Source: Tardiphaga robiniae (GTDB taxonomy: Bacteria; Pseudomonadota; Alphaproteobacteria; Rhizobiales; Xanthobacteraceae). Taken from it: a DNA stretch of 55,297 bases. Positions 1 to 55,297 of this stretch are shown piece by piece; within the stretch, counting starts at the first letter, position 1, and each line of letters starts with the position of its first letter. The notes under the pieces were generated by a model, which was not told the DNA's origin, did no database searches, and worked only from the letters and a program-made list of their open reading frames with translations. A program made the translations under genes and the position numbers. The stretch spans positions 1-55,297 of the forward strand of contig NZ_JABMCJ010000060.1 of assembly GCF_013359755.1 (NCBI RefSeq), read 5' to 3'.

Positions 1-301
1 CCTTCCCATCGCCTTGGGACTTTAATTCGCGATCGGAGCGTTCGTCGAGGCAAAGTGCAAGCAACCGAAAAAACACCGCAGGCGGAACGTCGGGCACTCG
101 CTCGGCGCCTCCGAAAGTCCTGATGCACACTACTCTGCGGAAGACCGCATCGCATCAGGCCCAAGGGTGCAACGGGCACCCGGCGTTCCGCACGCCCTCT
201 CACAAGAGGGTGGGAATGCAAAGGACGACGGCGCCCCCGCGCCGCAAACAATGGGGGTGATGACGCATGTCTGAAGAGCCGTGGCTGTTTGACAGTTGAA
301 T
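1..301. repeat. Left arm of a ~300-base inverted repeat bounding the window
   Basis: The reverse complement of this stretch matches 54984-55287. The inner ~240 bases are nearly identical, with scattered substitutions and one-base indels; the outer ~60 bases are more diverged but still alignable (for example the GTCCCA core and AATTAA). The match runs to the very edge of the window, so the true element may be longer. Short open frames inside it are partly mirrored in the other arm and look like non-coding repeat. No transposase or typical insertion-sequence ends are visible, so I call it a dispersed intergenic repeat of unknown nature. Confidence 0.85.
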
Positions 302-336
302 GCGATGACGTGGCGCGCGAACGCTCAAAACAAACT

Positions 337-421
337 CCGTCATGCCCGGCGTCTGCCGGGTATCCACGCCTTGGCGGACAAAGGAAGACGTGGATGGCCG
401 GAACAAGTCCGGCCATGACGG
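337..421. repeat. Nested palindromic intergenic repeat
   Basis: Outer arms CCGTCATG (337-344) and CATGACGG (414-421) enclose inner arms TATCCACG and CGTGGATG and small hairpins of the CCGG type. The same kind of unit (GTCATGCCCGGG cores) recurs at 25337-25367 and 54863-54943, which marks it as one copy of a small dispersed palindrome family. No coding potential. Confidence 0.7.
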
Positions 422-438
422 TGGAGAGTGATGAGTAT

Positions 439-572
439 CGTAGGATGGGTAGAGCGCAGACGCGCTTGCGCCGGAGCGAAACCCATCAATTGCAAGCCAG
501 GAAAGCGATGGGTTTCGCGGAGTTTATCATCGGGCGCGCTTTGCGCGACCCGTTGGCGCTACCCATCCTACG
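439..572. repeat. Long-dyad intergenic repeat
   Basis: The ends CGTAGGATGGGTAGAGCGC (439-457) and GCGCTACCCATCCTACG (556-572) are inverted copies, with a further internal pair built on AAACCCATCA and CGATGGGTTT. Transcribed, it would fold into a long branched hairpin just downstream of the hemE stop, so it may also act as a transcript end. Only one copy is in this window; I recognise it as a mobile-looking intergenic element of this bacterial group. Confidence 0.65.
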
Positions 573-586
573 AGTTGCGCGGGGTG

Positions 587-1633
587 TTATCCGCGATAGT
601 CCCGCACCCGCTTCACCATCTGCTCCACATGGGCGATCGGCGTTTCCGGCTGGATGCCGTGGCCGAGATTGAAGATGAAGCGTCCGCTGGCATAATTCGC
701 CAGCACGTCATCGACAGCGCGATCGAGCGCGGCGCCACCGGCGATCAGTACCAGCGGATCGAGATTGCCCTGCACGGCGACGTGGCTCTGCACCCGCTCG
801 CGCACGAATGACGGCTCGGCGGCCCAGTCGATGCTCACGGCATCGACACCGGTGGCGCCGACATAACTCGGCAGCAGCGCGCCGGCGCCGCGCGGGAAGC
901 CGATGATCTTCGCATTCGGCACCTTTGCACGCACACCTGCGATGATGCGCTTGGTCGGCTCCACCGACCAGCGTTGGAATTCCGCCGCGGGCAGTATGCC
1001 GGCCCAGGTATCGAAGATCTGCAGCACGTCGGCGCCGGCCTTGAGCTGACTGAGCAAGTAAGTGATCGAGTTCTCGACGATGGTGTCGATGATTTTTGCG
1101 AAGGCCTCCGGATGCCGATAGGCCATCATCCGCGCCGGTGCCTGATCCGGCGTGCCCTTGCCGGCAACCATATAAGTCGCAACGGTCCAGGGCGCGCCGC
1201 AGAATCCGATCAGCGTAATCTTCGGATCGAGCTGCGCGCGCACGCGGCGCAGTGCTTCGAACACCGGTTCGAGCTTGGTGAAGTCGGCCTCGGGTGAGAG
1301 CGTCGCGACCTTTTCCGGCGTGTCCAGCGGATCGAGCCGCGGGCCCTCACCGACCTCGAAACGCACCGAGCGGCCGAGCGCATAGGGGATCACCAGGATA
1401 TCCGAGAAGATGATCGCGGCATCGAAGCCGAAACGCCGGATCGGCTGCAGCGTCACTTCGGTGGCGAAATCCGGATTGAAACACAGATCGAGGAAACCGC
1501 CGGCCTGCGCGCGGACCTCGCGATATTCGGGCAGATAGCGTCCGGCCTGTCGCATCATCCAGAGCGGCGGCACCGCCTGACGCTGGCCGGCGAGGACATC
1601 GAGGAACGGCTTGCGGGGCGCGGACTGGGTCAA
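587..1633 (-). CDS. hemE: Uroporphyrinogen decarboxylase
   Basis: Removes the four acetate carboxyls of uroporphyrinogen III to give coproporphyrinogen III, the cytoplasmic step feeding HemF. The family signature [14 protein letters not shown] lies near residues 25-38, and FSDIL, carrying the catalytic aspartate, near 76-80; GFCGAPWT and the C-terminal FNLGHGI motif are intact. I start at the TTG at 1633 (348 residues), because the family begins about here. The frame stays open to 1720, but that extension has no ATG and a basic, unfamiliar sequence. A GTG or TTG start further up cannot be excluded. Divergent from hemF, sharing a regulatory region with an FNR/FixK-type box. Confidence 0.93.
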
Positions 1634-1752
1634 ATGCTTGGGTTCCGGAAACTGGTGCCGAAAGGCATGATTTTGCCGCCTCTGATACACCGCCGCTGCG
1701 CTCTTGGCGAGGCGCGGCAATTTCGCAAAAGCGGGCGATTCGCCTCACGCTT

Positions 1753-1766
1753 TTGACGCATCTCAA
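1753..1766. promoter_or_regulatory. FNR/FixK-type binding site between hemE and hemF
   Basis: TTGACGCATCTCAA fits the TTGA-N6-TCAA half-site arrangement of the FNR/FixK family. It lies 43 bases upstream of the hemF ATG at 1810 and 119 bases upstream of the hemE start. The spacing suits oxygen-responsive control of one or both genes. Binding and direction of the effect are inferred. Confidence 0.5.
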
Positions 1767-1809
1767 GGTGTCATCGCGCCGCAAGCGGCATATAGACTGT
1801 ACGAACATC

Positions 1810-2718
1810 ATGAGCGAAAAGACCATGAACATCATGACCCCGATCGTCAGTCCAGAAATCGAACAGAACCGCACCCGTGCCAAGGTCTGGTTCGAATCCC
1901 TCCGCGACCGCATCTGCGCCGAGATCGAGGCGCTGGAGCGCGAGGCGCCGCAGGCGCTGTTCCCGGGCGCGCCGGCCACCTTCACCTACAAGCCGTGGAC
2001 CCGCGCGACGGGCATCGGCGGCGGCGTCGGCGGCTTCCTCTCGGGCGGCCGGCTGTTCGAGAAAATCGGCATCCATACGTCATCCGCGAACGGCAAGCTG
2101 TCGCCGGAAATGGCGCGGCAAATGCCGGGCGGCGGATCGCAGCTCGATTACGTCTCCAGCAGCATCAGCCTGATCATGCATCCGCGCAGCCCGCGCGTGC
2201 CGACCGTGCACATGAACACGCGCTTCCTGTCGACGGCCGTGGGCTGGTTCGGTGGCGGCGCGGATCTGACGCCAATGCTGCCCGAGCAGCGCAAGGTCGA
2301 TGCGCCGGATACGATCACGTTTCACGACGCGATGCGCGGCGCCTGCGATGCGCATGACCCCGCTTACTACAAGAAGTTCAAGGCCTGGGCCGACGACTAC
2401 TTCTTCCTGCCACATCGCAGCGTGGCGCGCGGCGTCGGCGGCATCTTCTACGATCAGCTCAACACCGGTGATTTCGAGAAGGACTTCGCATTCACGCGTG
2501 ATGTCGGCTCCGCCTTCCTCGATGTCTATCCCCGCATCGTGCGTGCACGGATGCAGGAAGCCTGGACCGAGGAAGAGCGCGCGCAGCAGCTTGAAACGCG
2601 CGGCCTCTATGTCGAGTTCAATCTGCTCTACGACAAAGGCACGATGTTCGGCCTGCAGACCGGCGGCAACGTCGAGAACATTCTGAGCTCGATGCCGCCG
2701 CTGGTCAGCTGGAAGTAA
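1810..2718 (+). CDS. hemF: Oxygen-dependent coproporphyrinogen III oxidase
   Basis: Uses O2 to decarboxylate two propionates of coproporphyrinogen III to vinyl groups, giving protoporphyrinogen IX. HemF marks are plain: WFGGGADLTP in the middle, RGVGGIFYDQL, and the C-terminal YVEFNLLYDKGTMFGL followed by NVENILSSMPP. I start at ATG 1810 (302 residues). The frame is open back to 1753, but that codon is a TTG inside the FNR/FixK box, so the longer form is unlikely; ATG 1825 is another option. Six bases separate its stop from the stop of the convergent heme oxygenase gene. Confidence 0.94.
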   Translation: MSEKTMNIMTPIVSPEIEQNRTRAKVWFESLRDRICAEIEALEREAPQALFPGAPATFTYKPWTRATGIGGGVGGFLSGGRLFEKIGIHTSSANGKLSPEMARQMPGGGSQLDYVSSSISLIMHPRSPRVPTVHMNTRFLSTAVGWFGGGADLTPMLPEQRKVDAPDTITFHDAMRGACDAHDPAYYKKFKAWADDYFFLPHRSVARGVGGIFYDQLNTGDFEKDFAFTRDVGSAFLDVYPRIVRARMQEAWTEEERAQQLETRGLYVEFNLLYDKGTMFGLQTGGNVENILSSMPPLVSWK

Positions 2719-2724
2719 GGTCGA

Positions 2725-3402
2725 TCAGGCTACGCTCGGCGCCTGTTCGATCGCACCCTGCACGGCCCAGGACAGATCCGTGTTGAGTTGGAACGCGACC
2801 GAGCCTTCATCGATGATCGCCTGCGGATTCTTGGCAAGCTTGCCGGCTTCATCGAGCGCGGTGCGATAGTCCGACTTCAGCGCTGCCAAATCGGCATAGG
2901 CCGGGAAGTCGTAGAACGACAATTCCTCCGGCGCGAGGCCGGGCTTCTTGGCGAGCAGGCGCTTGAGAATCTGGCCGCCGGAGAGATCGCCGAGATAGCG
3001 CGTATAGGCATGGGCAATCAGCAATTCGCCGTCGCCCTTGGCGGCATCCGCGATGCGCTTGGCATAGGCTTCGCCGGCAGGCAGCATCGGCACAGCGGAG
3101 AAATCGCCATCGCACAGCACATTGAGATCGGCTTGCATCGCCGATGCGCGATCGAGCCGATACTGGGCGAGTGCGGCGAGCACAGGCGTGTCGCGATGGC
3201 TCTCAAGTCCGGCTTCCAGCGCCTGATAGGCCGCCAGCAGGTTTCGTTGCAGCAGGACATAGCCCTTGCGGCTGACGTCACCGCGCAACATGTCCTTGAT
3301 GATGCCGGAGCGCTCGGCTTCGGTGTGAAGCACCTTGGTGCCGAGATAAAGGGCGGTCACGACGCTGACGGGCGCAGTGCTATCTGCCGAGGCAGCAGGC
3401 AT
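2725..3402 (-). CDS. Biliverdin-producing heme oxygenase
   Basis: A 225-residue protein of the HmuO/HO-1 family, which opens heme to biliverdin, CO and Fe2+. The proximal histidine is H26 in KVLHTEAE, and the distal helix carries YLGDLSGGQ at 136-144, where glycines line the heme pocket. No signal peptide, so cytoplasmic. It faces hemF tail to tail, which puts heme synthesis and breakdown side by side. No heme uptake genes or phytochrome are nearby, so I cannot tell whether the purpose is iron recovery or bilin supply, and give no symbol. Confidence 0.9.
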   Translation of the reverse strand: MPAASADSTAPVSVVTALYLGTKVLHTEAERSGIIKDMLRGDVSRKGYVLLQRNLLAAYQALEAGLESHRDTPVLAALAQYRLDRASAMQADLNVLCDGDFSAVPMLPAGEAYAKRIADAAKGDGELLIAHAYTRYLGDLSGGQILKRLLAKKPGLAPEELSFYDFPAYADLAALKSDYRTALDEAGKLAKNPQAIIDEGSVAFQLNTDLSWAVQGAIEQAPSVA

Positions 3403-3500
3403 TGAATTCTCCGATGACTGATAAAGGGATGTGTTGGCGCTCGGGCTGGTGACACCATATCACCCTCGCCGGATGCCACAAGGTGAGGCCAGGCCTGTTG

Positions 3501-4472
3501 CTACAGCGCGCGGCTGCGGGACTTGCGGCGTACCGGCGCAGATTTGCCGGTTTCCGTCGCAGGCAGGAACTGCGCGCCCTGTGCGGCAAGGAAGGCGCGC
3601 ATCGCCTGCGCCGGCGGCAGCAGCACCTTGTCCTTGCGATTGAGCACGAACCATTGCCGGATGATCGGCAGCCCGATCACATCCAACATCACCAGTCGCC
3701 GCTGCTCCAGTTCGGTGGCCACCGTATGCGCGGAGATGAAGGCGATGCCGAGCCCGGCCATCACGGCCTGTTTGATGGTTTCGTTGCTGTCCATCTCCAT
3801 GCCGATCGTGGCGCGCAAGCCTGCGCTCTCGAACAGTTGCTCCATCAACCCGCGCGTGCCCGAGCCGGGCTCGCGCGTCAGGAAAGTCTCGCCTGCGAGA
3901 TCGCTCATGGAGAGGCGCGCCTTGCCCGCGAGGCGATGGTCGCTTCGCGCGATGATCGCATGCGGATGATCGCCGATCAGGTTCACATCCATGTCGATCC
4001 CGGCCGGCGGCCGGCCCATGATCGCGATATCGAGATCGTAGTTGCGCAGGCCTGCGATGGTCTCCTCGCGATTGCCGACCGTCAGCAAGATCTCGATCTT
4101 GGGATGGAGCTTCGCGAAGGCCGAGATTGCGAAGGGCACGAAGTATTTCGCGGTGCTGACGGCGCCGATGGAGATGCGCCCACCGGTCTTGCCGGCCATC
4201 ATGTCCAGCGATGTTGCGCAGGCGGCCATCGCCGCCTCGATCCGTTCCGACAGCGCCAGCACCTCGCGGCCGGCATCGGTCAGAACCATCCCGTCGCCGG
4301 TGCGCTGGATCAGCGGCAGGCCAGCGAGGCCTTGCAAGTTGCGCAGTTGCAAGGTGACTGCCGGCTGTGTCAGGCGCAGCTTCAAAGCTGCCGCCGTAAT
4401 GCTGCCGCTGGCGGCGACGGCGGCCAGTGCACGCAGCTGGCGGATCGAAATGTCGCGGAAGCGCTTCGTCAT
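3501..4472 (-). CDS. cbbR: LysR-type regulator of the Calvin cycle, CbbR
   Basis: A 323-residue LysR protein: winged helix near residues 8-67 ([20 protein letters not shown]), then a periplasmic-binding-protein-like effector domain containing GAVSTAKYF and MGRPP, both typical of CbbR. It is divergent from cbbF, the arrangement known for CbbR in alpha- and betaproteobacteria. The basic C-terminal tail ([10 protein letters not shown]) is longer than in many homologues. A large dyad overlaps its start codon, which suggests autoregulation. CbbR normally senses metabolites such as RuBP, ATP or NADPH; the effector here is not known. Confidence 0.88.
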
Positions 4473-4518
4473 ATAAGGAAAACTTTCGCCGCCTAATTTT
4501 TACGAAAGTTCCTTTATT
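4473..4518. promoter_or_regulatory. Probable CbbR operator (dyad)
   Basis: AACTTTCG (4481-4488) and CGAAAGTT (4503-4510) are perfect inverted arms separated by 14 bases. The symmetry extends imperfectly to ATAAGGA on the left and CCTTTAT on the right. It begins at the cbbR start codon and lies 110-155 bases upstream of cbbF. LysR proteins bind such interrupted dyads at divergent promoters, so this is the best candidate for the CbbR site. Confidence 0.55.
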
Positions 4519-4627
4519 TGGCCCAGCCGGTCAATATCTGTGGGCAAAATGGCCCATTTCTGCCATTCCCGGGCACTCCGGACGCGGCCATGTGCCAGAA
4601 GGAGCCCAGTATTTTGCGGAGATTGCG

Positions 4628-5638
4628 ATGACCGACCACATGCCCCTGTCCCGATATACGGCTGACTACGCCGGACAGGACCCGCTGCGGCTGGCGGTGG
4701 CTGCTGCGGTCGATGCCTTCGCCAAGGCCTCCATTGAAATCTCCGACCTGATCGGCTGCGGTGCGCTGGCCGGGATCACCGGCGAGGCGCAGGGCGCGCA
4801 GAATGCCGACGGCGACGTGCAGAAGGATCTCGATGTCCGCGCCGACGAGATCGTTCGCGCGGCACTGAAGCCGGTGTCCTGGGCCGCGCTGGCCTCTGAG
4901 GAAGCCGAGACGGCGGATATAAGTGACAGCGGCGGGTTGCTCGACATTGCCTATGACCCGCTCGATGGTTCGTCGAATATCGAAACCAATATGACGGTCG
5001 GAACGATCTTCTCGATCATGCCGACCTCGAAGGGCGCTGTGCCGTTCACGCAAAAAGGCAGCGCGCAGATCGCTGCCGGTTTCGTTGTCTATGGCCCGCA
5101 GACCTCGCTGGTCCTCACGCTCGGCGACGGCGTCGATATCTTCACGCTCGATCGCGCCGCTGGGAGCTACAAGCGCATTCGGGTGCGTGTGCAGATCCCG
5201 GCCGAGTGTTCGGAATATGCGATCAACGCGTCCAACCATCGTCATTGGGAAGCACCGGTGCGCGATTTCGTCGAAGAGTGTCTCGCCGGCGTCGAAGGCC
5301 CGCGCGGTAAGAATTTCAACATGCGCTGGATCGCAGCCCTGGTCGCCGAGGCCTATCGCATCCTGATCCGCGGCGGCGTATTTCTCTATCCGTCCGATGC
5401 GCGCAAGGGCTATGCCGATGGCCGACTGCGTCTCGTCTACGAAGCGCATCCGATGGCTTTCATCGTCGAACAGGCCGGCGGCGGTGCGACCACGGGTCGT
5501 GTGCGTATTCTCGATCTCGCGCCGACGGCGATTCATCAGCGCGTGCCGCTGATCATGGGTTCGATCAGCAAGGTGAGACGTATCGAGGCCATGCATCTCG
5601 ATGCCAGCGCGGGACAAGCGCAGGCTGCAGCTGAATAG
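4628..5638 (+). CDS. cbbF: Fructose-1,6-bisphosphatase, class I
   Basis: Hydrolyses fructose 1,6-bisphosphate to fructose 6-phosphate in the Calvin cycle and gluconeogenesis. The metal and substrate site [19 protein letters not shown] is complete, as are [33 protein letters not shown] and [16 protein letters not shown] start at ATG 4628 ([10 protein letters not shown], 336 residues), the family's usual length; the frame is open upstream to 4427 but that would run into the cbbR gene. Divergent from cbbR. The usual partners cbbP, cbbT, cbbA or cbbLS do not follow, so the pair stands alone here. Confidence 0.93.
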
Positions 5639-5779
5639 CGGTGTGCGCACGATACATCCTGTTTTGAGCCATTCAAAACATGACAGGCTTGAGGGCTTCT
5701 AAGTCCAACCAGCCCGAAACAAGTTGAGCATGATGTGGCCGCGGCCTAGACAAACGCAGGGGTCGCAAAGGATACGCGC

Positions 5780-6103
5780 ATGCTTCCGCAGCAGGTCAAG
5801 GTCTCTGATATCACCGACGAGAATTCGGCACAGACCTATCTCAACCAGGCCATCATGACGACATTCTGCCGCGTGCTCGACAGTTCGCGTCTGGCGCCCG
5901 ATGTGGTCATGCGTCTTCTGGCAACCGCGGTCGGCGCGACCTATCGCGAAGTTGCGGCGGCCCATCAGGACGGCCAGTGCCCTTGCGGATGGCGCCCGGT
6001 CCCGGATGCCGATATCGAGGCCCTGCGATCGTCGCTTGAAGGCGCTGCTGCGCCGAAGATGGCTGACGATTTGCACAGCATGGTGATCGCCGGACGGGCG
6101 TAG
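5780..6103 (+). CDS. Small conserved-looking protein of unknown function
   Basis: A 107-residue soluble protein starting MLPQQVKVSDITDENS, mostly helical in appearance, with a CPCGW motif near residues 68-72 that could bind metal or form a disulphide. No signal peptide and no membrane segment. It stands alone, 141 bases after cbbF. I do not recognise the family. Codon use resembles its neighbours, which supports a real gene. Confidence 0.6.
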   Translation: MLPQQVKVSDITDENSAQTYLNQAIMTTFCRVLDSSRLAPDVVMRLLATAVGATYREVAAAHQDGQCPCGWRPVPDADIEALRSSLEGAAAPKMADDLHSMVIAGRA

Positions 6104-6144
6104 CCGCCAGTCGATCTGCCCTTAAATAAGGCTGCATTTACGCG

Positions 6145-6180
6145 GAATTGGCCACTGCGGATCACCGCAGATGGCAATTC
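6145..6180. terminator. Hairpin downstream of the 107-residue gene
   Basis: CTGCGG (6155-6160), loop ATCA, CCGCAG (6165-6170), extended outward by GAATTG and CAATTC into an imperfect ~16-bp stem. No T-run follows, so it may be a weak terminator, a transcript stabiliser or an operator for the next gene. Further on lie a perfect ATCACGTGAT (6202-6211) and TTTAG-N2-CTAAA (6243-6254). Confidence 0.35.
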
Positions 6181-6296
6181 TGCGTCTGTTCCGCTCTCCC
6201 GATCACGTGATTGGGCCAGCGCGATCGACATATGGCAATTCCTTTAGACCTAAACTACTTTGGCCCGATCCTTGAATGTCGAGGAGATCGCGATCG

Positions 6297-8009
6297 GTGC
6301 AAAGTGACCTCATGACATCCTCATCCGCTGCAGTTCTCGACCACACCACTGCCAGCTCGACCGTCTGGCGCGAAGTCGCACGCGCGATCGCCGACATCGG
6401 CGCCAAGCGCTGTTTCGGCCTCGTCGGGGGCGCAAACTTCAAGGTGACGCTCGGCCTCACCGAATTCGGCGTCGAATTCGTTGCTGCACGCCATGAGGGC
6501 GGCGCGGTGAGCATGGCCGATGTGGCTGCGCGTCTGACGCGCGATCTCACGATCGTCAGTGTGACGGCGGGGCCCGGTCTCACCAATGCGATCACCGGCA
6601 TCGGCGAAGCTGCCAAGAGCGACACGCCATTGCTCGTTCTCGCAGGTGACGTGGTGCTCGGCGACAAGCAGTCGGCATTTGCCTTCAATCAGTCGGAACT
6701 TGTTCACGCGGTCGGCGGCGAGTGGCGGCAGATCGCCGATGCGCAGAGCGCGTATGCCGACACCTGGAAGGCCGCGTCGTTGGCGCTGCGCGAGCGCAAG
6801 CCGGTCGTGCTCAGCCTGCCGATCAATGTGCAGGAAATGCCGGTGACGGCGACGATGGGCAAGAAGCATTTGCCGATCATGCCGCGGGTCACGATCAATC
6901 CGGCGAAGCTGGATGAACTTGTTGCGACGATCCGGACATCGAAGCGACCGCTGATTCTGGCGGGTCATGGCGCTGTCGTGGCCGATGCGCAGCCGTTACT
7001 GGTTCAACTGGCAGACAGAATCGGCGCGTTGCTGGCGACGTCGTTGCAGGCGCATGGGATGTTTTCCGGTCATCCGTGGAATCTCGGCGTTGCCGGAGGC
7101 TTCTCCTCGAAAGCAACGGCTGAGCTAATCGCGCAGAGCGACATGATCCTCGCCTTCGGCATGTCGCTGAACATGTGGACCACGAAGAAGGGCAAGCTGA
7201 TTTCGGACTATGCCCAGCTCGTGCAGATCGATGTCGAGAAGGGCCGCATCGGCGTGCATCGCCCGGTCGATCTCGAACTCGAAGGCGATGCATCGGCTGT
7301 GGCCACTGCCGTGTTGCAGGCGTTTGATAAGACGCCGCCCAGCGAGGCTGGCTGGCGCACGCCCGAGGTTGCCGCGGTGATGACTGCCAGAGGCAATCAT
7401 AATCTGGCCTATGACGACACCAGCACTGCCGAGCACATCGATCCGCGCACGCTGAGCAAGGCGATGGACGATATCCTGCCGAAGGATCGCACGGTCGTTG
7501 TCGACGGTGGACATTTCGTCGGCTGGGTGACGCGTTATATTTCCGCGCCCGATCATAAAGGCTGGTGCATTCCGATCGCGTTCCAGTCCATCGGCCTCGG
7601 CCTTGCCGGCGCGATCGGTGCGGCAGTGACGCAGCCGGAGCGGCTGACAGTGCTCGCGGTCGGTGACGGCGGCTTCCTGATGTCGATCGCGGAGCTTGAA
7701 ACTGCCGTCCGGCTGAAGAAGCGCATCTGCATCTTCATCTATAACGACAGCGCCTATAGCGCCGAAGTGCATCACTTCGGGCCGGAAGGCTACAACGCCG
7801 GCATGGCGCAATTCCCGGTGACCGATTTTGCGGCCATCGCGCGCGGATATGGCGCCGATGGCGTTGTTGTGCGGACGCTCGCCGATCTCGATGCCGTGAA
7901 GACCTGGGTCGCCGATGGTGCGCAGGGCGTGTTCATCGTCGACGGCCGGATCAATCCAAAGCTGATCGCGGATTGGTACAGCGAGATGTTCAGCGGCGCG
8001 AACTTGTAA
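6297..8009 (+). CDS. Thiamine-diphosphate-dependent enzyme, acetolactate-synthase-like
   Basis: A full-length (570 residues) member of the POX/acetolactate-synthase fold. The catalytic glutamate lies in ARHEGGAVSMAD (about E67), GPGLTNAITGI follows, and the C-terminal cofactor motif runs from VGDGGFLMSIAELETA to IYNDSAY. I choose GTG 6297, because GAGGAG at 6281-6286 sits 10 bases upstream; ATG 6312 and ATG 6276 are alternatives. No small regulatory subunit gene (ilvH type) is adjacent, so it is probably not the biosynthetic acetolactate synthase. Substrate unknown: 2-keto-acid decarboxylation or carboligation is the likely chemistry. Confidence 0.8.
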   Translation: MQSDLMTSSSAAVLDHTTASSTVWREVARAIADIGAKRCFGLVGGANFKVTLGLTEFGVEFVAARHEGGAVSMADVAARLTRDLTIVSVTAGPGLTNAITGIGEAAKSDTPLLVLAGDVVLGDKQSAFAFNQSELVHAVGGEWRQIADAQSAYADTWKAASLALRERKPVVLSLPINVQEMPVTATMGKKHLPIMPRVTINPAKLDELVATIRTSKRPLILAGHGAVVADAQPLLVQLADRIGALLATSLQAHGMFSGHPWNLGVAGGFSSKATAELIAQSDMILAFGMSLNMWTTKKGKLISDYAQLVQIDVEKGRIGVHRPVDLELEGDASAVATAVLQAFDKTPPSEAGWRTPEVAAVMTARGNHNLAYDDTSTAEHIDPRTLSKAMDDILPKDRTVVVDGGHFVGWVTRYISAPDHKGWCIPIAFQSIGLGLAGAIGAAVTQPERLTVLAVGDGGFLMSIAELETAVRLKKRICIFIYNDSAYSAEVHHFGPEGYNAGMAQFPVTDFAAIARGYGADGVVVRTLADLDAVKTWVADGAQGVFIVDGRINPKLIADWYSEMFSGANL

Positions 8010-8021
8010 TTGGCCTTCTTA

Positions 8022-8204
8022 CCTCTCCCCGCTTGGCGGGGAGAGGTCGGCTGAAGCGCGCGGAGCGCGTGAAAGCCGGGTGAGGGGGAGCGCATGATAC
8101 ACTTAAGCGCAAACCACTAACTCCCCCTCACCCGAAGGCTCCGCTGCGCTCGCCTTCGACCTCTCCCCGCCTAGCGAAGCTTCGCTTCGCCGGGCGGGGA
8201 GAGG
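8022..8204. repeat. Dispersed palindromic repeat (CCTCTCCCCGC family), copy 1
   Basis: Contains a perfect hairpin (CCTCTCCCCGC at 8022-8032, GCGGGGAGAGG at 8036-8046) and a larger inverted partner ending in CGGGGAGAGG at 8204, with GAAGCTTCGCTTCGC inside. It fills the gap between two convergent genes and ends one base before the mhqD-like stop. A second copy lies at 28978-29130. It may end transcription from both sides. Confidence 0.75.
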
Positions 8205-8843
8205 TTATGCCGCGGCTTGGTTCGTTGCTTCAACATTCCCCAACCATTCCTTCGCAATGGTCAGATCTGCCTGCGAGAGCTGATGGCCAACCGGCAGCGT
8301 GCGGTGCTGTACATCGGCGCCCGCCTTCGTCAGCATCACGGCAAGTCGCTGCGAATTGCTTGGCGGGATGATCGGGTCGGATTGGCCCGACACGATCAGT
8401 GCCGGCTTGCCAGCGAGATCCGTCACCGGCGCGTTACGTAGCGGCACCATCGCCCGCAACAATATGCCGCCGGCCAGCGCCTCCGGTCGCAACAACATCA
8501 TCGCGGCGGCGATGTTGGCGCCGTTGGAATAGCCGAGCGCGATCGGTGCTGTGAGCCCGTAGCGCTTGCGGGCTTCGACTACGAAGTCTGCAAGGTCATT
8601 GGCGCGACGCTGAACGTCGTCCTCATCGAACACGCCTTCGGCGAGCCGGCGGAAGAAGCGCGGCATGCCGTGCTCCAGCACCTGACCGCGGGGCGACAGC
8701 AATGCTGCGCCGGGCGCAATCGCCTCGCCGAGCGGCAGCAGATCGCTTTCGTCACCGCCGGTGCCATGCAGCAGCAGGAGCGGCGTTGCCTCGCGCCGGT
8801 TGCCCGGCGCGAAGCGATGAATGTGGGACAGGTCGTTACTCAT
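8205..8843 (-). CDS. Alpha/beta hydrolase, MhqD/carboxylesterase type
   Basis: A 212-residue cytoplasmic esterase of the phospholipase/carboxylesterase family. The triad is readable: S106 in GYSNG, D156 in SGQSDPIIP and H187 in VGHQL; the LLLLHGTGGDE segment forms the oxyanion region. Its start overlaps the stop of the upstream ring-cleaving dioxygenase by four bases (ATGA), so the two are translated together. In Firmicutes MhqD and MhqO are co-induced by quinones and hydroquinones; a similar detoxification or ring-cleavage role is inferred here. Confidence 0.82.
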   Translation of the reverse strand: MSNDLSHIHRFAPGNRREATPLLLLHGTGGDESDLLPLGEAIAPGAALLSPRGQVLEHGMPRFFRRLAEGVFDEDDVQRRANDLADFVVEARKRYGLTAPIALGYSNGANIAAAMMLLRPEALAGGILLRAMVPLRNAPVTDLAGKPALIVSGQSDPIIPPSNSQRLAVMLTKAGADVQHRTLPVGHQLSQADLTIAKEWLGNVEATNQAAA

Positions 8844-9781
8844 GACGTCACCTTTTCCGTGTCGAGCACCGGCAATACGCGCTCGATCTCGCCGCGATGC
8901 TTTTCGAGAAACGCGGGCAGTTTCAGATGCTCGCCGAGGGATTCGACGGGCTCGTCCACGGCGAAGCCGGGGATGTCGGTGGCGATCTCGAACAGCACGC
9001 CGCCGGGTTCGCGGAAATAGACCGAGCGGAAGTAGTTACGGTCCTTCTGCTCCGTCGGCTGCTGGCCGTGGGTCTTCACCAGCTTGTTGGCCATCACCTG
9101 TTGATCGGCGTCATCGACGGCGCGGAAAGCGATGTGATGCACCGAGCCGCGGCCCTGACGACCCGGCAGGAAACCGCCGGCCTCATAGATGTCGACAATG
9201 CCGCCTTCGACGCTGTCGGTGCTCAGGCGAATGATCGAGCCTTCACGCGCGGTTTCCTTGAAGCCGAACACGTCGGTGAGGATCGCGCTGGTCTTCTCGG
9301 CCTTCTCTAGCAGAAGCGTCACGCCATGGAAGCCGCGGATCGCGTGCTCCGCCGGAACGTCGCCATTGCTCCAGCCGGGCTCGTTCTCCGCGCCGGCAAC
9401 GCCGACCAGAGCGAGGCTCATGCCGTCCGGATCGGTGAAGGGCAGCACGGCTTGGCCGAAGCGTTTTTCGAGCGCCTCATGGGCAATGCCCTTCTCGATG
9501 AAGCGATGCGTCCAGTAGCCGAGCGAGCGGGCAGGGACCCGGAACGAAGTCTGCTGGGTCTGGCCCACGCCGCCACGGCCGGGGGCCGCATGCTCCCACG
9601 GGAAGAAGGTCAGGATGGTGCCCGGCTTGCCGGTCTCATCGCCGTAGTAGAAGTGGTAGGTGCCCGGATCGTCGAAATTGACGGTCTTCTTGACGAAGCG
9701 CATGCCCAGCGCGCGGGTGTAAAAATCGAAATTCCGCAAGGCGTTACCGGCGATTGCGGTGACATGGTGGATGCCTGACAT
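8840..9781 (-). CDS. Ring-cleaving dioxygenase, MhqO/glyoxalase superfamily
   Basis: A 313-residue protein with two vicinal-oxygen-chelate modules. Metal ligands expected of the family are visible: the histidines of IHHVTAIAG at the N-terminus, the histidines of SVHHIAFRAVDD at the start of the second half, and a glutamate in GGVLFEIATD near the C-terminus. AGGAG lies 7 bases before the ATG. MhqO-type enzymes cleave hydroquinone-like rings. It is first in a two-gene operon with the hydrolase and divergent from a LysR regulator, a normal set-up for an effector-inducible pathway. The actual substrate is unknown. Confidence 0.85.
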   Translation of the reverse strand: MSGIHHVTAIAGNALRNFDFYTRALGMRFVKKTVNFDDPGTYHFYYGDETGKPGTILTFFPWEHAAPGRGGVGQTQQTSFRVPARSLGYWTHRFIEKGIAHEALEKRFGQAVLPFTDPDGMSLALVGVAGAENEPGWSNGDVPAEHAIRGFHGVTLLLEKAEKTSAILTDVFGFKETAREGSIIRLSTDSVEGGIVDIYEAGGFLPGRQGRGSVHHIAFRAVDDADQQVMANKLVKTHGQQPTEQKDRNYFRSVYFREPGGVLFEIATDIPGFAVDEPVESLGEHLKLPAFLEKHRGEIERVLPVLDTEKVTS

Positions 9782-9873
9782 GGTCTGTCTCCTGGTTAGG
9801 AAGGCGTCTCGTCTTCCGTTGCCGGGATAATTGGGTCATCCCCGTTCAAAGACAATCTGGCCATTTGTGACAT

Positions 9874-9898
9874 GACTGTCTATGAATTGGGGACAGTC
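9874..9898. promoter_or_regulatory. Probable LysR operator for the mhqO-like operon
   Basis: GACTGTC (9874-9880) and GACAGTC (9892-9898) are perfect inverted arms 11 bases apart, 11 bases before the LysR start codon and 92 bases before the dioxygenase start. Such a dyad in a divergent LysR promoter is the usual binding and autorepression site. Confidence 0.55.
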
Positions 9899-9909
9899 GG
9901 GAATGCTCC

Positions 9910-10821
9910 ATGGATAAGCTCAACAGCCTGCGCGCCTTCGTCAAAGTCGTCGAACTCGGCAGCTTCTCCGAAGCAGGGCGGCAGCTGCGGCTGTCGCGCT
10001 CGGCGATCTCGAAATATGTCGGCGAGCTCGAACAGGACCTCGGCGTGCAATTGCTCAACCGCACCACGCGCCATGCCAGCGCGACCGAGAACGGTCAGGC
10101 CTATTTCGAGCGCGCGCTGACCATCCTCGCCGATCTCGAAGCCGCCGATCAGGCGGTGGCGCAGGCGCAGTCGACGCCGCGCGGATTGCTGCGCGTCAAT
10201 GCGCCGATGTCATTCGGCACGCTGCAGCTCGGGCCTGCCATTGCCGACTTCATGGCGCAGTGCCCAGAGTTGCAGATTCAACTCGTACTGTCGGACGATC
10301 AGGTCGACCCGATGCAGGGCGGTTTCGACGTGACGCTTCGCATCGCCGACCTGGAGTCTTCAAGTCTCATCGCGCGAAAAATCGTCGCCATCGATCGCGT
10401 CGTCTGCGGATCTCCTGATTACTTCAAGCAGCACGGCACGCCGAAGCTGCCGGAGGATCTGCGCAGCCACGCGCTGCTCACCTATGGCTTCCTACTCACG
10501 GGCAATCAGTGGAAGCTGACCGGCAGGGATGGCAACGATCACTGGATCCAGCCGAGCTGGACGCTCTGCGTCAACAATGCTGAAGTACTGCGCGATGCCG
10601 CGATCAAGGGCAGGGGCGTCGCGCTGCTGCCGACCTTCATTGCCGGCGATGCATTGCGCGCGGGCGCTCTGCGCAGCGTGCTCAATACCTACGAAGCACC
10701 GCCGCTGACGCTCTATGCGATCTATCCGCCCACGCGGCATCTCGCCGTAAAAGTGCGGCTGTTCATCGATTTCCTGGCGGCGCGCTTCAGCGGCGTGCCG
10801 GAGTGGGATGAGAAGCTCTAG
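9910..10821 (+). CDS. LysR-family transcriptional regulator
   Basis: 303 residues: winged helix at about 1-60 (LNSLRAFVKVVELGSFSEAG, then SRSAISKYVGELEQDLG) and an effector domain with the CrgA-like pattern FGTLQLGPAIADFM. Divergent from the ring-cleaving dioxygenase operon, which is its likely target, with quinones or phenols as possible inducers (inference). The last codon and stop share the bases CTAG with the stop of the convergent helicase gene, so the two reading frames overlap by four bases. Confidence 0.85.
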   Translation: MDKLNSLRAFVKVVELGSFSEAGRQLRLSRSAISKYVGELEQDLGVQLLNRTTRHASATENGQAYFERALTILADLEAADQAVAQAQSTPRGLLRVNAPMSFGTLQLGPAIADFMAQCPELQIQLVLSDDQVDPMQGGFDVTLRIADLESSSLIARKIVAIDRVVCGSPDYFKQHGTPKLPEDLRSHALLTYGFLLTGNQWKLTGRDGNDHWIQPSWTLCVNNAEVLRDAAIKGRGVALLPTFIAGDALRAGALRSVLNTYEAPPLTLYAIYPPTRHLAVKVRLFIDFLAARFSGVPEWDEKL

Positions 10822-12896
10822 CGCCAGATCGCGCGCATCCGCGAATTGATGTCCATGCGCACACCCTGCGCCGCCGCGCGCGCGGGATCAGCGGCGGCCA
10901 CTTGCGGCCAGGTTGTGCGCTCGAACAGGCCGAGCAGCGCTTCCGGAATGAAGCGGGTGCGCGACGCATAGACGTGGCGGTCACCTTGTGCGTGCTGGCC
11001 GTGGGTGAAGAAACGCTGCGGCACCATCAGATGCAGATCGTCCTTGGCGCGCGTCATCGCCACATAAAGCAGCCGGCGCTCTTCCTCGATCTCCGCTGAT
11101 GTCCCGGTGCCCAAATCCGACGGCATGCAGCCATCGACCACATTCAGCACATAGACAGACTTCCATTCCTGCCCCTTGGCGGAATGGATGGTCGAGAGGA
11201 TCAGATAGTCCTCGTCGAGCAGCGGCACGCCGGACTGATCGCTGGTCGCGTCAGGCGGATCGAGCGTGAGTTCGGTGAGAAAGCGTTCGCGCGACGGATA
11301 GCCTGACGCGATCGCTTCGAGCTGGATCAGATCGGCGCGGCGCGTCAGCGAATCCTCGTGAATGCGATCGAGATGCGGCTCATACCAGCGTCGCGCCAGT
11401 TCCAGTTCGGCGGGCCAGCCCGCACGGCGTGACTTGATCTCGCTGATGACCTCGACAAAGCCGCGCCAGTCGGCTGCTGCGCGCGGCGGCGCCGGCGCGT
11501 GAGCGAGGGCGTCGATCGGATCGGGTGCCGCGATCATGTGATCCAGCGCGCGCTGTGCGGAAGCTGGCCCCACACCGGGTAGCAATTGCATCAGCCGGAA
11601 ACCGGCGACCCGGTCACGTGGGTTCTCCACGAAACGCAGCAGCGCCAGTATGTCCTTCACATGCGCGGCGTCGAGAAACTTCAGGCCGCCGAATTTGACG
11701 AATGGAATGTTCCGCCGCGTCAGCTCCACTTCGAGTGATCCGCTGTGCGACGACGTCCGGAACAGCACGGCCTGTTCCTTCAGCTTCATGCCGCCTTCGC
11801 GATTGTCGAGCACGCGCGCGACGATGGCGCGGGCCTGATCGGTCTCGTCCCGGATGGTGACGAGTTGCGGCTTGGCGGAGGAGACGCGGTCGGTCCAGAG
11901 ATTTTTGGTGAAGCGCTCGCGCGCAAGATCGATCACGCCATTGGCCGCTGCCAGGATCGGTTGCGTGGATCGATAGTTGCGGTCGAGCGTGATGATTTGC
12001 GCGGGTGGGCTGAACTGCCTGGGAAAATCGAGAATGTTGCGCACTGTGGCGGCGCGAAACGAATAGATCGACTGCGCGTCGTCGCCGACGACGGTGAGGC
12101 CGTGACCATGCGGCTTCAGCGCCAGCAGGATCGCCGATTGCAGGCGATTGGTGTCCTGATATTCGTCCACGAGCACGTGATCGAAGCGACCGCCGATATC
12201 GCTAGCCAGTAGCGGTTCGCTCGCCATCTGCGCCCAGTATAGAAGCAGGTCGTCGTAATCGAGCACGTTCTGCTTCTGCTTGGCTTCGACATAGCTGGCG
12301 AACAGCTCGCGCAGCTCGGCTGACCACGCCGCGCACCACGGATAGGATGCGCCGAGCACCTGATCGAGTTCGGTCTCGGAATTCACGCAGCGGGAATAGA
12401 TCGCGAGGCATGTGCCTTTTGTCGGGAAGCGCGTCTCGGTTTTGGAGAAGCCGAGTTCGTGCCGGACCAGATTCATCAGGTCGGCGGAATCCTCGCGGTC
12501 GTGAATGGTGAAACCGGGATCGAGTCCGATTTGTTCGGCATAGTCCCGCAGGAGCCGCGCGCCGATGCCGTGGAATGTGCCAGCCCAGGCCAGCGCATCG
12601 GTCATGACGCCGGTATTGTCGCCCATCACTTGGCGCGCGATGCGCTCGACGCGGCGGCTCATCTCGCTGGCCGCGCGCCGTGAGAAGGTCATCAGCAGGA
12701 TGCGGCGCGGATCGGCGCCGTTGACGAGCAGATGCGCCACGCGATGGGCGAGGGTGTTGGTCTTGCCGGAACCGGCACCGGCGATGACCAACAGCGGAGC
12801 TGACGTGACGCTGTTCCCATGCGGGAACACGCCATGCTCGACGGCACGGCGTTGTTCTGGATTGAGGGCGTCGAGATAAGAGGCTTGAGCGAGCAA
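10818..12896 (-). CDS. UvrD/Rep-family ATP-dependent DNA helicase
   Basis: A 692-residue superfamily 1A helicase. Motif I GAGSGKT is at 40-46, motif II is LVDEYQDTN, motif III GDDAQSIYSFRAA, motif IV carries LDRNYRST, motif V TIHSAKGQEW and motif VI VAMTRAKDDLHLM. It lacks the long C-terminal extension of housekeeping UvrD (about 720 residues in E. coli) and has a short linker rich in Ala/Pro. It is a stand-alone gene between convergent LysR and a repeat-bearing gap. Role in repair or replication restart is likely, but it may be a second, accessory copy. Confidence 0.88.
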   Translation of the reverse strand: MLAQASYLDALNPEQRRAVEHGVFPHGNSVTSAPLLVIAGAGSGKTNTLAHRVAHLLVNGADPRRILLMTFSRRAASEMSRRVERIARQVMGDNTGVMTDALAWAGTFHGIGARLLRDYAEQIGLDPGFTIHDREDSADLMNLVRHELGFSKTETRFPTKGTCLAIYSRCVNSETELDQVLGASYPWCAAWSAELRELFASYVEAKQKQNVLDYDDLLLYWAQMASEPLLASDIGGRFDHVLVDEYQDTNRLQSAILLALKPHGHGLTVVGDDAQSIYSFRAATVRNILDFPRQFSPPAQIITLDRNYRSTQPILAAANGVIDLARERFTKNLWTDRVSSAKPQLVTIRDETDQARAIVARVLDNREGGMKLKEQAVLFRTSSHSGSLEVELTRRNIPFVKFGGLKFLDAAHVKDILALLRFVENPRDRVAGFRLMQLLPGVGPASAQRALDHMIAAPDPIDALAHAPAPPRAAADWRGFVEVISEIKSRRAGWPAELELARRWYEPHLDRIHEDSLTRRADLIQLEAIASGYPSRERFLTELTLDPPDATSDQSGVPLLDEDYLILSTIHSAKGQEWKSVYVLNVVDGCMPSDLGTGTSAEIEEERRLLYVAMTRAKDDLHLMVPQRFFTHGQHAQGDRHVYASRTRFIPEALLGLFERTTWPQVAAADPARAAAQGVRMDINSRMRAIWR

Positions 12897-12978
12897 GGCA
12901 TGTATCCGAGGTGACGAATCACGCTCGCTGATTCCCGCTTTGTTCGCAATGGAAGAGCGGCACTTCCCTTTCGGCTGT

Positions 12979-13110
12979 CATCCCCGCGAAAGCGGGGATC
13001 CATACACACCGAGTTTCGGTGATGCGCAGGTGGAGAGGTCTGTTTCCCTGACGACGTCGGAGGTTATGGGTCCCCGCCCCGCGCACGCCTTCGGCGTGCT
13101 AGGCGGGGAC
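12979..13110. repeat. Intergenic palindromic repeats
   Basis: Two hairpins: ATCCCCGC-GAAA-GCGGGGAT (12980-12999) and a nested one with GTCCCCGCC (13070-13078) against GGCGGGGAC (13102-13110) around GCACGCC/GGCGTGC. They lie just downstream of the chemoreceptor stop on the minus strand and may stop its transcript. Same general style as the other short repeats of the window. Confidence 0.6.
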
Positions 13111-13134
13111 GACATATGAGCGTGTTGCAGACGA

Positions 13135-15096
13135 TTACGCCGCCCGCACTTCGCGGAGGAACACATCGACCTGCGTGCGGAGGTCTTCGCCGTTGCGTGA
13201 CAGGTCCGCGGCCGACTCCACCACGCGCGACGCGGCGAGGCCGGTCTCGCGGGCGGCGTCATTGACGCCGGCAATGTTTTGCGAGACCTCGCCGGTGCCG
13301 CGGGCGGCTTCGGCGACGTTGCGGGCGATTTCGAGCGTGGCTGCGCCCTGTTCCTCGACGGCGGCGGCGATGGCGCTTGCGATCTCGCTGACGCGGCCGA
13401 TGGTCGAGGTAATGCTCTGGATCGAACCCACCGAGAGCTTCGTGGCACTCTGAATCGCGCCGACCTGTGCCGAGATTTCGTCCGTTGCCTTCGACGTCTG
13501 GGTGGCCAGTGCCTTCACTTCGGAAGCGACGACGGCGAAGCCGCGGCCGGCTTCACCTGCGCGGGCCGCTTCGATGGTGGCATTGAGTGCGAGCAGGTTG
13601 GTCTGCGCAGCGATCTCACTAATCAGCTTGACGACGTCGCCGATCTTCTGCGCGGCCTCCGCAAGGCTCTGCACTTCGCTATTGGTGACGTTGGCCTGCG
13701 ATACTGCATCGCCGGAGACGCGGGCAGATTCGTTGACCTGCTGTGCGATCTCGCTGATCGAGGCATTGAGCTCCTCGATAGCAGCGGCGACTGCCTGAGC
13801 GCTCTGCGTGGCCTCCTCGGATGCTGCCGCGACAGCTGCGGTCTGCCGGGTCGATTCCTCGGCGGTGGCCGCCATCGATTGCGCGGTTGTGCGGAGTTCG
13901 CCGGCAGCCGAACCAACGGCGGTGACTACGGTACCAACGCTGCCCTCGAAGCGCGAGGCGAGAGCACTCATGGTGTCGCGGCGATCAAGCTGGGCGCGCT
14001 CGCGCTGCTCTTCCTGGGCGGCGCGCAGCTGCTCGGTTTCAATCAGCCCGGTCTTGAAGATTTCGACGGCGCCGGCCATCGAGCCGATCTCGTCCTTGCG
14101 GCCTGCACCCGGCACCGCGATCGTGTGATTACCGCCCGCAATGGTCCGCATCGCAGTTTCGAGTGCGCGGATCGGCTTCGCCATCGAGCGGCCCATGAAG
14201 GTTGCGATGGCACCGGCGAGCAGCAGCACGCAGGCAGAAATGATGGCCAGCCAATTCAGCGAGGATCGCATCAGGCTATGATATCCGCTGGTATCACGGG
14301 TGATTTCGAAGACGGCGATGTTGTCGCCCGAAAAGCTCTTGATTGCGCCGAAGGTCGTGGCAACGGGCTTGTTGTCGAGTTCGCCATATTGGGTCACAAC
14401 TTCGCCGGCAAGCGCGCGACGCAGCATATCGACACCCGGAGCAGCCGACTTCAGGGTGGACGCCAGCGTCTTGCCGGCCTGGCCGTCGATCTGGTGAATG
14501 CCGACATCGACACCGAAACGCGACTTCATGGTGTCGACGAAAGTCTTGCCGAACGGAGCGCCGACATCGATCGTGCCGAGAATGGTATCACCATCCATCG
14601 CCGGTGCTACGCCAAAGACGTTGAGCGCATCACGGCCGGGCTCGATGCCGCCGACCGACTTCTTGCTGGTCATCGCCTGCACCACCATCTTGCGGCGCTC
14701 GGAAACGTTGTCTCCGAAGGTGCCGGGATTGTGGATGCGGGCGAAGCTGATGGCCGGCGGTGTTTGAATGGTGATCAGTTCGAGGCCGCGCGGCTTGATA
14801 CGCTGATGGGCCTCCTTCAGATTCGCGAGCGCACTGGCACGATCGTTCGCCTTGATGGCGTCCTTGATCGGCTGTGACGACGCGATCGACTCGGCAACTG
14901 CGAGCAGCGTGCGCGTTTCGGCATTCAGCGCTGCCGTGAGATTGGCGTAGTCATCATGCGCTTCGCGACTAAGGGCTGTGTCGATGATCGCCTGTTGCTG
15001 CCACATGCTGAAGGCTGCGAGCGCGCCGCACGATCCGGCAGCGACGAGCGTGATGGCGACAATCATACGTGCTGAAATAGAATTGAGTGCTTGCAT
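13135..15096 (-). CDS. Methyl-accepting chemotaxis protein
   Basis: A 653-residue inner-membrane chemoreceptor. TM1 is at about 10-32, a periplasmic sensor domain of double-Cache type spans about 33-280, TM2 lies at 280-302, a HAMP segment at 302-350 ([16 protein letters not shown]), and the cytoplasmic hairpin tip [18 protein letters not shown] at about 494-511. I prefer the ATG at 15096 because AAGGGG lies 7 bases before it; the ATG two codons upstream is only 1 base from that site. No cheA, cheW, cheR or cheB is nearby, so it must use a remote system. The ligand cannot be read from sequence. Confidence 0.92.
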
Positions 15097-15289
15097 CGAC
15101 ATGCCCCTTGGACCGCGGCAAGCAATTTTGCTGCGGCACTGAAATTCCACGTGAAAATAGGGAAGCCGAGTGAAGGAGCCCTTAATTACCTCTGATGTGT
15201 AGGTATCCTGGTATCATGATTCCATTATGCCGCAGCAGATTTGGCTTCGGGCGATGCCAGCATCAGTCGTGATCGAATGTGCGAGGATA

Positions 15290-15694
15290 CTAGTGGAGCC
15301 GAGACGAGCCATTCCCCGGCGCAAGGCACCGGTCCACGTGCGAGAGAAGAACCGCCGATTTGAGGGGCTTCTGGAGGCGACAGACGGCGCCGAGCTCGGT
15401 GGACATCGCGAGAAAATCGGGCGCGGACACGCCTGCCGGTGAGGCCGCGTGACCTGACATGACGATGATCGGGATCTCCGGGCGGCACCGATGCGCCAGC
15501 TTCATCGTCTCCAGCCCGTTCATCCCGGGCATGAAGATATCGATGATGAGCAGATCGAAATCGGCGTTGCGGAGAATGTGGCGCGCGCGCGGGCCGTCGC
15601 TCGCGCAGGTGACGCGGTGGCCTTCGCGCTCAAGCATCAATTTGGTGAAGATCTGAACGACCTTGTCATCGTCGACGATCAGGATGCTTGCCAT
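15290..15694 (-). CDS. Single-domain response regulator
   Basis: A 134-residue receiver domain without an output domain. Acid pocket D8-D10 (IVDDDKV), phospho-acceptor D52 in LLIIDIFMPGMNG, switch S80 in IIVMSGH and K109 in LQKPLK are all present, so it should be phosphorylatable. I start at ATG 15694, with GGGGA 8-9 bases upstream; the longer frame to 15838 would overlap the Crp-type gene. The kinase is not next to it. It sits between a Crp-type regulator and a chemoreceptor, all on one strand, hinting at a shared signalling circuit. Confidence 0.85.
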   Translation of the reverse strand: MASILIVDDDKVVQIFTKLMLEREGHRVTCASDGPRARHILRNADFDLLIIDIFMPGMNGLETMKLAHRCRPEIPIIVMSGHAASPAGVSAPDFLAMSTELGAVCRLQKPLKSAVLLSHVDRCLAPGNGSSRLH

Positions 15695-15758
15695 CTGCCG
15701 GTCCCCCGGATGCCGTCGCGCCAGTGCGGAGCATGGTTGTCTGGTTACGCACGCATCG

Positions 15759-16454
15759 CTACATGCCACGTTGCAAATGTGGCTTCTCGTTAAACGCCGC
15801 ATCGAGCAGCGACCTGTGGACCTGAATATGTCCGTCATAGCTGACGAAGCCGAGCTTACGAAACTTGTTCATGAAGAAGCTGACGCGCGACCGCGTGGTG
15901 CCGATCATCTCCGCCAGCATTTCCTGACTGATGTCGATATCGATGGGATGGCTGGCGCCTCCCTCGCCATAGTGAGCGAGGATCAGCAACAGGCGCGCGA
16001 GGCGCTTCTCGCTTGAATTGAACAACTGATCGATCAGATCTTCTTCGATGCGGTTGTTGCGCGACAGAAGATAGGCGACGAAGAATTCTGCGAAAGCCGG
16101 CTCGTCGCGCAGATGGGCGAGCATCACCGACTTGTTAATGGTAACAATCGTGCAGTCTTCCATCGCCGTCGTTGTGACGGTACGCAGCGGATGACCATTC
16201 AGGCAACCCTCACCCAGGAACTGTCCGGGTTCGAGCAGGCCGACGACGGCTTCCTTGCCTTGTTCAGACAGGACCGTGAGCTTGATACGTCCGCTCAGGA
16301 TGTAGCAAACAGAATCTGCCGTCTCACCCTGACAAAAGATGTTCTGGTTTTTCTTGTAGTCGGTCGTAACCCTTCCGATGCCGGGACAGGTCAGAAAATA
16401 CGGCGCATCGAACTCGGCTACAGCAGGAACCTTCAAGGCAGCTAGCCGTGTCAT
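15759..16454 (-). CDS. Crp/Fnr-family transcriptional regulator
   Basis: 231 residues: a cyclic-nucleotide-binding-type beta barrel at about 20-135 (GETADSVCYILSGRIKL, EPGQFLGEGCLNG), a dimer helix, and a Crp-type helix-turn-helix at about 176-202 (SQEMLAEMIGTTRSRVSFFM). Cysteines are present but not in the N-terminal cluster spacing of FNR, so it is probably not an oxygen-sensing Fe-S protein. SRSRVSFFMNKFRKLG-type recognition helices occur in a rhizobial subgroup of unknown effector. Divergent from the ABC-2 transporter. It could control that transporter or the downstream receiver gene. Confidence 0.87.
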   Translation of the reverse strand: MTRLAALKVPAVAEFDAPYFLTCPGIGRVTTDYKKNQNIFCQGETADSVCYILSGRIKLTVLSEQGKEAVVGLLEPGQFLGEGCLNGHPLRTVTTTAMEDCTIVTINKSVMLAHLRDEPAFAEFFVAYLLSRNNRIEEDLIDQLFNSSEKRLARLLLILAHYGEGGASHPIDIDISQEMLAEMIGTTRSRVSFFMNKFRKLGFVSYDGHIQVHRSLLDAAFNEKPHLQRGM

Positions 16455-16575
16455 CGCGAATCTCCGGAGATCGATCTTTGCAGGTCAGCGTAAATCTATT
16501 CAGGGTTGTATTGTTCCCGCCAGATCTAGTTAAATTGCCGGCATAAGAGATCAAAACGCACATGCGTGAGTGGGA

Positions 16576-16597
16576 GGATTGATGGGGTCATCAATCC
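16576..16597. promoter_or_regulatory. Perfect dyad in the Crp-type / ABC transporter divergent region
   Basis: GGATTGATG and CATCAATCC are perfect 9-base arms around GGGT. It lies 122 bases upstream of the Crp-type gene and 119 bases upstream of the ATPase ATG. It contains TTGA and TCAA but 8 bases apart, not the 6 of a Crp/FNR site, so the binding protein is open. Confidence 0.45.
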
Positions 16598-16715
16598 CGA
16601 TGTGCATATAGATACCACCAGGCGCGTGAGGCGGCGTAGTTACGTCATCGGATTCACTGCCTTGAAATAACTTCCCTCCATGTTGCTACGCAACTTAACG
16701 CGCAGATCGTCTGTC

Positions 16716-17468
16716 ATGTCCGCAACACACGCTGCCCTCGAATTGCGAGGGTTAACGAAACGTTTCGATCGGCCAGCTGTCGACGGACTCGATCTCACGG
16801 TTCGTGCTGGCGAGTTCTATGCGCTGCTGGGTGCCAACGGAGCCGGCAAGACGACGACATTGCGCATGGTCGCGGGATTGCTGCGTCCCGATGCCGGATC
16901 GGTGTCGATACTTGGTATCGACGCGCTCGCCGATCCCGTTGCAGCGAAACAGATCATGGCCTGGGTCTCCGACGAGCCGATGATCTATGACAAGCTGACG
17001 CCGCTCGAATATCTCGAATTCGTTGCCGGTCTATGGGGCTGCGATGCTGAAACGGCCGAGCGCACGTCGCATGAATTGTTGGCATCGCTAGGTCTTGGTC
17101 CACATCTGCATGAGCGATGCGAAGGCTTCTCCAAGGGGATGCGCCAGAAGGTAGCGCTGGCCGGCGCGCTGGTGCATGAGCCCCGGCTGATCATTCTCGA
17201 CGAACCTTTGACCGGGCTCGATGCCGTGTCGGCGCGTCATGTCAAAGGCCTGTTGCAGGATCGCGTGCGCTCCGGCTGCACGGTGATCATGACCACGCAT
17301 ATTCTCGAAGTCGCCGAACGCATGGCCGACCGGATCGGTGTGATCGCCGCAGGCAGGCTGATCGCCGAAGGTACGCTTGCCGAATTGCGTCAGCAGAACG
17401 GACAGGGCGACACCAGCCTCGAGGACATGTTCGTGGCGCTGGTGGACGGCGCGCCGGTTGCCGCATGA
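16716..17468 (+). CDS. ABC transporter ATP-binding protein (ABC-2 type)
   Basis: A 250-residue nucleotide-binding subunit: Walker A GANGAGKT at about 39-46, signature SKGMRQKVALA, Walker B LIILDEPLTGLD, and the switch histidine in MTTHILEVAE. I start at ATG 16716 (MSATHAALELRGL); an ATG 36 bases upstream is also in frame, and neither has a strong ribosome-binding site. The gene overlaps the permease start by four bases. Single NBD of the exporter (CcmA/DrrA-like) class, so export or lipid handling is more likely than uptake. Substrate unknown. Confidence 0.88.
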   Translation: MSATHAALELRGLTKRFDRPAVDGLDLTVRAGEFYALLGANGAGKTTTLRMVAGLLRPDAGSVSILGIDALADPVAAKQIMAWVSDEPMIYDKLTPLEYLEFVAGLWGCDAETAERTSHELLASLGLGPHLHERCEGFSKGMRQKVALAGALVHEPRLIILDEPLTGLDAVSARHVKGLLQDRVRSGCTVIMTTHILEVAERMADRIGVIAAGRLIAEGTLAELRQQNGQGDTSLEDMFVALVDGAPVAA

Positions 17469-18988
17469 CGCCATCCGCCAGCGTGATGTGGTTTGCCGGC
17501 CATGAAGTCCGGCTGGCGTGGCGAGAGATGCTGGGCATGCTCACGGCGGGCCGTCGCTGGCGTCCGCGCAGCGTTTCGCTTCTGCTGATTGTCTTCGTGA
17601 TCTTCCTGCATCTGCCGGCCTATGCGGTGGTCGGCCGCTTTGCAGATGTACAGACGCCGCTCGACCAATCAACGGCGATTGTCATCACTGCAAGTATCTT
17701 CCTCGCCTGGGCGCTCGTTTTGTCGCAGGCGATTGAGTCCGTCACCCGCGTGTTCTATGCGCGCGCCGATCTCGATCTCATCATGTCGTCGCCGGCGCCG
17801 CTCACCAACCTGTTCTCGGTCCGAATCGCAGCTATCGCGTTGACGGTGACCCTGATGGCGATGTTGCTGGCGACGCCTTTTGTCAACGTACTGGTGATCG
17901 GCGGCGGTGCACGCTGGTTCTCCGCCTATGCCGTCGTCATCGCGATGGGCCTGTCCGCATCTGCGTGCGCCATCGCCATCACGGTCGGACTGTTTCAGCT
18001 CTGCGGCCCCGCCAAGACGCGGCTGGTTGCGCAGATCATTTCTGCAGTCACGGGCGCAGGCTTTGTCATCGCATTGCAGGTTGCGGCGATTCTCTCTTAC
18101 GGCACGCTGTCGCGTTTCGCCGTGCTGACCTCCGATGCCGCAGCTGCCTTTGCGCCTGAAGCAAACAGCATCGTGTGGTGGCCCGCGCGCGCGATGCTTG
18201 GCGATATCGCAGCACTGGTGCCGCTGCTGGCGGCCGGGTTGATCCTGCTGGGAAGCGCCATGGCGATCTTCTCGCCACGATTCAGCAACTACGTGGCCAG
18301 TGCCGCACCATTGGCGCAAGTTCGACGCAAGAAAGTCGCAAGACGGTTTCGACCGGGCTCTCGACGTAACGCCTTGCGCCGCAAGGAGTTTATCCTCTTG
18401 TGGCGCGATCCGTGGCTGGTCTCGCAAACCCTGATGCAGCTGCTGTATCTGTTGCCACCAGCCCTGATGCTGTGGCGCAGTTTCGGCGATGGCGCGGGTG
18501 CCTTCATCGTGCTGGCGCCAGTGATCGTGATGGCCGCGGGTCAGCTCGCCGGCGGCCTGGCCTGGCTGACGATCTCCGGCGAAGACGCTGCGGATCTGGT
18601 CACAACCGCGCCGCTTCCGGCAAACACGATCATCGCGGCCAAGATCGAAGTCGTGCTGGTCATCATAGCTGTCGTGTTCACGCCGATGGTCGTGGGTCTC
18701 GCGCTGGTCTCGCCGCGGCTGGCTGCGGTAACCGCATTGGCAACTGTCGTGGCCGCGGGATCGGCTACCGCCATCCAGCTCTGGTTCAGGGTGCAGGCGC
18801 GGCGCAGCCAGTTCAGGCGACGTCAGACGTCATCGCGCATTGCGACCTTCGCCGAAGCTTTCTCGTCGATCGGCTGGGCTGCGACGGCGGCGCTGGCACT
18901 GGTGCTGCCAATCGCCTCAGTGATCGCAGGCGCCATGACCGCGGGCTTGATGGCGCTGACGTGGAAGATCAGTCCTGTCAGGACCTGA
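17465..18988 (+). CDS. ABC transporter permease, large ABC-2 type
   Basis: A 507-residue inner-membrane protein with about 12 hydrophobic segments in two groups of six, split by a basic cytoplasmic stretch around residues 275-305 (VRRKKVARRF, SRRNALRRKE). This is larger than the usual six-segment ABC-2 permease and resembles a fused tandem, so one polypeptide may pair with an ATPase dimer. Translationally coupled (ATGA) to the ATPase and followed by a strong hairpin. No accessory protein is encoded. Confidence 0.82.
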   Translation: MTPSASVMWFAGHEVRLAWREMLGMLTAGRRWRPRSVSLLLIVFVIFLHLPAYAVVGRFADVQTPLDQSTAIVITASIFLAWALVLSQAIESVTRVFYARADLDLIMSSPAPLTNLFSVRIAAIALTVTLMAMLLATPFVNVLVIGGGARWFSAYAVVIAMGLSASACAIAITVGLFQLCGPAKTRLVAQIISAVTGAGFVIALQVAAILSYGTLSRFAVLTSDAAAAFAPEANSIVWWPARAMLGDIAALVPLLAAGLILLGSAMAIFSPRFSNYVASAAPLAQVRRKKVARRFRPGSRRNALRRKEFILLWRDPWLVSQTLMQLLYLLPPALMLWRSFGDGAGAFIVLAPVIVMAAGQLAGGLAWLTISGEDAADLVTTAPLPANTIIAAKIEVVLVIIAVVFTPMVVGLALVSPRLAAVTALATVVAAGSATAIQLWFRVQARRSQFRRRQTSSRIATFAEAFSSIGWAATAALALVLPIASVIAGAMTAGLMALTWKISPVRT

Positions 18989-18994
18989 AACGAC

Positions 18995-19022
18995 AAAGCC
19001 ACCCGCGGACACGGATGGCTTT
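18995..19022. terminator. Bidirectional terminator hairpin
   Basis: AAAGCCA (18995-19001) pairs with TGGCTTT (19016-19022), with CCG/CGG continuing the stem. The A-rich and T-rich flanks suit termination from both convergent genes (ABC permease and transglutaminase-like gene). Confidence 0.6.
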
Positions 19023-19050
19023 GAAATCAACGATTGGCTCGAAACAACGA

Positions 19051-19899
19051 TCAGGCCACCATCGACATCGGCGCGATGGCGGGGGTGGCTTCGCTAAAAA
19101 CCTCTTCCGTGACCACGATAAAACGCACCAGCGGCGTCGGGCCGAAATTGGTGGAGATCGCTACGTCAGCAGCGTCGCGACCGCGGGCCATCACGATGCG
19201 CCCGATGCGCGGATGATTGTGACGCGCATCGAAGGTGTACCACTTGCTTCCGAGGTAGACTTCGAACCAGGCGCTGAAGTCCATCGGCGCGGGATCGATG
19301 GGCACGCCGATATCGCCGAGATAGCCGGTACAATAGCGTGCTGGAATGTTCATGCAGCGGCACAGCGTGACAGCGAGATGCGCGAAGTCGCGGCACACGC
19401 CGATACGCTCTTCATGACCTTCAAAGGCTGTACGATCGTTGCGAGCATGGTGATAGCCGAACTCGATGCGTTGATGCACGTAATCGACAATGGCCTGGAC
19501 GCGCGCCGCGCCGTCTTCGATATGGCCGAACAGCGACCAGGCCAGATCGGATAGCTTCTGCGTGTCGCAATAGCGGCTGCCGAGCAGGAAGACCATGACA
19601 TCGTCAGGCAGTTCGCCGACCGCCTGCAACGGCCCTGATGGCGGAGCCGCATCCGGCAGCCCGCTATCGGAGATGAGAAAGTCATTCTTGATTTCGATCA
19701 GTCCGAGCGGTGCGACGATGCGCGTGCAGGTATTGCCGAACATGTCGAGATAGTCATGCGCCTGTACGTCGTGGGAAAACTGGATGCGGTGTGGGCTCTG
19801 CAAATCCTTCGCGCGCGAAGGATGAATGCTGAGCATCAGGATCATAGGTGTTTCCTGCAAACACTGGAAAGCGATGTCGTAGCCCGCGCGAATCTTCAC
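19051..19899 (-). CDS. Transglutaminase-like superfamily protein
   Basis: A 282-residue protein with an N-terminal beta domain (KIRAGYDIAF) and a transglutaminase/protease core. The nucleophile cysteine is C169 in GVCRDFAHLA and the aspartate D224 in YTFDARHN, but the motif that usually reads HAWxE is SAWFE, so a serine sits where the second triad residue is expected. GTG 19899 is chosen: GGAG lies 8 bases upstream and the family starts with KIRAGY. The longer frame to 19950 has no such site. No signal peptide, so cytoplasmic. Likely a peptidase or amidase-like enzyme, or a catalytically changed relative. Confidence 0.78.
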   Translation of the reverse strand: MKIRAGYDIAFQCLQETPMILMLSIHPSRAKDLQSPHRIQFSHDVQAHDYLDMFGNTCTRIVAPLGLIEIKNDFLISDSGLPDAAPPSGPLQAVGELPDDVMVFLLGSRYCDTQKLSDLAWSLFGHIEDGAARVQAIVDYVHQRIEFGYHHARNDRTAFEGHEERIGVCRDFAHLAVTLCRCMNIPARYCTGYLGDIGVPIDPAPMDFSAWFEVYLGSKWYTFDARHNHPRIGRIVMARGRDAADVAISTNFGPTPLVRFIVVTEEVFSEATPAIAPMSMVA

Positions 19900-20042
19900 T
19901 TTTACGTCTCCACTAGCTCGGCAAATCAGGAATTCATCGTTGCCAGACAAGTGTAGTCACCAAACATCGTTCCGAGGTTCAGTGACAGGAATGTGCAGAA
20001 AATGTGAGCAGCGAGGCCGCGCCGGCCCCGCTGCGCCATAAG

Positions 20043-22148
20043 CTATTTCTTCAGGGACAACAGCAGCAGCGAGCGGGCGGTCACCTGATACATATGGCCG
20101 AACGGGAAATCCTCGCCACCTTTCGTGTCCGGGATATTGGTATCCACCAGAAGTTCCCAGGCTTGTCCGCCAAACGCCTCGGGCATCGTGAAGTCGACCA
20201 GTCCTTCGAAGCCGTTGAGAATCATCAGCATGGTCTGATCCTCCGCCGGCTTGTGGATGCCGGTCTTCTGTGCACGGCCGTCCAGCAGCATGCCGAAACA
20301 TTTCATGTTGCCATCTTTCCAATGTGCGTCTTCCATCGGGCCGCCATTGGCGTTGATCCATGTCACGTCGCGGACGTCGAGATCGGGATCGTGTTCGCCA
20401 GTCAGGAAGCGGCTGCGACGCAGGACCGAGCAGCCGCCGAGCAGTTTGATGAGCCGCTTGGTGAAAGCGAGCAGATCCTTGCCCTCGGTCGTCAGGCTCC
20501 AGTTGAACCAGGAAATCTCGCTGTCCTGGCAATAGGCATTGTTGTTGCCGTTCTGCGTGCGGCCGAATTCGTCGCCGCCGAGCAGCATCGGCGTGCCCTG
20601 CGAGAACAGCAGCGTCGCCAGCATATTGCGCTTCTGGCGCTCGCGCAGGGCGATGATGGCCTTGTCGTCGGTCGGGCCCTCGACGCCGCAATTCCATGAG
20701 GCGTTGTTGGAGGAGCCGTCCTTGTTGTTCTCGCCATTGGCCTCGTTGTGTTTCTCGTTGTAGCTCGCCCAGTCGTTCAGCGTGAAGCCGTCGTGAGCGG
20801 TGACGAAATTGACGCTGGCCCAGGCGCGGCGACCCTGATGGTTGAACATGTCCGCAGACGCGACGAGACGCGGTGCCAGTGCCGCGACCGGCGCTTTGCC
20901 GCGCCAGAAGTCACGCGCAGTATCGCGAAACTTGTCGTTCCATTCCGCCCAGCCGGGCGGGAAACCGCCGACCTGATAACCACCGGGGCCGATGTCCCAG
21001 GGTTCGGCGATCAACTTCACTGTCGTCAGCAATGGGTCCTGATCGACGGCTTTCAGGAAGCCGCTTTGTTCGGTGAAGCCATAGACTTCGCGCGCCAGGA
21101 TGGTGCCGAGATCGAAGCGGAAGCCGTCGATATGCATCTCCCGCACCCAGTAGCGCAGGCTGTCCGCCACCATCTGGATGACGCGGGCATTGGACAGGTT
21201 CACTGTGTTTCCGGTGCCGGTGTCGTTGATGTAATAGCGTGGCTTGTCCGGAAGCAGCCGATAATAACTGGCATTGTCGATGCCCTTGAAGGACAGGGTC
21301 GGGCCAAGCTCGTTGCCTTCGGCGGTGTGATTATAGACGACATCGAGGATGACCTCGAGCCCGCCGGCATGCAGCGCTGACACCATCTCCTTGAACTCGC
21401 GCAGCGAGTTCGGCACGTCCGATGCGTAGCGCGGATCGGGCGCAAAGAAGCCGATGGAATTGTAGCCCCAGTAGTTCACCAGCTTCTTGTTCAGCAGATA
21501 GTCGTCATTGATGAAAGTATGGATTGGCAACAGCTCGACCGAGGTGATGCCGAGGCCGCAGAGATAATCCACCACAGGCCTGCTGCCGAAGCCGGCATAG
21601 GTGCCGCGCAATTTTTCCGGCACGTCGGGATGCAGCTTGGTGAAGCCCTTGACGTGGGTCTCGTAGATGATGGTCTGGTCCCATGGCACCGGCTGCCGGC
21701 CGGCCTCGCCAGCCCAGTCGAAGTCGCGATCGACAATCACGCATTTCGGCATGAACGGGGCGGAGTCGCGTTCGTCGAAGGTGGTGTCGTCGCCGGTTTC
21801 CATCTTGTAGCCGAACACGGCCGGATTCCATTCGAGCTGACCGGCATGGGCACGGGCATAGGGATCGAGCAGCAGCTTATTCGGATTGAAGCGATGGCCC
21901 TTTTCCGGCTCATAGGGGCCATGGACGCGGTAGCCATAGAAAGTGCCGGGGCTGACGTCGGGGATGTAGCCGTGAAACACCTCGTCGGTATATTCCGGCA
22001 GCTCGATTCGCGTTTCCTCGTCGCCGTCGAACAGGCAGACCTCGACCTTGGTGGCGTTGGCGGAGAAGAGCGCGAAGTTGGTGCCCTTTCCGTCCCAATG
22101 CGCGCCAAAGGGATAGGGGAGACCTTCTTCGACTACTCTGTGCGTCAC
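20043..22148 (-). CDS. glgX: Glycogen debranching enzyme (isoamylase type)
   Basis: A GH13 enzyme that cleaves alpha-1,6 branches of glycogen limit dextrin. It has an N-terminal CBM48 domain (PFGAHWDGKGTNFALF), the (beta/alpha)8 barrel, nucleophile D346 in GFRFDLGT, acid E382 in IAEPWDIG and H452-D453 in TAHDGF. I start at GTG 22148 (701 residues); the frame is open to a TTG at 22217, so the first ~23 residues are uncertain. No glgA, glgB, glgC or glgP is in the window, but an alpha-glucosidase lies 1.5 kb away, which would use the released maltodextrins. Confidence 0.92.
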   Translation of the reverse strand: MTHRVVEEGLPYPFGAHWDGKGTNFALFSANATKVEVCLFDGDEETRIELPEYTDEVFHGYIPDVSPGTFYGYRVHGPYEPEKGHRFNPNKLLLDPYARAHAGQLEWNPAVFGYKMETGDDTTFDERDSAPFMPKCVIVDRDFDWAGEAGRQPVPWDQTIIYETHVKGFTKLHPDVPEKLRGTYAGFGSRPVVDYLCGLGITSVELLPIHTFINDDYLLNKKLVNYWGYNSIGFFAPDPRYASDVPNSLREFKEMVSALHAGGLEVILDVVYNHTAEGNELGPTLSFKGIDNASYYRLLPDKPRYYINDTGTGNTVNLSNARVIQMVADSLRYWVREMHIDGFRFDLGTILAREVYGFTEQSGFLKAVDQDPLLTTVKLIAEPWDIGPGGYQVGGFPPGWAEWNDKFRDTARDFWRGKAPVAALAPRLVASADMFNHQGRRAWASVNFVTAHDGFTLNDWASYNEKHNEANGENNKDGSSNNASWNCGVEGPTDDKAIIALRERQKRNMLATLLFSQGTPMLLGGDEFGRTQNGNNNAYCQDSEISWFNWSLTTEGKDLLAFTKRLIKLLGGCSVLRRSRFLTGEHDPDLDVRDVTWINANGGPMEDAHWKDGNMKCFGMLLDGRAQKTGIHKPAEDQTMLMILNGFEGLVDFTMPEAFGGQAWELLVDTNIPDTKGGEDFPFGHMYQVTARSLLLLSLKK

Positions 22149-22275
22149 GATTGCCCCACTGTCTGGTGATGAAAATGCGCGGGATAACTGCGCCGCCGCA
22201 TTTCCGTTGCAATGCAAACAGGCTGTTTCGGAATATATCTTGGCCTGCGAGGGTCGCTAGCCCGGAGTTTTGCTT

Positions 22276-23244
22276 ATGACCGACGTCTCCCATCACAAAC
22301 GCATCGCATTGCTGGGCGCGCCAGTCGAAGTCGGGGCCTCGCAGCGCGGGACCTTGATGGGGCCGGCGGCCATGCGGACGGCAGGCCTGGGGCCGCTGCT
22401 GGAAGAGCTTGGCTTCGAGGTGGAAGACCACGGTGACCTCATGCCACCGTCTGTGCCTCTGTCGACCGATGCGCCGCCGGAGAATGCCAAGCATTACCGT
22501 GTGATCCAGAGCTGGATCCAGGCGCTGAGTGCGCGTGCCTACACGCTTGCCAAATCGGGCGCGCTTCCGATCTTCGTGGGCGGTGATCACAGCCTGTCCA
22601 TGGGATCGGTCAATGGCGTGGCAAGGCACTGGCACGAGCAGGGGCGCGAATTGTTCGTGCTGTGGCTCGATGCGCATGCCGATTACAATACGCCGCACAC
22701 GACCATCACCGGCAATATGCATGGCATGTCCGCGGCCTTTCTGTGCGGCGAGTCCGGTCTCGACGGCCTGCTCGGTGCGGAGCCTCGGGCCTCGATCAAG
22801 CCGGACAATCTCGATCTGTTCGGCATTCGCTCCATCGACAAGCTCGAGAAAGAGCTGGTGCATGCACGCAAGGTGGCCATTGCAGACATGCGGCAGATCG
22901 ACGAGTTCGGTGTTGGCGTCCTGATCCGCCGCGTCATCGAGCGGGTCAAGGCGCGCAACGGCGTGTTGCATGTGTCCTTCGATGTGGACTTCCTCGATCC
23001 CGCGGCAGCGCCCGGCGTTGGCACCATGGTGCCCGGCGGCGCCACCTATCGCGAGGCGCATCTGATCATGGAGCTGCTGCATGATTCCGGGCTGATGTGC
23101 TCGCTGGATGTCGTCGAGCTCAATCCGTTTCTCGACGAGCGCGGGCGTACCGCACGGGTGATGGTCGAGCTGGTCGGCAGCCTGTTCGGGCAGCAGATCA
23201 CCGATCGGCCGACACCGAGCAACGCAATTATACCGCCCGGCTAG
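22276..23244 (+). CDS. rocF: Arginase
   Basis: Hydrolyses L-arginine to ornithine and urea in the cytoplasm. The binuclear manganese ligands are all there: H105 in GGDHSLS, D132/H134/D136 in WLDAHADYN, and the FDVDFLDP pair. The NMHGM and VVELNP motifs mark the arginase branch rather than agmatinase. ATG 22276 has CGGAG 8 bases before it; 322 residues is a normal length. Divergent from glgX; ornithine cyclodeaminase, its frequent partner in alphaproteobacteria, is missing. Urea would need urease elsewhere. Confidence 0.93.
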   Translation: MTDVSHHKRIALLGAPVEVGASQRGTLMGPAAMRTAGLGPLLEELGFEVEDHGDLMPPSVPLSTDAPPENAKHYRVIQSWIQALSARAYTLAKSGALPIFVGGDHSLSMGSVNGVARHWHEQGRELFVLWLDAHADYNTPHTTITGNMHGMSAAFLCGESGLDGLLGAEPRASIKPDNLDLFGIRSIDKLEKELVHARKVAIADMRQIDEFGVGVLIRRVIERVKARNGVLHVSFDVDFLDPAAAPGVGTMVPGGATYREAHLIMELLHDSGLMCSLDVVELNPFLDERGRTARVMVELVGSLFGQQITDRPTPSNAIIPPG

Positions 23245-23375
23245 TTTACGGTCGGCAAAACCTCGATTGGTTCCGGGTCTTTGCGCGCGTTACGCATGAT
23301 CGTTTTGTTATCGTCTCGGAACTAACCCTGCAGCGCGGGATTGCTCCCTCATGGTTCACATACGAGGAGCACGTC

Positions 23376-23648
23376 ATGATTAAGCATCTTGCCATCATCG
23401 CCGTTGCTGCGGCGGGCATCAGCAGCGCAATTCCAGCCAAGGCCCAGGAGTTCGGCGTCGGCGTCGGTCCGGGAGGCGTTACGGTCGGCGCCGTCGGCCG
23501 CGACCGCTATCGCGACGATTATGACCGCGGTTACTACCGCGATCGCCGTGATCGCAACGAGACCGTGATCATCAAGCGCAGCCGTGATCGTGACCGTGGC
23601 TATTACGATGGCGGCGTCGAACGTCGTACTGTCATCGAACGCTACTAA
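23376..23648 (+). CDS. Small secreted Arg/Asp/Tyr-rich protein
   Basis: A 90-residue protein with a clear signal peptide (MIKHLAIIAVAAAGISSAIP, cleavage probably after PAKA, before QEFGVGVG). The mature part is Gly/Val-rich and then strongly charged, with DRYRDDYDRGYYRDRRDR and SRDRDRGYYDGG repeats, so probably disordered. GAGGAG sits 6 bases before the ATG and a strong terminator follows, so it is a monocistronic real gene. Such proteins are common, mostly unstudied, envelope proteins in this group. Function unknown. Confidence 0.75.
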   Translation: MIKHLAIIAVAAAGISSAIPAKAQEFGVGVGPGGVTVGAVGRDRYRDDYDRGYYRDRRDRNETVIIKRSRDRDRGYYDGGVERRTVIERY

Positions 23649-23667
23649 TATTGCGTCGAACGAGAGG

Positions 23668-23695
23668 CGGCCCTTCCTCGGAAGGGCCGTTTTTT
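23668..23695 (+). terminator. Rho-independent terminator
   Basis: CGGCCCTTCC (23668-23677), loop TC, GGAAGGGCCG (23680-23689), then six T residues. A textbook intrinsic terminator for the small secreted protein gene, 20 bases after its stop. Confidence 0.92.
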
Positions 23696-23735
23696 CGTGC
23701 GTGATGGAAGCCTCAGAACATTGAGTGACAGGACC

Positions 23736-25322
23736 ATGGCAACTGCAGCGACAGTCTGGTGGCAGGCCGGCACCATCTATCAGATCTATCCGCGATCGTT
23801 TCAGGACTCCAATGGAGACGGTATCGGCGATCTCGCGGGCATCGTCGGCCGGCTTCCTTATCTGCGGCGGCTCGGCATCGACGCGATCTGGCTGTCGCCG
23901 ATCTTCCCGTCTCCGATGGCAGACTTCGGCTATGACATATCAGACTATATCGGCGTCGATCCGATCTTCGGTACATCGGCCGATTTCGACGTGCTGGTGG
24001 CTGCGGCTCACGGTCATGGTCTGAAGATTATTCTCGATCTGGTGCCGAACCACACCTCGGATCAGCATCCGTGGTTTGTCGAAAGCCGGTCGTCACGCGA
24101 TAATCCCAAACGCGATTGGTATATCTGGCACGATCCGAAGCCGGACGGCAGCGCGCCAACCAACTGGATGTCCGAATTCGGCGGCAGCTCCTGGCAGTAT
24201 GACGAGGCCACAGGGCAATATTACTATCACGCCTTTCTCGACAAACAGCCGGACCTGAATTGGCGCAATCCTGCTGTTCGCAACGCCATCTATGAGGTGA
24301 TGCGGTTCTGGATGCGACGCGGCGTCGACGGCTTCCGCGTCGACGTGATCTGGCATCTGATCAAGGACGAGGAGTTTCGCGACAACCCGACAAATCCGAG
24401 TTTCACGGCCGGGCGCCCGCCACACGAGGCTTTCCTGCCGCTCTATTCGACCGATCGGCCGGAGACGCTGGACGTGGTCGTCGAAATGCGCCGCGTCGTC
24501 GATGAATTCGACGATCGCGTGCTGATAGGCGAGATTTATCTCCCCTTCGATCGGCTGGTCGCCTATTACGGAAGTGACCTGTCGGGTGCGCATCTGCCGT
24601 TCAATTTTGCGCTGCTCTCTGCGCCGTGGAATGCTTTTGCCATCAGCGAATTGATCGCGCGCTACGAGGCGGCACTTCCGCTTGGCGCCTGGCCGAATTG
24701 GGTGCTCGGTAATCACGACCGGCCGCGCGTCGCCAGCCGGGTTGGCATGGCTCAGGCGCGCGTCGCCGCGATGTTGCTGCTGACGCTGCGCGGGACGCCG
24801 ACGCTATACTACGGCGACGAAATCGGCATGAAGCAGGTGCCTATTGCGCCGGATCAGGTTCAGGATCCGTTCGAAAAGAACGTGCCTGGGATTGGTCTCG
24901 GCCGCGACGGATGCCGCACGCCGATGCAATGGGGTGCCACCGAGCATGCGGGTTTCACGACCGGCGAGCCCTGGCTGCCGCTGGACACGGACTACCACCA
25001 TCAGAATGCGGCTGCTCTCGCGGCCGATCCCCATTCGATCCTCAGCCTCTATGTGAAGTTGATCGAGTTGCGCAAGCACATGCCTGAACTGGTGTTCGGT
25101 GGCTATGAGCCTGTGGACGCTGAGGGCGATGTGCTGGCCTATCGGCGCGTCTATGACGCGCAGACGGTTCTGATCGCCCTCAATCTCAGCGGTGAGCCCG
25201 CATCATTGCATGTGGGGGGCGGCGAAATATTGCTGGCGACGGGACTGGATCGCCATGGCGAGAATGTTTCGGGCGCGCTGGAATTATCGGGCAATGAAGG
25301 CGTGATCGTCAGGCTGCGGTGA
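23736..25322 (+). CDS. Alpha-glucosidase, GH13
   Basis: A 528-residue cytoplasmic GH13 enzyme of the maltase/oligo-1,6-glucosidase subfamily, releasing glucose from maltodextrins or related alpha-glucosides. Motifs: DLVPNHTS (region I), nucleophile D203 in GFRVDVIW, acid E266 in LIGEIYLPF and transition-state D328 in LGNHDRPR. The QPDLNW motif after region V is typical of this subfamily. ATG 23736 follows ACAGGACC; no signal peptide. With glgX it forms an alpha-glucan breakdown pair, although arginase and a secreted protein lie between. Trehalose or sucrose isomer chemistry cannot be ruled out. Confidence 0.88.
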   Translation: MATAATVWWQAGTIYQIYPRSFQDSNGDGIGDLAGIVGRLPYLRRLGIDAIWLSPIFPSPMADFGYDISDYIGVDPIFGTSADFDVLVAAAHGHGLKIILDLVPNHTSDQHPWFVESRSSRDNPKRDWYIWHDPKPDGSAPTNWMSEFGGSSWQYDEATGQYYYHAFLDKQPDLNWRNPAVRNAIYEVMRFWMRRGVDGFRVDVIWHLIKDEEFRDNPTNPSFTAGRPPHEAFLPLYSTDRPETLDVVVEMRRVVDEFDDRVLIGEIYLPFDRLVAYYGSDLSGAHLPFNFALLSAPWNAFAISELIARYEAALPLGAWPNWVLGNHDRPRVASRVGMAQARVAAMLLLTLRGTPTLYYGDEIGMKQVPIAPDQVQDPFEKNVPGIGLGRDGCRTPMQWGATEHAGFTTGEPWLPLDTDYHHQNAAALAADPHSILSLYVKLIELRKHMPELVFGGYEPVDAEGDVLAYRRVYDAQTVLIALNLSGEPASLHVGGGEILLATGLDRHGENVSGALELSGNEGVIVRLR

Positions 25323-25336
25323 GTAAATTGCACCGC

Positions 25337-25367
25337 CGTCATGCCTGGGACAAGCCCGGGCATGACG
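25337..25367. repeat. Dispersed GTCATGCC-type palindrome
   Basis: CGTCATGCCTGGG and CCCGGGCATGACG form an almost perfect stem around ACAAG, just after the alpha-glucosidase stop. Same family as 337-421 and 54863-54885. It may also act as a transcript end for the alpha-glucosidase gene. Confidence 0.7.
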
Positions 25368-25396
25368 CGAATTTAGTGCAAGGCGTATAAAAGCAG

Positions 25397-25426
25397 AAGG
25401 CGCCGCCGATGTCTCGGCGGCGCCTT
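25397..25426 (-). terminator. Intrinsic terminator of the minus-strand solute-binding-protein gene
   Basis: A perfect 13-base stem (AAGGCGCCGCCGA / TCGGCGGCGCCTT) with a four-base loop. On the minus strand it is followed by CTGCTTTTATA. It lies 31 bases past the solute-binding-protein stop codon. Confidence 0.8.
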
Positions 25427-25457
25427 GATGCTTGCGAGGCTGCGTAGAGCCGGGCGC

Positions 25458-27056
25458 TCAGTCCAGACCGATCGTGGTCAGGTCCTGGAACCAGTGCTGG
25501 GCCTGCACGAACTTCTTCACCTTCGGCGACAGCGCATGCGGGTTGGTGTCGTGGACGACCCAGACCAGCACCGCATCGTCGACGATCTGCGCATGGGCTT
25601 CGGCCAGCAACTCGTCCTGCTTCTTCGGATCGAAGGTGTTCTTGGCTTCGTCGATCAGCGCATCGACCTTCGGGTTCTTGTAGCCGCCCCAGTTCACGCC
25701 GACCGGTGCGATCTGGCCGGAGTGGAAGAAGCGCACGATAGCGTACAAGGGATCGGAGGTGACGTAAGCGATGTTGTTGGACGTGATGCCCTTCATGCTG
25801 TCGTCGGCCGCACCCTTGCGCCATGCGGTGTAGAGCACTTCGAGTTCGACGACCTTGAACTCGACCTCGACGCCGATTTCCTTGAAGCTCTGCTGCAGGA
25901 ATTCGTTGATCGGCAGCGACAGCATCTGGCCGGTGCCGCCATTGGCGATGATGAAGGTCGCCTTCAGCGGCTTGTCCGGGCCGTAGCCCGCTTCCTTCAC
26001 GAGCTTCTTGGCTTCGGCAAGATCATACTTGATCTTGAAGGTCGGCTTGCCGAACCACGGGCTCGACGGATCGACCTGGCCGATGGCGGGCTTGGCGAGG
26101 CCGTTCATCAGCGCGACGACTGCATCGCGATCGATGGCGAGGTTGAGTGCCTTGCGCAGGCGGACGTCGGTCCAGGGCGAACCCGGCAGCACGCTGAGGT
26201 GATAATTCCAGACATGCGGCGTGACGTTATCGACGATCTTCATGCCGGCGCCCTTGAGCTGCGGCACAGCGTCGGGAGCAGGGGTCTCGATCAGATCGAC
26301 CTGACCGGCGAGCAGCGCGTTGGTGCGGGTGAGGGCTTCCGGCATCGGCACAAGTACGAGCTTGTCGGCTTTCGGAATGCGCTTCTTGTCCCAGTAATCC
26401 GGATTCTTGCTGAGCTCGGCGAGCTCGCGCGGAACGAGCTTGGTGAGCTTGAACGGGCCGGTGCCCGAGGGCTGCGATGCGAACTTGTCCCAGTCCTTGC
26501 CGACCTTCTCATATTGAGCCGGGCTGGAGACCAGGAACCAGAGCATCTGATAGGGGAAGAAGCTGTCGACGCTCTTGGTGGTGATCTCGACGGTGCCGTC
26601 ATCGATCTTGGCGTAGCTGGCGACCGAGGGCAGGCGGGTCTTTACCTGCGCGCTCTGGCGCTTGTCGAATTGCGGCGCCTTCTCGTTCAGCACCTTGTCG
26701 AGATTCCAGATCACCGCATCGGCGTTGAAGTCGCTGCCATCATGAAACTTGACGCCCTTGCGCAAGGTGAAGCGCCACTTGGTCTTGTCGGTGTCGTCGA
26801 CCTTCCATTCGGTGGCGAGGCCGGGAATGAGTTTGCCGGGACGATCGGCGACATCCATTTCCCAGGCGACGAGCGGATCGTAGATCGTGTAGCCGGTGAA
26901 CTGGTAGCCTCCGGCGCCGCGATCAGGCTGGCCTGTGGTCAGCGGCACGTCCGCCATCGAGATGCCATAGCGCACCACCGTTTCGGCTTGCGCCGGCGCG
27001 GCTGCACCTATGGCGGCGGCGATGGCCGCAACAAATAACGAGCTTCGAACGCGCAT
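25458..27056 (-). CDS. Periplasmic solute-binding protein, peptide/nickel family 5
   Basis: A 532-residue binding protein (SBP_bac_5, DppA/OppA-like) with signal peptide MRVRSSLFVAAIAAAIGAAA and cleavage near PAQA. Family marks: AFHDG-like FHDGSDFNADAVIWN and GTGPFKL. It is clearly paralogous to the divergent protein at 27291: both begin the mature part with a VLRIGM/VVRYGIS-MADVP segment and share GQPD and FTG. GGAG lies 8 bases before the ATG. It has no permease of its own and probably serves the transporter encoded on the other strand. A sigma-54 promoter match precedes it, so expression should follow nitrogen status. Confidence 0.9.
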   Translation of the reverse strand: MRVRSSLFVAAIAAAIGAAAPAQAETVVRYGISMADVPLTTGQPDRGAGGYQFTGYTIYDPLVAWEMDVADRPGKLIPGLATEWKVDDTDKTKWRFTLRKGVKFHDGSDFNADAVIWNLDKVLNEKAPQFDKRQSAQVKTRLPSVASYAKIDDGTVEITTKSVDSFFPYQMLWFLVSSPAQYEKVGKDWDKFASQPSGTGPFKLTKLVPRELAELSKNPDYWDKKRIPKADKLVLVPMPEALTRTNALLAGQVDLIETPAPDAVPQLKGAGMKIVDNVTPHVWNYHLSVLPGSPWTDVRLRKALNLAIDRDAVVALMNGLAKPAIGQVDPSSPWFGKPTFKIKYDLAEAKKLVKEAGYGPDKPLKATFIIANGGTGQMLSLPINEFLQQSFKEIGVEVEFKVVELEVLYTAWRKGAADDSMKGITSNNIAYVTSDPLYAIVRFFHSGQIAPVGVNWGGYKNPKVDALIDEAKNTFDPKKQDELLAEAHAQIVDDAVLVWVVHDTNPHALSPKVKKFVQAQHWFQDLTTIGLD

Positions 27057-27097
27057 AAACCAGACTCCGTATGGTGGGATATTGTCTGCCAGATACC

Positions 27098-27113
27098 TGC
27101 AATCCTGATGCCA
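27098..27113 (-). promoter_or_regulatory. Sigma-54 promoter match for the minus-strand solute-binding protein
   Basis: Read on the minus strand it is TGGCATCAGGATTGCA: GG and GC exactly 10 bases apart, one mismatch (T for C) from TGGCAC-N5-TTGCA. The -12 element lies 42 bases from the start codon of the gene ending at 25458. Sigma-54 promoters need an activator (NtrC or another AAA+ protein); none is encoded in the window. Confidence 0.55.
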
Positions 27114-27178
27114 GATTGGGCAGGCGGAACGGTCGGTGTGTGCTGGTGTGCTGCAGTGCCGCAGTTTGAGTCATTGCG

Positions 27179-27212
27179 CTGCAAGGTTGCAGGCCTTGGC
27201 ACAAGCGTTGCA
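27179..27212 (+). promoter_or_regulatory. Sigma-54 promoter match with adjoining dyad for the amidase-transporter operon
   Basis: TGGCACAAGCGTTGCA at 27197-27212 is a full match to TGGCAC-N5-TTGCW, with GG and GC 10 bases apart. Transcription would begin about 27224, leaving a leader of roughly 67 bases before ATG 27291. A perfect CTGCAA-GG-TTGCAG dyad (27179-27192) abuts the -24 element and may bind a regulator. With the opposite-strand match at 27098-27113, the two binding-protein genes share a divergent sigma-54 control region. Confidence 0.65.
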
Positions 27213-27290
27213 TAAGAATTAGCCAGTTTAGAACAAACCAACACTGGCCAAAGCCAACGTGTCATCCAAAGCCAAGAGGGACTGATTACG

Positions 27291-28958
27291 ATGCGTATCG
27301 AAAAGCCGACAAAGAGCCGTCTCGCGGCAGCAATCACGTTGCTGACGCTCGCCACGGCCCTGACCTTGCCACAGGTGGCGCGCGCCGAGACGGTGCTGCG
27401 CATCGGCATGACCGCTGCCGATATTCCGCGCACGCTTGGCCAGCCCGATCAGGGCTTCGAAGGCAATCGTTTCACCGGCAATACGATGTATGACGGCCTG
27501 ACCGGCTGGGATCTGTCGTCCGCGACCAAAGCGAGTGTTGTTATCCCGGCGCTCGCCACTGAGTGGGCAGTGGACGACGCCGACAAGAAGAAGTGGACCT
27601 TCAAACTGCGTCCCGGCGTCACTTTCCACGATGGTTCGGCCTTCAATGCGGATGCTGTGGTCTGGAATGTGGACAAGGTGCTCAAACAAGATGCAGTCCA
27701 GTTCGACGCCAGCCAGGTCGGTGTGACCGCCTCGCGCATGCCGACCCTGGTGTCGGCCAAGAAGATCGACGACATGACCGTCGAGTTGACCACGAAGGAG
27801 CCGGACTCCTTCCTGCCGATCAATCTCACCAACCTCTTTATGGCGAGCCCGACGAAGTGGCAGGCGCTGTTCGACAAGGCCGAAGGCGCCGATGCCAAGG
27901 CCAAGTCGCAGGCCGCATGGGCGGCCTTCGCGCGCGAAGCCTCCGGCACCGGCCCGTGGAAGATGTCGAAGTTCACACCGCGCGAGCGTCTCGAACTGGT
28001 GAAGAACGACGCCTACTGGAACAAGGACCGCGTTCCGAAGACCGACAAGATGGTGCTGCTGCCGATGCCGGAAGCCAACGCCCGCACTGCGGCGTTGCTG
28101 TCCGGTCAGGTCGACTGGGTCGAAGCGCCTGCGCCCGACGCCGTCAAGGAAATCACCGCGCGTGGCTTCAAGATCGAGAAGAACGAGCAGCCGCATGTCT
28201 GGCCGTGGCAGTTCTCCCGTGCCGAAGGCTCGCCGTGGAACGACATCCGCGTCCGCAAGGCCGCGAATCTCTGCATCGATCGCGAAGGCCTGAAGGATGG
28301 TCTGCTCGCCGGCCTGATGGTGCCGGCAAGCGGCACTTTCGAGCCGGGCCACCCCTGGCGCGGCAAGCCGACCTTCGAGATCAAGTATGACCTGAAGGCT
28401 GCACAAGCGCTGATGAAGGAAGCCGGTTACGGCCCTGCCAAGAAGCTCGAAGTGAAGACCCAGACCTCGGCGTCCGGCTCCGGCCAGATGCTGCCGCTGC
28501 CGATGAACGAATATCTGCAGCAGGCGCTGGCGGAGTGCTACTTCGACGTCAAGCTCGATGTGATCGAATGGAACACGCTGTTCACCAACTGGCGCCGCGG
28601 CGTCAAGGATCCCTCGGCCAACGGCTCCAACGCCACCAACGTCACCTATGCGGCGATGGATCCGTTCTTCGCTCTGGTTCGCTTCCTGCAGTCGTCGATG
28701 GCACCGCCGGTCTCGAACAATTGGGGCTTCATCAACAATCCGAAGTTCGATGAACTGGTGACCAAGGCACGCACCACCTTCGACGCAACGGCACGTGACG
28801 CGGCGCTGGCCGAGCTTCATGCTGCTTCGGTCGATGACGCAGCCTTCCTCTATGTGGCCCATGACGTCGGTCCACGTGCGCTGAGCCCGAAGATCAAGGG
28901 CTTTGTGCAGCCGAAGAGCTGGTTCGTCGACTTCTCGCCGGTGTCGATCACGCCGTAA
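27291..28958 (+). CDS. Periplasmic solute-binding protein of the amidase-linked ABC transporter
   Basis: A 555-residue family 5 binding protein with a signal peptide (KSRLAAAITLLTLATALTLP, cleavage near ARA). FHDGSAFNADAVVWN, SGTGPWKM and the pattern WRRGVKDP near the C-terminus mark the peptide/dipeptide class. GAGGG lies about 10 bases before the ATG. It heads the operon of two permeases, ATPase, AtzG-like protein, amidase and ATPase. A palindromic repeat separates it from the permeases and could set it apart in expression, as binding proteins are usually needed in excess. Ligand unknown; an amide or small peptide-like compound is inferred from the amidase. Confidence 0.9.
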   Translation: MRIEKPTKSRLAAAITLLTLATALTLPQVARAETVLRIGMTAADIPRTLGQPDQGFEGNRFTGNTMYDGLTGWDLSSATKASVVIPALATEWAVDDADKKKWTFKLRPGVTFHDGSAFNADAVVWNVDKVLKQDAVQFDASQVGVTASRMPTLVSAKKIDDMTVELTTKEPDSFLPINLTNLFMASPTKWQALFDKAEGADAKAKSQAAWAAFAREASGTGPWKMSKFTPRERLELVKNDAYWNKDRVPKTDKMVLLPMPEANARTAALLSGQVDWVEAPAPDAVKEITARGFKIEKNEQPHVWPWQFSRAEGSPWNDIRVRKAANLCIDREGLKDGLLAGLMVPASGTFEPGHPWRGKPTFEIKYDLKAAQALMKEAGYGPAKKLEVKTQTSASGSGQMLPLPMNEYLQQALAECYFDVKLDVIEWNTLFTNWRRGVKDPSANGSNATNVTYAAMDPFFALVRFLQSSMAPPVSNNWGFINNPKFDELVTKARTTFDATARDAALAELHAASVDDAAFLYVAHDVGPRALSPKIKGFVQPKSWFVDFSPVSITP

Positions 28959-28977
28959 GGCGAAGCGCTTCTTTCTT

Positions 28978-29130
28978 CCCTCTCCCCCGCGCGAAGCGAA
29001 GCTTCGCTAGGTGGGAGAGGGTGGCTGAGCGAAGCGAAGACGGGAGAGGGGGAGCAGCAGAGCTCCGTCTCACCCCTCTCCCGTCTCGAACGCGCTTCGC
29101 GCGCCACCCTCTCCCACAAGGGGAGAGAGG
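28978..29130. repeat. Dispersed palindromic repeat (CCTCTCCCCGC family), copy 2
   Basis: CCCTCTCCC ... GGGAGAGGG and further inverted segments including GAAGCGAAGCTTCGC; the right end is GGGGAGAGAGG. It resembles the copy at 8022-8204. It lies inside an operon, between the binding-protein stop (28958) and the permease start (29178), where a stable RNA fold could shield the upstream message or stop part of the transcripts. Confidence 0.75.
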
Positions 29131-29177
29131 AAGAAGAGTTCGGCTCGGCTCTCTGAATTTAGAACTGAAGGTGCCCC

Positions 29178-30131
29178 TTGTTCGTCTACATCGCGCGACG
29201 CGTCGTCTATGTGATTCCTATCGTCCTCAGCGTGGCGCTGGTGTGTTTCCTGCTGGTGCACATTACGCCCGGGGATCCTCTCGTTGCCATTCTTCCCGCT
29301 GACGCATCGCAGGAGCTGGCGCAGCAATTGCGCGTCGCCTACGGCTTCGATCGTCCGCTGCCGGTGCAGTTCGGCCTTTGGCTGTGGCGCGCGCTACACG
29401 GCGATCTCGGCAGCTCCATCGCCACCGGACGTCCTGTTCTGGCAGAGGTGATGAAAGCCGTCGGCAATACCGTGACGCTGGCCATCGCCGCGGCCGCCAT
29501 CGGTTTCACGCTCGGTTTGTTTTTCGGGCTGATCGCCGGCTATTTCCGCGATACCTGGGTCGACAAGGTTGCGACCTCGATCGCCATCGCCGGCGTCTCC
29601 GTGCCGCATTACTGGCTCGGTATGGTGCTGGTCATCATCTTCTCGGTGCAGCTCAACTGGCTGCCTGCGGTTGGCGCAGGTCCGGGCGGTTCGGGTTCAT
29701 GGGCCTGGGACTGGGAGCACATCAAATATCTCGTGCTGCCGGCGATTACGACCTCGGTCATTCCGATGGGCATCGTGACCCGCACGGTGCGCGCGCTGAC
29801 CGGCGATATCCTGTCGCAGGATTTCGTCGAAGCGTTGCGCGCCAAGGGCCTGCAGGAAACCAAGGTATTTCGTCACGTCATCAAGAATGCTGCGCCGACG
29901 GCGCTGGCCGTGATGGGCCTGCAGCTTGGCTACATGCTCGGCGGCTCGATCCTGATCGAAACTGTGTTCTCCTGGCCTGGTTCGGGGCTTCTTTTGAACT
30001 CCGCGATCTTCCAGCGTGACCTGCCGCTGCTGCAGGGCACGATCCTCGTGCTGGCGCTGTTCTTCGTGTTCCTCAATCTTCTGGTCGATATCGCGCAGGC
30101 GTCGATCGATCCGCGCATCAAGCGGAGCTGA
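29178..30131 (+). CDS. ABC transporter permease, DppB-like
   Basis: A 317-residue inner-membrane protein with six hydrophobic segments, beginning FVYIARRVVYVIPIVLSVAL. The EAA-type cytoplasmic loop (VEALRAKGLQETKVFRHVIKNA) binds the ATPase subunits, and the C-terminal ASIDPRIK ending is typical of DppB/OppB. The start is TTG 29178: GAAGG lies 6 bases upstream and no in-frame ATG or GTG fits. Pairs with the DppC-like protein 20 bases downstream. Confidence 0.9.
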   Translation: MFVYIARRVVYVIPIVLSVALVCFLLVHITPGDPLVAILPADASQELAQQLRVAYGFDRPLPVQFGLWLWRALHGDLGSSIATGRPVLAEVMKAVGNTVTLAIAAAAIGFTLGLFFGLIAGYFRDTWVDKVATSIAIAGVSVPHYWLGMVLVIIFSVQLNWLPAVGAGPGGSGSWAWDWEHIKYLVLPAITTSVIPMGIVTRTVRALTGDILSQDFVEALRAKGLQETKVFRHVIKNAAPTALAVMGLQLGYMLGGSILIETVFSWPGSGLLLNSAIFQRDLPLLQGTILVLALFFVFLNLLVDIAQASIDPRIKRS

Positions 30132-30150
30132 CCATGCTGGATATCCTCTC

Positions 30151-31038
30151 ATGACCGCGATGACCGACACCGCATTGCAGGCGGCGCCTGCCACCAAGGC
30201 CCGCGGCTATTGGGCCACCGTGGGCCGCCGCATCGTGCGCGACAAGGTCAGCATGGCCTGCGCGTTCATTCTGCTGCTGATCTTCCTGGCAGCGATCTTT
30301 GCGCCCTATCTGCATCTCGCAGATCCCTATCAGGGCTCCATGATCCGCCGTTTGCGTTTCATCGGCACACCCAACTATCCGCTCGGCACCGACGAACTCG
30401 GTCGCGACATGCTGGCCAGGTTGATCTATGGCGGGCGACTGTCGCTGCTGATCGGCATCCTGCCGGTGATCCTTGCCTTCTTCATCGGGACGGGGCTTGG
30501 CGTTGTGGCCGGCTATGTCGGAGGGAAGCTCAATACCGCGATCATGCGCACCGTCGACGTGTTCTACGCGTTCCCCTCGGTTCTGCTGGCCATTGCGATT
30601 TCCGGTGCGCTGGGCGCCGGCATCGTCAATTCGATCGTGTCGCTGACCATCGTGTTCGTGCCGCAGATCACGCGCGTCGCCGAGAGCGTCACCACTGGCG
30701 TGCGCAACATGGACTATGTGGAAGCGGCACGTGCCTCCGGCGCGAACGCCTTCACCATCATGCGGGTGCACATGCTCGGCAACGTGCTGGGCTCCATCTT
30801 CGTCTACGCGACCGGCCTGATCTCGGTGTCGATGATCCTCGCCGCCGGTCTGTCGTTCCTCGGCCTCGGCACCAAGCCGCCGGAGCCGGAATGGGGTCTG
30901 ATGCTGAACACGCTGCGCACCGCGATCTACGTCAACCCATGGGTAGCAGCACTCCCCGGCGCGATGATCTTCGCCGTGTCGATCTGTTTCAACCTGCTGA
31001 GCGACGGCATGCGCAGTGCCATGGACATCCGGAACTGA
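30151..31038 (+). CDS. ABC transporter permease, DppC-like
   Basis: 295 residues with an N-terminal cytoplasmic tail, then about six hydrophobic segments. DppC/OppC features are the N-terminal PLGTDELGRDMLARLIYGGR and the EAA loop VEAARASGANAFTIMRVHML, followed by LSFLGLGTKPPEPEWG. I start at ATG 30151 just past the upstream stop; frames open further upstream only because they overlap the DppB-like gene. The MTAM codons give a second possible start at 30160. Forms the channel with the DppB-like protein. Confidence 0.9.
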   Translation: MTAMTDTALQAAPATKARGYWATVGRRIVRDKVSMACAFILLLIFLAAIFAPYLHLADPYQGSMIRRLRFIGTPNYPLGTDELGRDMLARLIYGGRLSLLIGILPVILAFFIGTGLGVVAGYVGGKLNTAIMRTVDVFYAFPSVLLAIAISGALGAGIVNSIVSLTIVFVPQITRVAESVTTGVRNMDYVEAARASGANAFTIMRVHMLGNVLGSIFVYATGLISVSMILAAGLSFLGLGTKPPEPEWGLMLNTLRTAIYVNPWVAALPGAMIFAVSICFNLLSDGMRSAMDIRN

Positions 31039-31042
31039 TGGC

Positions 31043-32104
31043 ATGAGTGATATTGTAGAAGAAATCGACAAGCTGGAACCGCTCGAAGATATCGGCGGTG
31101 TTGCACAGCCGCTGTTACAGGTGGTCAGTCTGACCAAGCACTTCCCCGTGCGCGGCGGATTGTTCGCGCCGAGCAAGACCGTGCGCGCGGTGGACGATGT
31201 GTCCTTCGCCATCGCCAAGGGCGAAACCGTTGGCATCGTCGGCGAGTCCGGCTGCGGCAAGTCGACAACGGCGCGGTTGCTGATGCATCTGATGCCGCGC
31301 AATTCCGGCGATATCATCTATGACGGCCGCACTGTCGGGCGCGAACTTTCGCTGCGCGAGCTGCGCCGCGGCATGCAGATGGTGTTTCAGGACAGCTATG
31401 CCTCGCTCAATCCGCGCCTGACGATCGAGGAATCGATCGCGTTCGGACCAAAGGTCCACGGCATGGCCGATAAAGCCGCGCGGCTGCTGGCGCGCGAGCT
31501 GCTCGGCAAGGTCGGTCTGCGGCCCGAGACGTTCGCCAACCGCTATCCGCATGAGGTCTCCGGGGGGCAGCGTCAGCGTGTCAACATCGCGCGTGCGCTT
31601 GCGCTGTCGCCGCGTCTCGTCATTCTCGATGAAGCGGTCTCGGCGCTCGATAAATCGGTCGAGGCGCAGGTGCTCAACCTGCTGGTCGATCTCAAGCGCG
31701 AATTCGGCTTGACCTATCTGTTCATCAGCCACGATCTCAACGTGGTGCGCTACATCTCCGACCGCGTGCTGGTGATGTATCTCGGCGAAGTCGTCGAACT
31801 CGGCCCGGTGGACGAAGTCTGGGACGGGCCGGCGCATCCCTATACGCGCGCGCTGCTTGCGGCGATGCCGTCGTCCGATCCCGACAACCGTACCGAAACG
31901 CCGCCGATCACCGGCGATCCGCCGAATCCGATCGATCCACCGTCCGGCTGTCGCTTCCACACACGCTGCCCCTTTGCCGAAGCGATGTGCGGCGAGGCCA
32001 CGCCGAAGCTGACTGAAATCACTGTGACCGGCCATCAGGCCGCCTGTTACATGGCGATCCCGGGTTCGGGCCACAGCAAAGCACCTGCTGCAGGAGCGCA
32101 CTGA
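31043..32104 (+). CDS. Oligopeptide-type ABC transporter ATP-binding protein (first)
   Basis: 353 residues of the DppF/OppF class: Walker A GESGCGKST, signature VSGGQRQRVNIARAL, Walker B LVILDEAVSALD and the C-terminal oligopeptide-transporter domain with CRFHTRCPFAEAMC, which in this family can hold an Fe-S cluster. Starts at ATG 31043, four bases after the DppC-like stop. The gene ends two bases before the AtzG-like start. It energises import together with the second ATPase downstream of the amidase. Confidence 0.92.
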   Translation: MSDIVEEIDKLEPLEDIGGVAQPLLQVVSLTKHFPVRGGLFAPSKTVRAVDDVSFAIAKGETVGIVGESGCGKSTTARLLMHLMPRNSGDIIYDGRTVGRELSLRELRRGMQMVFQDSYASLNPRLTIEESIAFGPKVHGMADKAARLLARELLGKVGLRPETFANRYPHEVSGGQRQRVNIARALALSPRLVILDEAVSALDKSVEAQVLNLLVDLKREFGLTYLFISHDLNVVRYISDRVLVMYLGEVVELGPVDEVWDGPAHPYTRALLAAMPSSDPDNRTETPPITGDPPNPIDPPSGCRFHTRCPFAEAMCGEATPKLTEITVTGHQAACYMAIPGSGHSKAPAAGAH

Positions 32105-32105
32105 C

Positions 32106-32303
32106 ATGACCAAACCGACTGCCAGGCAGATCAAAGCGCTGACCGAGGTCAGCGGCCTCCCGGCCTCCGACGAGGTTGCGGAGCGCATCGCCAATTCGAT
32201 CGGGCCGGCCTTCGAAGGATTCGCGGCCGTCGCCGGCACGCTGCCATTTGACCTCGAGCCTGCGACCTTTCTCGCCGTTCAGAATACGAAGGCTGCCAAA
32301 TGA
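32106..32303 (+). CDS. AtzG-like / DUF4089 small subunit of an amidase
   Basis: A 65-residue helical protein matching the AtzG/HpxX pattern (LTEVSGLPASDEVAERIAN ... GTLPFDLEPATF). In Pseudomonas sp. ADP, AtzG is a small partner of the AtzE amidase, and both resemble GatC and GatA of the tRNA amidotransferase. Here it begins one base after the ATPase stop and overlaps the amidase start by four bases (ATGA), so a two-subunit enzyme is very likely. Family assignment is by eye from its size, the PxxLPFDLEPA-like C-terminus and its neighbour. Confidence 0.72.
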   Translation: MTKPTARQIKALTEVSGLPASDEVAERIANSIGPAFEGFAAVAGTLPFDLEPATFLAVQNTKAAK

Positions 32304-33715
32304 GTGTCACCGAACCCGCATTGCTGTCGCTGACGGAAGTTGTTGACGCTATCGCCACGAAGAAGGTTTCGTCGCGCGAAGCCACGCAGTCTTGCCTCGA
32401 TCGCGCCGTGAAATCGCAGCCGAGCCTCAATGCCTACATGTCGATCGAGGCCGATGCCGCGCTGGCGGCAGCCGATGCGGCAGATGCCGCGCTCGCCAGG
32501 GGGCAAAGCCGCGGCGTACTGCACGGCGTGCCGCTGGCGCACAAGGACATGTATTACGACGAAGGGCACGTCGTGACATGCGGCTCGCATATTCGCCGCG
32601 ACTGGGTTGCGACCACGACGGCAACGTCGCTGCAGCGCTTGAAGGATGCCGGCACGGTGCGGCTCGGTTCGCTGCAGATGGTCGAATTCGCCTATGGTCC
32701 GCTCGGTCACAACGTGCATTACGGCGCCGTGCATAATCCGTGGCATGTCGATCACGTCACCGGCGGTTCATCGTCGGGTTCGGGCTCCGCTGTGGCGGCG
32801 CGTTTGACTTTTGCAGCGCTGGGCTCCGACACCGGCGGGTCGATCCGTCTGCCAGCGCATTTCTGCGGCGTCTCCGGCTTGAAGACGACCGTCGGTCTGG
32901 TCAGCCGCGCCGGCGCAATGCCGCTGTCGCAATCGCTCGACACGGTCGGTCCGCTGGCCCGCACCGTCGAGGATTGCGCGCTGCTGACCGGCCTGATGGC
33001 TGGCGCCGATCCGCTCGATCCAACCACAAGCATGCGCCCTGTGCCGGACTACATGGCGGCGACGCGTGCGTCCGCCAAAGGCATGACCGTCGGCATTCCC
33101 AAGGCGTTCTATGTCGACGATCTCGACGCCGATACCGCTGCCATTCTGCAGAACACCATCGCGACGCTGAAGGATGAAGGCGTCAAGATCGTCGAAGTCG
33201 ATCTGCCCAATCAGGGCCAACTCACGGCGGCCTGCCAGTTCGTGCTCGCGACGGAAGCTGCGGCGATGCATAAGCGCTGGATGATCGAGCGTCCGCAGGA
33301 CTATGGCGCGCAGGTGCTGATGCGGCTGCAGAACGGTCTCGCGATCACCGGCGTCTCCTATATCGAGGCGCTACGCTGGCGTGGTCCTGCACTTGCAGCC
33401 TATCTGGCTGCAGTCACCGGTACTGACGCCGTGCTCGCACCGGTCTCGCCCGGGGCGGCTCCGACCATTGCCGAGACCGATGTCGGCAACAGCTCTGGCG
33501 CCGAAGCGATGATCCAGCGCCTGACGCGCTTCACGCGCCCGATCAACTATCTCGGTCTGCCCGGTCTCTCGATCCCGGCGGGTTTCACCAAGTCGAAACT
33601 TCCGGTGGGCATGCAGCTGATCGGTCGCCCGTTCGATGAAGCGACGTTGCTGACCATCGGTGCGGCCTTCCAGCGCGCCACGGACTTCCACAAACAGTGC
33701 CCGGAGTTGGCATGA
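32300..33715 (+). CDS. Amidase-signature hydrolase, AtzE-like
   Basis: A 471-residue amidase of the GatA/AtzE superfamily. The Ser-cisSer-Lys triad is K82 (PLAHKDMYY), S157 or S158 (GGSSSGSGSA) and S181 (GSDTGGSIRLPA). No signal peptide, so cytoplasmic, where the transporter would deliver its substrate. Overlaps the AtzG-like gene upstream and the second ATPase downstream, each by four bases. An amidase sitting between the two ATPase genes of one transporter suggests coupled uptake and hydrolysis, releasing ammonia or a carboxylate. Which amide is used is unknown; carboxybiuret-like or ureide-type molecules are the closest AtzE precedents. Confidence 0.88.
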   Translation: MSVTEPALLSLTEVVDAIATKKVSSREATQSCLDRAVKSQPSLNAYMSIEADAALAAADAADAALARGQSRGVLHGVPLAHKDMYYDEGHVVTCGSHIRRDWVATTTATSLQRLKDAGTVRLGSLQMVEFAYGPLGHNVHYGAVHNPWHVDHVTGGSSSGSGSAVAARLTFAALGSDTGGSIRLPAHFCGVSGLKTTVGLVSRAGAMPLSQSLDTVGPLARTVEDCALLTGLMAGADPLDPTTSMRPVPDYMAATRASAKGMTVGIPKAFYVDDLDADTAAILQNTIATLKDEGVKIVEVDLPNQGQLTAACQFVLATEAAAMHKRWMIERPQDYGAQVLMRLQNGLAITGVSYIEALRWRGPALAAYLAAVTGTDAVLAPVSPGAAPTIAETDVGNSSGAEAMIQRLTRFTRPINYLGLPGLSIPAGFTKSKLPVGMQLIGRPFDEATLLTIGAAFQRATDFHKQCPELA

Positions 33716-34695
33716 GTAATCTCGTCGAGGTTCGCAATCTCAACGTCCGGTTCGGCGGCGAACGCACCGTCTATGCGGTGAACGATCTCAACCTCACGCT
33801 CGGCGAAGGCGAGGTGCTCGGGCTGCTCGGCGAGTCCGGCTCAGGCAAGAGCGTCACCTTGCGCGCGCTGATGCGGCTGCTGCCGAAGAAGCGCACGCAG
33901 ATCACTGGCACGGTCAATGTGCTCGGCAAGGACGTGCTGGCGCTCGATGACGACGAGCTTTCGGCGTTTCGTGGCCAGACGGTGTCGATGATCTTCCAGG
34001 AGCCGGCGCTGGCGCTGGACCCCGTCTATACGATCGGCCAGCAGATCGCCGAAAGCGTGATGCGGCACGAGGGCAAGAGCCAGGCCGAGGGCGTGAAGCG
34101 CGCGCTCGAAATGCTCGAAGTCGTGCGTATCCCCTCCGCCAAGCGTCGCCTCGATGCCTATCCGCATGAGATGTCCGGTGGCATGCGGCAGCGCGCAATG
34201 ATCGCGCTGGCGCTGGCCTGCAAGCCCAAGATTCTGCTCGCGGACGAGCCGACCACTGCGCTCGATGCCACCGTGCAGATCCAGATCCTGCTGCTGCTGC
34301 GCGAGCTGCAGCGCGAATTCGGCATGTCGATCATCTTCGTCACGCACGATATCGGCGTGGCCATCGAAATCTGCGACCGCGTCGCGGTGATGTATGCAGG
34401 CCAGATCGTCGAACAGGGCACGCTGAGCCAGATCGTACGCTCGGCCGTGCATCCCTATCCGCAGGGGCTGCTGGCCTCCACCGTGCACGGCGCTAAGCGC
34501 GGGGCACGGCTTGAGACCATTCCCGGCACGCCGCCGTCGCTCGACAAGCCGCCGGTGAATTGCTCCTTCGCGCCGCGCTGCAAATTCGCCCAGCCGCGTT
34601 GCGTCGAGGCGCCGCCGCCGAATGTCGAACTCGCCGACAATCGTGTGGTGCGGTGTATTCTGGCGGAGCAGGCGGCAGCGGCAGTGCCGGCCTGA
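33712..34695 (+). CDS. Oligopeptide-type ABC transporter ATP-binding protein (second)
   Basis: 327 residues of the DppD/OppD class: Walker A GESGSGKSV, signature MSGGMRQRAMIALAL, Walker B ILLADEPTTALD and the C-terminal domain with CSFAPRCKFAQPRC. Start ATG 33712 overlaps the amidase stop by four bases. Completes the transporter with the ATPase at 31043. Last gene of the operon, meeting the CinA-type gene tail to tail seven bases on. Usually DppD precedes DppF; here the order is reversed and the hydrolase genes lie between. Confidence 0.92.
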   Translation: MSNLVEVRNLNVRFGGERTVYAVNDLNLTLGEGEVLGLLGESGSGKSVTLRALMRLLPKKRTQITGTVNVLGKDVLALDDDELSAFRGQTVSMIFQEPALALDPVYTIGQQIAESVMRHEGKSQAEGVKRALEMLEVVRIPSAKRRLDAYPHEMSGGMRQRAMIALALACKPKILLADEPTTALDATVQIQILLLLRELQREFGMSIIFVTHDIGVAIEICDRVAVMYAGQIVEQGTLSQIVRSAVHPYPQGLLASTVHGAKRGARLETIPGTPPSLDKPPVNCSFAPRCKFAQPRCVEAPPPNVELADNRVVRCILAEQAAAAVPA

Positions 34696-34702
34696 CGCCT
34701 TC

Positions 34703-35191
34703 CTACCCCGCCAAATTCTTCAGCAGGAACGTCAGTGCCGTCTGCGCGAAACTGTGCATGTTGCCAGACCGGTCATTACTTCCGGTCTCCAGCGTCATGA
34801 CCTCGTTTCGCGGGCCGGCGACGGCCATGCAGCTATGGCCGGCGGCGTCGCCATAACGATTGCCGGAGGGGCCGGTGGCTCCGGTCTCCGACAGTCCCCA
34901 GTCGCAGCCGAGGCGGGTGCGGATCTGCGTCGCCAGCAGTTGTGCGTAGGGCTCTGAAGACGAGCGCATGCCGGGTATCCGAAACGCGTCATCGGAAATA
35001 TCCATCAATACGCGCCGTGCATCGCGCGTATAGATCACGCCGCCGCCGATGAAATAGGCGGAGGCACCGGGCACTGCGAGCAGTGCAGCGGAGATCAACC
35101 CGCCGGTTGAGGATTCAGCTATGCCGATGGTCTGTTTGCGCGCGATCAGCTCAATCGCGATCTTCTCGGCGAGGGGAATGAGACCTCTCAT
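34703..35191 (-). CDS. CinA C-terminal-domain protein (nicotinamide-nucleotide amidase type)
   Basis: A 162-residue protein consisting only of the CinA C-terminal (PncC-like) domain: TIGIAESSTGGLISAAL near the N-terminus and LSETGATGPSGN in the middle. PncC members deamidate nicotinamide mononucleotide to nicotinate mononucleotide. The ATG at 35191 overlaps the stop of the MBL-fold gene upstream by four bases, so they are co-translated; the longer frame to 35299 would run far into that gene. The loop sequences differ somewhat from E. coli PncC (IYTRDARRVLMDI), so the exact activity is open. Confidence 0.8.
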   Translation of the reverse strand: MRGLIPLAEKIAIELIARKQTIGIAESSTGGLISAALLAVPGASAYFIGGGVIYTRDARRVLMDISDDAFRIPGMRSSSEPYAQLLATQIRTRLGCDWGLSETGATGPSGNRYGDAAGHSCMAVAGPRNEVMTLETGSNDRSGNMHSFAQTALTFLLKNLAG

Positions 35192-36159
35192 GACTTCTTT
35201 CCCCAAGATTTTGACCAGGGCCTGATCCACGGCTTCTTCGCCATTGATCCATAGACAGCGCGAATGAAATTCTTGCTGGCGGTCTCGTTCGGCGCCCATT
35301 TGGCGTCGAGATCGGCAAATGGCTTGGCCGCCAGAACCTCGTCCTCGGTCTTGCCCTCCTTGATCAGTTTGGCCATACGATCGCGCGCCGTCACCAGCAT
35401 GTTGCGATAGTCGACCAGCGCAGCCTTGTTCGCCAGCGGACCGTGGCCGGGGACGATCTTGGTGTTGTCGTTCGCCAGTTTCAGATAGGCGTCGGTCGCT
35501 GCAATTATGCCCTTGATATTGCCGCCGTTGAGAACGTCGATATTGGGATAACGGCCGTTGGTGAATGTATCACCGGTCGCAATGACATTGGCGCTCTTGA
35601 AGTAGACATAGGTGTCGCCATCGGTATGTGCGTTGTCGGGATGGCGCAGTTCGGCGATGCGGCCGCGCAGGCTGAGCTTGAGCTGATGCGTGTAAGTGTT
35701 GGTCGGGAGCGCCGCCTTCGGCGCAGGCGGATTCTGTGCACCGGTCAGGAAATTCGTGGTGCCTTTTTTCAGGCGGGTTCTGACCTTGACGTTGGCGACG
35801 ATGGTCGCGCCTTCGTTGGCAAAGGCCTCGTTGCCGCCGGTGTGGTCGCCGTGGAAATGCGTGTTGACGAGATACTTGACCGGCTGCGGTGTCACCGCGG
35901 CGATGGCCGCCTTGATCTTGTCGTGCAGCGGGGCAAACTGGCTGTCGACGAGGATGGCGCCCGATTTGGCCGTGGCCAGCGTCATGTTGCCGCCCTGGCC
36001 TTCGAGCATGTAGACGCCGTCACCGAGATCCGTGGTCTTGATCTCGACCTTTGAGAAGTCGGGCGGCGGCGGTGCTGCCGGCGGTGTGGACGCCTGCTGT
36101 GCGAGCGCAGGTGCCAGCGCCAGAAGGGTGAAAACCGCAGCCAGTGTCGTCCGATTCAT
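35188..36159 (-). CDS. Secreted metallo-beta-lactamase-fold hydrolase
   Basis: 323 residues with a signal peptide (MNRTTLAAVFTLLALAPALA, cleavage near LAQ) and a Pro-rich linker. Zinc ligands: H101, H103, D105, H106 in HFHGDHTGGN, H178 in NAHTDGDTY, D197 in ATGDTF and H in PGHGPLA. It resembles periplasmic quinoprotein-relay-type MBL proteins more than true class B lactamases. GGAG lies 6 bases before ATG 36159. Co-translated with the CinA-type protein although one is periplasmic and the other cytoplasmic, which says little about its substrate. Confidence 0.85.
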   Translation of the reverse strand: MNRTTLAAVFTLLALAPALAQQASTPPAAPPPPDFSKVEIKTTDLGDGVYMLEGQGGNMTLATAKSGAILVDSQFAPLHDKIKAAIAAVTPQPVKYLVNTHFHGDHTGGNEAFANEGATIVANVKVRTRLKKGTTNFLTGAQNPPAPKAALPTNTYTHQLKLSLRGRIAELRHPDNAHTDGDTYVYFKSANVIATGDTFTNGRYPNIDVLNGGNIKGIIAATDAYLKLANDNTKIVPGHGPLANKAALVDYRNMLVTARDRMAKLIKEGKTEDEVLAAKPFADLDAKWAPNETASKNFIRAVYGSMAKKPWIRPWSKSWGKKS

Positions 36160-36245
36160 CGCAAGCTCCATTCCGAAACAGGCCAGACTTCTAGCATGTT
36201 TCGGATGGCGATCTGCTCGCGAACACGTGATGTCGACAATGCCGA

Positions 36246-37160
36246 TCAGCGGCCAGAACGGTCACGTTCCGGCGGGACCTGCGAGAGCAGCCAGTCGCGA
36301 AAGGCCTTCAGCTTCCGCGAGTCGGAAGAGGCTTCGGGGGACACCAGATAGAAGCCGGCGTCGGCGGGCATGCGCATGTCGAAGGGCACCACCAGCCGGC
36401 CCTTGGCGAGATCGCCCTCCACATAGGTGGTGCGGCCGATGGCGACGCCGAGCCCGTCGATCGCCGCCTGCAACGTCATGAAAATCATGTCGAAGGTCAG
36501 GCCCGGCTGTTTCGAAATATCGGCCGGCAATCCAGCTGCGGTGAGCCAGAGTCGCCAATCATCGTCATAGCCGCCGCTCGAATGCAGCAGCGTATAGTCC
36601 GCGAGATCCTGCGGCTTCAGCAGCGCCTTCTTTCCGGTGCGAAGCGCCGGGCTGCAGACCGGAAACAGATCATCCGCCGTCAGCCAGTCGGCGCGGAGGC
36701 CAAGCCATTGGCCGCGGCCGTAGCGGATCGCGGCGTCGACATCGCCGCTCTTGAAATCGACCATGCTTGTCGATGTGGTGATGCGCACATCGATATCGGG
36801 ATGGGCTTTCTGGAACGCTGAGATGCGCGGCAGGAGCCATTTCGATGCCATCGATGCGAGCGTGCTCACCGTCAGCACGTGGTCATTATCGCGGCGCTTG
36901 AGCCGGTCTGTGGCAAGACGCAGATCGTTGAAGGCCGCGCGTACGCCCGGCAGATAGTCGTGTCCTTGCGGGGTGAGCGCGAGGGCGCGATTCTGCCGAA
37001 TGAACAGTTTGAGACCGAGCTCTTCTTCCAGCCGCTTGATCTGATGGCTGATCGCCGTCTGCGTGACGTTCAGCTCGCTTGCCGCATTGGTGAAGCTCAG
37101 ATGGCGTGCGGCGGCTTCGAAGGCGCGCAGTCCGTTGAGTGACGGCAACCGGGTGCTCAT
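36246..37160 (-). CDS. LysR-family regulator, GcvA-like
   Basis: 304 residues; winged helix with the GcvA-type opening NGLRAFEAAARHLSFTNAA followed by TQTAISHQIKRLEEELG, and an effector domain with GLGVAIGRT. ATG 37160 is chosen for its GGAG nine bases upstream and the family's usual MSTRLPSLNGLRAF start. It lies 86 bases upstream of the MBL-fold gene end, not in its operon. Divergent from the DUF1127/GNAT pair, with a T-N11-A operator in between. No glycine cleavage genes are nearby, so only the subgroup name is meant. Confidence 0.85.
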   Translation of the reverse strand: MSTRLPSLNGLRAFEAAARHLSFTNAASELNVTQTAISHQIKRLEEELGLKLFIRQNRALALTPQGHDYLPGVRAAFNDLRLATDRLKRRDNDHVLTVSTLASMASKWLLPRISAFQKAHPDIDVRITTSTSMVDFKSGDVDAAIRYGRGQWLGLRADWLTADDLFPVCSPALRTGKKALLKPQDLADYTLLHSSGGYDDDWRLWLTAAGLPADISKQPGLTFDMIFMTLQAAIDGLGVAIGRTTYVEGDLAKGRLVVPFDMRMPADAGFYLVSPEASSDSRKLKAFRDWLLSQVPPERDRSGR

Positions 37161-37198
37161 CCACGCTCTCTCCCTGGCCACTCACTCCTCGGCCTATC

Positions 37199-37243
37199 CA
37201 TGAGTTTGTCTCATGTGACGCGGTGCACAATGTCGTTTGTGCA
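37199..37243. promoter_or_regulatory. LysR operator and second dyad between the GcvA-like gene and the DUF1127 gene
   Basis: CATGAG (37199-37204) and CTCATG (37210-37215) form ATGAG-N5-CTCAT, a perfect T-N11-A LysR box, 38 bases upstream of the GcvA-like ATG. A second perfect dyad, TGCACAA-N6-TTGTGCA (37224-37243), follows. Both fit LysR binding at a divergent promoter. Confidence 0.6.
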
Positions 37244-37296
37244 ATGTGAGAATGAAGCCGATATTTCCTAAATAAATTTAGCTTCAGGAGAGCAAA

Positions 37297-37500
37297 ATGT
37301 CTACTTGCACCCATGAATCGATGACAAATCATCATGCTCCGCTCAGTGTGGCGGCCATCGCCGAGACGTTCCACGTCTGGCGGGAGCGCGCCCATCAACG
37401 CCGCGAACTGGCCCATTGGAGCGAGCGTGACATCCACGACGCCGGCCTTTCGGTGGGCGACGTGATGGCCGAGGCCAGCAAGCCGTTCTGGCGCGCGTAA
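37297..37500 (+). CDS. Small DUF1127 (YjiS-like) protein
   Basis: 67 residues. The C-terminal half (REERAHQRRELAHWSERDIH-like) has the basic amphipathic helix RRELAHWSERDIHDAGLS of DUF1127, a domain found in small alphaproteobacterial proteins, some of which bind RNA and affect phosphate metabolism. AGGAG lies 6-7 bases before ATG 37297. Followed 30 bases on by a GNAT gene, apparently one transcript. Its divergent GcvA-like neighbour is the likely regulator. Function here unknown. Confidence 0.8.
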   Translation: MSTCTHESMTNHHAPLSVAAIAETFHVWRERAHQRRELAHWSERDIHDAGLSVGDVMAEASKPFWRA

Positions 37501-37530
37501 GGACGGTCCGATCGTCCGGGAGCAACTGTC

Positions 37531-38142
37531 ATGCAACATCTCAACCTCGATGACCTCGGTCAGTATTCCGATGTGGTGTTGTCACGCAGCGGCGCTGCGG
37601 TGACGGTTCGGTTTGTCGAGCTTCACGATGCGGACGCGTTGCAGGCCTATTTCCGAGGCCTGTCGGTGCGGTCGCGCTACAATCGCCTGATGGGCGCCGC
37701 CAGCGAATTGCCGGCCGGGCAACTCGACAAGTTCATCCATGTCGGCGAAGCCGACAGTTTCTCGGTCGTCGCGACGATCTCGCGCGATGGCTCGGAGACC
37801 ATTGTCGGTGAGGCCCGCTACGCGTTCGATGAAGCGACGTCCCGTTTCGAACTGGGCCTGTCCGTTGCCGATTCCATGCAAGGGCAGGGCATCGGCGCGG
37901 CCCTTTTATCTAACCTGGAATGCCGTGCTGCTGCGCTCGGAGCCGACCAGCTCTTCGGAGATACATTGCGCTCAAACGAGGCAATGCTCGCACTGGCCCG
38001 CAAGGCCGGCTTCACATTCGCGCCGACGCCGGGCGATTGGAAGCAGGTGCGCTTCGTAAAGCAGATCGATACGGTGCCAACCGCAAACCCATGCGTGGTC
38101 TGGCGCCTCGCAGCGCAATCCCTGCAGCCGATACTTGCCTAA
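37531..38142 (+). CDS. GNAT-family N-acetyltransferase
   Basis: 203 residues with one GNAT domain; the acetyl-CoA pyrophosphate loop MQGQGIGAALLSNLE is near residues 114-128 and a final strand precedes KQID. The N-terminal segment GQYSDVVLSRSGAAVTVRFV, followed by YFRGLSVRSRYNRLM, resembles GNAT domains linked to acyl-CoA synthetases (Pat type), although only the transferase is present here. GGGAG lies 8 bases before the ATG. Transferred group and acceptor are unknown; protein lysine acetylation is one option. Confidence 0.82.
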   Translation: MQHLNLDDLGQYSDVVLSRSGAAVTVRFVELHDADALQAYFRGLSVRSRYNRLMGAASELPAGQLDKFIHVGEADSFSVVATISRDGSETIVGEARYAFDEATSRFELGLSVADSMQGQGIGAALLSNLECRAAALGADQLFGDTLRSNEAMLALARKAGFTFAPTPGDWKQVRFVKQIDTVPTANPCVVWRLAAQSLQPILA

Positions 38143-38176
38143 GCGCGGCAACGCTCGCCACGGTCAGGCAAGGTAT

Positions 38177-38229
38177 GATGCGACGAAGCAATTCAATCCC
38201 TCTCTAGCTCAGGATTGCTTCGTCGCATC
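38177..38229. terminator. Perfect 16-base inverted repeat between convergent genes
   Basis: GATGCGACGAAGCAAT (38177-38192) and ATTGCTTCGTCGCATC (38214-38229) are exact reverse complements around 21 bases. It lies between the stops of the GNAT and SDR genes and probably ends both transcripts. The ATTGCTTCGTCGC core is also a known dispersed repeat core in this group. Confidence 0.65.
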
Positions 38230-38250
38230 TGCGTGTCCTGAAGACGGCGC

Positions 38251-39090
38251 CTATGCCGTCCCTTTCGCGAAGTCTGTCGATGTGGCCACGTCGCGCCACG
38301 CAGCCAGTTCCTTTTCGACAAAGGCATGCTTGCTTTCAATCCGCGCAACCGTGTCGCTGCCGAGCGGCAAGCGGACTGGAGGGGTCCTGGCAGCCGCAAG
38401 CTGCATGAAGGCCTTTGCCAGCTTGCTGGGATCGCCGGGCTGCGCATGATTGGCGTCGGCGGCATGGCCGCGAGTCTTGCCGACGGTGGCGTGATAGTCG
38501 CTGATCTCGAGCGCGGTGCGCACCAGCGAGTTATCGTCCAGAAAGTCGGTGCGGAAGAAGCCGGGCTCGACCACGGTCACATGGATGCCGAGCGGCGCGA
38601 CTTCGGCGGCCAGCGCTTCACTGATGCCTTCGACCGCGAACTTGGTCGAGCCATAGACGCCCCACCCCGGAAAGCCTGCATATCCGCCGACGGATGACAC
38701 GTTCATGATGTGACCCGAGCCCTGCCGGCGCATATGCGGCAGCACGGCACGGGTGACGCCGAGCAGTCCGAATACGTTGGTGGCATAGAGACGTTCGACT
38801 TCCTTGGCACTGGCTTCCTCGATCGCGCCGAGCAGGCCATAACCGGCATTGTTGACCAGCACATCGATGCGGCCGAATTTCTTCACGGCCTGACCTGCGG
38901 CCTCGTGGGCCTCGGTCTCGCTGGTGACGTCGAGCCGTGTCGCCAGCAGGCGCTCATGGGTGCCGAGACGTGCGATGACAGCATTGGGATCGCGGGCCGT
39001 TGCAACGACGGCATCGCCCTGGGCCAAGGCCTCCGCCGCGATGAGGGCGCCGAAACCGCGGGATGCTCCTGTGATGAACCAGACACGCAT
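38251..39090 (-). CDS. Short-chain dehydrogenase/reductase (classical)
   Basis: 279 residues: cofactor motif TGASRGFG (7-14), NNAG (80-83), S132/S133, and Y146-xxx-K150 in GVYGSTKFAVEG, so the catalytic set is complete. An arginine after the second strand (ATARDP) favours NADP(H). Divergent from a LysR gene that probably regulates it. Substrate unknown; this subgroup (GLLGVTRAVLPHMR) is often annotated only as SDR oxidoreductase. Confidence 0.87.
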   Translation of the reverse strand: MRVWFITGASRGFGALIAAEALAQGDAVVATARDPNAVIARLGTHERLLATRLDVTSETEAHEAAGQAVKKFGRIDVLVNNAGYGLLGAIEEASAKEVERLYATNVFGLLGVTRAVLPHMRRQGSGHIMNVSSVGGYAGFPGWGVYGSTKFAVEGISEALAAEVAPLGIHVTVVEPGFFRTDFLDDNSLVRTALEISDYHATVGKTRGHAADANHAQPGDPSKLAKAFMQLAAARTPPVRLPLGSDTVARIESKHAFVEKELAAWRDVATSTDFAKGTA

Positions 39091-39162
39091 GATGGTCTCT
39101 CCTGTGTTGGCCCCGCGTCTATGCCGGGCTGATGGGAGGAAACTAGCGGCTCGCCAGAACTG

Positions 39163-39178
39163 AAATAATCCTCTATTT
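39163..39178. promoter_or_regulatory. Possible LysR operator between SDR and LysR genes
   Basis: AAATA-N6-TATTT in the 118-base divergent region, with GAAC and GTTC further out forming an imperfect extension. 30 bases before the LysR ATG (39209). Weak on its own; position is the main argument. Confidence 0.35.
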
Positions 39179-39208
39179 GTTCCATGTGTTCATGAGCTGG
39201 ATTCAACA

Positions 39209-40117
39209 ATGAGCTTGATCGGCCCGGCCGACCTCGCCACCTTTCTGGCGATTGCCCGGCATCGTAGCTTTCGCAATGCCGCCATCGAGCTTGGCGTGTC
39301 CGCCTCCGCGCTGAGCCACGCTTTGCGCGGCATAGAGGAGCGTCTTGATGTCCGGCTGGTCAACCGCACCACCCGCAGCGTCGCGCTGACGGAAGCGGGA
39401 GAGCGGCTGTTCGCGCGGGTCAGTCCGGCGTTTCAGGACATCGATGATGCGCTGGAGGACCTCAATCATTTCCGTGGCAAGCCGGCCGGCACATTGCGCT
39501 TCAATGCCGCCCGGCAATCCGCACAGCTCGTGCTGCTGCCGATCGTCACGCGATTCTTGAAAGTCTATCCGGAGATCAATGTCGAGATTGCCGTGAATGA
39601 CGGTCTTGTCGACATGGTCTCTGCCGGTTTCGATGCAGGCATCCGCTTCGGCGAAACTGTTGCGGCGGACATGATTGCCGTGCCGATCGGCCCGCGGCAG
39701 CGATCGGCCGTCGTTGCGTCACCCGGCTTCCTCAAGCAGCACAAGCTGCCGCAGACGCCGCACGAGCTGAAAGATCTGCCATGTATCCGCTATCGATTCT
39801 GGGGCGGCGCGCTCTATCGCTGGGAGTTCGAGCGCGGCGGCATCGAGGTCGAGATCGATGTCGCGGGCGCGCTCACACTGAACGATCAGGATCTAATGGT
39901 GGACGCCGCGCTGGACGGAGCCGGGCTGGCTTACGTGTTCGAAGGGCAGGTCGAGGAGTTGATCGCCAAGCGAAAGCTTGTTCGAGTCCTCGCTGACTGG
40001 TGCCCGGCCTATCCCGGCTTCTTCATGTATTATCCCAGCCGCCGACAACTGCCGGCGGCATTGCGGGCGTTTGTCGATTTCGTCAAAACGCCCGCTCCTG
40101 CAAAGCCAAAGGCCTGA
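39209..40117 (+). CDS. LysR-family transcriptional regulator
   Basis: 302 residues with a winged helix (LATFLAIARHRSFRNAA, VSASALSHALRGIEERLDVR) and a CrgA-type effector domain. TAPRQ-type segment GTLRFNAARQSAQLVL and the Pro/Lys-rich end APAKPKA are notable. Divergent from the SDR gene, its probable target. Six bases separate its stop from that of the enoyl-CoA hydratase-like gene. Confidence 0.85.
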   Translation: MSLIGPADLATFLAIARHRSFRNAAIELGVSASALSHALRGIEERLDVRLVNRTTRSVALTEAGERLFARVSPAFQDIDDALEDLNHFRGKPAGTLRFNAARQSAQLVLLPIVTRFLKVYPEINVEIAVNDGLVDMVSAGFDAGIRFGETVAADMIAVPIGPRQRSAVVASPGFLKQHKLPQTPHELKDLPCIRYRFWGGALYRWEFERGGIEVEIDVAGALTLNDQDLMVDAALDGAGLAYVFEGQVEELIAKRKLVRVLADWCPAYPGFFMYYPSRRQLPAALRAFVDFVKTPAPAKPKA

Positions 40118-40123
40118 TGCGCT

Positions 40124-40957
40124 TCAGTTGCCAGAGAAGTTTGGCTTGCGCTTCTCGATGAAGGCTTGCACCGCCTCGCGGTGATCTGCCGTCATGGTCG
40201 TGCGGATCAGCCTCTCCGCCTCATGATCCCGCGCCGTCGTGAAATCGAATGCGAGCGCTTCGTCGAGATTGTCCTTCATGTAGCGCAGCGCCAGCGTCGG
40301 CCCCTGCGCCATGCCGCGCGCCAGTGTGAAAGCCTCGTCCTGCAGCCTGTCGTCTGGCACCACGCGGTTGAACAACCCGATGGCTTCGGCGCGGCTTGCC
40401 TCGACCTTATCGGCCGTGAACATCAACTCGCGCGCGCGGGCTGTGCCGACGAGCCGCGTCAGCAGCCAGGCGATGCCGTAATCGCCGCTGAGGCCGACGC
40501 GCAGATAGCCGGTGGAAACGAAAGCCGATTGCGCCGCGATGCGGATGTCGCAGGCCATGGCTATGGCAAGGCCGGCGCCTGCAGCGGGGCCGGGCAGGGC
40601 GGCAATGGTCGGCTTGCGTACGGCGACCAGCGCACCGGTCAGCAGGCGCTGGCGCTCCTGCAGGTCGGCAACGCGTTCGTCGAAGGACATATCGAGCGTG
40701 GACTGCTTGCGATGAGCGCCCATGCCCTTCACGTCCCCGCCGGAGCAGAAGGCCGTGCCGGCGCCTGTAATCAGTAGCGCGCCGACATCGGGGTTTTCGC
40801 CGCAGGTGCGGATCATCGTGCGCAATGCGGGCGTGAGATGATCCGACAGCGAGTTGCGCGCTTCCGGCCGGTTCAGGGTGATGACGGCAACGCGCTCGCG
40901 GATCTCACACAGCAGTTCACTGGTGCCGGTGTCGATGATCTTTGCGGCTTCACTCAT
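40124..40957 (-). CDS. Enoyl-CoA hydratase/isomerase (crotonase) family protein
   Basis: 277 residues of the crotonase fold. The first oxyanion segment FCSGGDVKGM and the second PGPAAGAGLAIAMACD are clear. The two glutamates of classical hydratases are not where expected: AGAGLAIAMACD carries alanine in place of the first, and the second region reads VGLSGDYG instead of a PE motif, so a hydratase reaction is doubtful and isomerase, thioesterase or other crotonase chemistry is possible. Overlaps no gene; 21 bases upstream is the SDR stop, so the two are probably cotranscribed. Confidence 0.82.
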   Translation of the reverse strand: MSEAAKIIDTGTSELLCEIRERVAVITLNRPEARNSLSDHLTPALRTMIRTCGENPDVGALLITGAGTAFCSGGDVKGMGAHRKQSTLDMSFDERVADLQERQRLLTGALVAVRKPTIAALPGPAAGAGLAIAMACDIRIAAQSAFVSTGYLRVGLSGDYGIAWLLTRLVGTARARELMFTADKVEASRAEAIGLFNRVVPDDRLQDEAFTLARGMAQGPTLALRYMKDNLDEALAFDFTTARDHEAERLIRTTMTADHREAVQAFIEKRKPNFSGN

Positions 40958-40978
40958 GTATCTCGCCCCGTTCTCGCG

Positions 40979-41680
40979 TCAGAATTTCTCGACCCATGGA
41001 CGGATTTCGAGCTCCGAACTCCAGGCACTGCGCGGCTGCTGTAGCACGTTCCAGTAATTCATGGCGATGGCATCGGGGTCGAGCATCGAATCCGGCCTGT
41101 CCGCGGGCTCGATTCGCACCGAACTGCGAATGCCGCCATCGATGACAAAGTGGGCGATGTGGATCCCTTGCGGTGCAAACTCGCGGGCCAACGACTGCGC
41201 CATGCCGCGCAAAGCGAACTTGCCCATGGCGAAGGGGGCCGATTGCGCAAAGCCCTTGATACTCGCGGAGGCACCGGTGAACAGGATGGCGCCGTGCTTG
41301 TTGGGCAACATGCGCTGCAATGCCTGTTGTGCGACCAGAAATCCGCCGAAGGCGCTAACTGCGATGGATTGTGCAACATCGGGAGGTGCGAGCTCGATGA
41401 AAGGTCCGCGGGCGCGCTGGCTGGCATTGTAAACGACGATATCGGGCGCGCCGATCTGGCGTTCGAGATCTGCAAACAATTTGGCGACATCTCCAGCCTG
41501 GGTCGCGTCGCAGGCAAAGGCCTTGGCGCCGGTCTCCTGGCACAGCGCATCCAGCTTGACGGGATTGCGGGCGGCGAGTGCGACGCGGATGCCCTGTTTG
41601 GACAGCAGCCTCGCCAGCGATGCGCTGATGCCCTCACCGACACCGACGATCAAAGCGGTTTCGTAATGCGGAATTTCCAT
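40979..41680 (-). CDS. Atypical short-chain dehydrogenase with FxxxK
   Basis: 233 residues of SDR fold: glycine-rich GVGEGIS (13-19), ALAARNP, NAS at 85-87 where NAG is usual, and FAMGK (150-154) where the catalytic Y-xxx-K is expected. Tyrosine to phenylalanine should abolish ordinary dehydrogenase catalysis, so it may have another active residue or act as a binding protein. It is upstream of the crotonase-family gene on the same strand and 90 bases from the divergent acyl-CoA dehydrogenase, which suggests a place in acyl-CoA metabolism. Confidence 0.8.
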   Translation of the reverse strand: MEIPHYETALIVGVGEGISASLARLLSKQGIRVALAARNPVKLDALCQETGAKAFACDATQAGDVAKLFADLERQIGAPDIVVYNASQRARGPFIELAPPDVAQSIAVSAFGGFLVAQQALQRMLPNKHGAILFTGASASIKGFAQSAPFAMGKFALRGMAQSLAREFAPQGIHIAHFVIDGGIRSSVRIEPADRPDSMLDPDAIAMNYWNVLQQPRSAWSSELEIRPWVEKF

Positions 41681-41770
41681 GGATCAAATCTCCGGCTGGG
41701 CACTTTATTCGCTGGCGCGGTAGGCGCATGATGAAGATGGAAACGCAACTGCCAAACACAAGAGGCCGTC

Positions 41771-43528
41771 ATGAACGCCCATGCCCAGATCGCCGCCAAT
41801 CTGATCGCACCCGACACGTCCGGCATGAATTTCTACCGCGCCGATCCGGCGCTGACCGATCTGCTGCGCATTCATCTGCCGGAGGATCTGTTCAAGCATA
41901 TCGAGCCGCATCTCGATCGGCTGGGTGGCCTTGTCGGTGGTCCGCTCGATGAAGCCGGGCGGATGGCCGACAAGCATGGGCCCGTGCTTCACCAGCGCGA
42001 TAAGTTCGGCCAGGACGTCCAATGGGTGGAATATCACCCGGCCTATCGCGAACTGGAGAACGCAGCCTTCGGCGAGTTCGGCATTCACGCGCTGTCGCAC
42101 CGCAAGGGCATTATGGGCTGGCCCTCGACCTATCCGGTGGCGGCCAAACACGCCTTTACGTTCCTGTTCAACCAGGCCGAGTTCGGCATGGGCTGCCCGA
42201 TCAATGTCACCGACGGTGCTGCGAAGCTGCTGTCGAATTTCGGCGACGATGCGCTCAAGGCGAAATATCTCGACGGGCTGACGCAGACCGACATGAGCAA
42301 GCTGACCCAGGGCGGCCAGTTCATGACCGAGAAGGAAGGCGGCTCCGACGTCGGCAAGCTGACGACGCGGGCCGTGCAGGAGGGCGATCACTGGCGGCTG
42401 TATGGAGAAAAGTGGTTCTGCTCCAATGCCGATGCGAAGGTCGTGATGCTGCTGGCGCGGCCGGAAGGTGCGGTCGGCGGCACCAAGGGCGTCGGCCTGT
42501 TCCTGATGCCGCGGACGCTCGATGACGGCACGCCCAATCACTACCGGATCGTGCGCCTGAAGGACAAGCTCGGCACGCGGTCGATGGCATCAGGTGAGAT
42601 CAAGCTTGAGGGCGCTATCGCTTATGCCGTCGGCAAGCTCGATCGCGGCTTCGTGCAGATGGCCGAGATGGTGAATTCGTCGCGCCTGTCGAATGGCGTG
42701 AAGTCGACCTCGCTGATGCGCCGCGCCTGGCACGATGCGATGGCAGTCGCGCGTGGACGTGTCGTGTTCGGCCAGCGCATTATCGACATGCCGCTGGCGC
42801 GGCGGCAGTTGATGAAGATCATGCTGGCGACCGAGCAGGCGTTGTCGATGAGCTTCCTCACCGCGGATGCGCTGGACCGTGCAGAGGCCGGCAGCCAGGA
42901 CGCTGCAGCACTGCTGCGGATCCTGACGCCGACGCTGAAATTCCGTGCTACCCGTGACGCGCGCAAGGTCTGCGGCGACGCGATGGAGATGCGCGGCGGT
43001 GTCGGTTACATCGAGGAATTCGCCACCGCGCGGCTGCTGCGCGATGCGCATCTCGGCTCGATCTGGGAAGGCACCGGTAATATCGTCGCGCTCGATGCGC
43101 TGACACGTGCGGTTGGGCGGCATGGCGCGGAGGCTGCGCTTGCTGCCGACTTGCATGCGCGGCTCGATGACTCGCCAAGCGTGCCGCAGGCATGGCGGGA
43201 TCGCCTGCGCGGTCTGACAGACAAGGCGATCGACTTTGCCCGTGAGGTGGCTGCACGTTCGGACAATGAGGGCGATGCCCGCCGCGCAACGAGCTCGCTG
43301 TATCATGTGGCCAGCGCCGTGGCACTCACATGGGAGGCGTACCGCATCCACGCCCGGCGCGGCGACGCCCGGCGCCTGCTGCTGTCGCGCCTCGTCATCG
43401 ATCATCGCCTGATGGCGCCCGATCCGTTTGCTGTGATCGAAAGCGAAACCCAGAAGCAGATCGTCGCGCATCTGCTGGGTGAGCGCGATGTCAGCATGGA
43501 GGAGGCCAGTCGGCTGATGCTGGCCTGA
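41771..43528 (+). CDS. Acyl-CoA dehydrogenase, AidB-like
   Basis: 585 residues, longer than the ~380 of ordinary fatty-acyl dehydrogenases and matching the AidB class. FAD and substrate regions: KLTQGGQFMTEKEGGSDVG in the middle, WFCSNADAKV, KLGTRSMASGEI, and the C-terminal RDAHLGSIWEGTGNIV, whose glutamate is at the usual base position of this class. AidB in E. coli binds DNA and is part of the alkylation response; most AidB-like proteins in alphaproteobacteria act on unknown acyl-CoAs. AGAGG lies 6 bases before the ATG. Ends 14 bases from the convergent epoxide-hydrolase-like gene. Confidence 0.88.
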   Translation: MNAHAQIAANLIAPDTSGMNFYRADPALTDLLRIHLPEDLFKHIEPHLDRLGGLVGGPLDEAGRMADKHGPVLHQRDKFGQDVQWVEYHPAYRELENAAFGEFGIHALSHRKGIMGWPSTYPVAAKHAFTFLFNQAEFGMGCPINVTDGAAKLLSNFGDDALKAKYLDGLTQTDMSKLTQGGQFMTEKEGGSDVGKLTTRAVQEGDHWRLYGEKWFCSNADAKVVMLLARPEGAVGGTKGVGLFLMPRTLDDGTPNHYRIVRLKDKLGTRSMASGEIKLEGAIAYAVGKLDRGFVQMAEMVNSSRLSNGVKSTSLMRRAWHDAMAVARGRVVFGQRIIDMPLARRQLMKIMLATEQALSMSFLTADALDRAEAGSQDAAALLRILTPTLKFRATRDARKVCGDAMEMRGGVGYIEEFATARLLRDAHLGSIWEGTGNIVALDALTRAVGRHGAEAALAADLHARLDDSPSVPQAWRDRLRGLTDKAIDFAREVAARSDNEGDARRATSSLYHVASAVALTWEAYRIHARRGDARRLLLSRLVIDHRLMAPDPFAVIESETQKQIVAHLLGERDVSMEEASRLMLA

Positions 43529-43542
43529 CCTGATCGCAGGGA

Positions 43543-44697
43543 CTATGAGCGCGGACCGTTATCTTTCAGGAACTTGAGCAGCAAGCGGCCGACCTCTTGT
43601 GGTTGTTCCTGCTGCACCCAATGGCCTGCGCCGTCGATCAGGTGCACCGCGCGCATATTCGTGCAGGCGCTGTTTTGCATCGTCTCGATGGCGCCGGGAC
43701 GCTGATAGATGCCCCAGTCCTGCTTGCCCGAAATGAAAGCTGAAGGGACGTCGATGGTGCGACCGGCAAAGGTCTCGTAGTCGGCATTGAACGCGCCTGT
43801 CGTGTTACAGCGGTACCATTGCAATCCGCCCTGGAAGCCGGTGCGGGCATATTCACCGGCATAGAAGGCCAGTTCATTGTCCGGCAACCATTTGCATGAT
43901 GCGATCTGTTCAGGCGTCGGCATCTCTGCCGCGACGGTCTCGGCCATGGTCTGGTCGCGGTCCATCACATAATAGGTCGGCAGCTTCGCCAGTTCGCTTG
44001 CCGTCCAGCCCTGCAATGGAGTGGGCGTGTTGCCCGGCCAGTCCGCACTCTTGTGATGATAATAGGCGCGCAGGAAATCATGCACGCCTTGCGGTGCGTG
44101 TTGCATATCAGCGTTGGCAGCACGCGTCGCGTAGTACCACTGATAATGGATACGCGGCCGCGGCAATGCCGCGAGGTCGCGATGCACAGGGTCGTCGGCC
44201 TTTGGCGGGGCCGGCTGATCGGCGGTGCCGAATGGCAGCGGGGGAGGCCCGGCAAAGGGCGCGCTCATCAGGGCAACGGATCGGAATACATCCGGCCGCA
44301 CCAGCGCGCACCAGGCTGCGACTGAGCTGCCATAGTCGTGTCCGACCACCGCATCGACATGGCGATAGCCGAAGGCGGCGACGAGGCCGACCGCATCGCG
44401 CACGAGGTTGAGCAGATTGAAGGGACGCAGATCGCCATCATAGTCTGCGCTCCAGCCGGTGGTACGACCATAGCCGCGTTGGTCCGGCGCAATCACGTGA
44501 TAGCCGGCAGCGGCAAGCTGCGGCATCACCTTGCGCCAGCTGAAGGCCAGTTCGGGAAAGCCGTGCACCAGCAGGATGCAGGGCCGGCCCTTGGTTTCGA
44601 AGCCGGCCTCCAGCACATGCACGCGCAAACCGTTGATGTCCTCGACAAAGCGCGAGCGAATTCCAGCCGGCAGAATGTTGGGATCGATGGGTGTCAC
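43543..44697 (-). CDS. Alpha/beta hydrolase, epoxide-hydrolase-like
   Basis: 384 residues. Nucleophile aspartate D121 in VVGHDYGSSVAAW, oxyanion motif HGFPE near 46-50, PDQRGYGRT, and the histidine in GAGHWVQQEQP, which is the soluble epoxide hydrolase pattern (Asp nucleophile rather than Ser). I start at GTG 44697, with GGAGG 4 bases upstream; the frame is open to 44853 but that would overlap the RNA methyltransferase gene. It follows that gene by 67 bases on the same strand. A fluoroacetate or haloalkane dehalogenase is a less likely alternative. Confidence 0.85.
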   Translation of the reverse strand: MTPIDPNILPAGIRSRFVEDINGLRVHVLEAGFETKGRPCILLVHGFPELAFSWRKVMPQLAAAGYHVIAPDQRGYGRTTGWSADYDGDLRPFNLLNLVRDAVGLVAAFGYRHVDAVVGHDYGSSVAAWCALVRPDVFRSVALMSAPFAGPPPLPFGTADQPAPPKADDPVHRDLAALPRPRIHYQWYYATRAANADMQHAPQGVHDFLRAYYHHKSADWPGNTPTPLQGWTASELAKLPTYYVMDRDQTMAETVAAEMPTPEQIASCKWLPDNELAFYAGEYARTGFQGGLQWYRCNTTGAFNADYETFAGRTIDVPSAFISGKQDWGIYQRPGAIETMQNSACTNMRAVHLIDGAGHWVQQEQPQEVGRLLLKFLKDNGPRS

Positions 44698-44764
44698 GTC
44701 GCCTCCATGCTGCACTTGTGCGGCAGCGTGAGTGCACTCCAGCGCAAGCACCGTGAAAAGACAA

Positions 44765-46003
44765 CTAGCGTTTGAGGCGGGCCACCAATTCGATATGGGG
44801 CGTATGCCGGAACTGGTCCACGGGTGTGACGCTCTCGAGCTTGTAGCCGCCATCGATCAGGATCTTTGCATCGCGTGCGAAGGTCTGGACGTTGCACGAC
44901 ACGGCGACGACGACGGGGATCTTGCTTGCCGCGAGCCGTTCGACTTGTGCTTGCGCGCCCTGGCGCGGCGGATCGAACACGACAGCGTCGAAGTCGCGCA
45001 ATTCCTGCGGCACCAGTGGACGGCGAAACAAGTCGCGCATCTCTGCCTTGATGGGCTTCAGGCCCTTGGTGTCCTTGATGGCCTGTTGCAGCGATGTGAT
45101 CGCGCCACCATCGCTGTCGAGGGCGGTGACCTTGGATTTGGCTGCAAGCCGGAGCGCAAAGGGGCCGATACCGCAGAACAGATCGGCGATGTTTTTCGCG
45201 CCTTTGCAGAGCTGGAGCACAAGCGCCGCCAATGTCTCTTCACCGGCCGCGGTGGCTTGCAGGAACGAGCCCGGCGGCAACGTAACCTGCGCGCTGCCCA
45301 TCGCGACCACGGGCGGCACGCGCATCAGCACGAGTTCGCCATGTCGTGTGAGACGTGCCAGTTTGTGCGCCTCAGCAATGCGCGACAGCGCTGTGATGAT
45401 CGCGGTCGGCAATGGCCCGGTGCCGCGGACGTCGATATCGAGTCCGTTGCTGGCCGCTGTCACCTGAATGTCCAGCGGCTTGCTGACCGGCTTCAACACC
45501 TCGGCCAGCGCGCGTGCGGCATCGAGAGCGCCATCCAGCGCAGGATCCAGGATCGGGCACGCGTCAATGGCGATGATGGCGTGGCTCGCCGATGCCGCAA
45601 AGCCGACACGCAGTCCGCCATCGCTGCCACGGCGGGCATGCAACGTCACGCGGCGGCGGCCTGCACCATGGGCATCGACGATCGGATCGACCGGGCAGGT
45701 GATCTTCGCCTGTGCCAGCGCGTCGATCACGATCTGGCGCTTCCAGGTCTGATAGGGATCGGGCTGCCAGTGCTGGATGGCGCAGCCGCCGCAGCGCGTG
45801 AAGTAGGTGCAGAACGGATCAATTCGTTCCGGGCTGGCGGTGTCGATCTGCAGCAATCGTCGACGCTCCGGATGTTCGTCGTCGCGTTCCGTCTCGACGA
45901 TCTCATGCGCCAGCGTGTAGGGCACGAACAGCGACGCGCCACTGGTGAGGCTGACGCCGTCGCCGCGCTGGCCGACATGATCGATGGTCAGGTGTTCAGC
46001 CAC
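44765..46003 (-). CDS. RumA/TrmA-family RNA (uracil-5-) methyltransferase
   Basis: 412 residues. N-terminal TRAM-like segment ([15 protein letters not shown]), a 4Fe-4S site from C65, C71, C74 ([15 protein letters not shown]) and C149, a SAM-binding [11 protein letters not shown] motif, [11 protein letters not shown], and the nucleophile cysteine in [11 protein letters not shown]. Methylates uridine in rRNA or tRNA; which site cannot be decided. I start at GTG 46003, which overlaps the tlyA stop by eight bases; ATG 46036 and the longer frame to 46096 are alternatives. Confidence 0.87.
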
Positions 46004-46751
46004 GCCGGGCACCCATGAAGAACTCGATATTGCCATCGCCGCCTGTGATTGACGACGGGAAGACCTCGATATCGGTGCAGCCGAGTGTCCTGGCAAAATC
46101 CGTGATGTCGTCGCAGATGGCCTGATGCACGGCAGCGTTCTTGATGATGCCGCGCTTGGATTGCTTTCGATCGGCCTCGAATTGCGGCTTGATCAGCGCC
46201 AGCAGGCTCATCGGCGCCGCGGCGAGCGATAGCGCGACAGGCAGCACCGCCTTGAGCGAGATGAAGCTGACATCGATCACAACCACATCCGGGCGGGCCG
46301 GCAGACGCTTGTTCTCATAGCTGCGGATATCCGTTTCTTCCATCGAGATGATTTTCGGATGGCCGTGCAGCGATGGATGAAGCTGGCTGTGCCCGACATC
46401 GATGGAGAAGACCATGCTGGCGCCGTTGGCGAGCAGCACTTCGGTAAAACCGCCGGTGGAGGCGCCGACGTCGAGGCAGACGTGGTCCTCGATCTCGATC
46501 GGATATAGCTCGAGCGCACCTGCGAGCTTGACCCCGCCGCGCGAGACCCAGGGATGCGCCGGTTCAGCCTCGATGGCGGCGTCGAGCAGCAGCGGTTCTG
46601 ACGCTTTGGCGACCGCTTTGCCGTTGGCCTTCACAAGCCCCGCTTCGATGGCGGCTTGCGCACGCGCGCGGCTTTCGAAAATTCCGCGGTCGACGAGAAG
46701 TGTATCGGCGCGTTTGCGCGGCGCGGCAGCAGTGTTCTGAGATTTCGTCAT
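45996..46751 (-). CDS. tlyA: TlyA-family rRNA methyltransferase
   Basis: 251 residues: an S4 RNA-binding domain at about 15-65 ([20 protein letters not shown]) and an FtsJ-like methyltransferase domain with [15 protein letters not shown] and [16 protein letters not shown]. TlyA 2'-O-methylates 16S and 23S rRNA in mycobacteria; the homologue's targets here are inferred. Two bases after the nucleoside deoxyribosyltransferase stop and overlapping the RumA-type start, so it is in the middle of a three-gene translational run. Confidence 0.9.
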
Positions 46752-46753
46752 GG

Positions 46754-47296
46754 TCAGTACGATGCAGCAAGTTTCAAACAGGCTTCGAAGCTCGTTAGAT
46801 CCTGCCAGAGATCTTCGGGTGCTTCGCGGGGGAAGATCATGGGTGCGCCGTAGAGATCGAGCGCATGGATCATCATCAGATTGTCGGCGAGGCCGAAATT
46901 TTCGACGGTGAGCCCATCCGCATCCACCAGATGTCCGTCCCGATCGGTGACCTCGGTCATGCGGCGCACGCGGTCGATATAGAGCGTCGGGTCATTGCAA
47001 TAGCCAAAGCAGAGCTTGCCGTGGCCCGCCATATAGCCGAGCTCGAACACCGTACCGGCATCGGCGCTTGGACCGCGGAACGGCGTGAGATTGGCGATGA
47101 TGATGTCGCAGTGATTCATCATCGCCTCGTTACCGTGAAAAATCTGGCGCGAAGCGTCGCCGGCATTGATGTCGATGGCGTTATCGAGCGGGAAGAACCC
47201 GTGCGCGCCGTAGCGCTTGCAGAGCGCGACCTTCTGCCGGCCGATCTCGGCGGCATTGGGCAGGAACACGTCGGGGCCTGCGAGATAGATATTCAT
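46754..47296 (-). CDS. Nucleoside 2-deoxyribosyltransferase
   Basis: 180 residues of the NDT family (IYLAGPDVFLPNAAEIGRQK; ANLTPFRGPSADAGTVFELG with the conserved Asp/Glu pair; GAPMIF). NDTs move 2-deoxyribose between bases, for salvage of deoxynucleosides. The gene is followed at two bases by tlyA, and a hairpin separates it from dxs upstream. A nucleotide-hydrolase (DNPH1-like) activity is an alternative in this family. Confidence 0.87.
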   Translation of the reverse strand: MNIYLAGPDVFLPNAAEIGRQKVALCKRYGAHGFFPLDNAIDINAGDASRQIFHGNEAMMNHCDIIIANLTPFRGPSADAGTVFELGYMAGHGKLCFGYCNDPTLYIDRVRRMTEVTDRDGHLVDADGLTVENFGLADNLMMIHALDLYGAPMIFPREAPEDLWQDLTSFEACLKLAASY

Positions 47297-47352
47297 GAAG
47301 TCCCCGTCTCATGGTGAGCCGCGCCGACATTGACGAGCCAATTCAGACGAGA

Positions 47353-47389
47353 ACGAGGCAATCCGGCGGTTCCTGCCGAATTGCCTCGT
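47353..47389. terminator. Hairpin between dxs and the deoxyribosyltransferase gene
   Basis: ACGAGGCAAT (47353-47362) pairs with ATTGCCTCGT (47380-47389) with CGGC/GCCG inside. It lies downstream of the dxs stop on the minus strand. No clear T-run, so partial termination or message processing are equally possible. Confidence 0.5.
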
Positions 47390-47436
47390 CGTATTCTCTT
47401 CGCAATTGCAAACGCGATGTCGCGTTCAACGACAGA

Positions 47437-49362
47437 TCAAGCGAGCTTGACGGTCTCGGCCTTGAAATCCTTGCCGAGGGTCTCGAACACCTTCTTGACG
47501 ATCCCCTTAGAGTCGAGACCCGCCTGGGCATACATCGCTGCCGGTGTGTCGTGATCCTGGAACATGTCGGGCAGCACCAGCGAACGCATGCGCAGACCGC
47601 CGTCGAGCATGCCGTTGTCGGCGAGCAGCTGCATCACATGCGAGCCGAATCCACCAATCGAACCTTCTTCGACGGTCAGAAGGATCTCGTGATCGCGGGC
47701 GAGCTTGAGGATCATGTCAGTGTCGAGCGGCTTCATGAAGCGCGCGTCGGCAATCGTGGTCGACAGGCCGTGGGCGGCGAGTTCGTCGGCGGCCTTCTCA
47801 CATTCGGCGAGGCGCGTGCCGAACGACAGAAGAGCAACCTTGCTGCCTTCGCGGACGATGCGGCCCTTGCCGATTTCCAGGGGGATGCCGACTTCAGGCA
47901 TCTCGACGCCGCGGCCTTCGCCGCGCGGGTAGCGCAGGGCGCTCGGTGAATCGTTGATGGCGACCTGGGTCGCGACCATGTGCACCAGTTCGGCTTCGTC
48001 GGAGGCGGCCATGATGACCATGTTCGGCAGACAGCCGAGATAGGCATTGTCGAATGAGCCCGCATGGGTCGCACCATCCGCACCGACCAGTCCGGCACGA
48101 TCGATGGCGAAACGCACGGGCAGGTTCTGGATCGCCACGTCGTGGACAATCTGGTCGTAGCCGCGCTGCAGGAAGGTCGAGTAGATGGCGCAGAACGGCT
48201 TGTAGCCTTCGGTGGCGAGGCCAGCCGCAAAGGTCACCGCATGCTGCTCGGCGATGCCGACGTCGAAGGTGCGGTTCGGGAACGCCTTGTTGAAGATATC
48301 GACGCCGGTGCCCGATGGCATGGCCGCGGTGATGGCGACGATCTTGTCGTCCTTCTCGGCTTCCTTGACGAGGCTCTGGCCGAACACGTTCTGATAGGCC
48401 GGGGCGTTGGGCTTGGACTTCGATTGGGTGCCGGTCGCGACGTCGAATTTGACGACCGCATGATATTTGTCGGCGGCGGCTTCGGCCGGACCGTAGCCCT
48501 TGCCCTTCTGGGTCACGACGTGAAGCAGGATTGGGCCGGTCTCCATGTCACGGACGTTCTGCAGAACGGGCAGCAGGTGATCGAGGTTGTGGCCGTCGAT
48601 CGGGCCGACATAGTAAAAGCCGAGCTCTTCGAACAGCGTGCCGCCATTGACCATGAAGCCGCGCGAATATTCTTCGACGCGCTCGGCACGATCGGCGATC
48701 AGCTTCGGCAGGTGTTTGCCGAGCTGCTTGGCGGCATCGCGCAGCGAGCGATAGGTCTTGCCCGAATACATGCGCGACAGATAGGCCGACATGGCGCCGA
48801 CCGGCGGCGCGATCGACATGTCGTTGTCGTTGAGGATGACGATCAGGCGGGAATTCATCGCGCCTGCGTTGTTCATGGCTTCATAAGCCATGCCGGCCGA
48901 CATCGAACCGTCACCGATCACGGCGATAACGTTGTTCTTGCCGCCGGAGAGGTCGCGGGCGACCGCCATGCCGAGACCAGCGGAAATCGAGGTCGAGGAA
49001 TGCGCGGCGCCGAACGGATCGTATTCGCTCTCGCTGCGCTTGGTGAAGCCCGACAGGCCACCGGCGGTGCGCAGGGTGCGGATACGGTCGCGGCGACCGG
49101 TGAGGATCTTGTGCGGATAGGCCTGATGGCCGACGTCCCAGATGATGCGGTCGCGCGGCGTATCGAAGACGTAGTGGAGGGCGGTGGTCAGTTCGACAAC
49201 GCCAAGACCGGCGCCGAAGTGGCCGCCGGTGACGGACACCGCATCGATGGTTTCCTGACGAAGCTCGTCGGCAACCTGACGAACCCGCTCGATCTTCAGC
49301 TTCCGGAGATCTTCCGGAGTCTTGATGGTATCGAGCAACGGTGTCTTACTAAAATCGGTCAC
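47437..49362 (-). CDS. dxs: 1-deoxy-D-xylulose-5-phosphate synthase
   Basis: Condenses pyruvate and glyceraldehyde 3-phosphate with thiamine diphosphate, the first step of the MEP isoprenoid pathway. 641 residues, normal length. H49 ([10 protein letters not shown]), the GDG cofactor site at 150-152 with N178/N180 (LNDNDMSI), [15 protein letters not shown] and the glutamate in GIAEQHAVT are all present. Follows a 343-base gap after the membrane alpha/beta-hydrolase-like gene, so it likely has its own promoter. Isoprenoids feed quinones and, in photosynthetic relatives, carotenoids. Confidence 0.95.
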
Positions 49363-49705
49363 GGCACTATTCCAATTTTACATGTCCGGGACTGCGTCTG
49401 GCTTCGGGGCCGTCGCGTTTCCGCGCGCCCACCGGACAACCGCAGCCTCCAGAACCGGGAAGCCTGTTTCGAGGCCTTATAATGGGCTTCGATTTTTCAG
49501 TGTGATATCTAACATGCTTGGCGGCGACTTCATCTGATCATTTTTGCCAGATGAATGAAGCGCTTATCTACGTTAACGGCCGGCGTTTCAGCCTGCTCGT
49601 CAGCGCATAGTCCTAGTCCCTTTACACCAAAGCGATGGCCAAAGCCAACCGCCGTGCCTGCGGGGGTGGCAGCACAATGGCGCTATGGACATTCGCGCGG
49701 TGTGC
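49363..49705. other. Gap upstream of dxs with an 8-base inverted repeat
   Basis: No convincing gene. A hairpin pairs TTCATCTG (49529-49536) with CAGATGAA (49548-49555). The rest shows no repeat or clear promoter to my eye. The dxs promoter should lie in the first ~150 bases, and the terminator of the gene that ends at 49706 should also be here. Confidence 0.4.
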
Positions 49706-51058
49706 CTAGCCGATGCGCCGGGCGACCGGTTCCGTCTCATGGGAACCCGTGTGGGTAGGGCTCTTCACGCCCAAATCGAGCTTTTTCCATGCGTTTTCGC
49801 GGGTAGTGGGGGGGCCATCGACCAACGCCAAAGTTGTAGCCGGCTGACTGACACGCCCCCTGAGAGGCACAGGCCCGCAAACGATCATGAAGAAATCGTA
49901 GGCATGCGGCCGCTCATTGGCCATGACGAACTGGAAGTGCACCCGGAAGAACTTCCAGCGGAACCGGTTGTAATGTTCCGGGCGGATGATTTCGCGGAAC
50001 CGGACGGGGACGATGGTTGGATTCCGCCGGGCCGCGCCGGCGTCGATCCCGTGACCGGCGATGGGATCGAACGGGAAGAAGTTCATCACGTCCTTGCGGG
50101 ATTGGCAGTCGATCCAATCGACGGAAGGCTCCACGGCCAGCAGCCGCAAATTGTCGCGAAAGCCTTGCGCGACTCTATGGAAGCCGACGATCGGCATATT
50201 GCCGCCGAGCGTCAGCAGCACGACGCGAGGGCCGTGGCTGCCGAGTTCCGGATCGAGCTTCAGCGCGCGGGCGAGGATTTCGGAGCCAAGGAACGACCCG
50301 GAGCTGTGCCCGACCAGCACGATTTCCTGCGCTTTGGTAGACTTGGCGACCTGGACCAGATGCTGCGCGAAACGGTCGATCCGGGCGTCCCAGTCCGGCC
50401 GGTTGCCGTGGGAAAACTGCCAGGTGAAGATGGTGTCGGCCATCAGATAGAGCAGATAAGTGTGCTTTTCGGTGTATTTCAGCAGCGAGCCGAGGACGGC
50501 CACGAACACTGCCACAGCGCCGCAGCCCACCAGAAATCCGTGTATTCCAAGCGCCTGCAGCCCTAACGCGAACAGCCAGGCGATGCCCGCCGACCAGATC
50601 GCTCCGTTGAGCAGCAGGACGTGGGGCCAGCTGATGAAGGTGGCGAAGCGCCAATGCGCCTTCCAGAACCGGCCCATCGTGCCGGAGAAGACAAGGCCCC
50701 AATAGATGGCGATGGCGTGGATCAGCGTGCGCCAGATCGGCACGGCCAGATCGCGCTGGATCATGTCTTCCCAGCGCAGGAAATCGTAATCGGTTGTGGT
50801 CTGCCAGCCGTCGCCGGAGGTTTCGATGCGCCAGGAGGCGGATTCATGCGCGAATTCGCCGTCCGTATGACCTTTCGGCCGGCTGACCGAGGTGGTCAGA
50901 CCATAGAGCCGGCCGAACTTGCGCAGTTCGGTCCGAAACATGCGGTAATACTGCGAGAGTCCCCGCGGATCGTATCCCTGCACATAGATGACATGACGGT
51001 GCTGGACGCGCACGCTGGTTCCCCGGACTGACGGCGGACTATAAACAGGCCGCGCCAT
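49706..51058 (-). CDS. Unknown membrane protein with an alpha/beta-hydrolase-like GHSSG motif
   Basis: 450 residues. N-terminal IYVQGYDPRGLSQYYRMF could be an oxyanion loop; then roughly three membrane segments at 108-128, 141-170 and 172-193; then a soluble half with VLVGHSSGSFLGSE (S253 as candidate nucleophile), and a basic C-terminal region (RFRWKFFRVHFQF). No signal peptide. The pattern fits a membrane-anchored serine hydrolase with the active half in the cytoplasm. It sits between xseB (56 bases away) and dxs. I do not recognise a named family; lipase or thioesterase activity is possible. Confidence 0.75.
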   Translation of the reverse strand: MARPVYSPPSVRGTSVRVQHRHVIYVQGYDPRGLSQYYRMFRTELRKFGRLYGLTTSVSRPKGHTDGEFAHESASWRIETSGDGWQTTTDYDFLRWEDMIQRDLAVPIWRTLIHAIAIYWGLVFSGTMGRFWKAHWRFATFISWPHVLLLNGAIWSAGIAWLFALGLQALGIHGFLVGCGAVAVFVAVLGSLLKYTEKHTYLLYLMADTIFTWQFSHGNRPDWDARIDRFAQHLVQVAKSTKAQEIVLVGHSSGSFLGSEILARALKLDPELGSHGPRVVLLTLGGNMPIVGFHRVAQGFRDNLRLLAVEPSVDWIDCQSRKDVMNFFPFDPIAGHGIDAGAARRNPTIVPVRFREIIRPEHYNRFRWKFFRVHFQFVMANERPHAYDFFMIVCGPVPLRGRVSQPATTLALVDGPPTTRENAWKKLDLGVKSPTHTGSHETEPVARRIG

Positions 51059-51114
51059 GCGCCAAGCGCTAATTCGGCCGCGGGGTGGTGCGAGGTCTCA
51101 GCCCGCGCGATTTC

Positions 51115-51366
51115 CTACTGGACGTCGAGCGGTTCGGTGCCGACCGCTTTGCCGTTCGAGTCCGTGGTGATCTTGTCCACGCGGGCTTCAGCCTGACGCA
51201 GCAACTCGTCGCAGCGCCGTTTCAGCGCCTCGCCGCGCTCATAGATGGCAACCGACTCTTCCAGCGGCACCTTGCCGTCTTCGAGGCGCTTCACGATCGA
51301 TTCCAGTTCTTCGATCGCGGTCTCAAACGTCAGCTTCTTGACGTCAGCATGGGTGTTCTCGGCCAT
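51115..51366 (-). CDS. xseB: Exodeoxyribonuclease VII small subunit
   Basis: 83 residues: LTFETAIEELESIVKRLEDG, then the heptad-like EESVAIYERGEALKRRCDELL, the family signature. Combines with XseA to cut single-stranded DNA in both directions; xseA is not in the window. I start at ATG 51366 (MAENTHADVK), the usual size; the frame is open for another 13 codons. A xseB-dxs neighbourhood is common in proteobacteria. Confidence 0.93.
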   Translation of the reverse strand: MAENTHADVKKLTFETAIEELESIVKRLEDGKVPLEESVAIYERGEALKRRCDELLRQAEARVDKITTDSNGKAVGTEPLDVQ

Positions 51367-51457
51367 TCGGTTTCCCGTGTGCGCATTTTGGAAGGACGGA
51401 GTCAAAGATATGTTTGAGGGCGTATTGTGGCGGGTACGTTTTGCGACCTGCCCCCTT

Positions 51458-52393
51458 TCAGCGCGATGCCCCCATCAGCGCAGAAACATGGGCTGCGGCC
51501 GATTCTTTCAAGCCCTGCAGATCATAACCACCCTCGAGTACCGAGACAATGCGGCCACCGGCGGTGCTGTCGGCGAGATCCATCAGCTTGCGCGTCACCC
51601 AGCCGAAATCCTCGGCGTCCAGATTAAGCGACGCGAGCGGATCGCGACGATGCGCATCGAAGCCGGCGGAGATGATCAGCAGTTCCGGTGCGAATTTCTG
51701 CAGTTGCGGCAGGATGAGATTGTCGAAGGCAGAGCGAAATTTTGCACTGCCGTCGCCGTCATGCAGCGGGGCATTGACGACCGTGTCGTGCTCGCCGCGC
51801 TCCTGGGATGCACCGGTACCGGGAAACAGCGGCATCTGATGTGTCGAGCAATACATCACGGTGGGGTCGGCCCAGAAAATGTCCTGCGTGCCATTGCCAT
51901 GGTGGACGTCGAAATCCACGACGGCCGCGCGGGTAATGCCGTAGGTGCGCTGCGCATACCGCGCTGCAATCGCGGCCTGATCGAAGAAGCAGAAGCCCAT
52001 CGGTTTGTTGTGCTCGGCATGATGGCCGGGCGGGCGGGTCGCGACGAAGGCATTGCTGTGCTCGCCTTTCATCACCGCGTCGGTCGCCGCGATTGCGCCG
52101 CCGACGCCGCGCATCACCGCTTCCCAGGTGCCGGGGGACATCGACGTGTCGCCGTCGAGATAGACGAGGCCGCTGCTCGGCGCGACATGGCGCAGCTCAT
52201 CGATGTAATGATTGTCATGACAGAGGCTGACGACGTCGAGATTGCCCTCCGGCGCTTCGCCCCGCACCAGCGCGTTGAAGCGGTCTTCGCTGAGTGCCTG
52301 CGCCACCGCGCGCATACGGTCGGGGCGTTCGGGATGACCGGGCGGCGTGAGGTGATCGAGCGAGGCCGGATGGCTCAGAAGAAGTGTCGTCAT
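51458..52393 (-). CDS. Histone-deacetylase-family protein (acetoin utilisation/APAH type)
   Basis: 311 residues of the arginase-deacetylase fold. The active-site RPPGHHAEHN, the zinc site in DFDVHHGNG, the GFDAHRRDPL motif and the EGGYDL end are all present. Members remove acetyl groups from polyamines, acetoin-related proteins or other substrates; bacteria have no histones of the usual kind. ATG 52393 is favoured (MTTLLLSHPASLDH), with the frame open a further five codons. First gene of the xseB run, 91 bases upstream. Confidence 0.9.
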   Translation of the reverse strand: MTTLLLSHPASLDHLTPPGHPERPDRMRAVAQALSEDRFNALVRGEAPEGNLDVVSLCHDNHYIDELRHVAPSSGLVYLDGDTSMSPGTWEAVMRGVGGAIAATDAVMKGEHSNAFVATRPPGHHAEHNKPMGFCFFDQAAIAARYAQRTYGITRAAVVDFDVHHGNGTQDIFWADPTVMYCSTHQMPLFPGTGASQERGEHDTVVNAPLHDGDGSAKFRSAFDNLILPQLQKFAPELLIISAGFDAHRRDPLASLNLDAEDFGWVTRKLMDLADSTAGGRIVSVLEGGYDLQGLKESAAAHVSALMGASR

Positions 52394-52701
52394 GCAAATG
52401 GTCCGCAAGCGCAGGGTGCGCTGGTATGATGAGACGATAACCTAGCCGGTCAGGTCAGGTTCCGATAGGGGGCATCGCTGGTGCGGTCGTCCCCTAACAA
52501 AGCTACCGATCAGAATTATGGATCGCTTTCTTCACATTCGATTCATGTCGTTTCATCGACACCGCCTGACGCCGCGGAATTGAAATGCGCGTTAAGTCGC
52601 GGCTGCTATCGGTGGAGGCCGCGGCATTCTGCGGAGAAGGTGCGCATATTCCATCGTCGGACTCCGCAGTTGCGCTCGCGTCTGGGGTGGGTTCGTACGC
52701 G
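52394..52701. other. Divergent promoter region, HDAC-family and GGDEF-EAL genes
   Basis: The 308-base gap holds start signals of both divergent genes. I see no repeat or recognisable operator; the frame of the GGDEF-EAL gene is open back to 52585, but the segment looks non-coding. Confidence 0.35.
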
Positions 52702-54777
52702 ATGAGTGAATCGAGATATCCAAGGCGCGTACCCCATCTCTTGCGTTCGGTGTGGCCGTTCGTTGCCATCGTCTTGCTGCAGGCATTTCTCGCCGGCACC
52801 AGCATCCACATCCTGTCGTCGGTCCGCGCCTATGTCACCGGCGAAAGCCGATGGTCGAAGGGGCAGATGGAGGCGGTGCATGCACTCAGCCTCTATGCCG
52901 AGACCGGCGACGACAGATATTATCGCCGTTATCAGGCGAGCATCGCCGTGCCGCTCGGAGATCTCATCGCGCGCCGCGCGCTCGAACAGGCGGTGCCGGA
53001 TCTGCGGGCTGCCTATGACGGATTCCTGCAAGGCGGCAACGATGCCGCAGACATCCCCGGCATGATCTCGCTGTTTCGCAATTTCAGCAAGGTCGTCTAT
53101 CTCGCCCGAGCCATCGAGACCTGGCACGCCACCGATCCCGTGATCCAGAATTTGGTCGATACGGCCGACGCCATTCACGCCAGCGTCATCGATGGCAAGG
53201 TGGGATCGATGCGCCTCGCCGCCCTGAAGGCGCAGATCGACCAGATCAATGAACAGACCTCGCCGCTGGCAGTGGAGTTCTCCCGGCGCCTCGGCATCGG
53301 CTCCCGCGCCATTCAAGGCATTCTGCTGGTCGCCAATGTGTTCACCGCGGCGCTGTTGATCCTGCTCGGCATCTGGCGGACACGTAATCTGCTGATCCAG
53401 CGTCAGCGCTTCGAGACGGCGCTGAAGATCGAGAAGGAGCGTGAGCAGAAATACATCTCACGTCTCGCGTTCCAGGCCTCGCATGATGCACTGACGGGGC
53501 TGGCGAACCGCCGCGAATTCGAGCGGCGGGTCCAATACGCATTGCCGCGGATCGACGCCGATGCGCGGCCGCATGCACTGATGTTCCTCGATCTCGATCA
53601 ATTCAAGATCGTCAACGACACCTGTGGCCATGCTGCCGGCGATCATCTGCTGCGGCAGGTCTCGGGCATACTGAAAAAACATCTGCGCCCGGACAATCTG
53701 TTGGCCCGCCTTGGCGGCGATGAATTCGCCGTGCTGCTGGAGCGTTGCGAGCCGGATCGTGCGGCGGCGACCGCCGAGCGATTGCGGCGGACGGTCGAAG
53801 AGCTGAACTTCGTCTGGAACGGACGTTCGTTCAACGTCACCGTCAGTATCGGACTCGTCTGTATCGCGCAGCCCGAGGTGACGCTGGAAGAAGCGCTACG
53901 CGCGGCCGATGCGGCTTGCTACATGGCCAAGGAGAAAGGCCGCAATCGCGTTACACTGCATCAGCCCAGCGATTCCGAATTGCTGCAGCGGTTCGGCGAA
54001 ATGAACTGGGTACAGCGCATTCACGATGCGCTGGAACAGGATCGCTTCTGTCTCTATGCCCAGAAGATCATTCCGCTCAGCGAGCGCGAGGATGGCACTC
54101 TGCATGTCGAACTGTTGTTGCGGCTGCGCGACGAGGCGGGGCAACTGGTTGCGCCCGGCCATTTCATTCCCGCGGCAGAACGTTATGGTTTGATGACGCT
54201 GATCGATCGCTGGGTGGTCAGGAATGCGTTCATCATTCTCGCCGCGCGATTGGTCGAAGGTGCGACGCCGGTCTCGACCTGCGCCATCAACCTGTCCGGC
54301 GCGACATTCAAAGATGAAAGCTTTCTGGACTATGTCCGCGAGCAGTTCCGCATCTATCGGATACCGCCGACCATCATCTGCTTCGAGATCACCGAGACAA
54401 GCGCCATCGCCAATCTCGCCGACGCCAATAAATTCATCCAGGCGCTGCAGCAGATCGGTTGCCGCTTCTCGCTGGACGATTTTGGCAGCGGCATGTCGTC
54501 CTTCGCCTATCTCAAGCACCTGCCTGTGGACTATCTCAAGATCGATGGCTCCTTCGTCAAGGACATGCTCACCGATCCGATCGACCGCGCCATGGTCGAG
54601 ATGATCAGCCATATCGGCAAGATCATGGGCAAGCGCACGGTGGCCGAATTCGTCGAGAGCGCCGAGATCATCACGGCGCTCACCGAGATCGGCGTGGACT
54701 TTGCGCAGGGCTATGCGGTGGGCAGGCCGGAGCCGTTCGATGTCCATAGCGAGATCGACCGGAGGAACGTGGCGTAG
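52702..54777 (+). CDS. Membrane GGDEF-EAL protein (cyclic-di-GMP turnover)
   Basis: 691 residues from ATG 52702: TM1 at about 15-33, a ~185-residue periplasmic domain, TM2 at about 204-223, then GGDEF (RLGGDEF, 338-342) and EAL domains. The GGDEF motif is intact, so diguanylate cyclase activity is possible; the inhibitory I-site reads RPDN at 329-332, not RxxD. The EAL side has ELLLRL, NLSGATF, FEITET, LDDFGSG, KIDGSF, AEFVES and AQGYAVGRP, so the phosphodiesterase residues seem complete. It may be bifunctional, with cyclase or phosphodiesterase dominance set by an extracytoplasmic signal. Start between 52585 and 52702 is uncertain. Confidence 0.9.
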
Positions 54778-54862
54778 AAGGTGGAGCGGTTGAATTTCAT
54801 GATCGTCATGGCCAGATGGCGCGAAGCGAGCTTCGCAATAATCCCAGGCCTCTCCCCACGTC

Positions 54863-54943
54863 ATGGCCGGGCTTGACCCGGCCATCCATCTTTCTTGTGC
54901 GACGGTGTGCGGGCCAAGCTGGATCCCCGGGTCAAGCCCGGGG
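54863..54943. repeat. Two short palindromic repeats
   Basis: ATGGCCGGG-CTTGA-CCCGGCCAT (54863-54885) and CCCCGGG-TCAAG-CCCGGGG (54925-54943). Both belong to the same family as 337-421 and 25337-25367. The rest of 54778-54983 shows no gene. Confidence 0.7.
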
Positions 54944-54983
54944 GTGACACCTGTGGTGCGGCGCCTTCATCGCGCCGTCGTAG

Positions 54984-55287
54984 ATTCAACTGTCAAACAG
55001 CCACTGCTCTTCAGACATGCGTCATTACCCCCGTTGTTTGCGGCGCGGGGGCGCCGTCGTCTTTTGCATTCCCGCCCCCTGTGAGAGGGCGTGCGGAACG
55101 CCGGGTGCCCGTTGCACCCTTGGGCCTGATGCGAATGCGGTCTTCCGCAGGTTAGTGTGCATCAGGACTTTCGGAGGCGCCGAGCGATTGCCCGGCGTTC
55201 CGCATGCGGTGTTTTTTCGGTTGCTTGCACATCTGCCATGGCGAACGGTCCCATCACCAAAATTAATGTCCCAGGGCGGAGGGACAG
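54984..55287. repeat. Right arm of the ~300-base inverted repeat
   Basis: Reverse-complement match of 1-301, inner part nearly identical. The open frame from 55017 corresponds to the mirror of frames in the left arm and looks spurious. The match again reaches close to the window end, leaving about ten bases that do not align well. Confidence 0.85.
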
Positions 55288-55297
55288 GGTAGCCGCA

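Follow-up and report, generated by a model that had tools for sequence, protein, structure and literature searches.

Within the window (the whole 55,297-nucleotide stretch of DNA analysed, corresponding to contig C65 in a genome of 6.3 Mb) lies a run of seven genes, all on the forward strand, that encode a substrate-binding protein (SBP), two permeases, an ATPase (ATPase 1), a small protein, an amidase and a further ATPase (ATPase 2). We read it, with a probability of roughly 0.6, as an operon that takes up an amide or ureide with a carboxylate group and cleaves it with a two-subunit amidase. In our model, one or two periplasmic SBPs would catch a small compound with a carboxylate as well as an amide or a ureido group, an ABC importer of the peptide/nickel type would move it into the cytoplasm, and there a two-subunit Ser-cisSer-Lys amidase would split a C-N bond to give ammonia or an amine—the 65-residue protein serving as a putative non-catalytic, stabilising subunit, analogous to AtzG for AtzE. 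The model is built on what we observe of gene content and order, conservation, the catalytic triad, the clade of the amidase, the remote profile relationship that links the small-protein family with AtzG and GatC, and the genes that recur nearby. Use of the amide compound as a source of nitrogen is a plausible prediction.

Gene content, junctions and conservation

The genes and adjoining features are as follows.

25458..27056, minus strand: second, divergent substrate-binding protein, 532 aa (PF00496, 265.3 bits)
27291..28958, plus strand: substrate-binding protein, SBP_bac_5 family, 555 aa (PF00496, 242.6 bits)
28966..29140, no strand: interspersed repeat between the first SBP gene and the first permease gene (59 own-genome matches)
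29178..30131, plus strand: DppB/NikB-type permease of 317 residues, listed with a TTG start codon (PF00528, 139.8 bits, and PF19300)
30151..31038, plus strand: DppC-type permease of 295 residues, counted from the ATG at 30151 (PF00528, 78.3 bits, and OppC_N; scanned from 30148)
31043..32104, plus strand: DppF-type ATPase (ATPase 1) of 353 residues, counted from the ATG at 31043 (ABC_tran, 114.3 bits; oligo_HPY, 74.6 bits)
32106..32303, plus strand: 65-residue small protein outside PF13318, probably a subunit of GatC/AtzG type (by comparison of a broad profile of its family with AtzG)
32300..33715, plus strand: amidase-signature hydrolase, 471 aa, triad K82-S158-S181 (PF01425, 357.6 bits; site counts; tree)
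33712..34695, plus strand: ATPase 2, DppD type, 327 aa (ABC_tran, 103.8 bits; oligo_HPY, 54.6 bits)

The initial annotation had described a seven-gene run in this order and direction, and both the coordinates and the Pfam matches agree with it. All listed Pfam matches of the SBP, permeases, ATPases and amidase lie above the Pfam cut-offs, and they include the parts of an importer: SBP_bac_5, two BPD_transp_1 permeases and two ATPases that combine ABC_tran with oligo_HPY; in an NCBIfam scan the first SBP (27291..28958) reached no cut-off. ATGA overlaps had also been described from the small gene through to ATPase 2, and we see them at 32300-32303 (small gene/amidase gene) and 33712-33715 (amidase gene/ATPase 2 gene). 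ATPase 1 and the small gene do not overlap, the TGA at 32102-32104 being separated by one base from the ATG at 32106. Between the first SBP gene and the first permease gene there is a gap of 219 bases containing the repeat, the 59 matches of which include the copy itself as well as hits to the same sites on the opposite strand. Scans for promoters and terminators were uninformative, with 2 promoter-like sites (1.5 expected) and 11 terminator-like sites (5.5 expected). An arginase-family gene is found at 22270-23244, some kilobases upstream of the operon.

Homologues of the small protein occur in 55 of the 198 genomes of the source's family (its own included), spread over 16 of 47 genera. In other genomes of the family we fetched 52 of 54 neighbourhoods, 43 of which hold the complete seven-gene order; the arrangement noted at the outset, a peptide/nickel-type importer with the small protein and amidase between its ATPase genes, is thus a conserved layout, and we regard the run as confirmed to be real, conserved and beyond chance. 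At the family loci the small and amidase genes overlap by 4 bases in 44 of the 50 measurable pairs, two amidase starts having been left unplaced by the script. The small gene itself is under purifying selection, with an NG86 dN of 0.07-0.27 against a dS of 0.70-1.85 across 11 comparisons. The second SBP, encoded upstream of the operon on the opposite strand and beyond the range first described, is 50% identical to the first (260/521) and its gene is divergent in 26/52 family neighbourhoods; it is possibly a further receptor for the same importer.

Nine family loci lack the full order. Two of these (L078, L088) are cut by contig ends, and at L091 the small ORF is present, below the tblastn threshold used. 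In 6/52 loci no intact importer accompanies the small protein and the amidase: at L054, L063 and L093 both are present and no importer is seen inside the fetched stretch, while at L065, L067 and L069, all of one genus, there are importer remnants only (L065 also ends with its contig), with the small gene (65 aa) and the amidase gene (471 aa) still open. The amidase pair can evidently be kept without this importer, since these six loci have none intact. It had been set beforehand, as a test, that in relatives the amidase should always accompany the transporter; the same six family loci, together with loci of Burkholderiales, Methylopila, Ancylobacter and Azospirillum, contradict this. At both L054 and L063 a CHAD-domain gene and a 272-residue ORF (no Pfam match at E<=1e-5) precede the small gene and amidase.

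The amidase and the small protein

By sequence the amidase is a member of the amidase-signature family, and the complete Ser-Ser-Lys triad attributed to it in the initial annotation is indeed there: K82, S158 and S181 are kept in 52/52 family relatives. Its description as AtzE-like did not survive. AtzE models are its best NCBIfam matches, yet it reaches 322.8 of the 425.75 bits required by TIGR02715 and 323.4 of the 461 required by NF006631, missing both cut-offs by >100 bits. A tree of 82 rows, 78 of them distinct (two GatA rows are one gene), gives 100/100 support to each of AtzE (7 rows), GatA (7) and the window clade (52), the last joining GatA weakly (87/59); the window amidase is a third clade beside GatA and AtzE, and not AtzE. 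The nearest solved structure by sequence is GatA (4wj3, 302 bits). Malonamidase E2, a Bradyrhizobium enzyme, was rejected as kin (77 bits, against 302 for GatA).

The small protein had been called AtzG-like; of this claim a remote profile relation stands, whereas the match to PF13318 (DUF4089) is absent. Failure to match DUF4089 in a profile search was the other outcome named beforehand as a refutation, and it too came about. The window protein has no Pfam and no NCBIfam family, PF13318 failing to appear even at E<=10 (HMMER filters drop weak matches), and none of 28 members of its family matches PF13318 at E<=1. When the 198 genomes were searched, a PF13318 match was present in 48 of the 55 that carry the small gene, never at the place of that gene. 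A broad profile of the small family, however, aligns with AtzG from end to end, over 54 columns, with an hhalign score of 23.3 (probability 52%), a score reached by 0/300 column shuffles (best 16.0; reversed profile 11.6), bearing in mind that column shuffling also removes helix periodicity. Against GatC the score is 21.7, again reached by 0/300 column shuffles; in a calibration, AtzG against GatC, for which relatedness has been proposed (PMC6219798), gave 17.8, above 300/300 shuffles. The inputs were 44 rows for the small family (43 different), 24 for AtzG and 23 for GatC (of 30 fetched, kept by length). A narrower first test of the small family against AtzG (A1-A2) had given P 0.0048 and an hhalign probability of 7%, and the 16 far members of the family alone score 15.9 against AtzG; in a profile search of the PDB the only hits were GatC (2df4_C) with an E-value of 0.57 and an unrelated chain with one of 0.14, too weak to be used alone. 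Because the family profile beats 300/300 column shuffles against AtzG, we consider the small protein to be probably a remote GatC/AtzG-type subunit that lies outside PF13318, and infer that it forms a complex with the amidase.

A blind search of 385 genomes of the class with the small-protein profile produced 11 matches in 10 genomes; 9 of them (in 8 genomes) lie outside the source's family and all nine adjoin an amidase. A small ORF lies 5' of the amidase at 36/41 loci whose amidase is at least 43% identical and at 16/34 less similar loci, so that its presence alone is unspecific. A C-terminal end of the form (E/D)P..[FYLV], a pattern picked after viewing the sequences, is found at 33/41 of the former and 0/34 of the latter.

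One close parallel is AtzG-AtzE, the 1-carboxybiuret amidohydrolase of Pseudomonas sp. ADP (PDB 6c62), for which a 2018 study described atzG-atzE-atzH clusters adjoining ABC transporters as well as the failure of AtzE when expressed without AtzG (PMC6219798). There, as in the window, the gene for a small non-catalytic subunit sits directly 5' of an amidase with the same triad, in clusters near ABC transporters; unlike AtzG-AtzE, the window amidase has its own clade and the small protein falls outside PF13318. Pfam and NCBIfam scans find no AtzD- or AtzF-type gene among the seven, and a Pfam scan no AtzH (DUF3225). The source genome holds a genuine AtzG-AtzE pair elsewhere, in a Dpp-type operon (SBP-B-C-D-F-AtzG-AtzE; L143, contig C7, 19869-26863) with true PF13318 and AtzE matches; here too importer, small subunit and amidase share one operon, but the pair is at the end rather than between the ATPase genes, and the remaining proteins share 25-46% identity with their window counterparts. 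The earlier impression that no such pair had a precedent with a peptide-type transporter is overturned by this operon, and by the ABC-transporter-adjoining clusters described in PMC6219798. Both systems also coexist at L072 (genome G123, contig C1, about 4316000-4330300), where a PF13318 match and a 33% identical amidase lie 7.1 kb from a window-type small gene.

Could the window pair then be AtzG-AtzE in the strict sense, with 1-carboxybiuret-like or oxalurate-like ureides as its substrates? The ranking of the AtzE models, the alignment of the small family with AtzG and the presence of the L143 operon in the same genome all speak for this; PF13318, the AtzE cut-offs and the 100/100 separate clade speak against it, as does residue 409 of the amidase, which is T in 50/52 family rows and G in 30/30 AtzE-locus rows. 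We rejected the identification on PF13318, the cut-offs and the tree, and hold the corresponding function to be highly improbable.

Comparison with the GatC-GatA part of GatCAB leads to a similar outcome. A small partner with an amidase, the triad and Arg342 (see below) are held in common; unlike GatC-GatA, the window pair is inside an importer operon, without GatB and in a separate clade. A transamidosome-type GatCA paralogue, passing ammonia to a partner rather than working as a catabolic hydrolase, would agree with 4wj3 being the nearest structure and with the weak joining of the clade to GatA; against it, a Pfam scan finds no GatB among the seven genes and the genome encodes a separate GatC-GatA pair on contig C4. 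We rejected GatCA as an identification on the missing GatB and the separate clade, and a function of this kind seems to us barely conceivable. As for the importer, SBP_bac_5, two permeases and two oligo_HPY-tailed ATPases are features shared with the Dpp/Opp/Nik-type importers of peptides, opines and nickel; its ATPase genes, unlike theirs, are split by the small and amidase genes, and among the matches listed no NCBIfam cut-off is reached.

Separable modules: importer and amidase pair in other genomes

In a search of 376 genomes of the class (<=3 candidates scored per genome), an SBP match at E<=1e-120 was found in 23, the source and one family member included. We examined 23 regions, which comprise all 25 places with at least 50% SBP identity outside the source genome and its family, and found the layout in other orders too, the large proteins being 48-70% identical. 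An amidase 48-51% identical to that of the window follows or separates the ATPase genes in five of the 23 (L139, L284, L285, L287, L289), and at L134 an amidase in the same identity range stands beside the importer, upstream of the SBP gene; four more (L293-L296) have amidases of 36-42% identity, L293, L295 and L296 also having small GatC-like ORFs. The family profile finds the small gene at L134 and L139, gives a weak match at L285 (E 0.013) and does not recognise one at L284, L287 or L289; the small ORFs of L284 and L287 end in LFDTDP or LFDTEP, and L289 has no small ORF resembling the small protein. A lone SBP with only distant amidases (27-30%) is seen at L286, L290, L297 and L298, and no partner was found for the importer relatives at L226, L282 and L291 (L291 reaches its contig end).

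Clade amidases likewise occur without this importer clade, at loci of Burkholderiales, Methylopila, Ancylobacter and Azospirillum, and in other contexts on plasmids of Azospirillum, Agrobacterium and Bosea. One is a paralogue in the source genome (L003/L144, contig C1, about 50850-57914), 44-45% identical to the window amidase, in the order Liv-type importer, small ORF (listed with 77 residues, or 64 if read from an internal ATG), amidase, Amidohydro_2 and flavin reductase. Since there are loci with either alone and loci with both, we regard importer and amidase pair as separable modules, joined in several arrangements.

This modularity bears on an alternative in which the pair is an independent scavenging hydrolase, merely co-transcribed with a peptide importer whose cargo is not its substrate. 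The six family loci with no intact importer (three of them with remnants beside an open small gene and amidase) fit such a hydrolase, as do the clade amidases of Burkholderiales and of the plasmids; the conserved place between the ATPase genes, with its 4-base overlaps, does not, and neither does the pairing with this importer clade seen, variously arranged, beyond the family, and we judge it unlikely. We infer, instead, that the imported compound is hydrolysed in the cytoplasm by the pair, and infer its class as well.

Pointers to the substrate

Arg342 of the amidase aligns with GatA Arg358, which binds the glutamine carboxylate. It is kept in 52/52 family, 9/9 class and 40/43 named-genome rows, and the position is likewise Arg in 30/30 AtzE-locus and 31/31 GatA-locus rows (one GatA gene counted twice), as against 11/37 distant amidases; given its retention in all 52 family rows and in only these 11 distant ones, a carboxylated substrate is favoured. 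Residue 409 lies opposite GatA Asp425, the Asp that binds the amino group; Thr409 carries little weight, because in pairwise alignments an aligned Asp appears in only 15/31 GatA-locus rows.

Gene neighbours of the importer relatives offer a second line of evidence, within the limits of crude gene calls at the distant loci and 30 picked ORFs scanned, by which rarer neighbours are missed. A PF01177 racemase relative (at 31-49% identity; the query was taken from L134) is present in 6/23 SBP regions, and racemase-family genes accompany importer relatives in plasmid records of Dinoroseobacter, R. johnstonii and Thioclava; the family is broad, and none of the five racemases scanned matches an NCBIfam model at E<=1e-8. 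A carbamoylase-family Zn hydrolase, above the TIGR01879 cut-off, occurs with the importer relative of a Klebsiella record, and a carbamoylase-type M20 gene is in line with the importer at L288. In Thioclava a small ORF and amidase (39% identical) are divergent from the importer, and at the importer locus L232 a flavin reductase lies beside another amidase; on a Paracoccus plasmid record none of the racemase, amidase-pair or carbamoylase partners was found at the importer. The richest locus is L134 (5724-11378), where genes for a diaminopropionate ammonia-lyase family protein, a carbamoylase, a CN hydrolase, the small protein, the amidase and a racemase are adjacent, in addition to the importer; carbamoylase and ammonia-lyase family protein are both above their model cut-offs, and L134 is possibly a pathway locus that could reveal the substrate. 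Overall, the genes that recur nearby point to an amino acid in ureido, N-carbamoyl or amide form.

Dicarboxylic monoamides of the maleamate, succinamate or malonamate type have to be weighed here as well, the pair then ending a pathway of heterocycle or amide degradation and the racemase-family neighbours being maleate isomerase-like; maleate isomerases are members of the racemase superfamily. Conservation of Arg342 would suit these compounds, and so would the Amidohydro_2 and flavin reductase genes by the related pair at L144 and the flavin reductase of Thioclava L232. The carbamoylase and CN hydrolase neighbours point, however, to ureido/N-carbamoyl chemistry, and similarity to malonamidase E2 is low (77 bits, against 302 for GatA), such that we find monoamides as the dedicated substrate distinctly improbable. 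For the uptake-and-cleavage operon that we prefer, likely cargo would comprise amino acids with an N-carbamoyl or other amide modification, ureido acids that derive from hydantoins, and dicarboxylic monoamides. More broadly, and at somewhat less than even odds, these loci may represent a third lineage of two-subunit amidases in Alpha- and Betaproteobacteria, its small-subunit family missed by Pfam and NCBIfam, that has repeatedly been wired into importers for the dedicated uptake and hydrolysis of hydantoin-derived or ureido amino-acid compounds.

Judged on titles and the starts of abstracts, none of the papers listed by our literature searches describes this operon. New here are the separate amidase clade and a small-protein family unrecognised by Pfam and NCBIfam; AtzG-AtzE clusters in the vicinity of ABC transporters had already been reported (PMC6219798), and GatA-like amidohydrolases adjoining biuH in ammonia-oxidising archaea were reported in 2025 (PMC12625717). 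At the plasmid loci of Azospirillum, Agrobacterium rubi and Bosea, clade amidases are annotated as 'amidase' and the preceding small gene as 'hypothetical protein'. Should the small protein prove to be an obligate subunit, these amidases would be expected not to work if expressed without it, just as AtzE fails in the absence of AtzG (PMC6219798). The link to an importer, meanwhile, narrows the substrate candidates to compounds recognised by two SBPs. A further clade amidase, at L137 (7651-9607), lies near a 2OG-Fe(II) oxygenase gene and a 3-dehydroquinate synthase-like gene.
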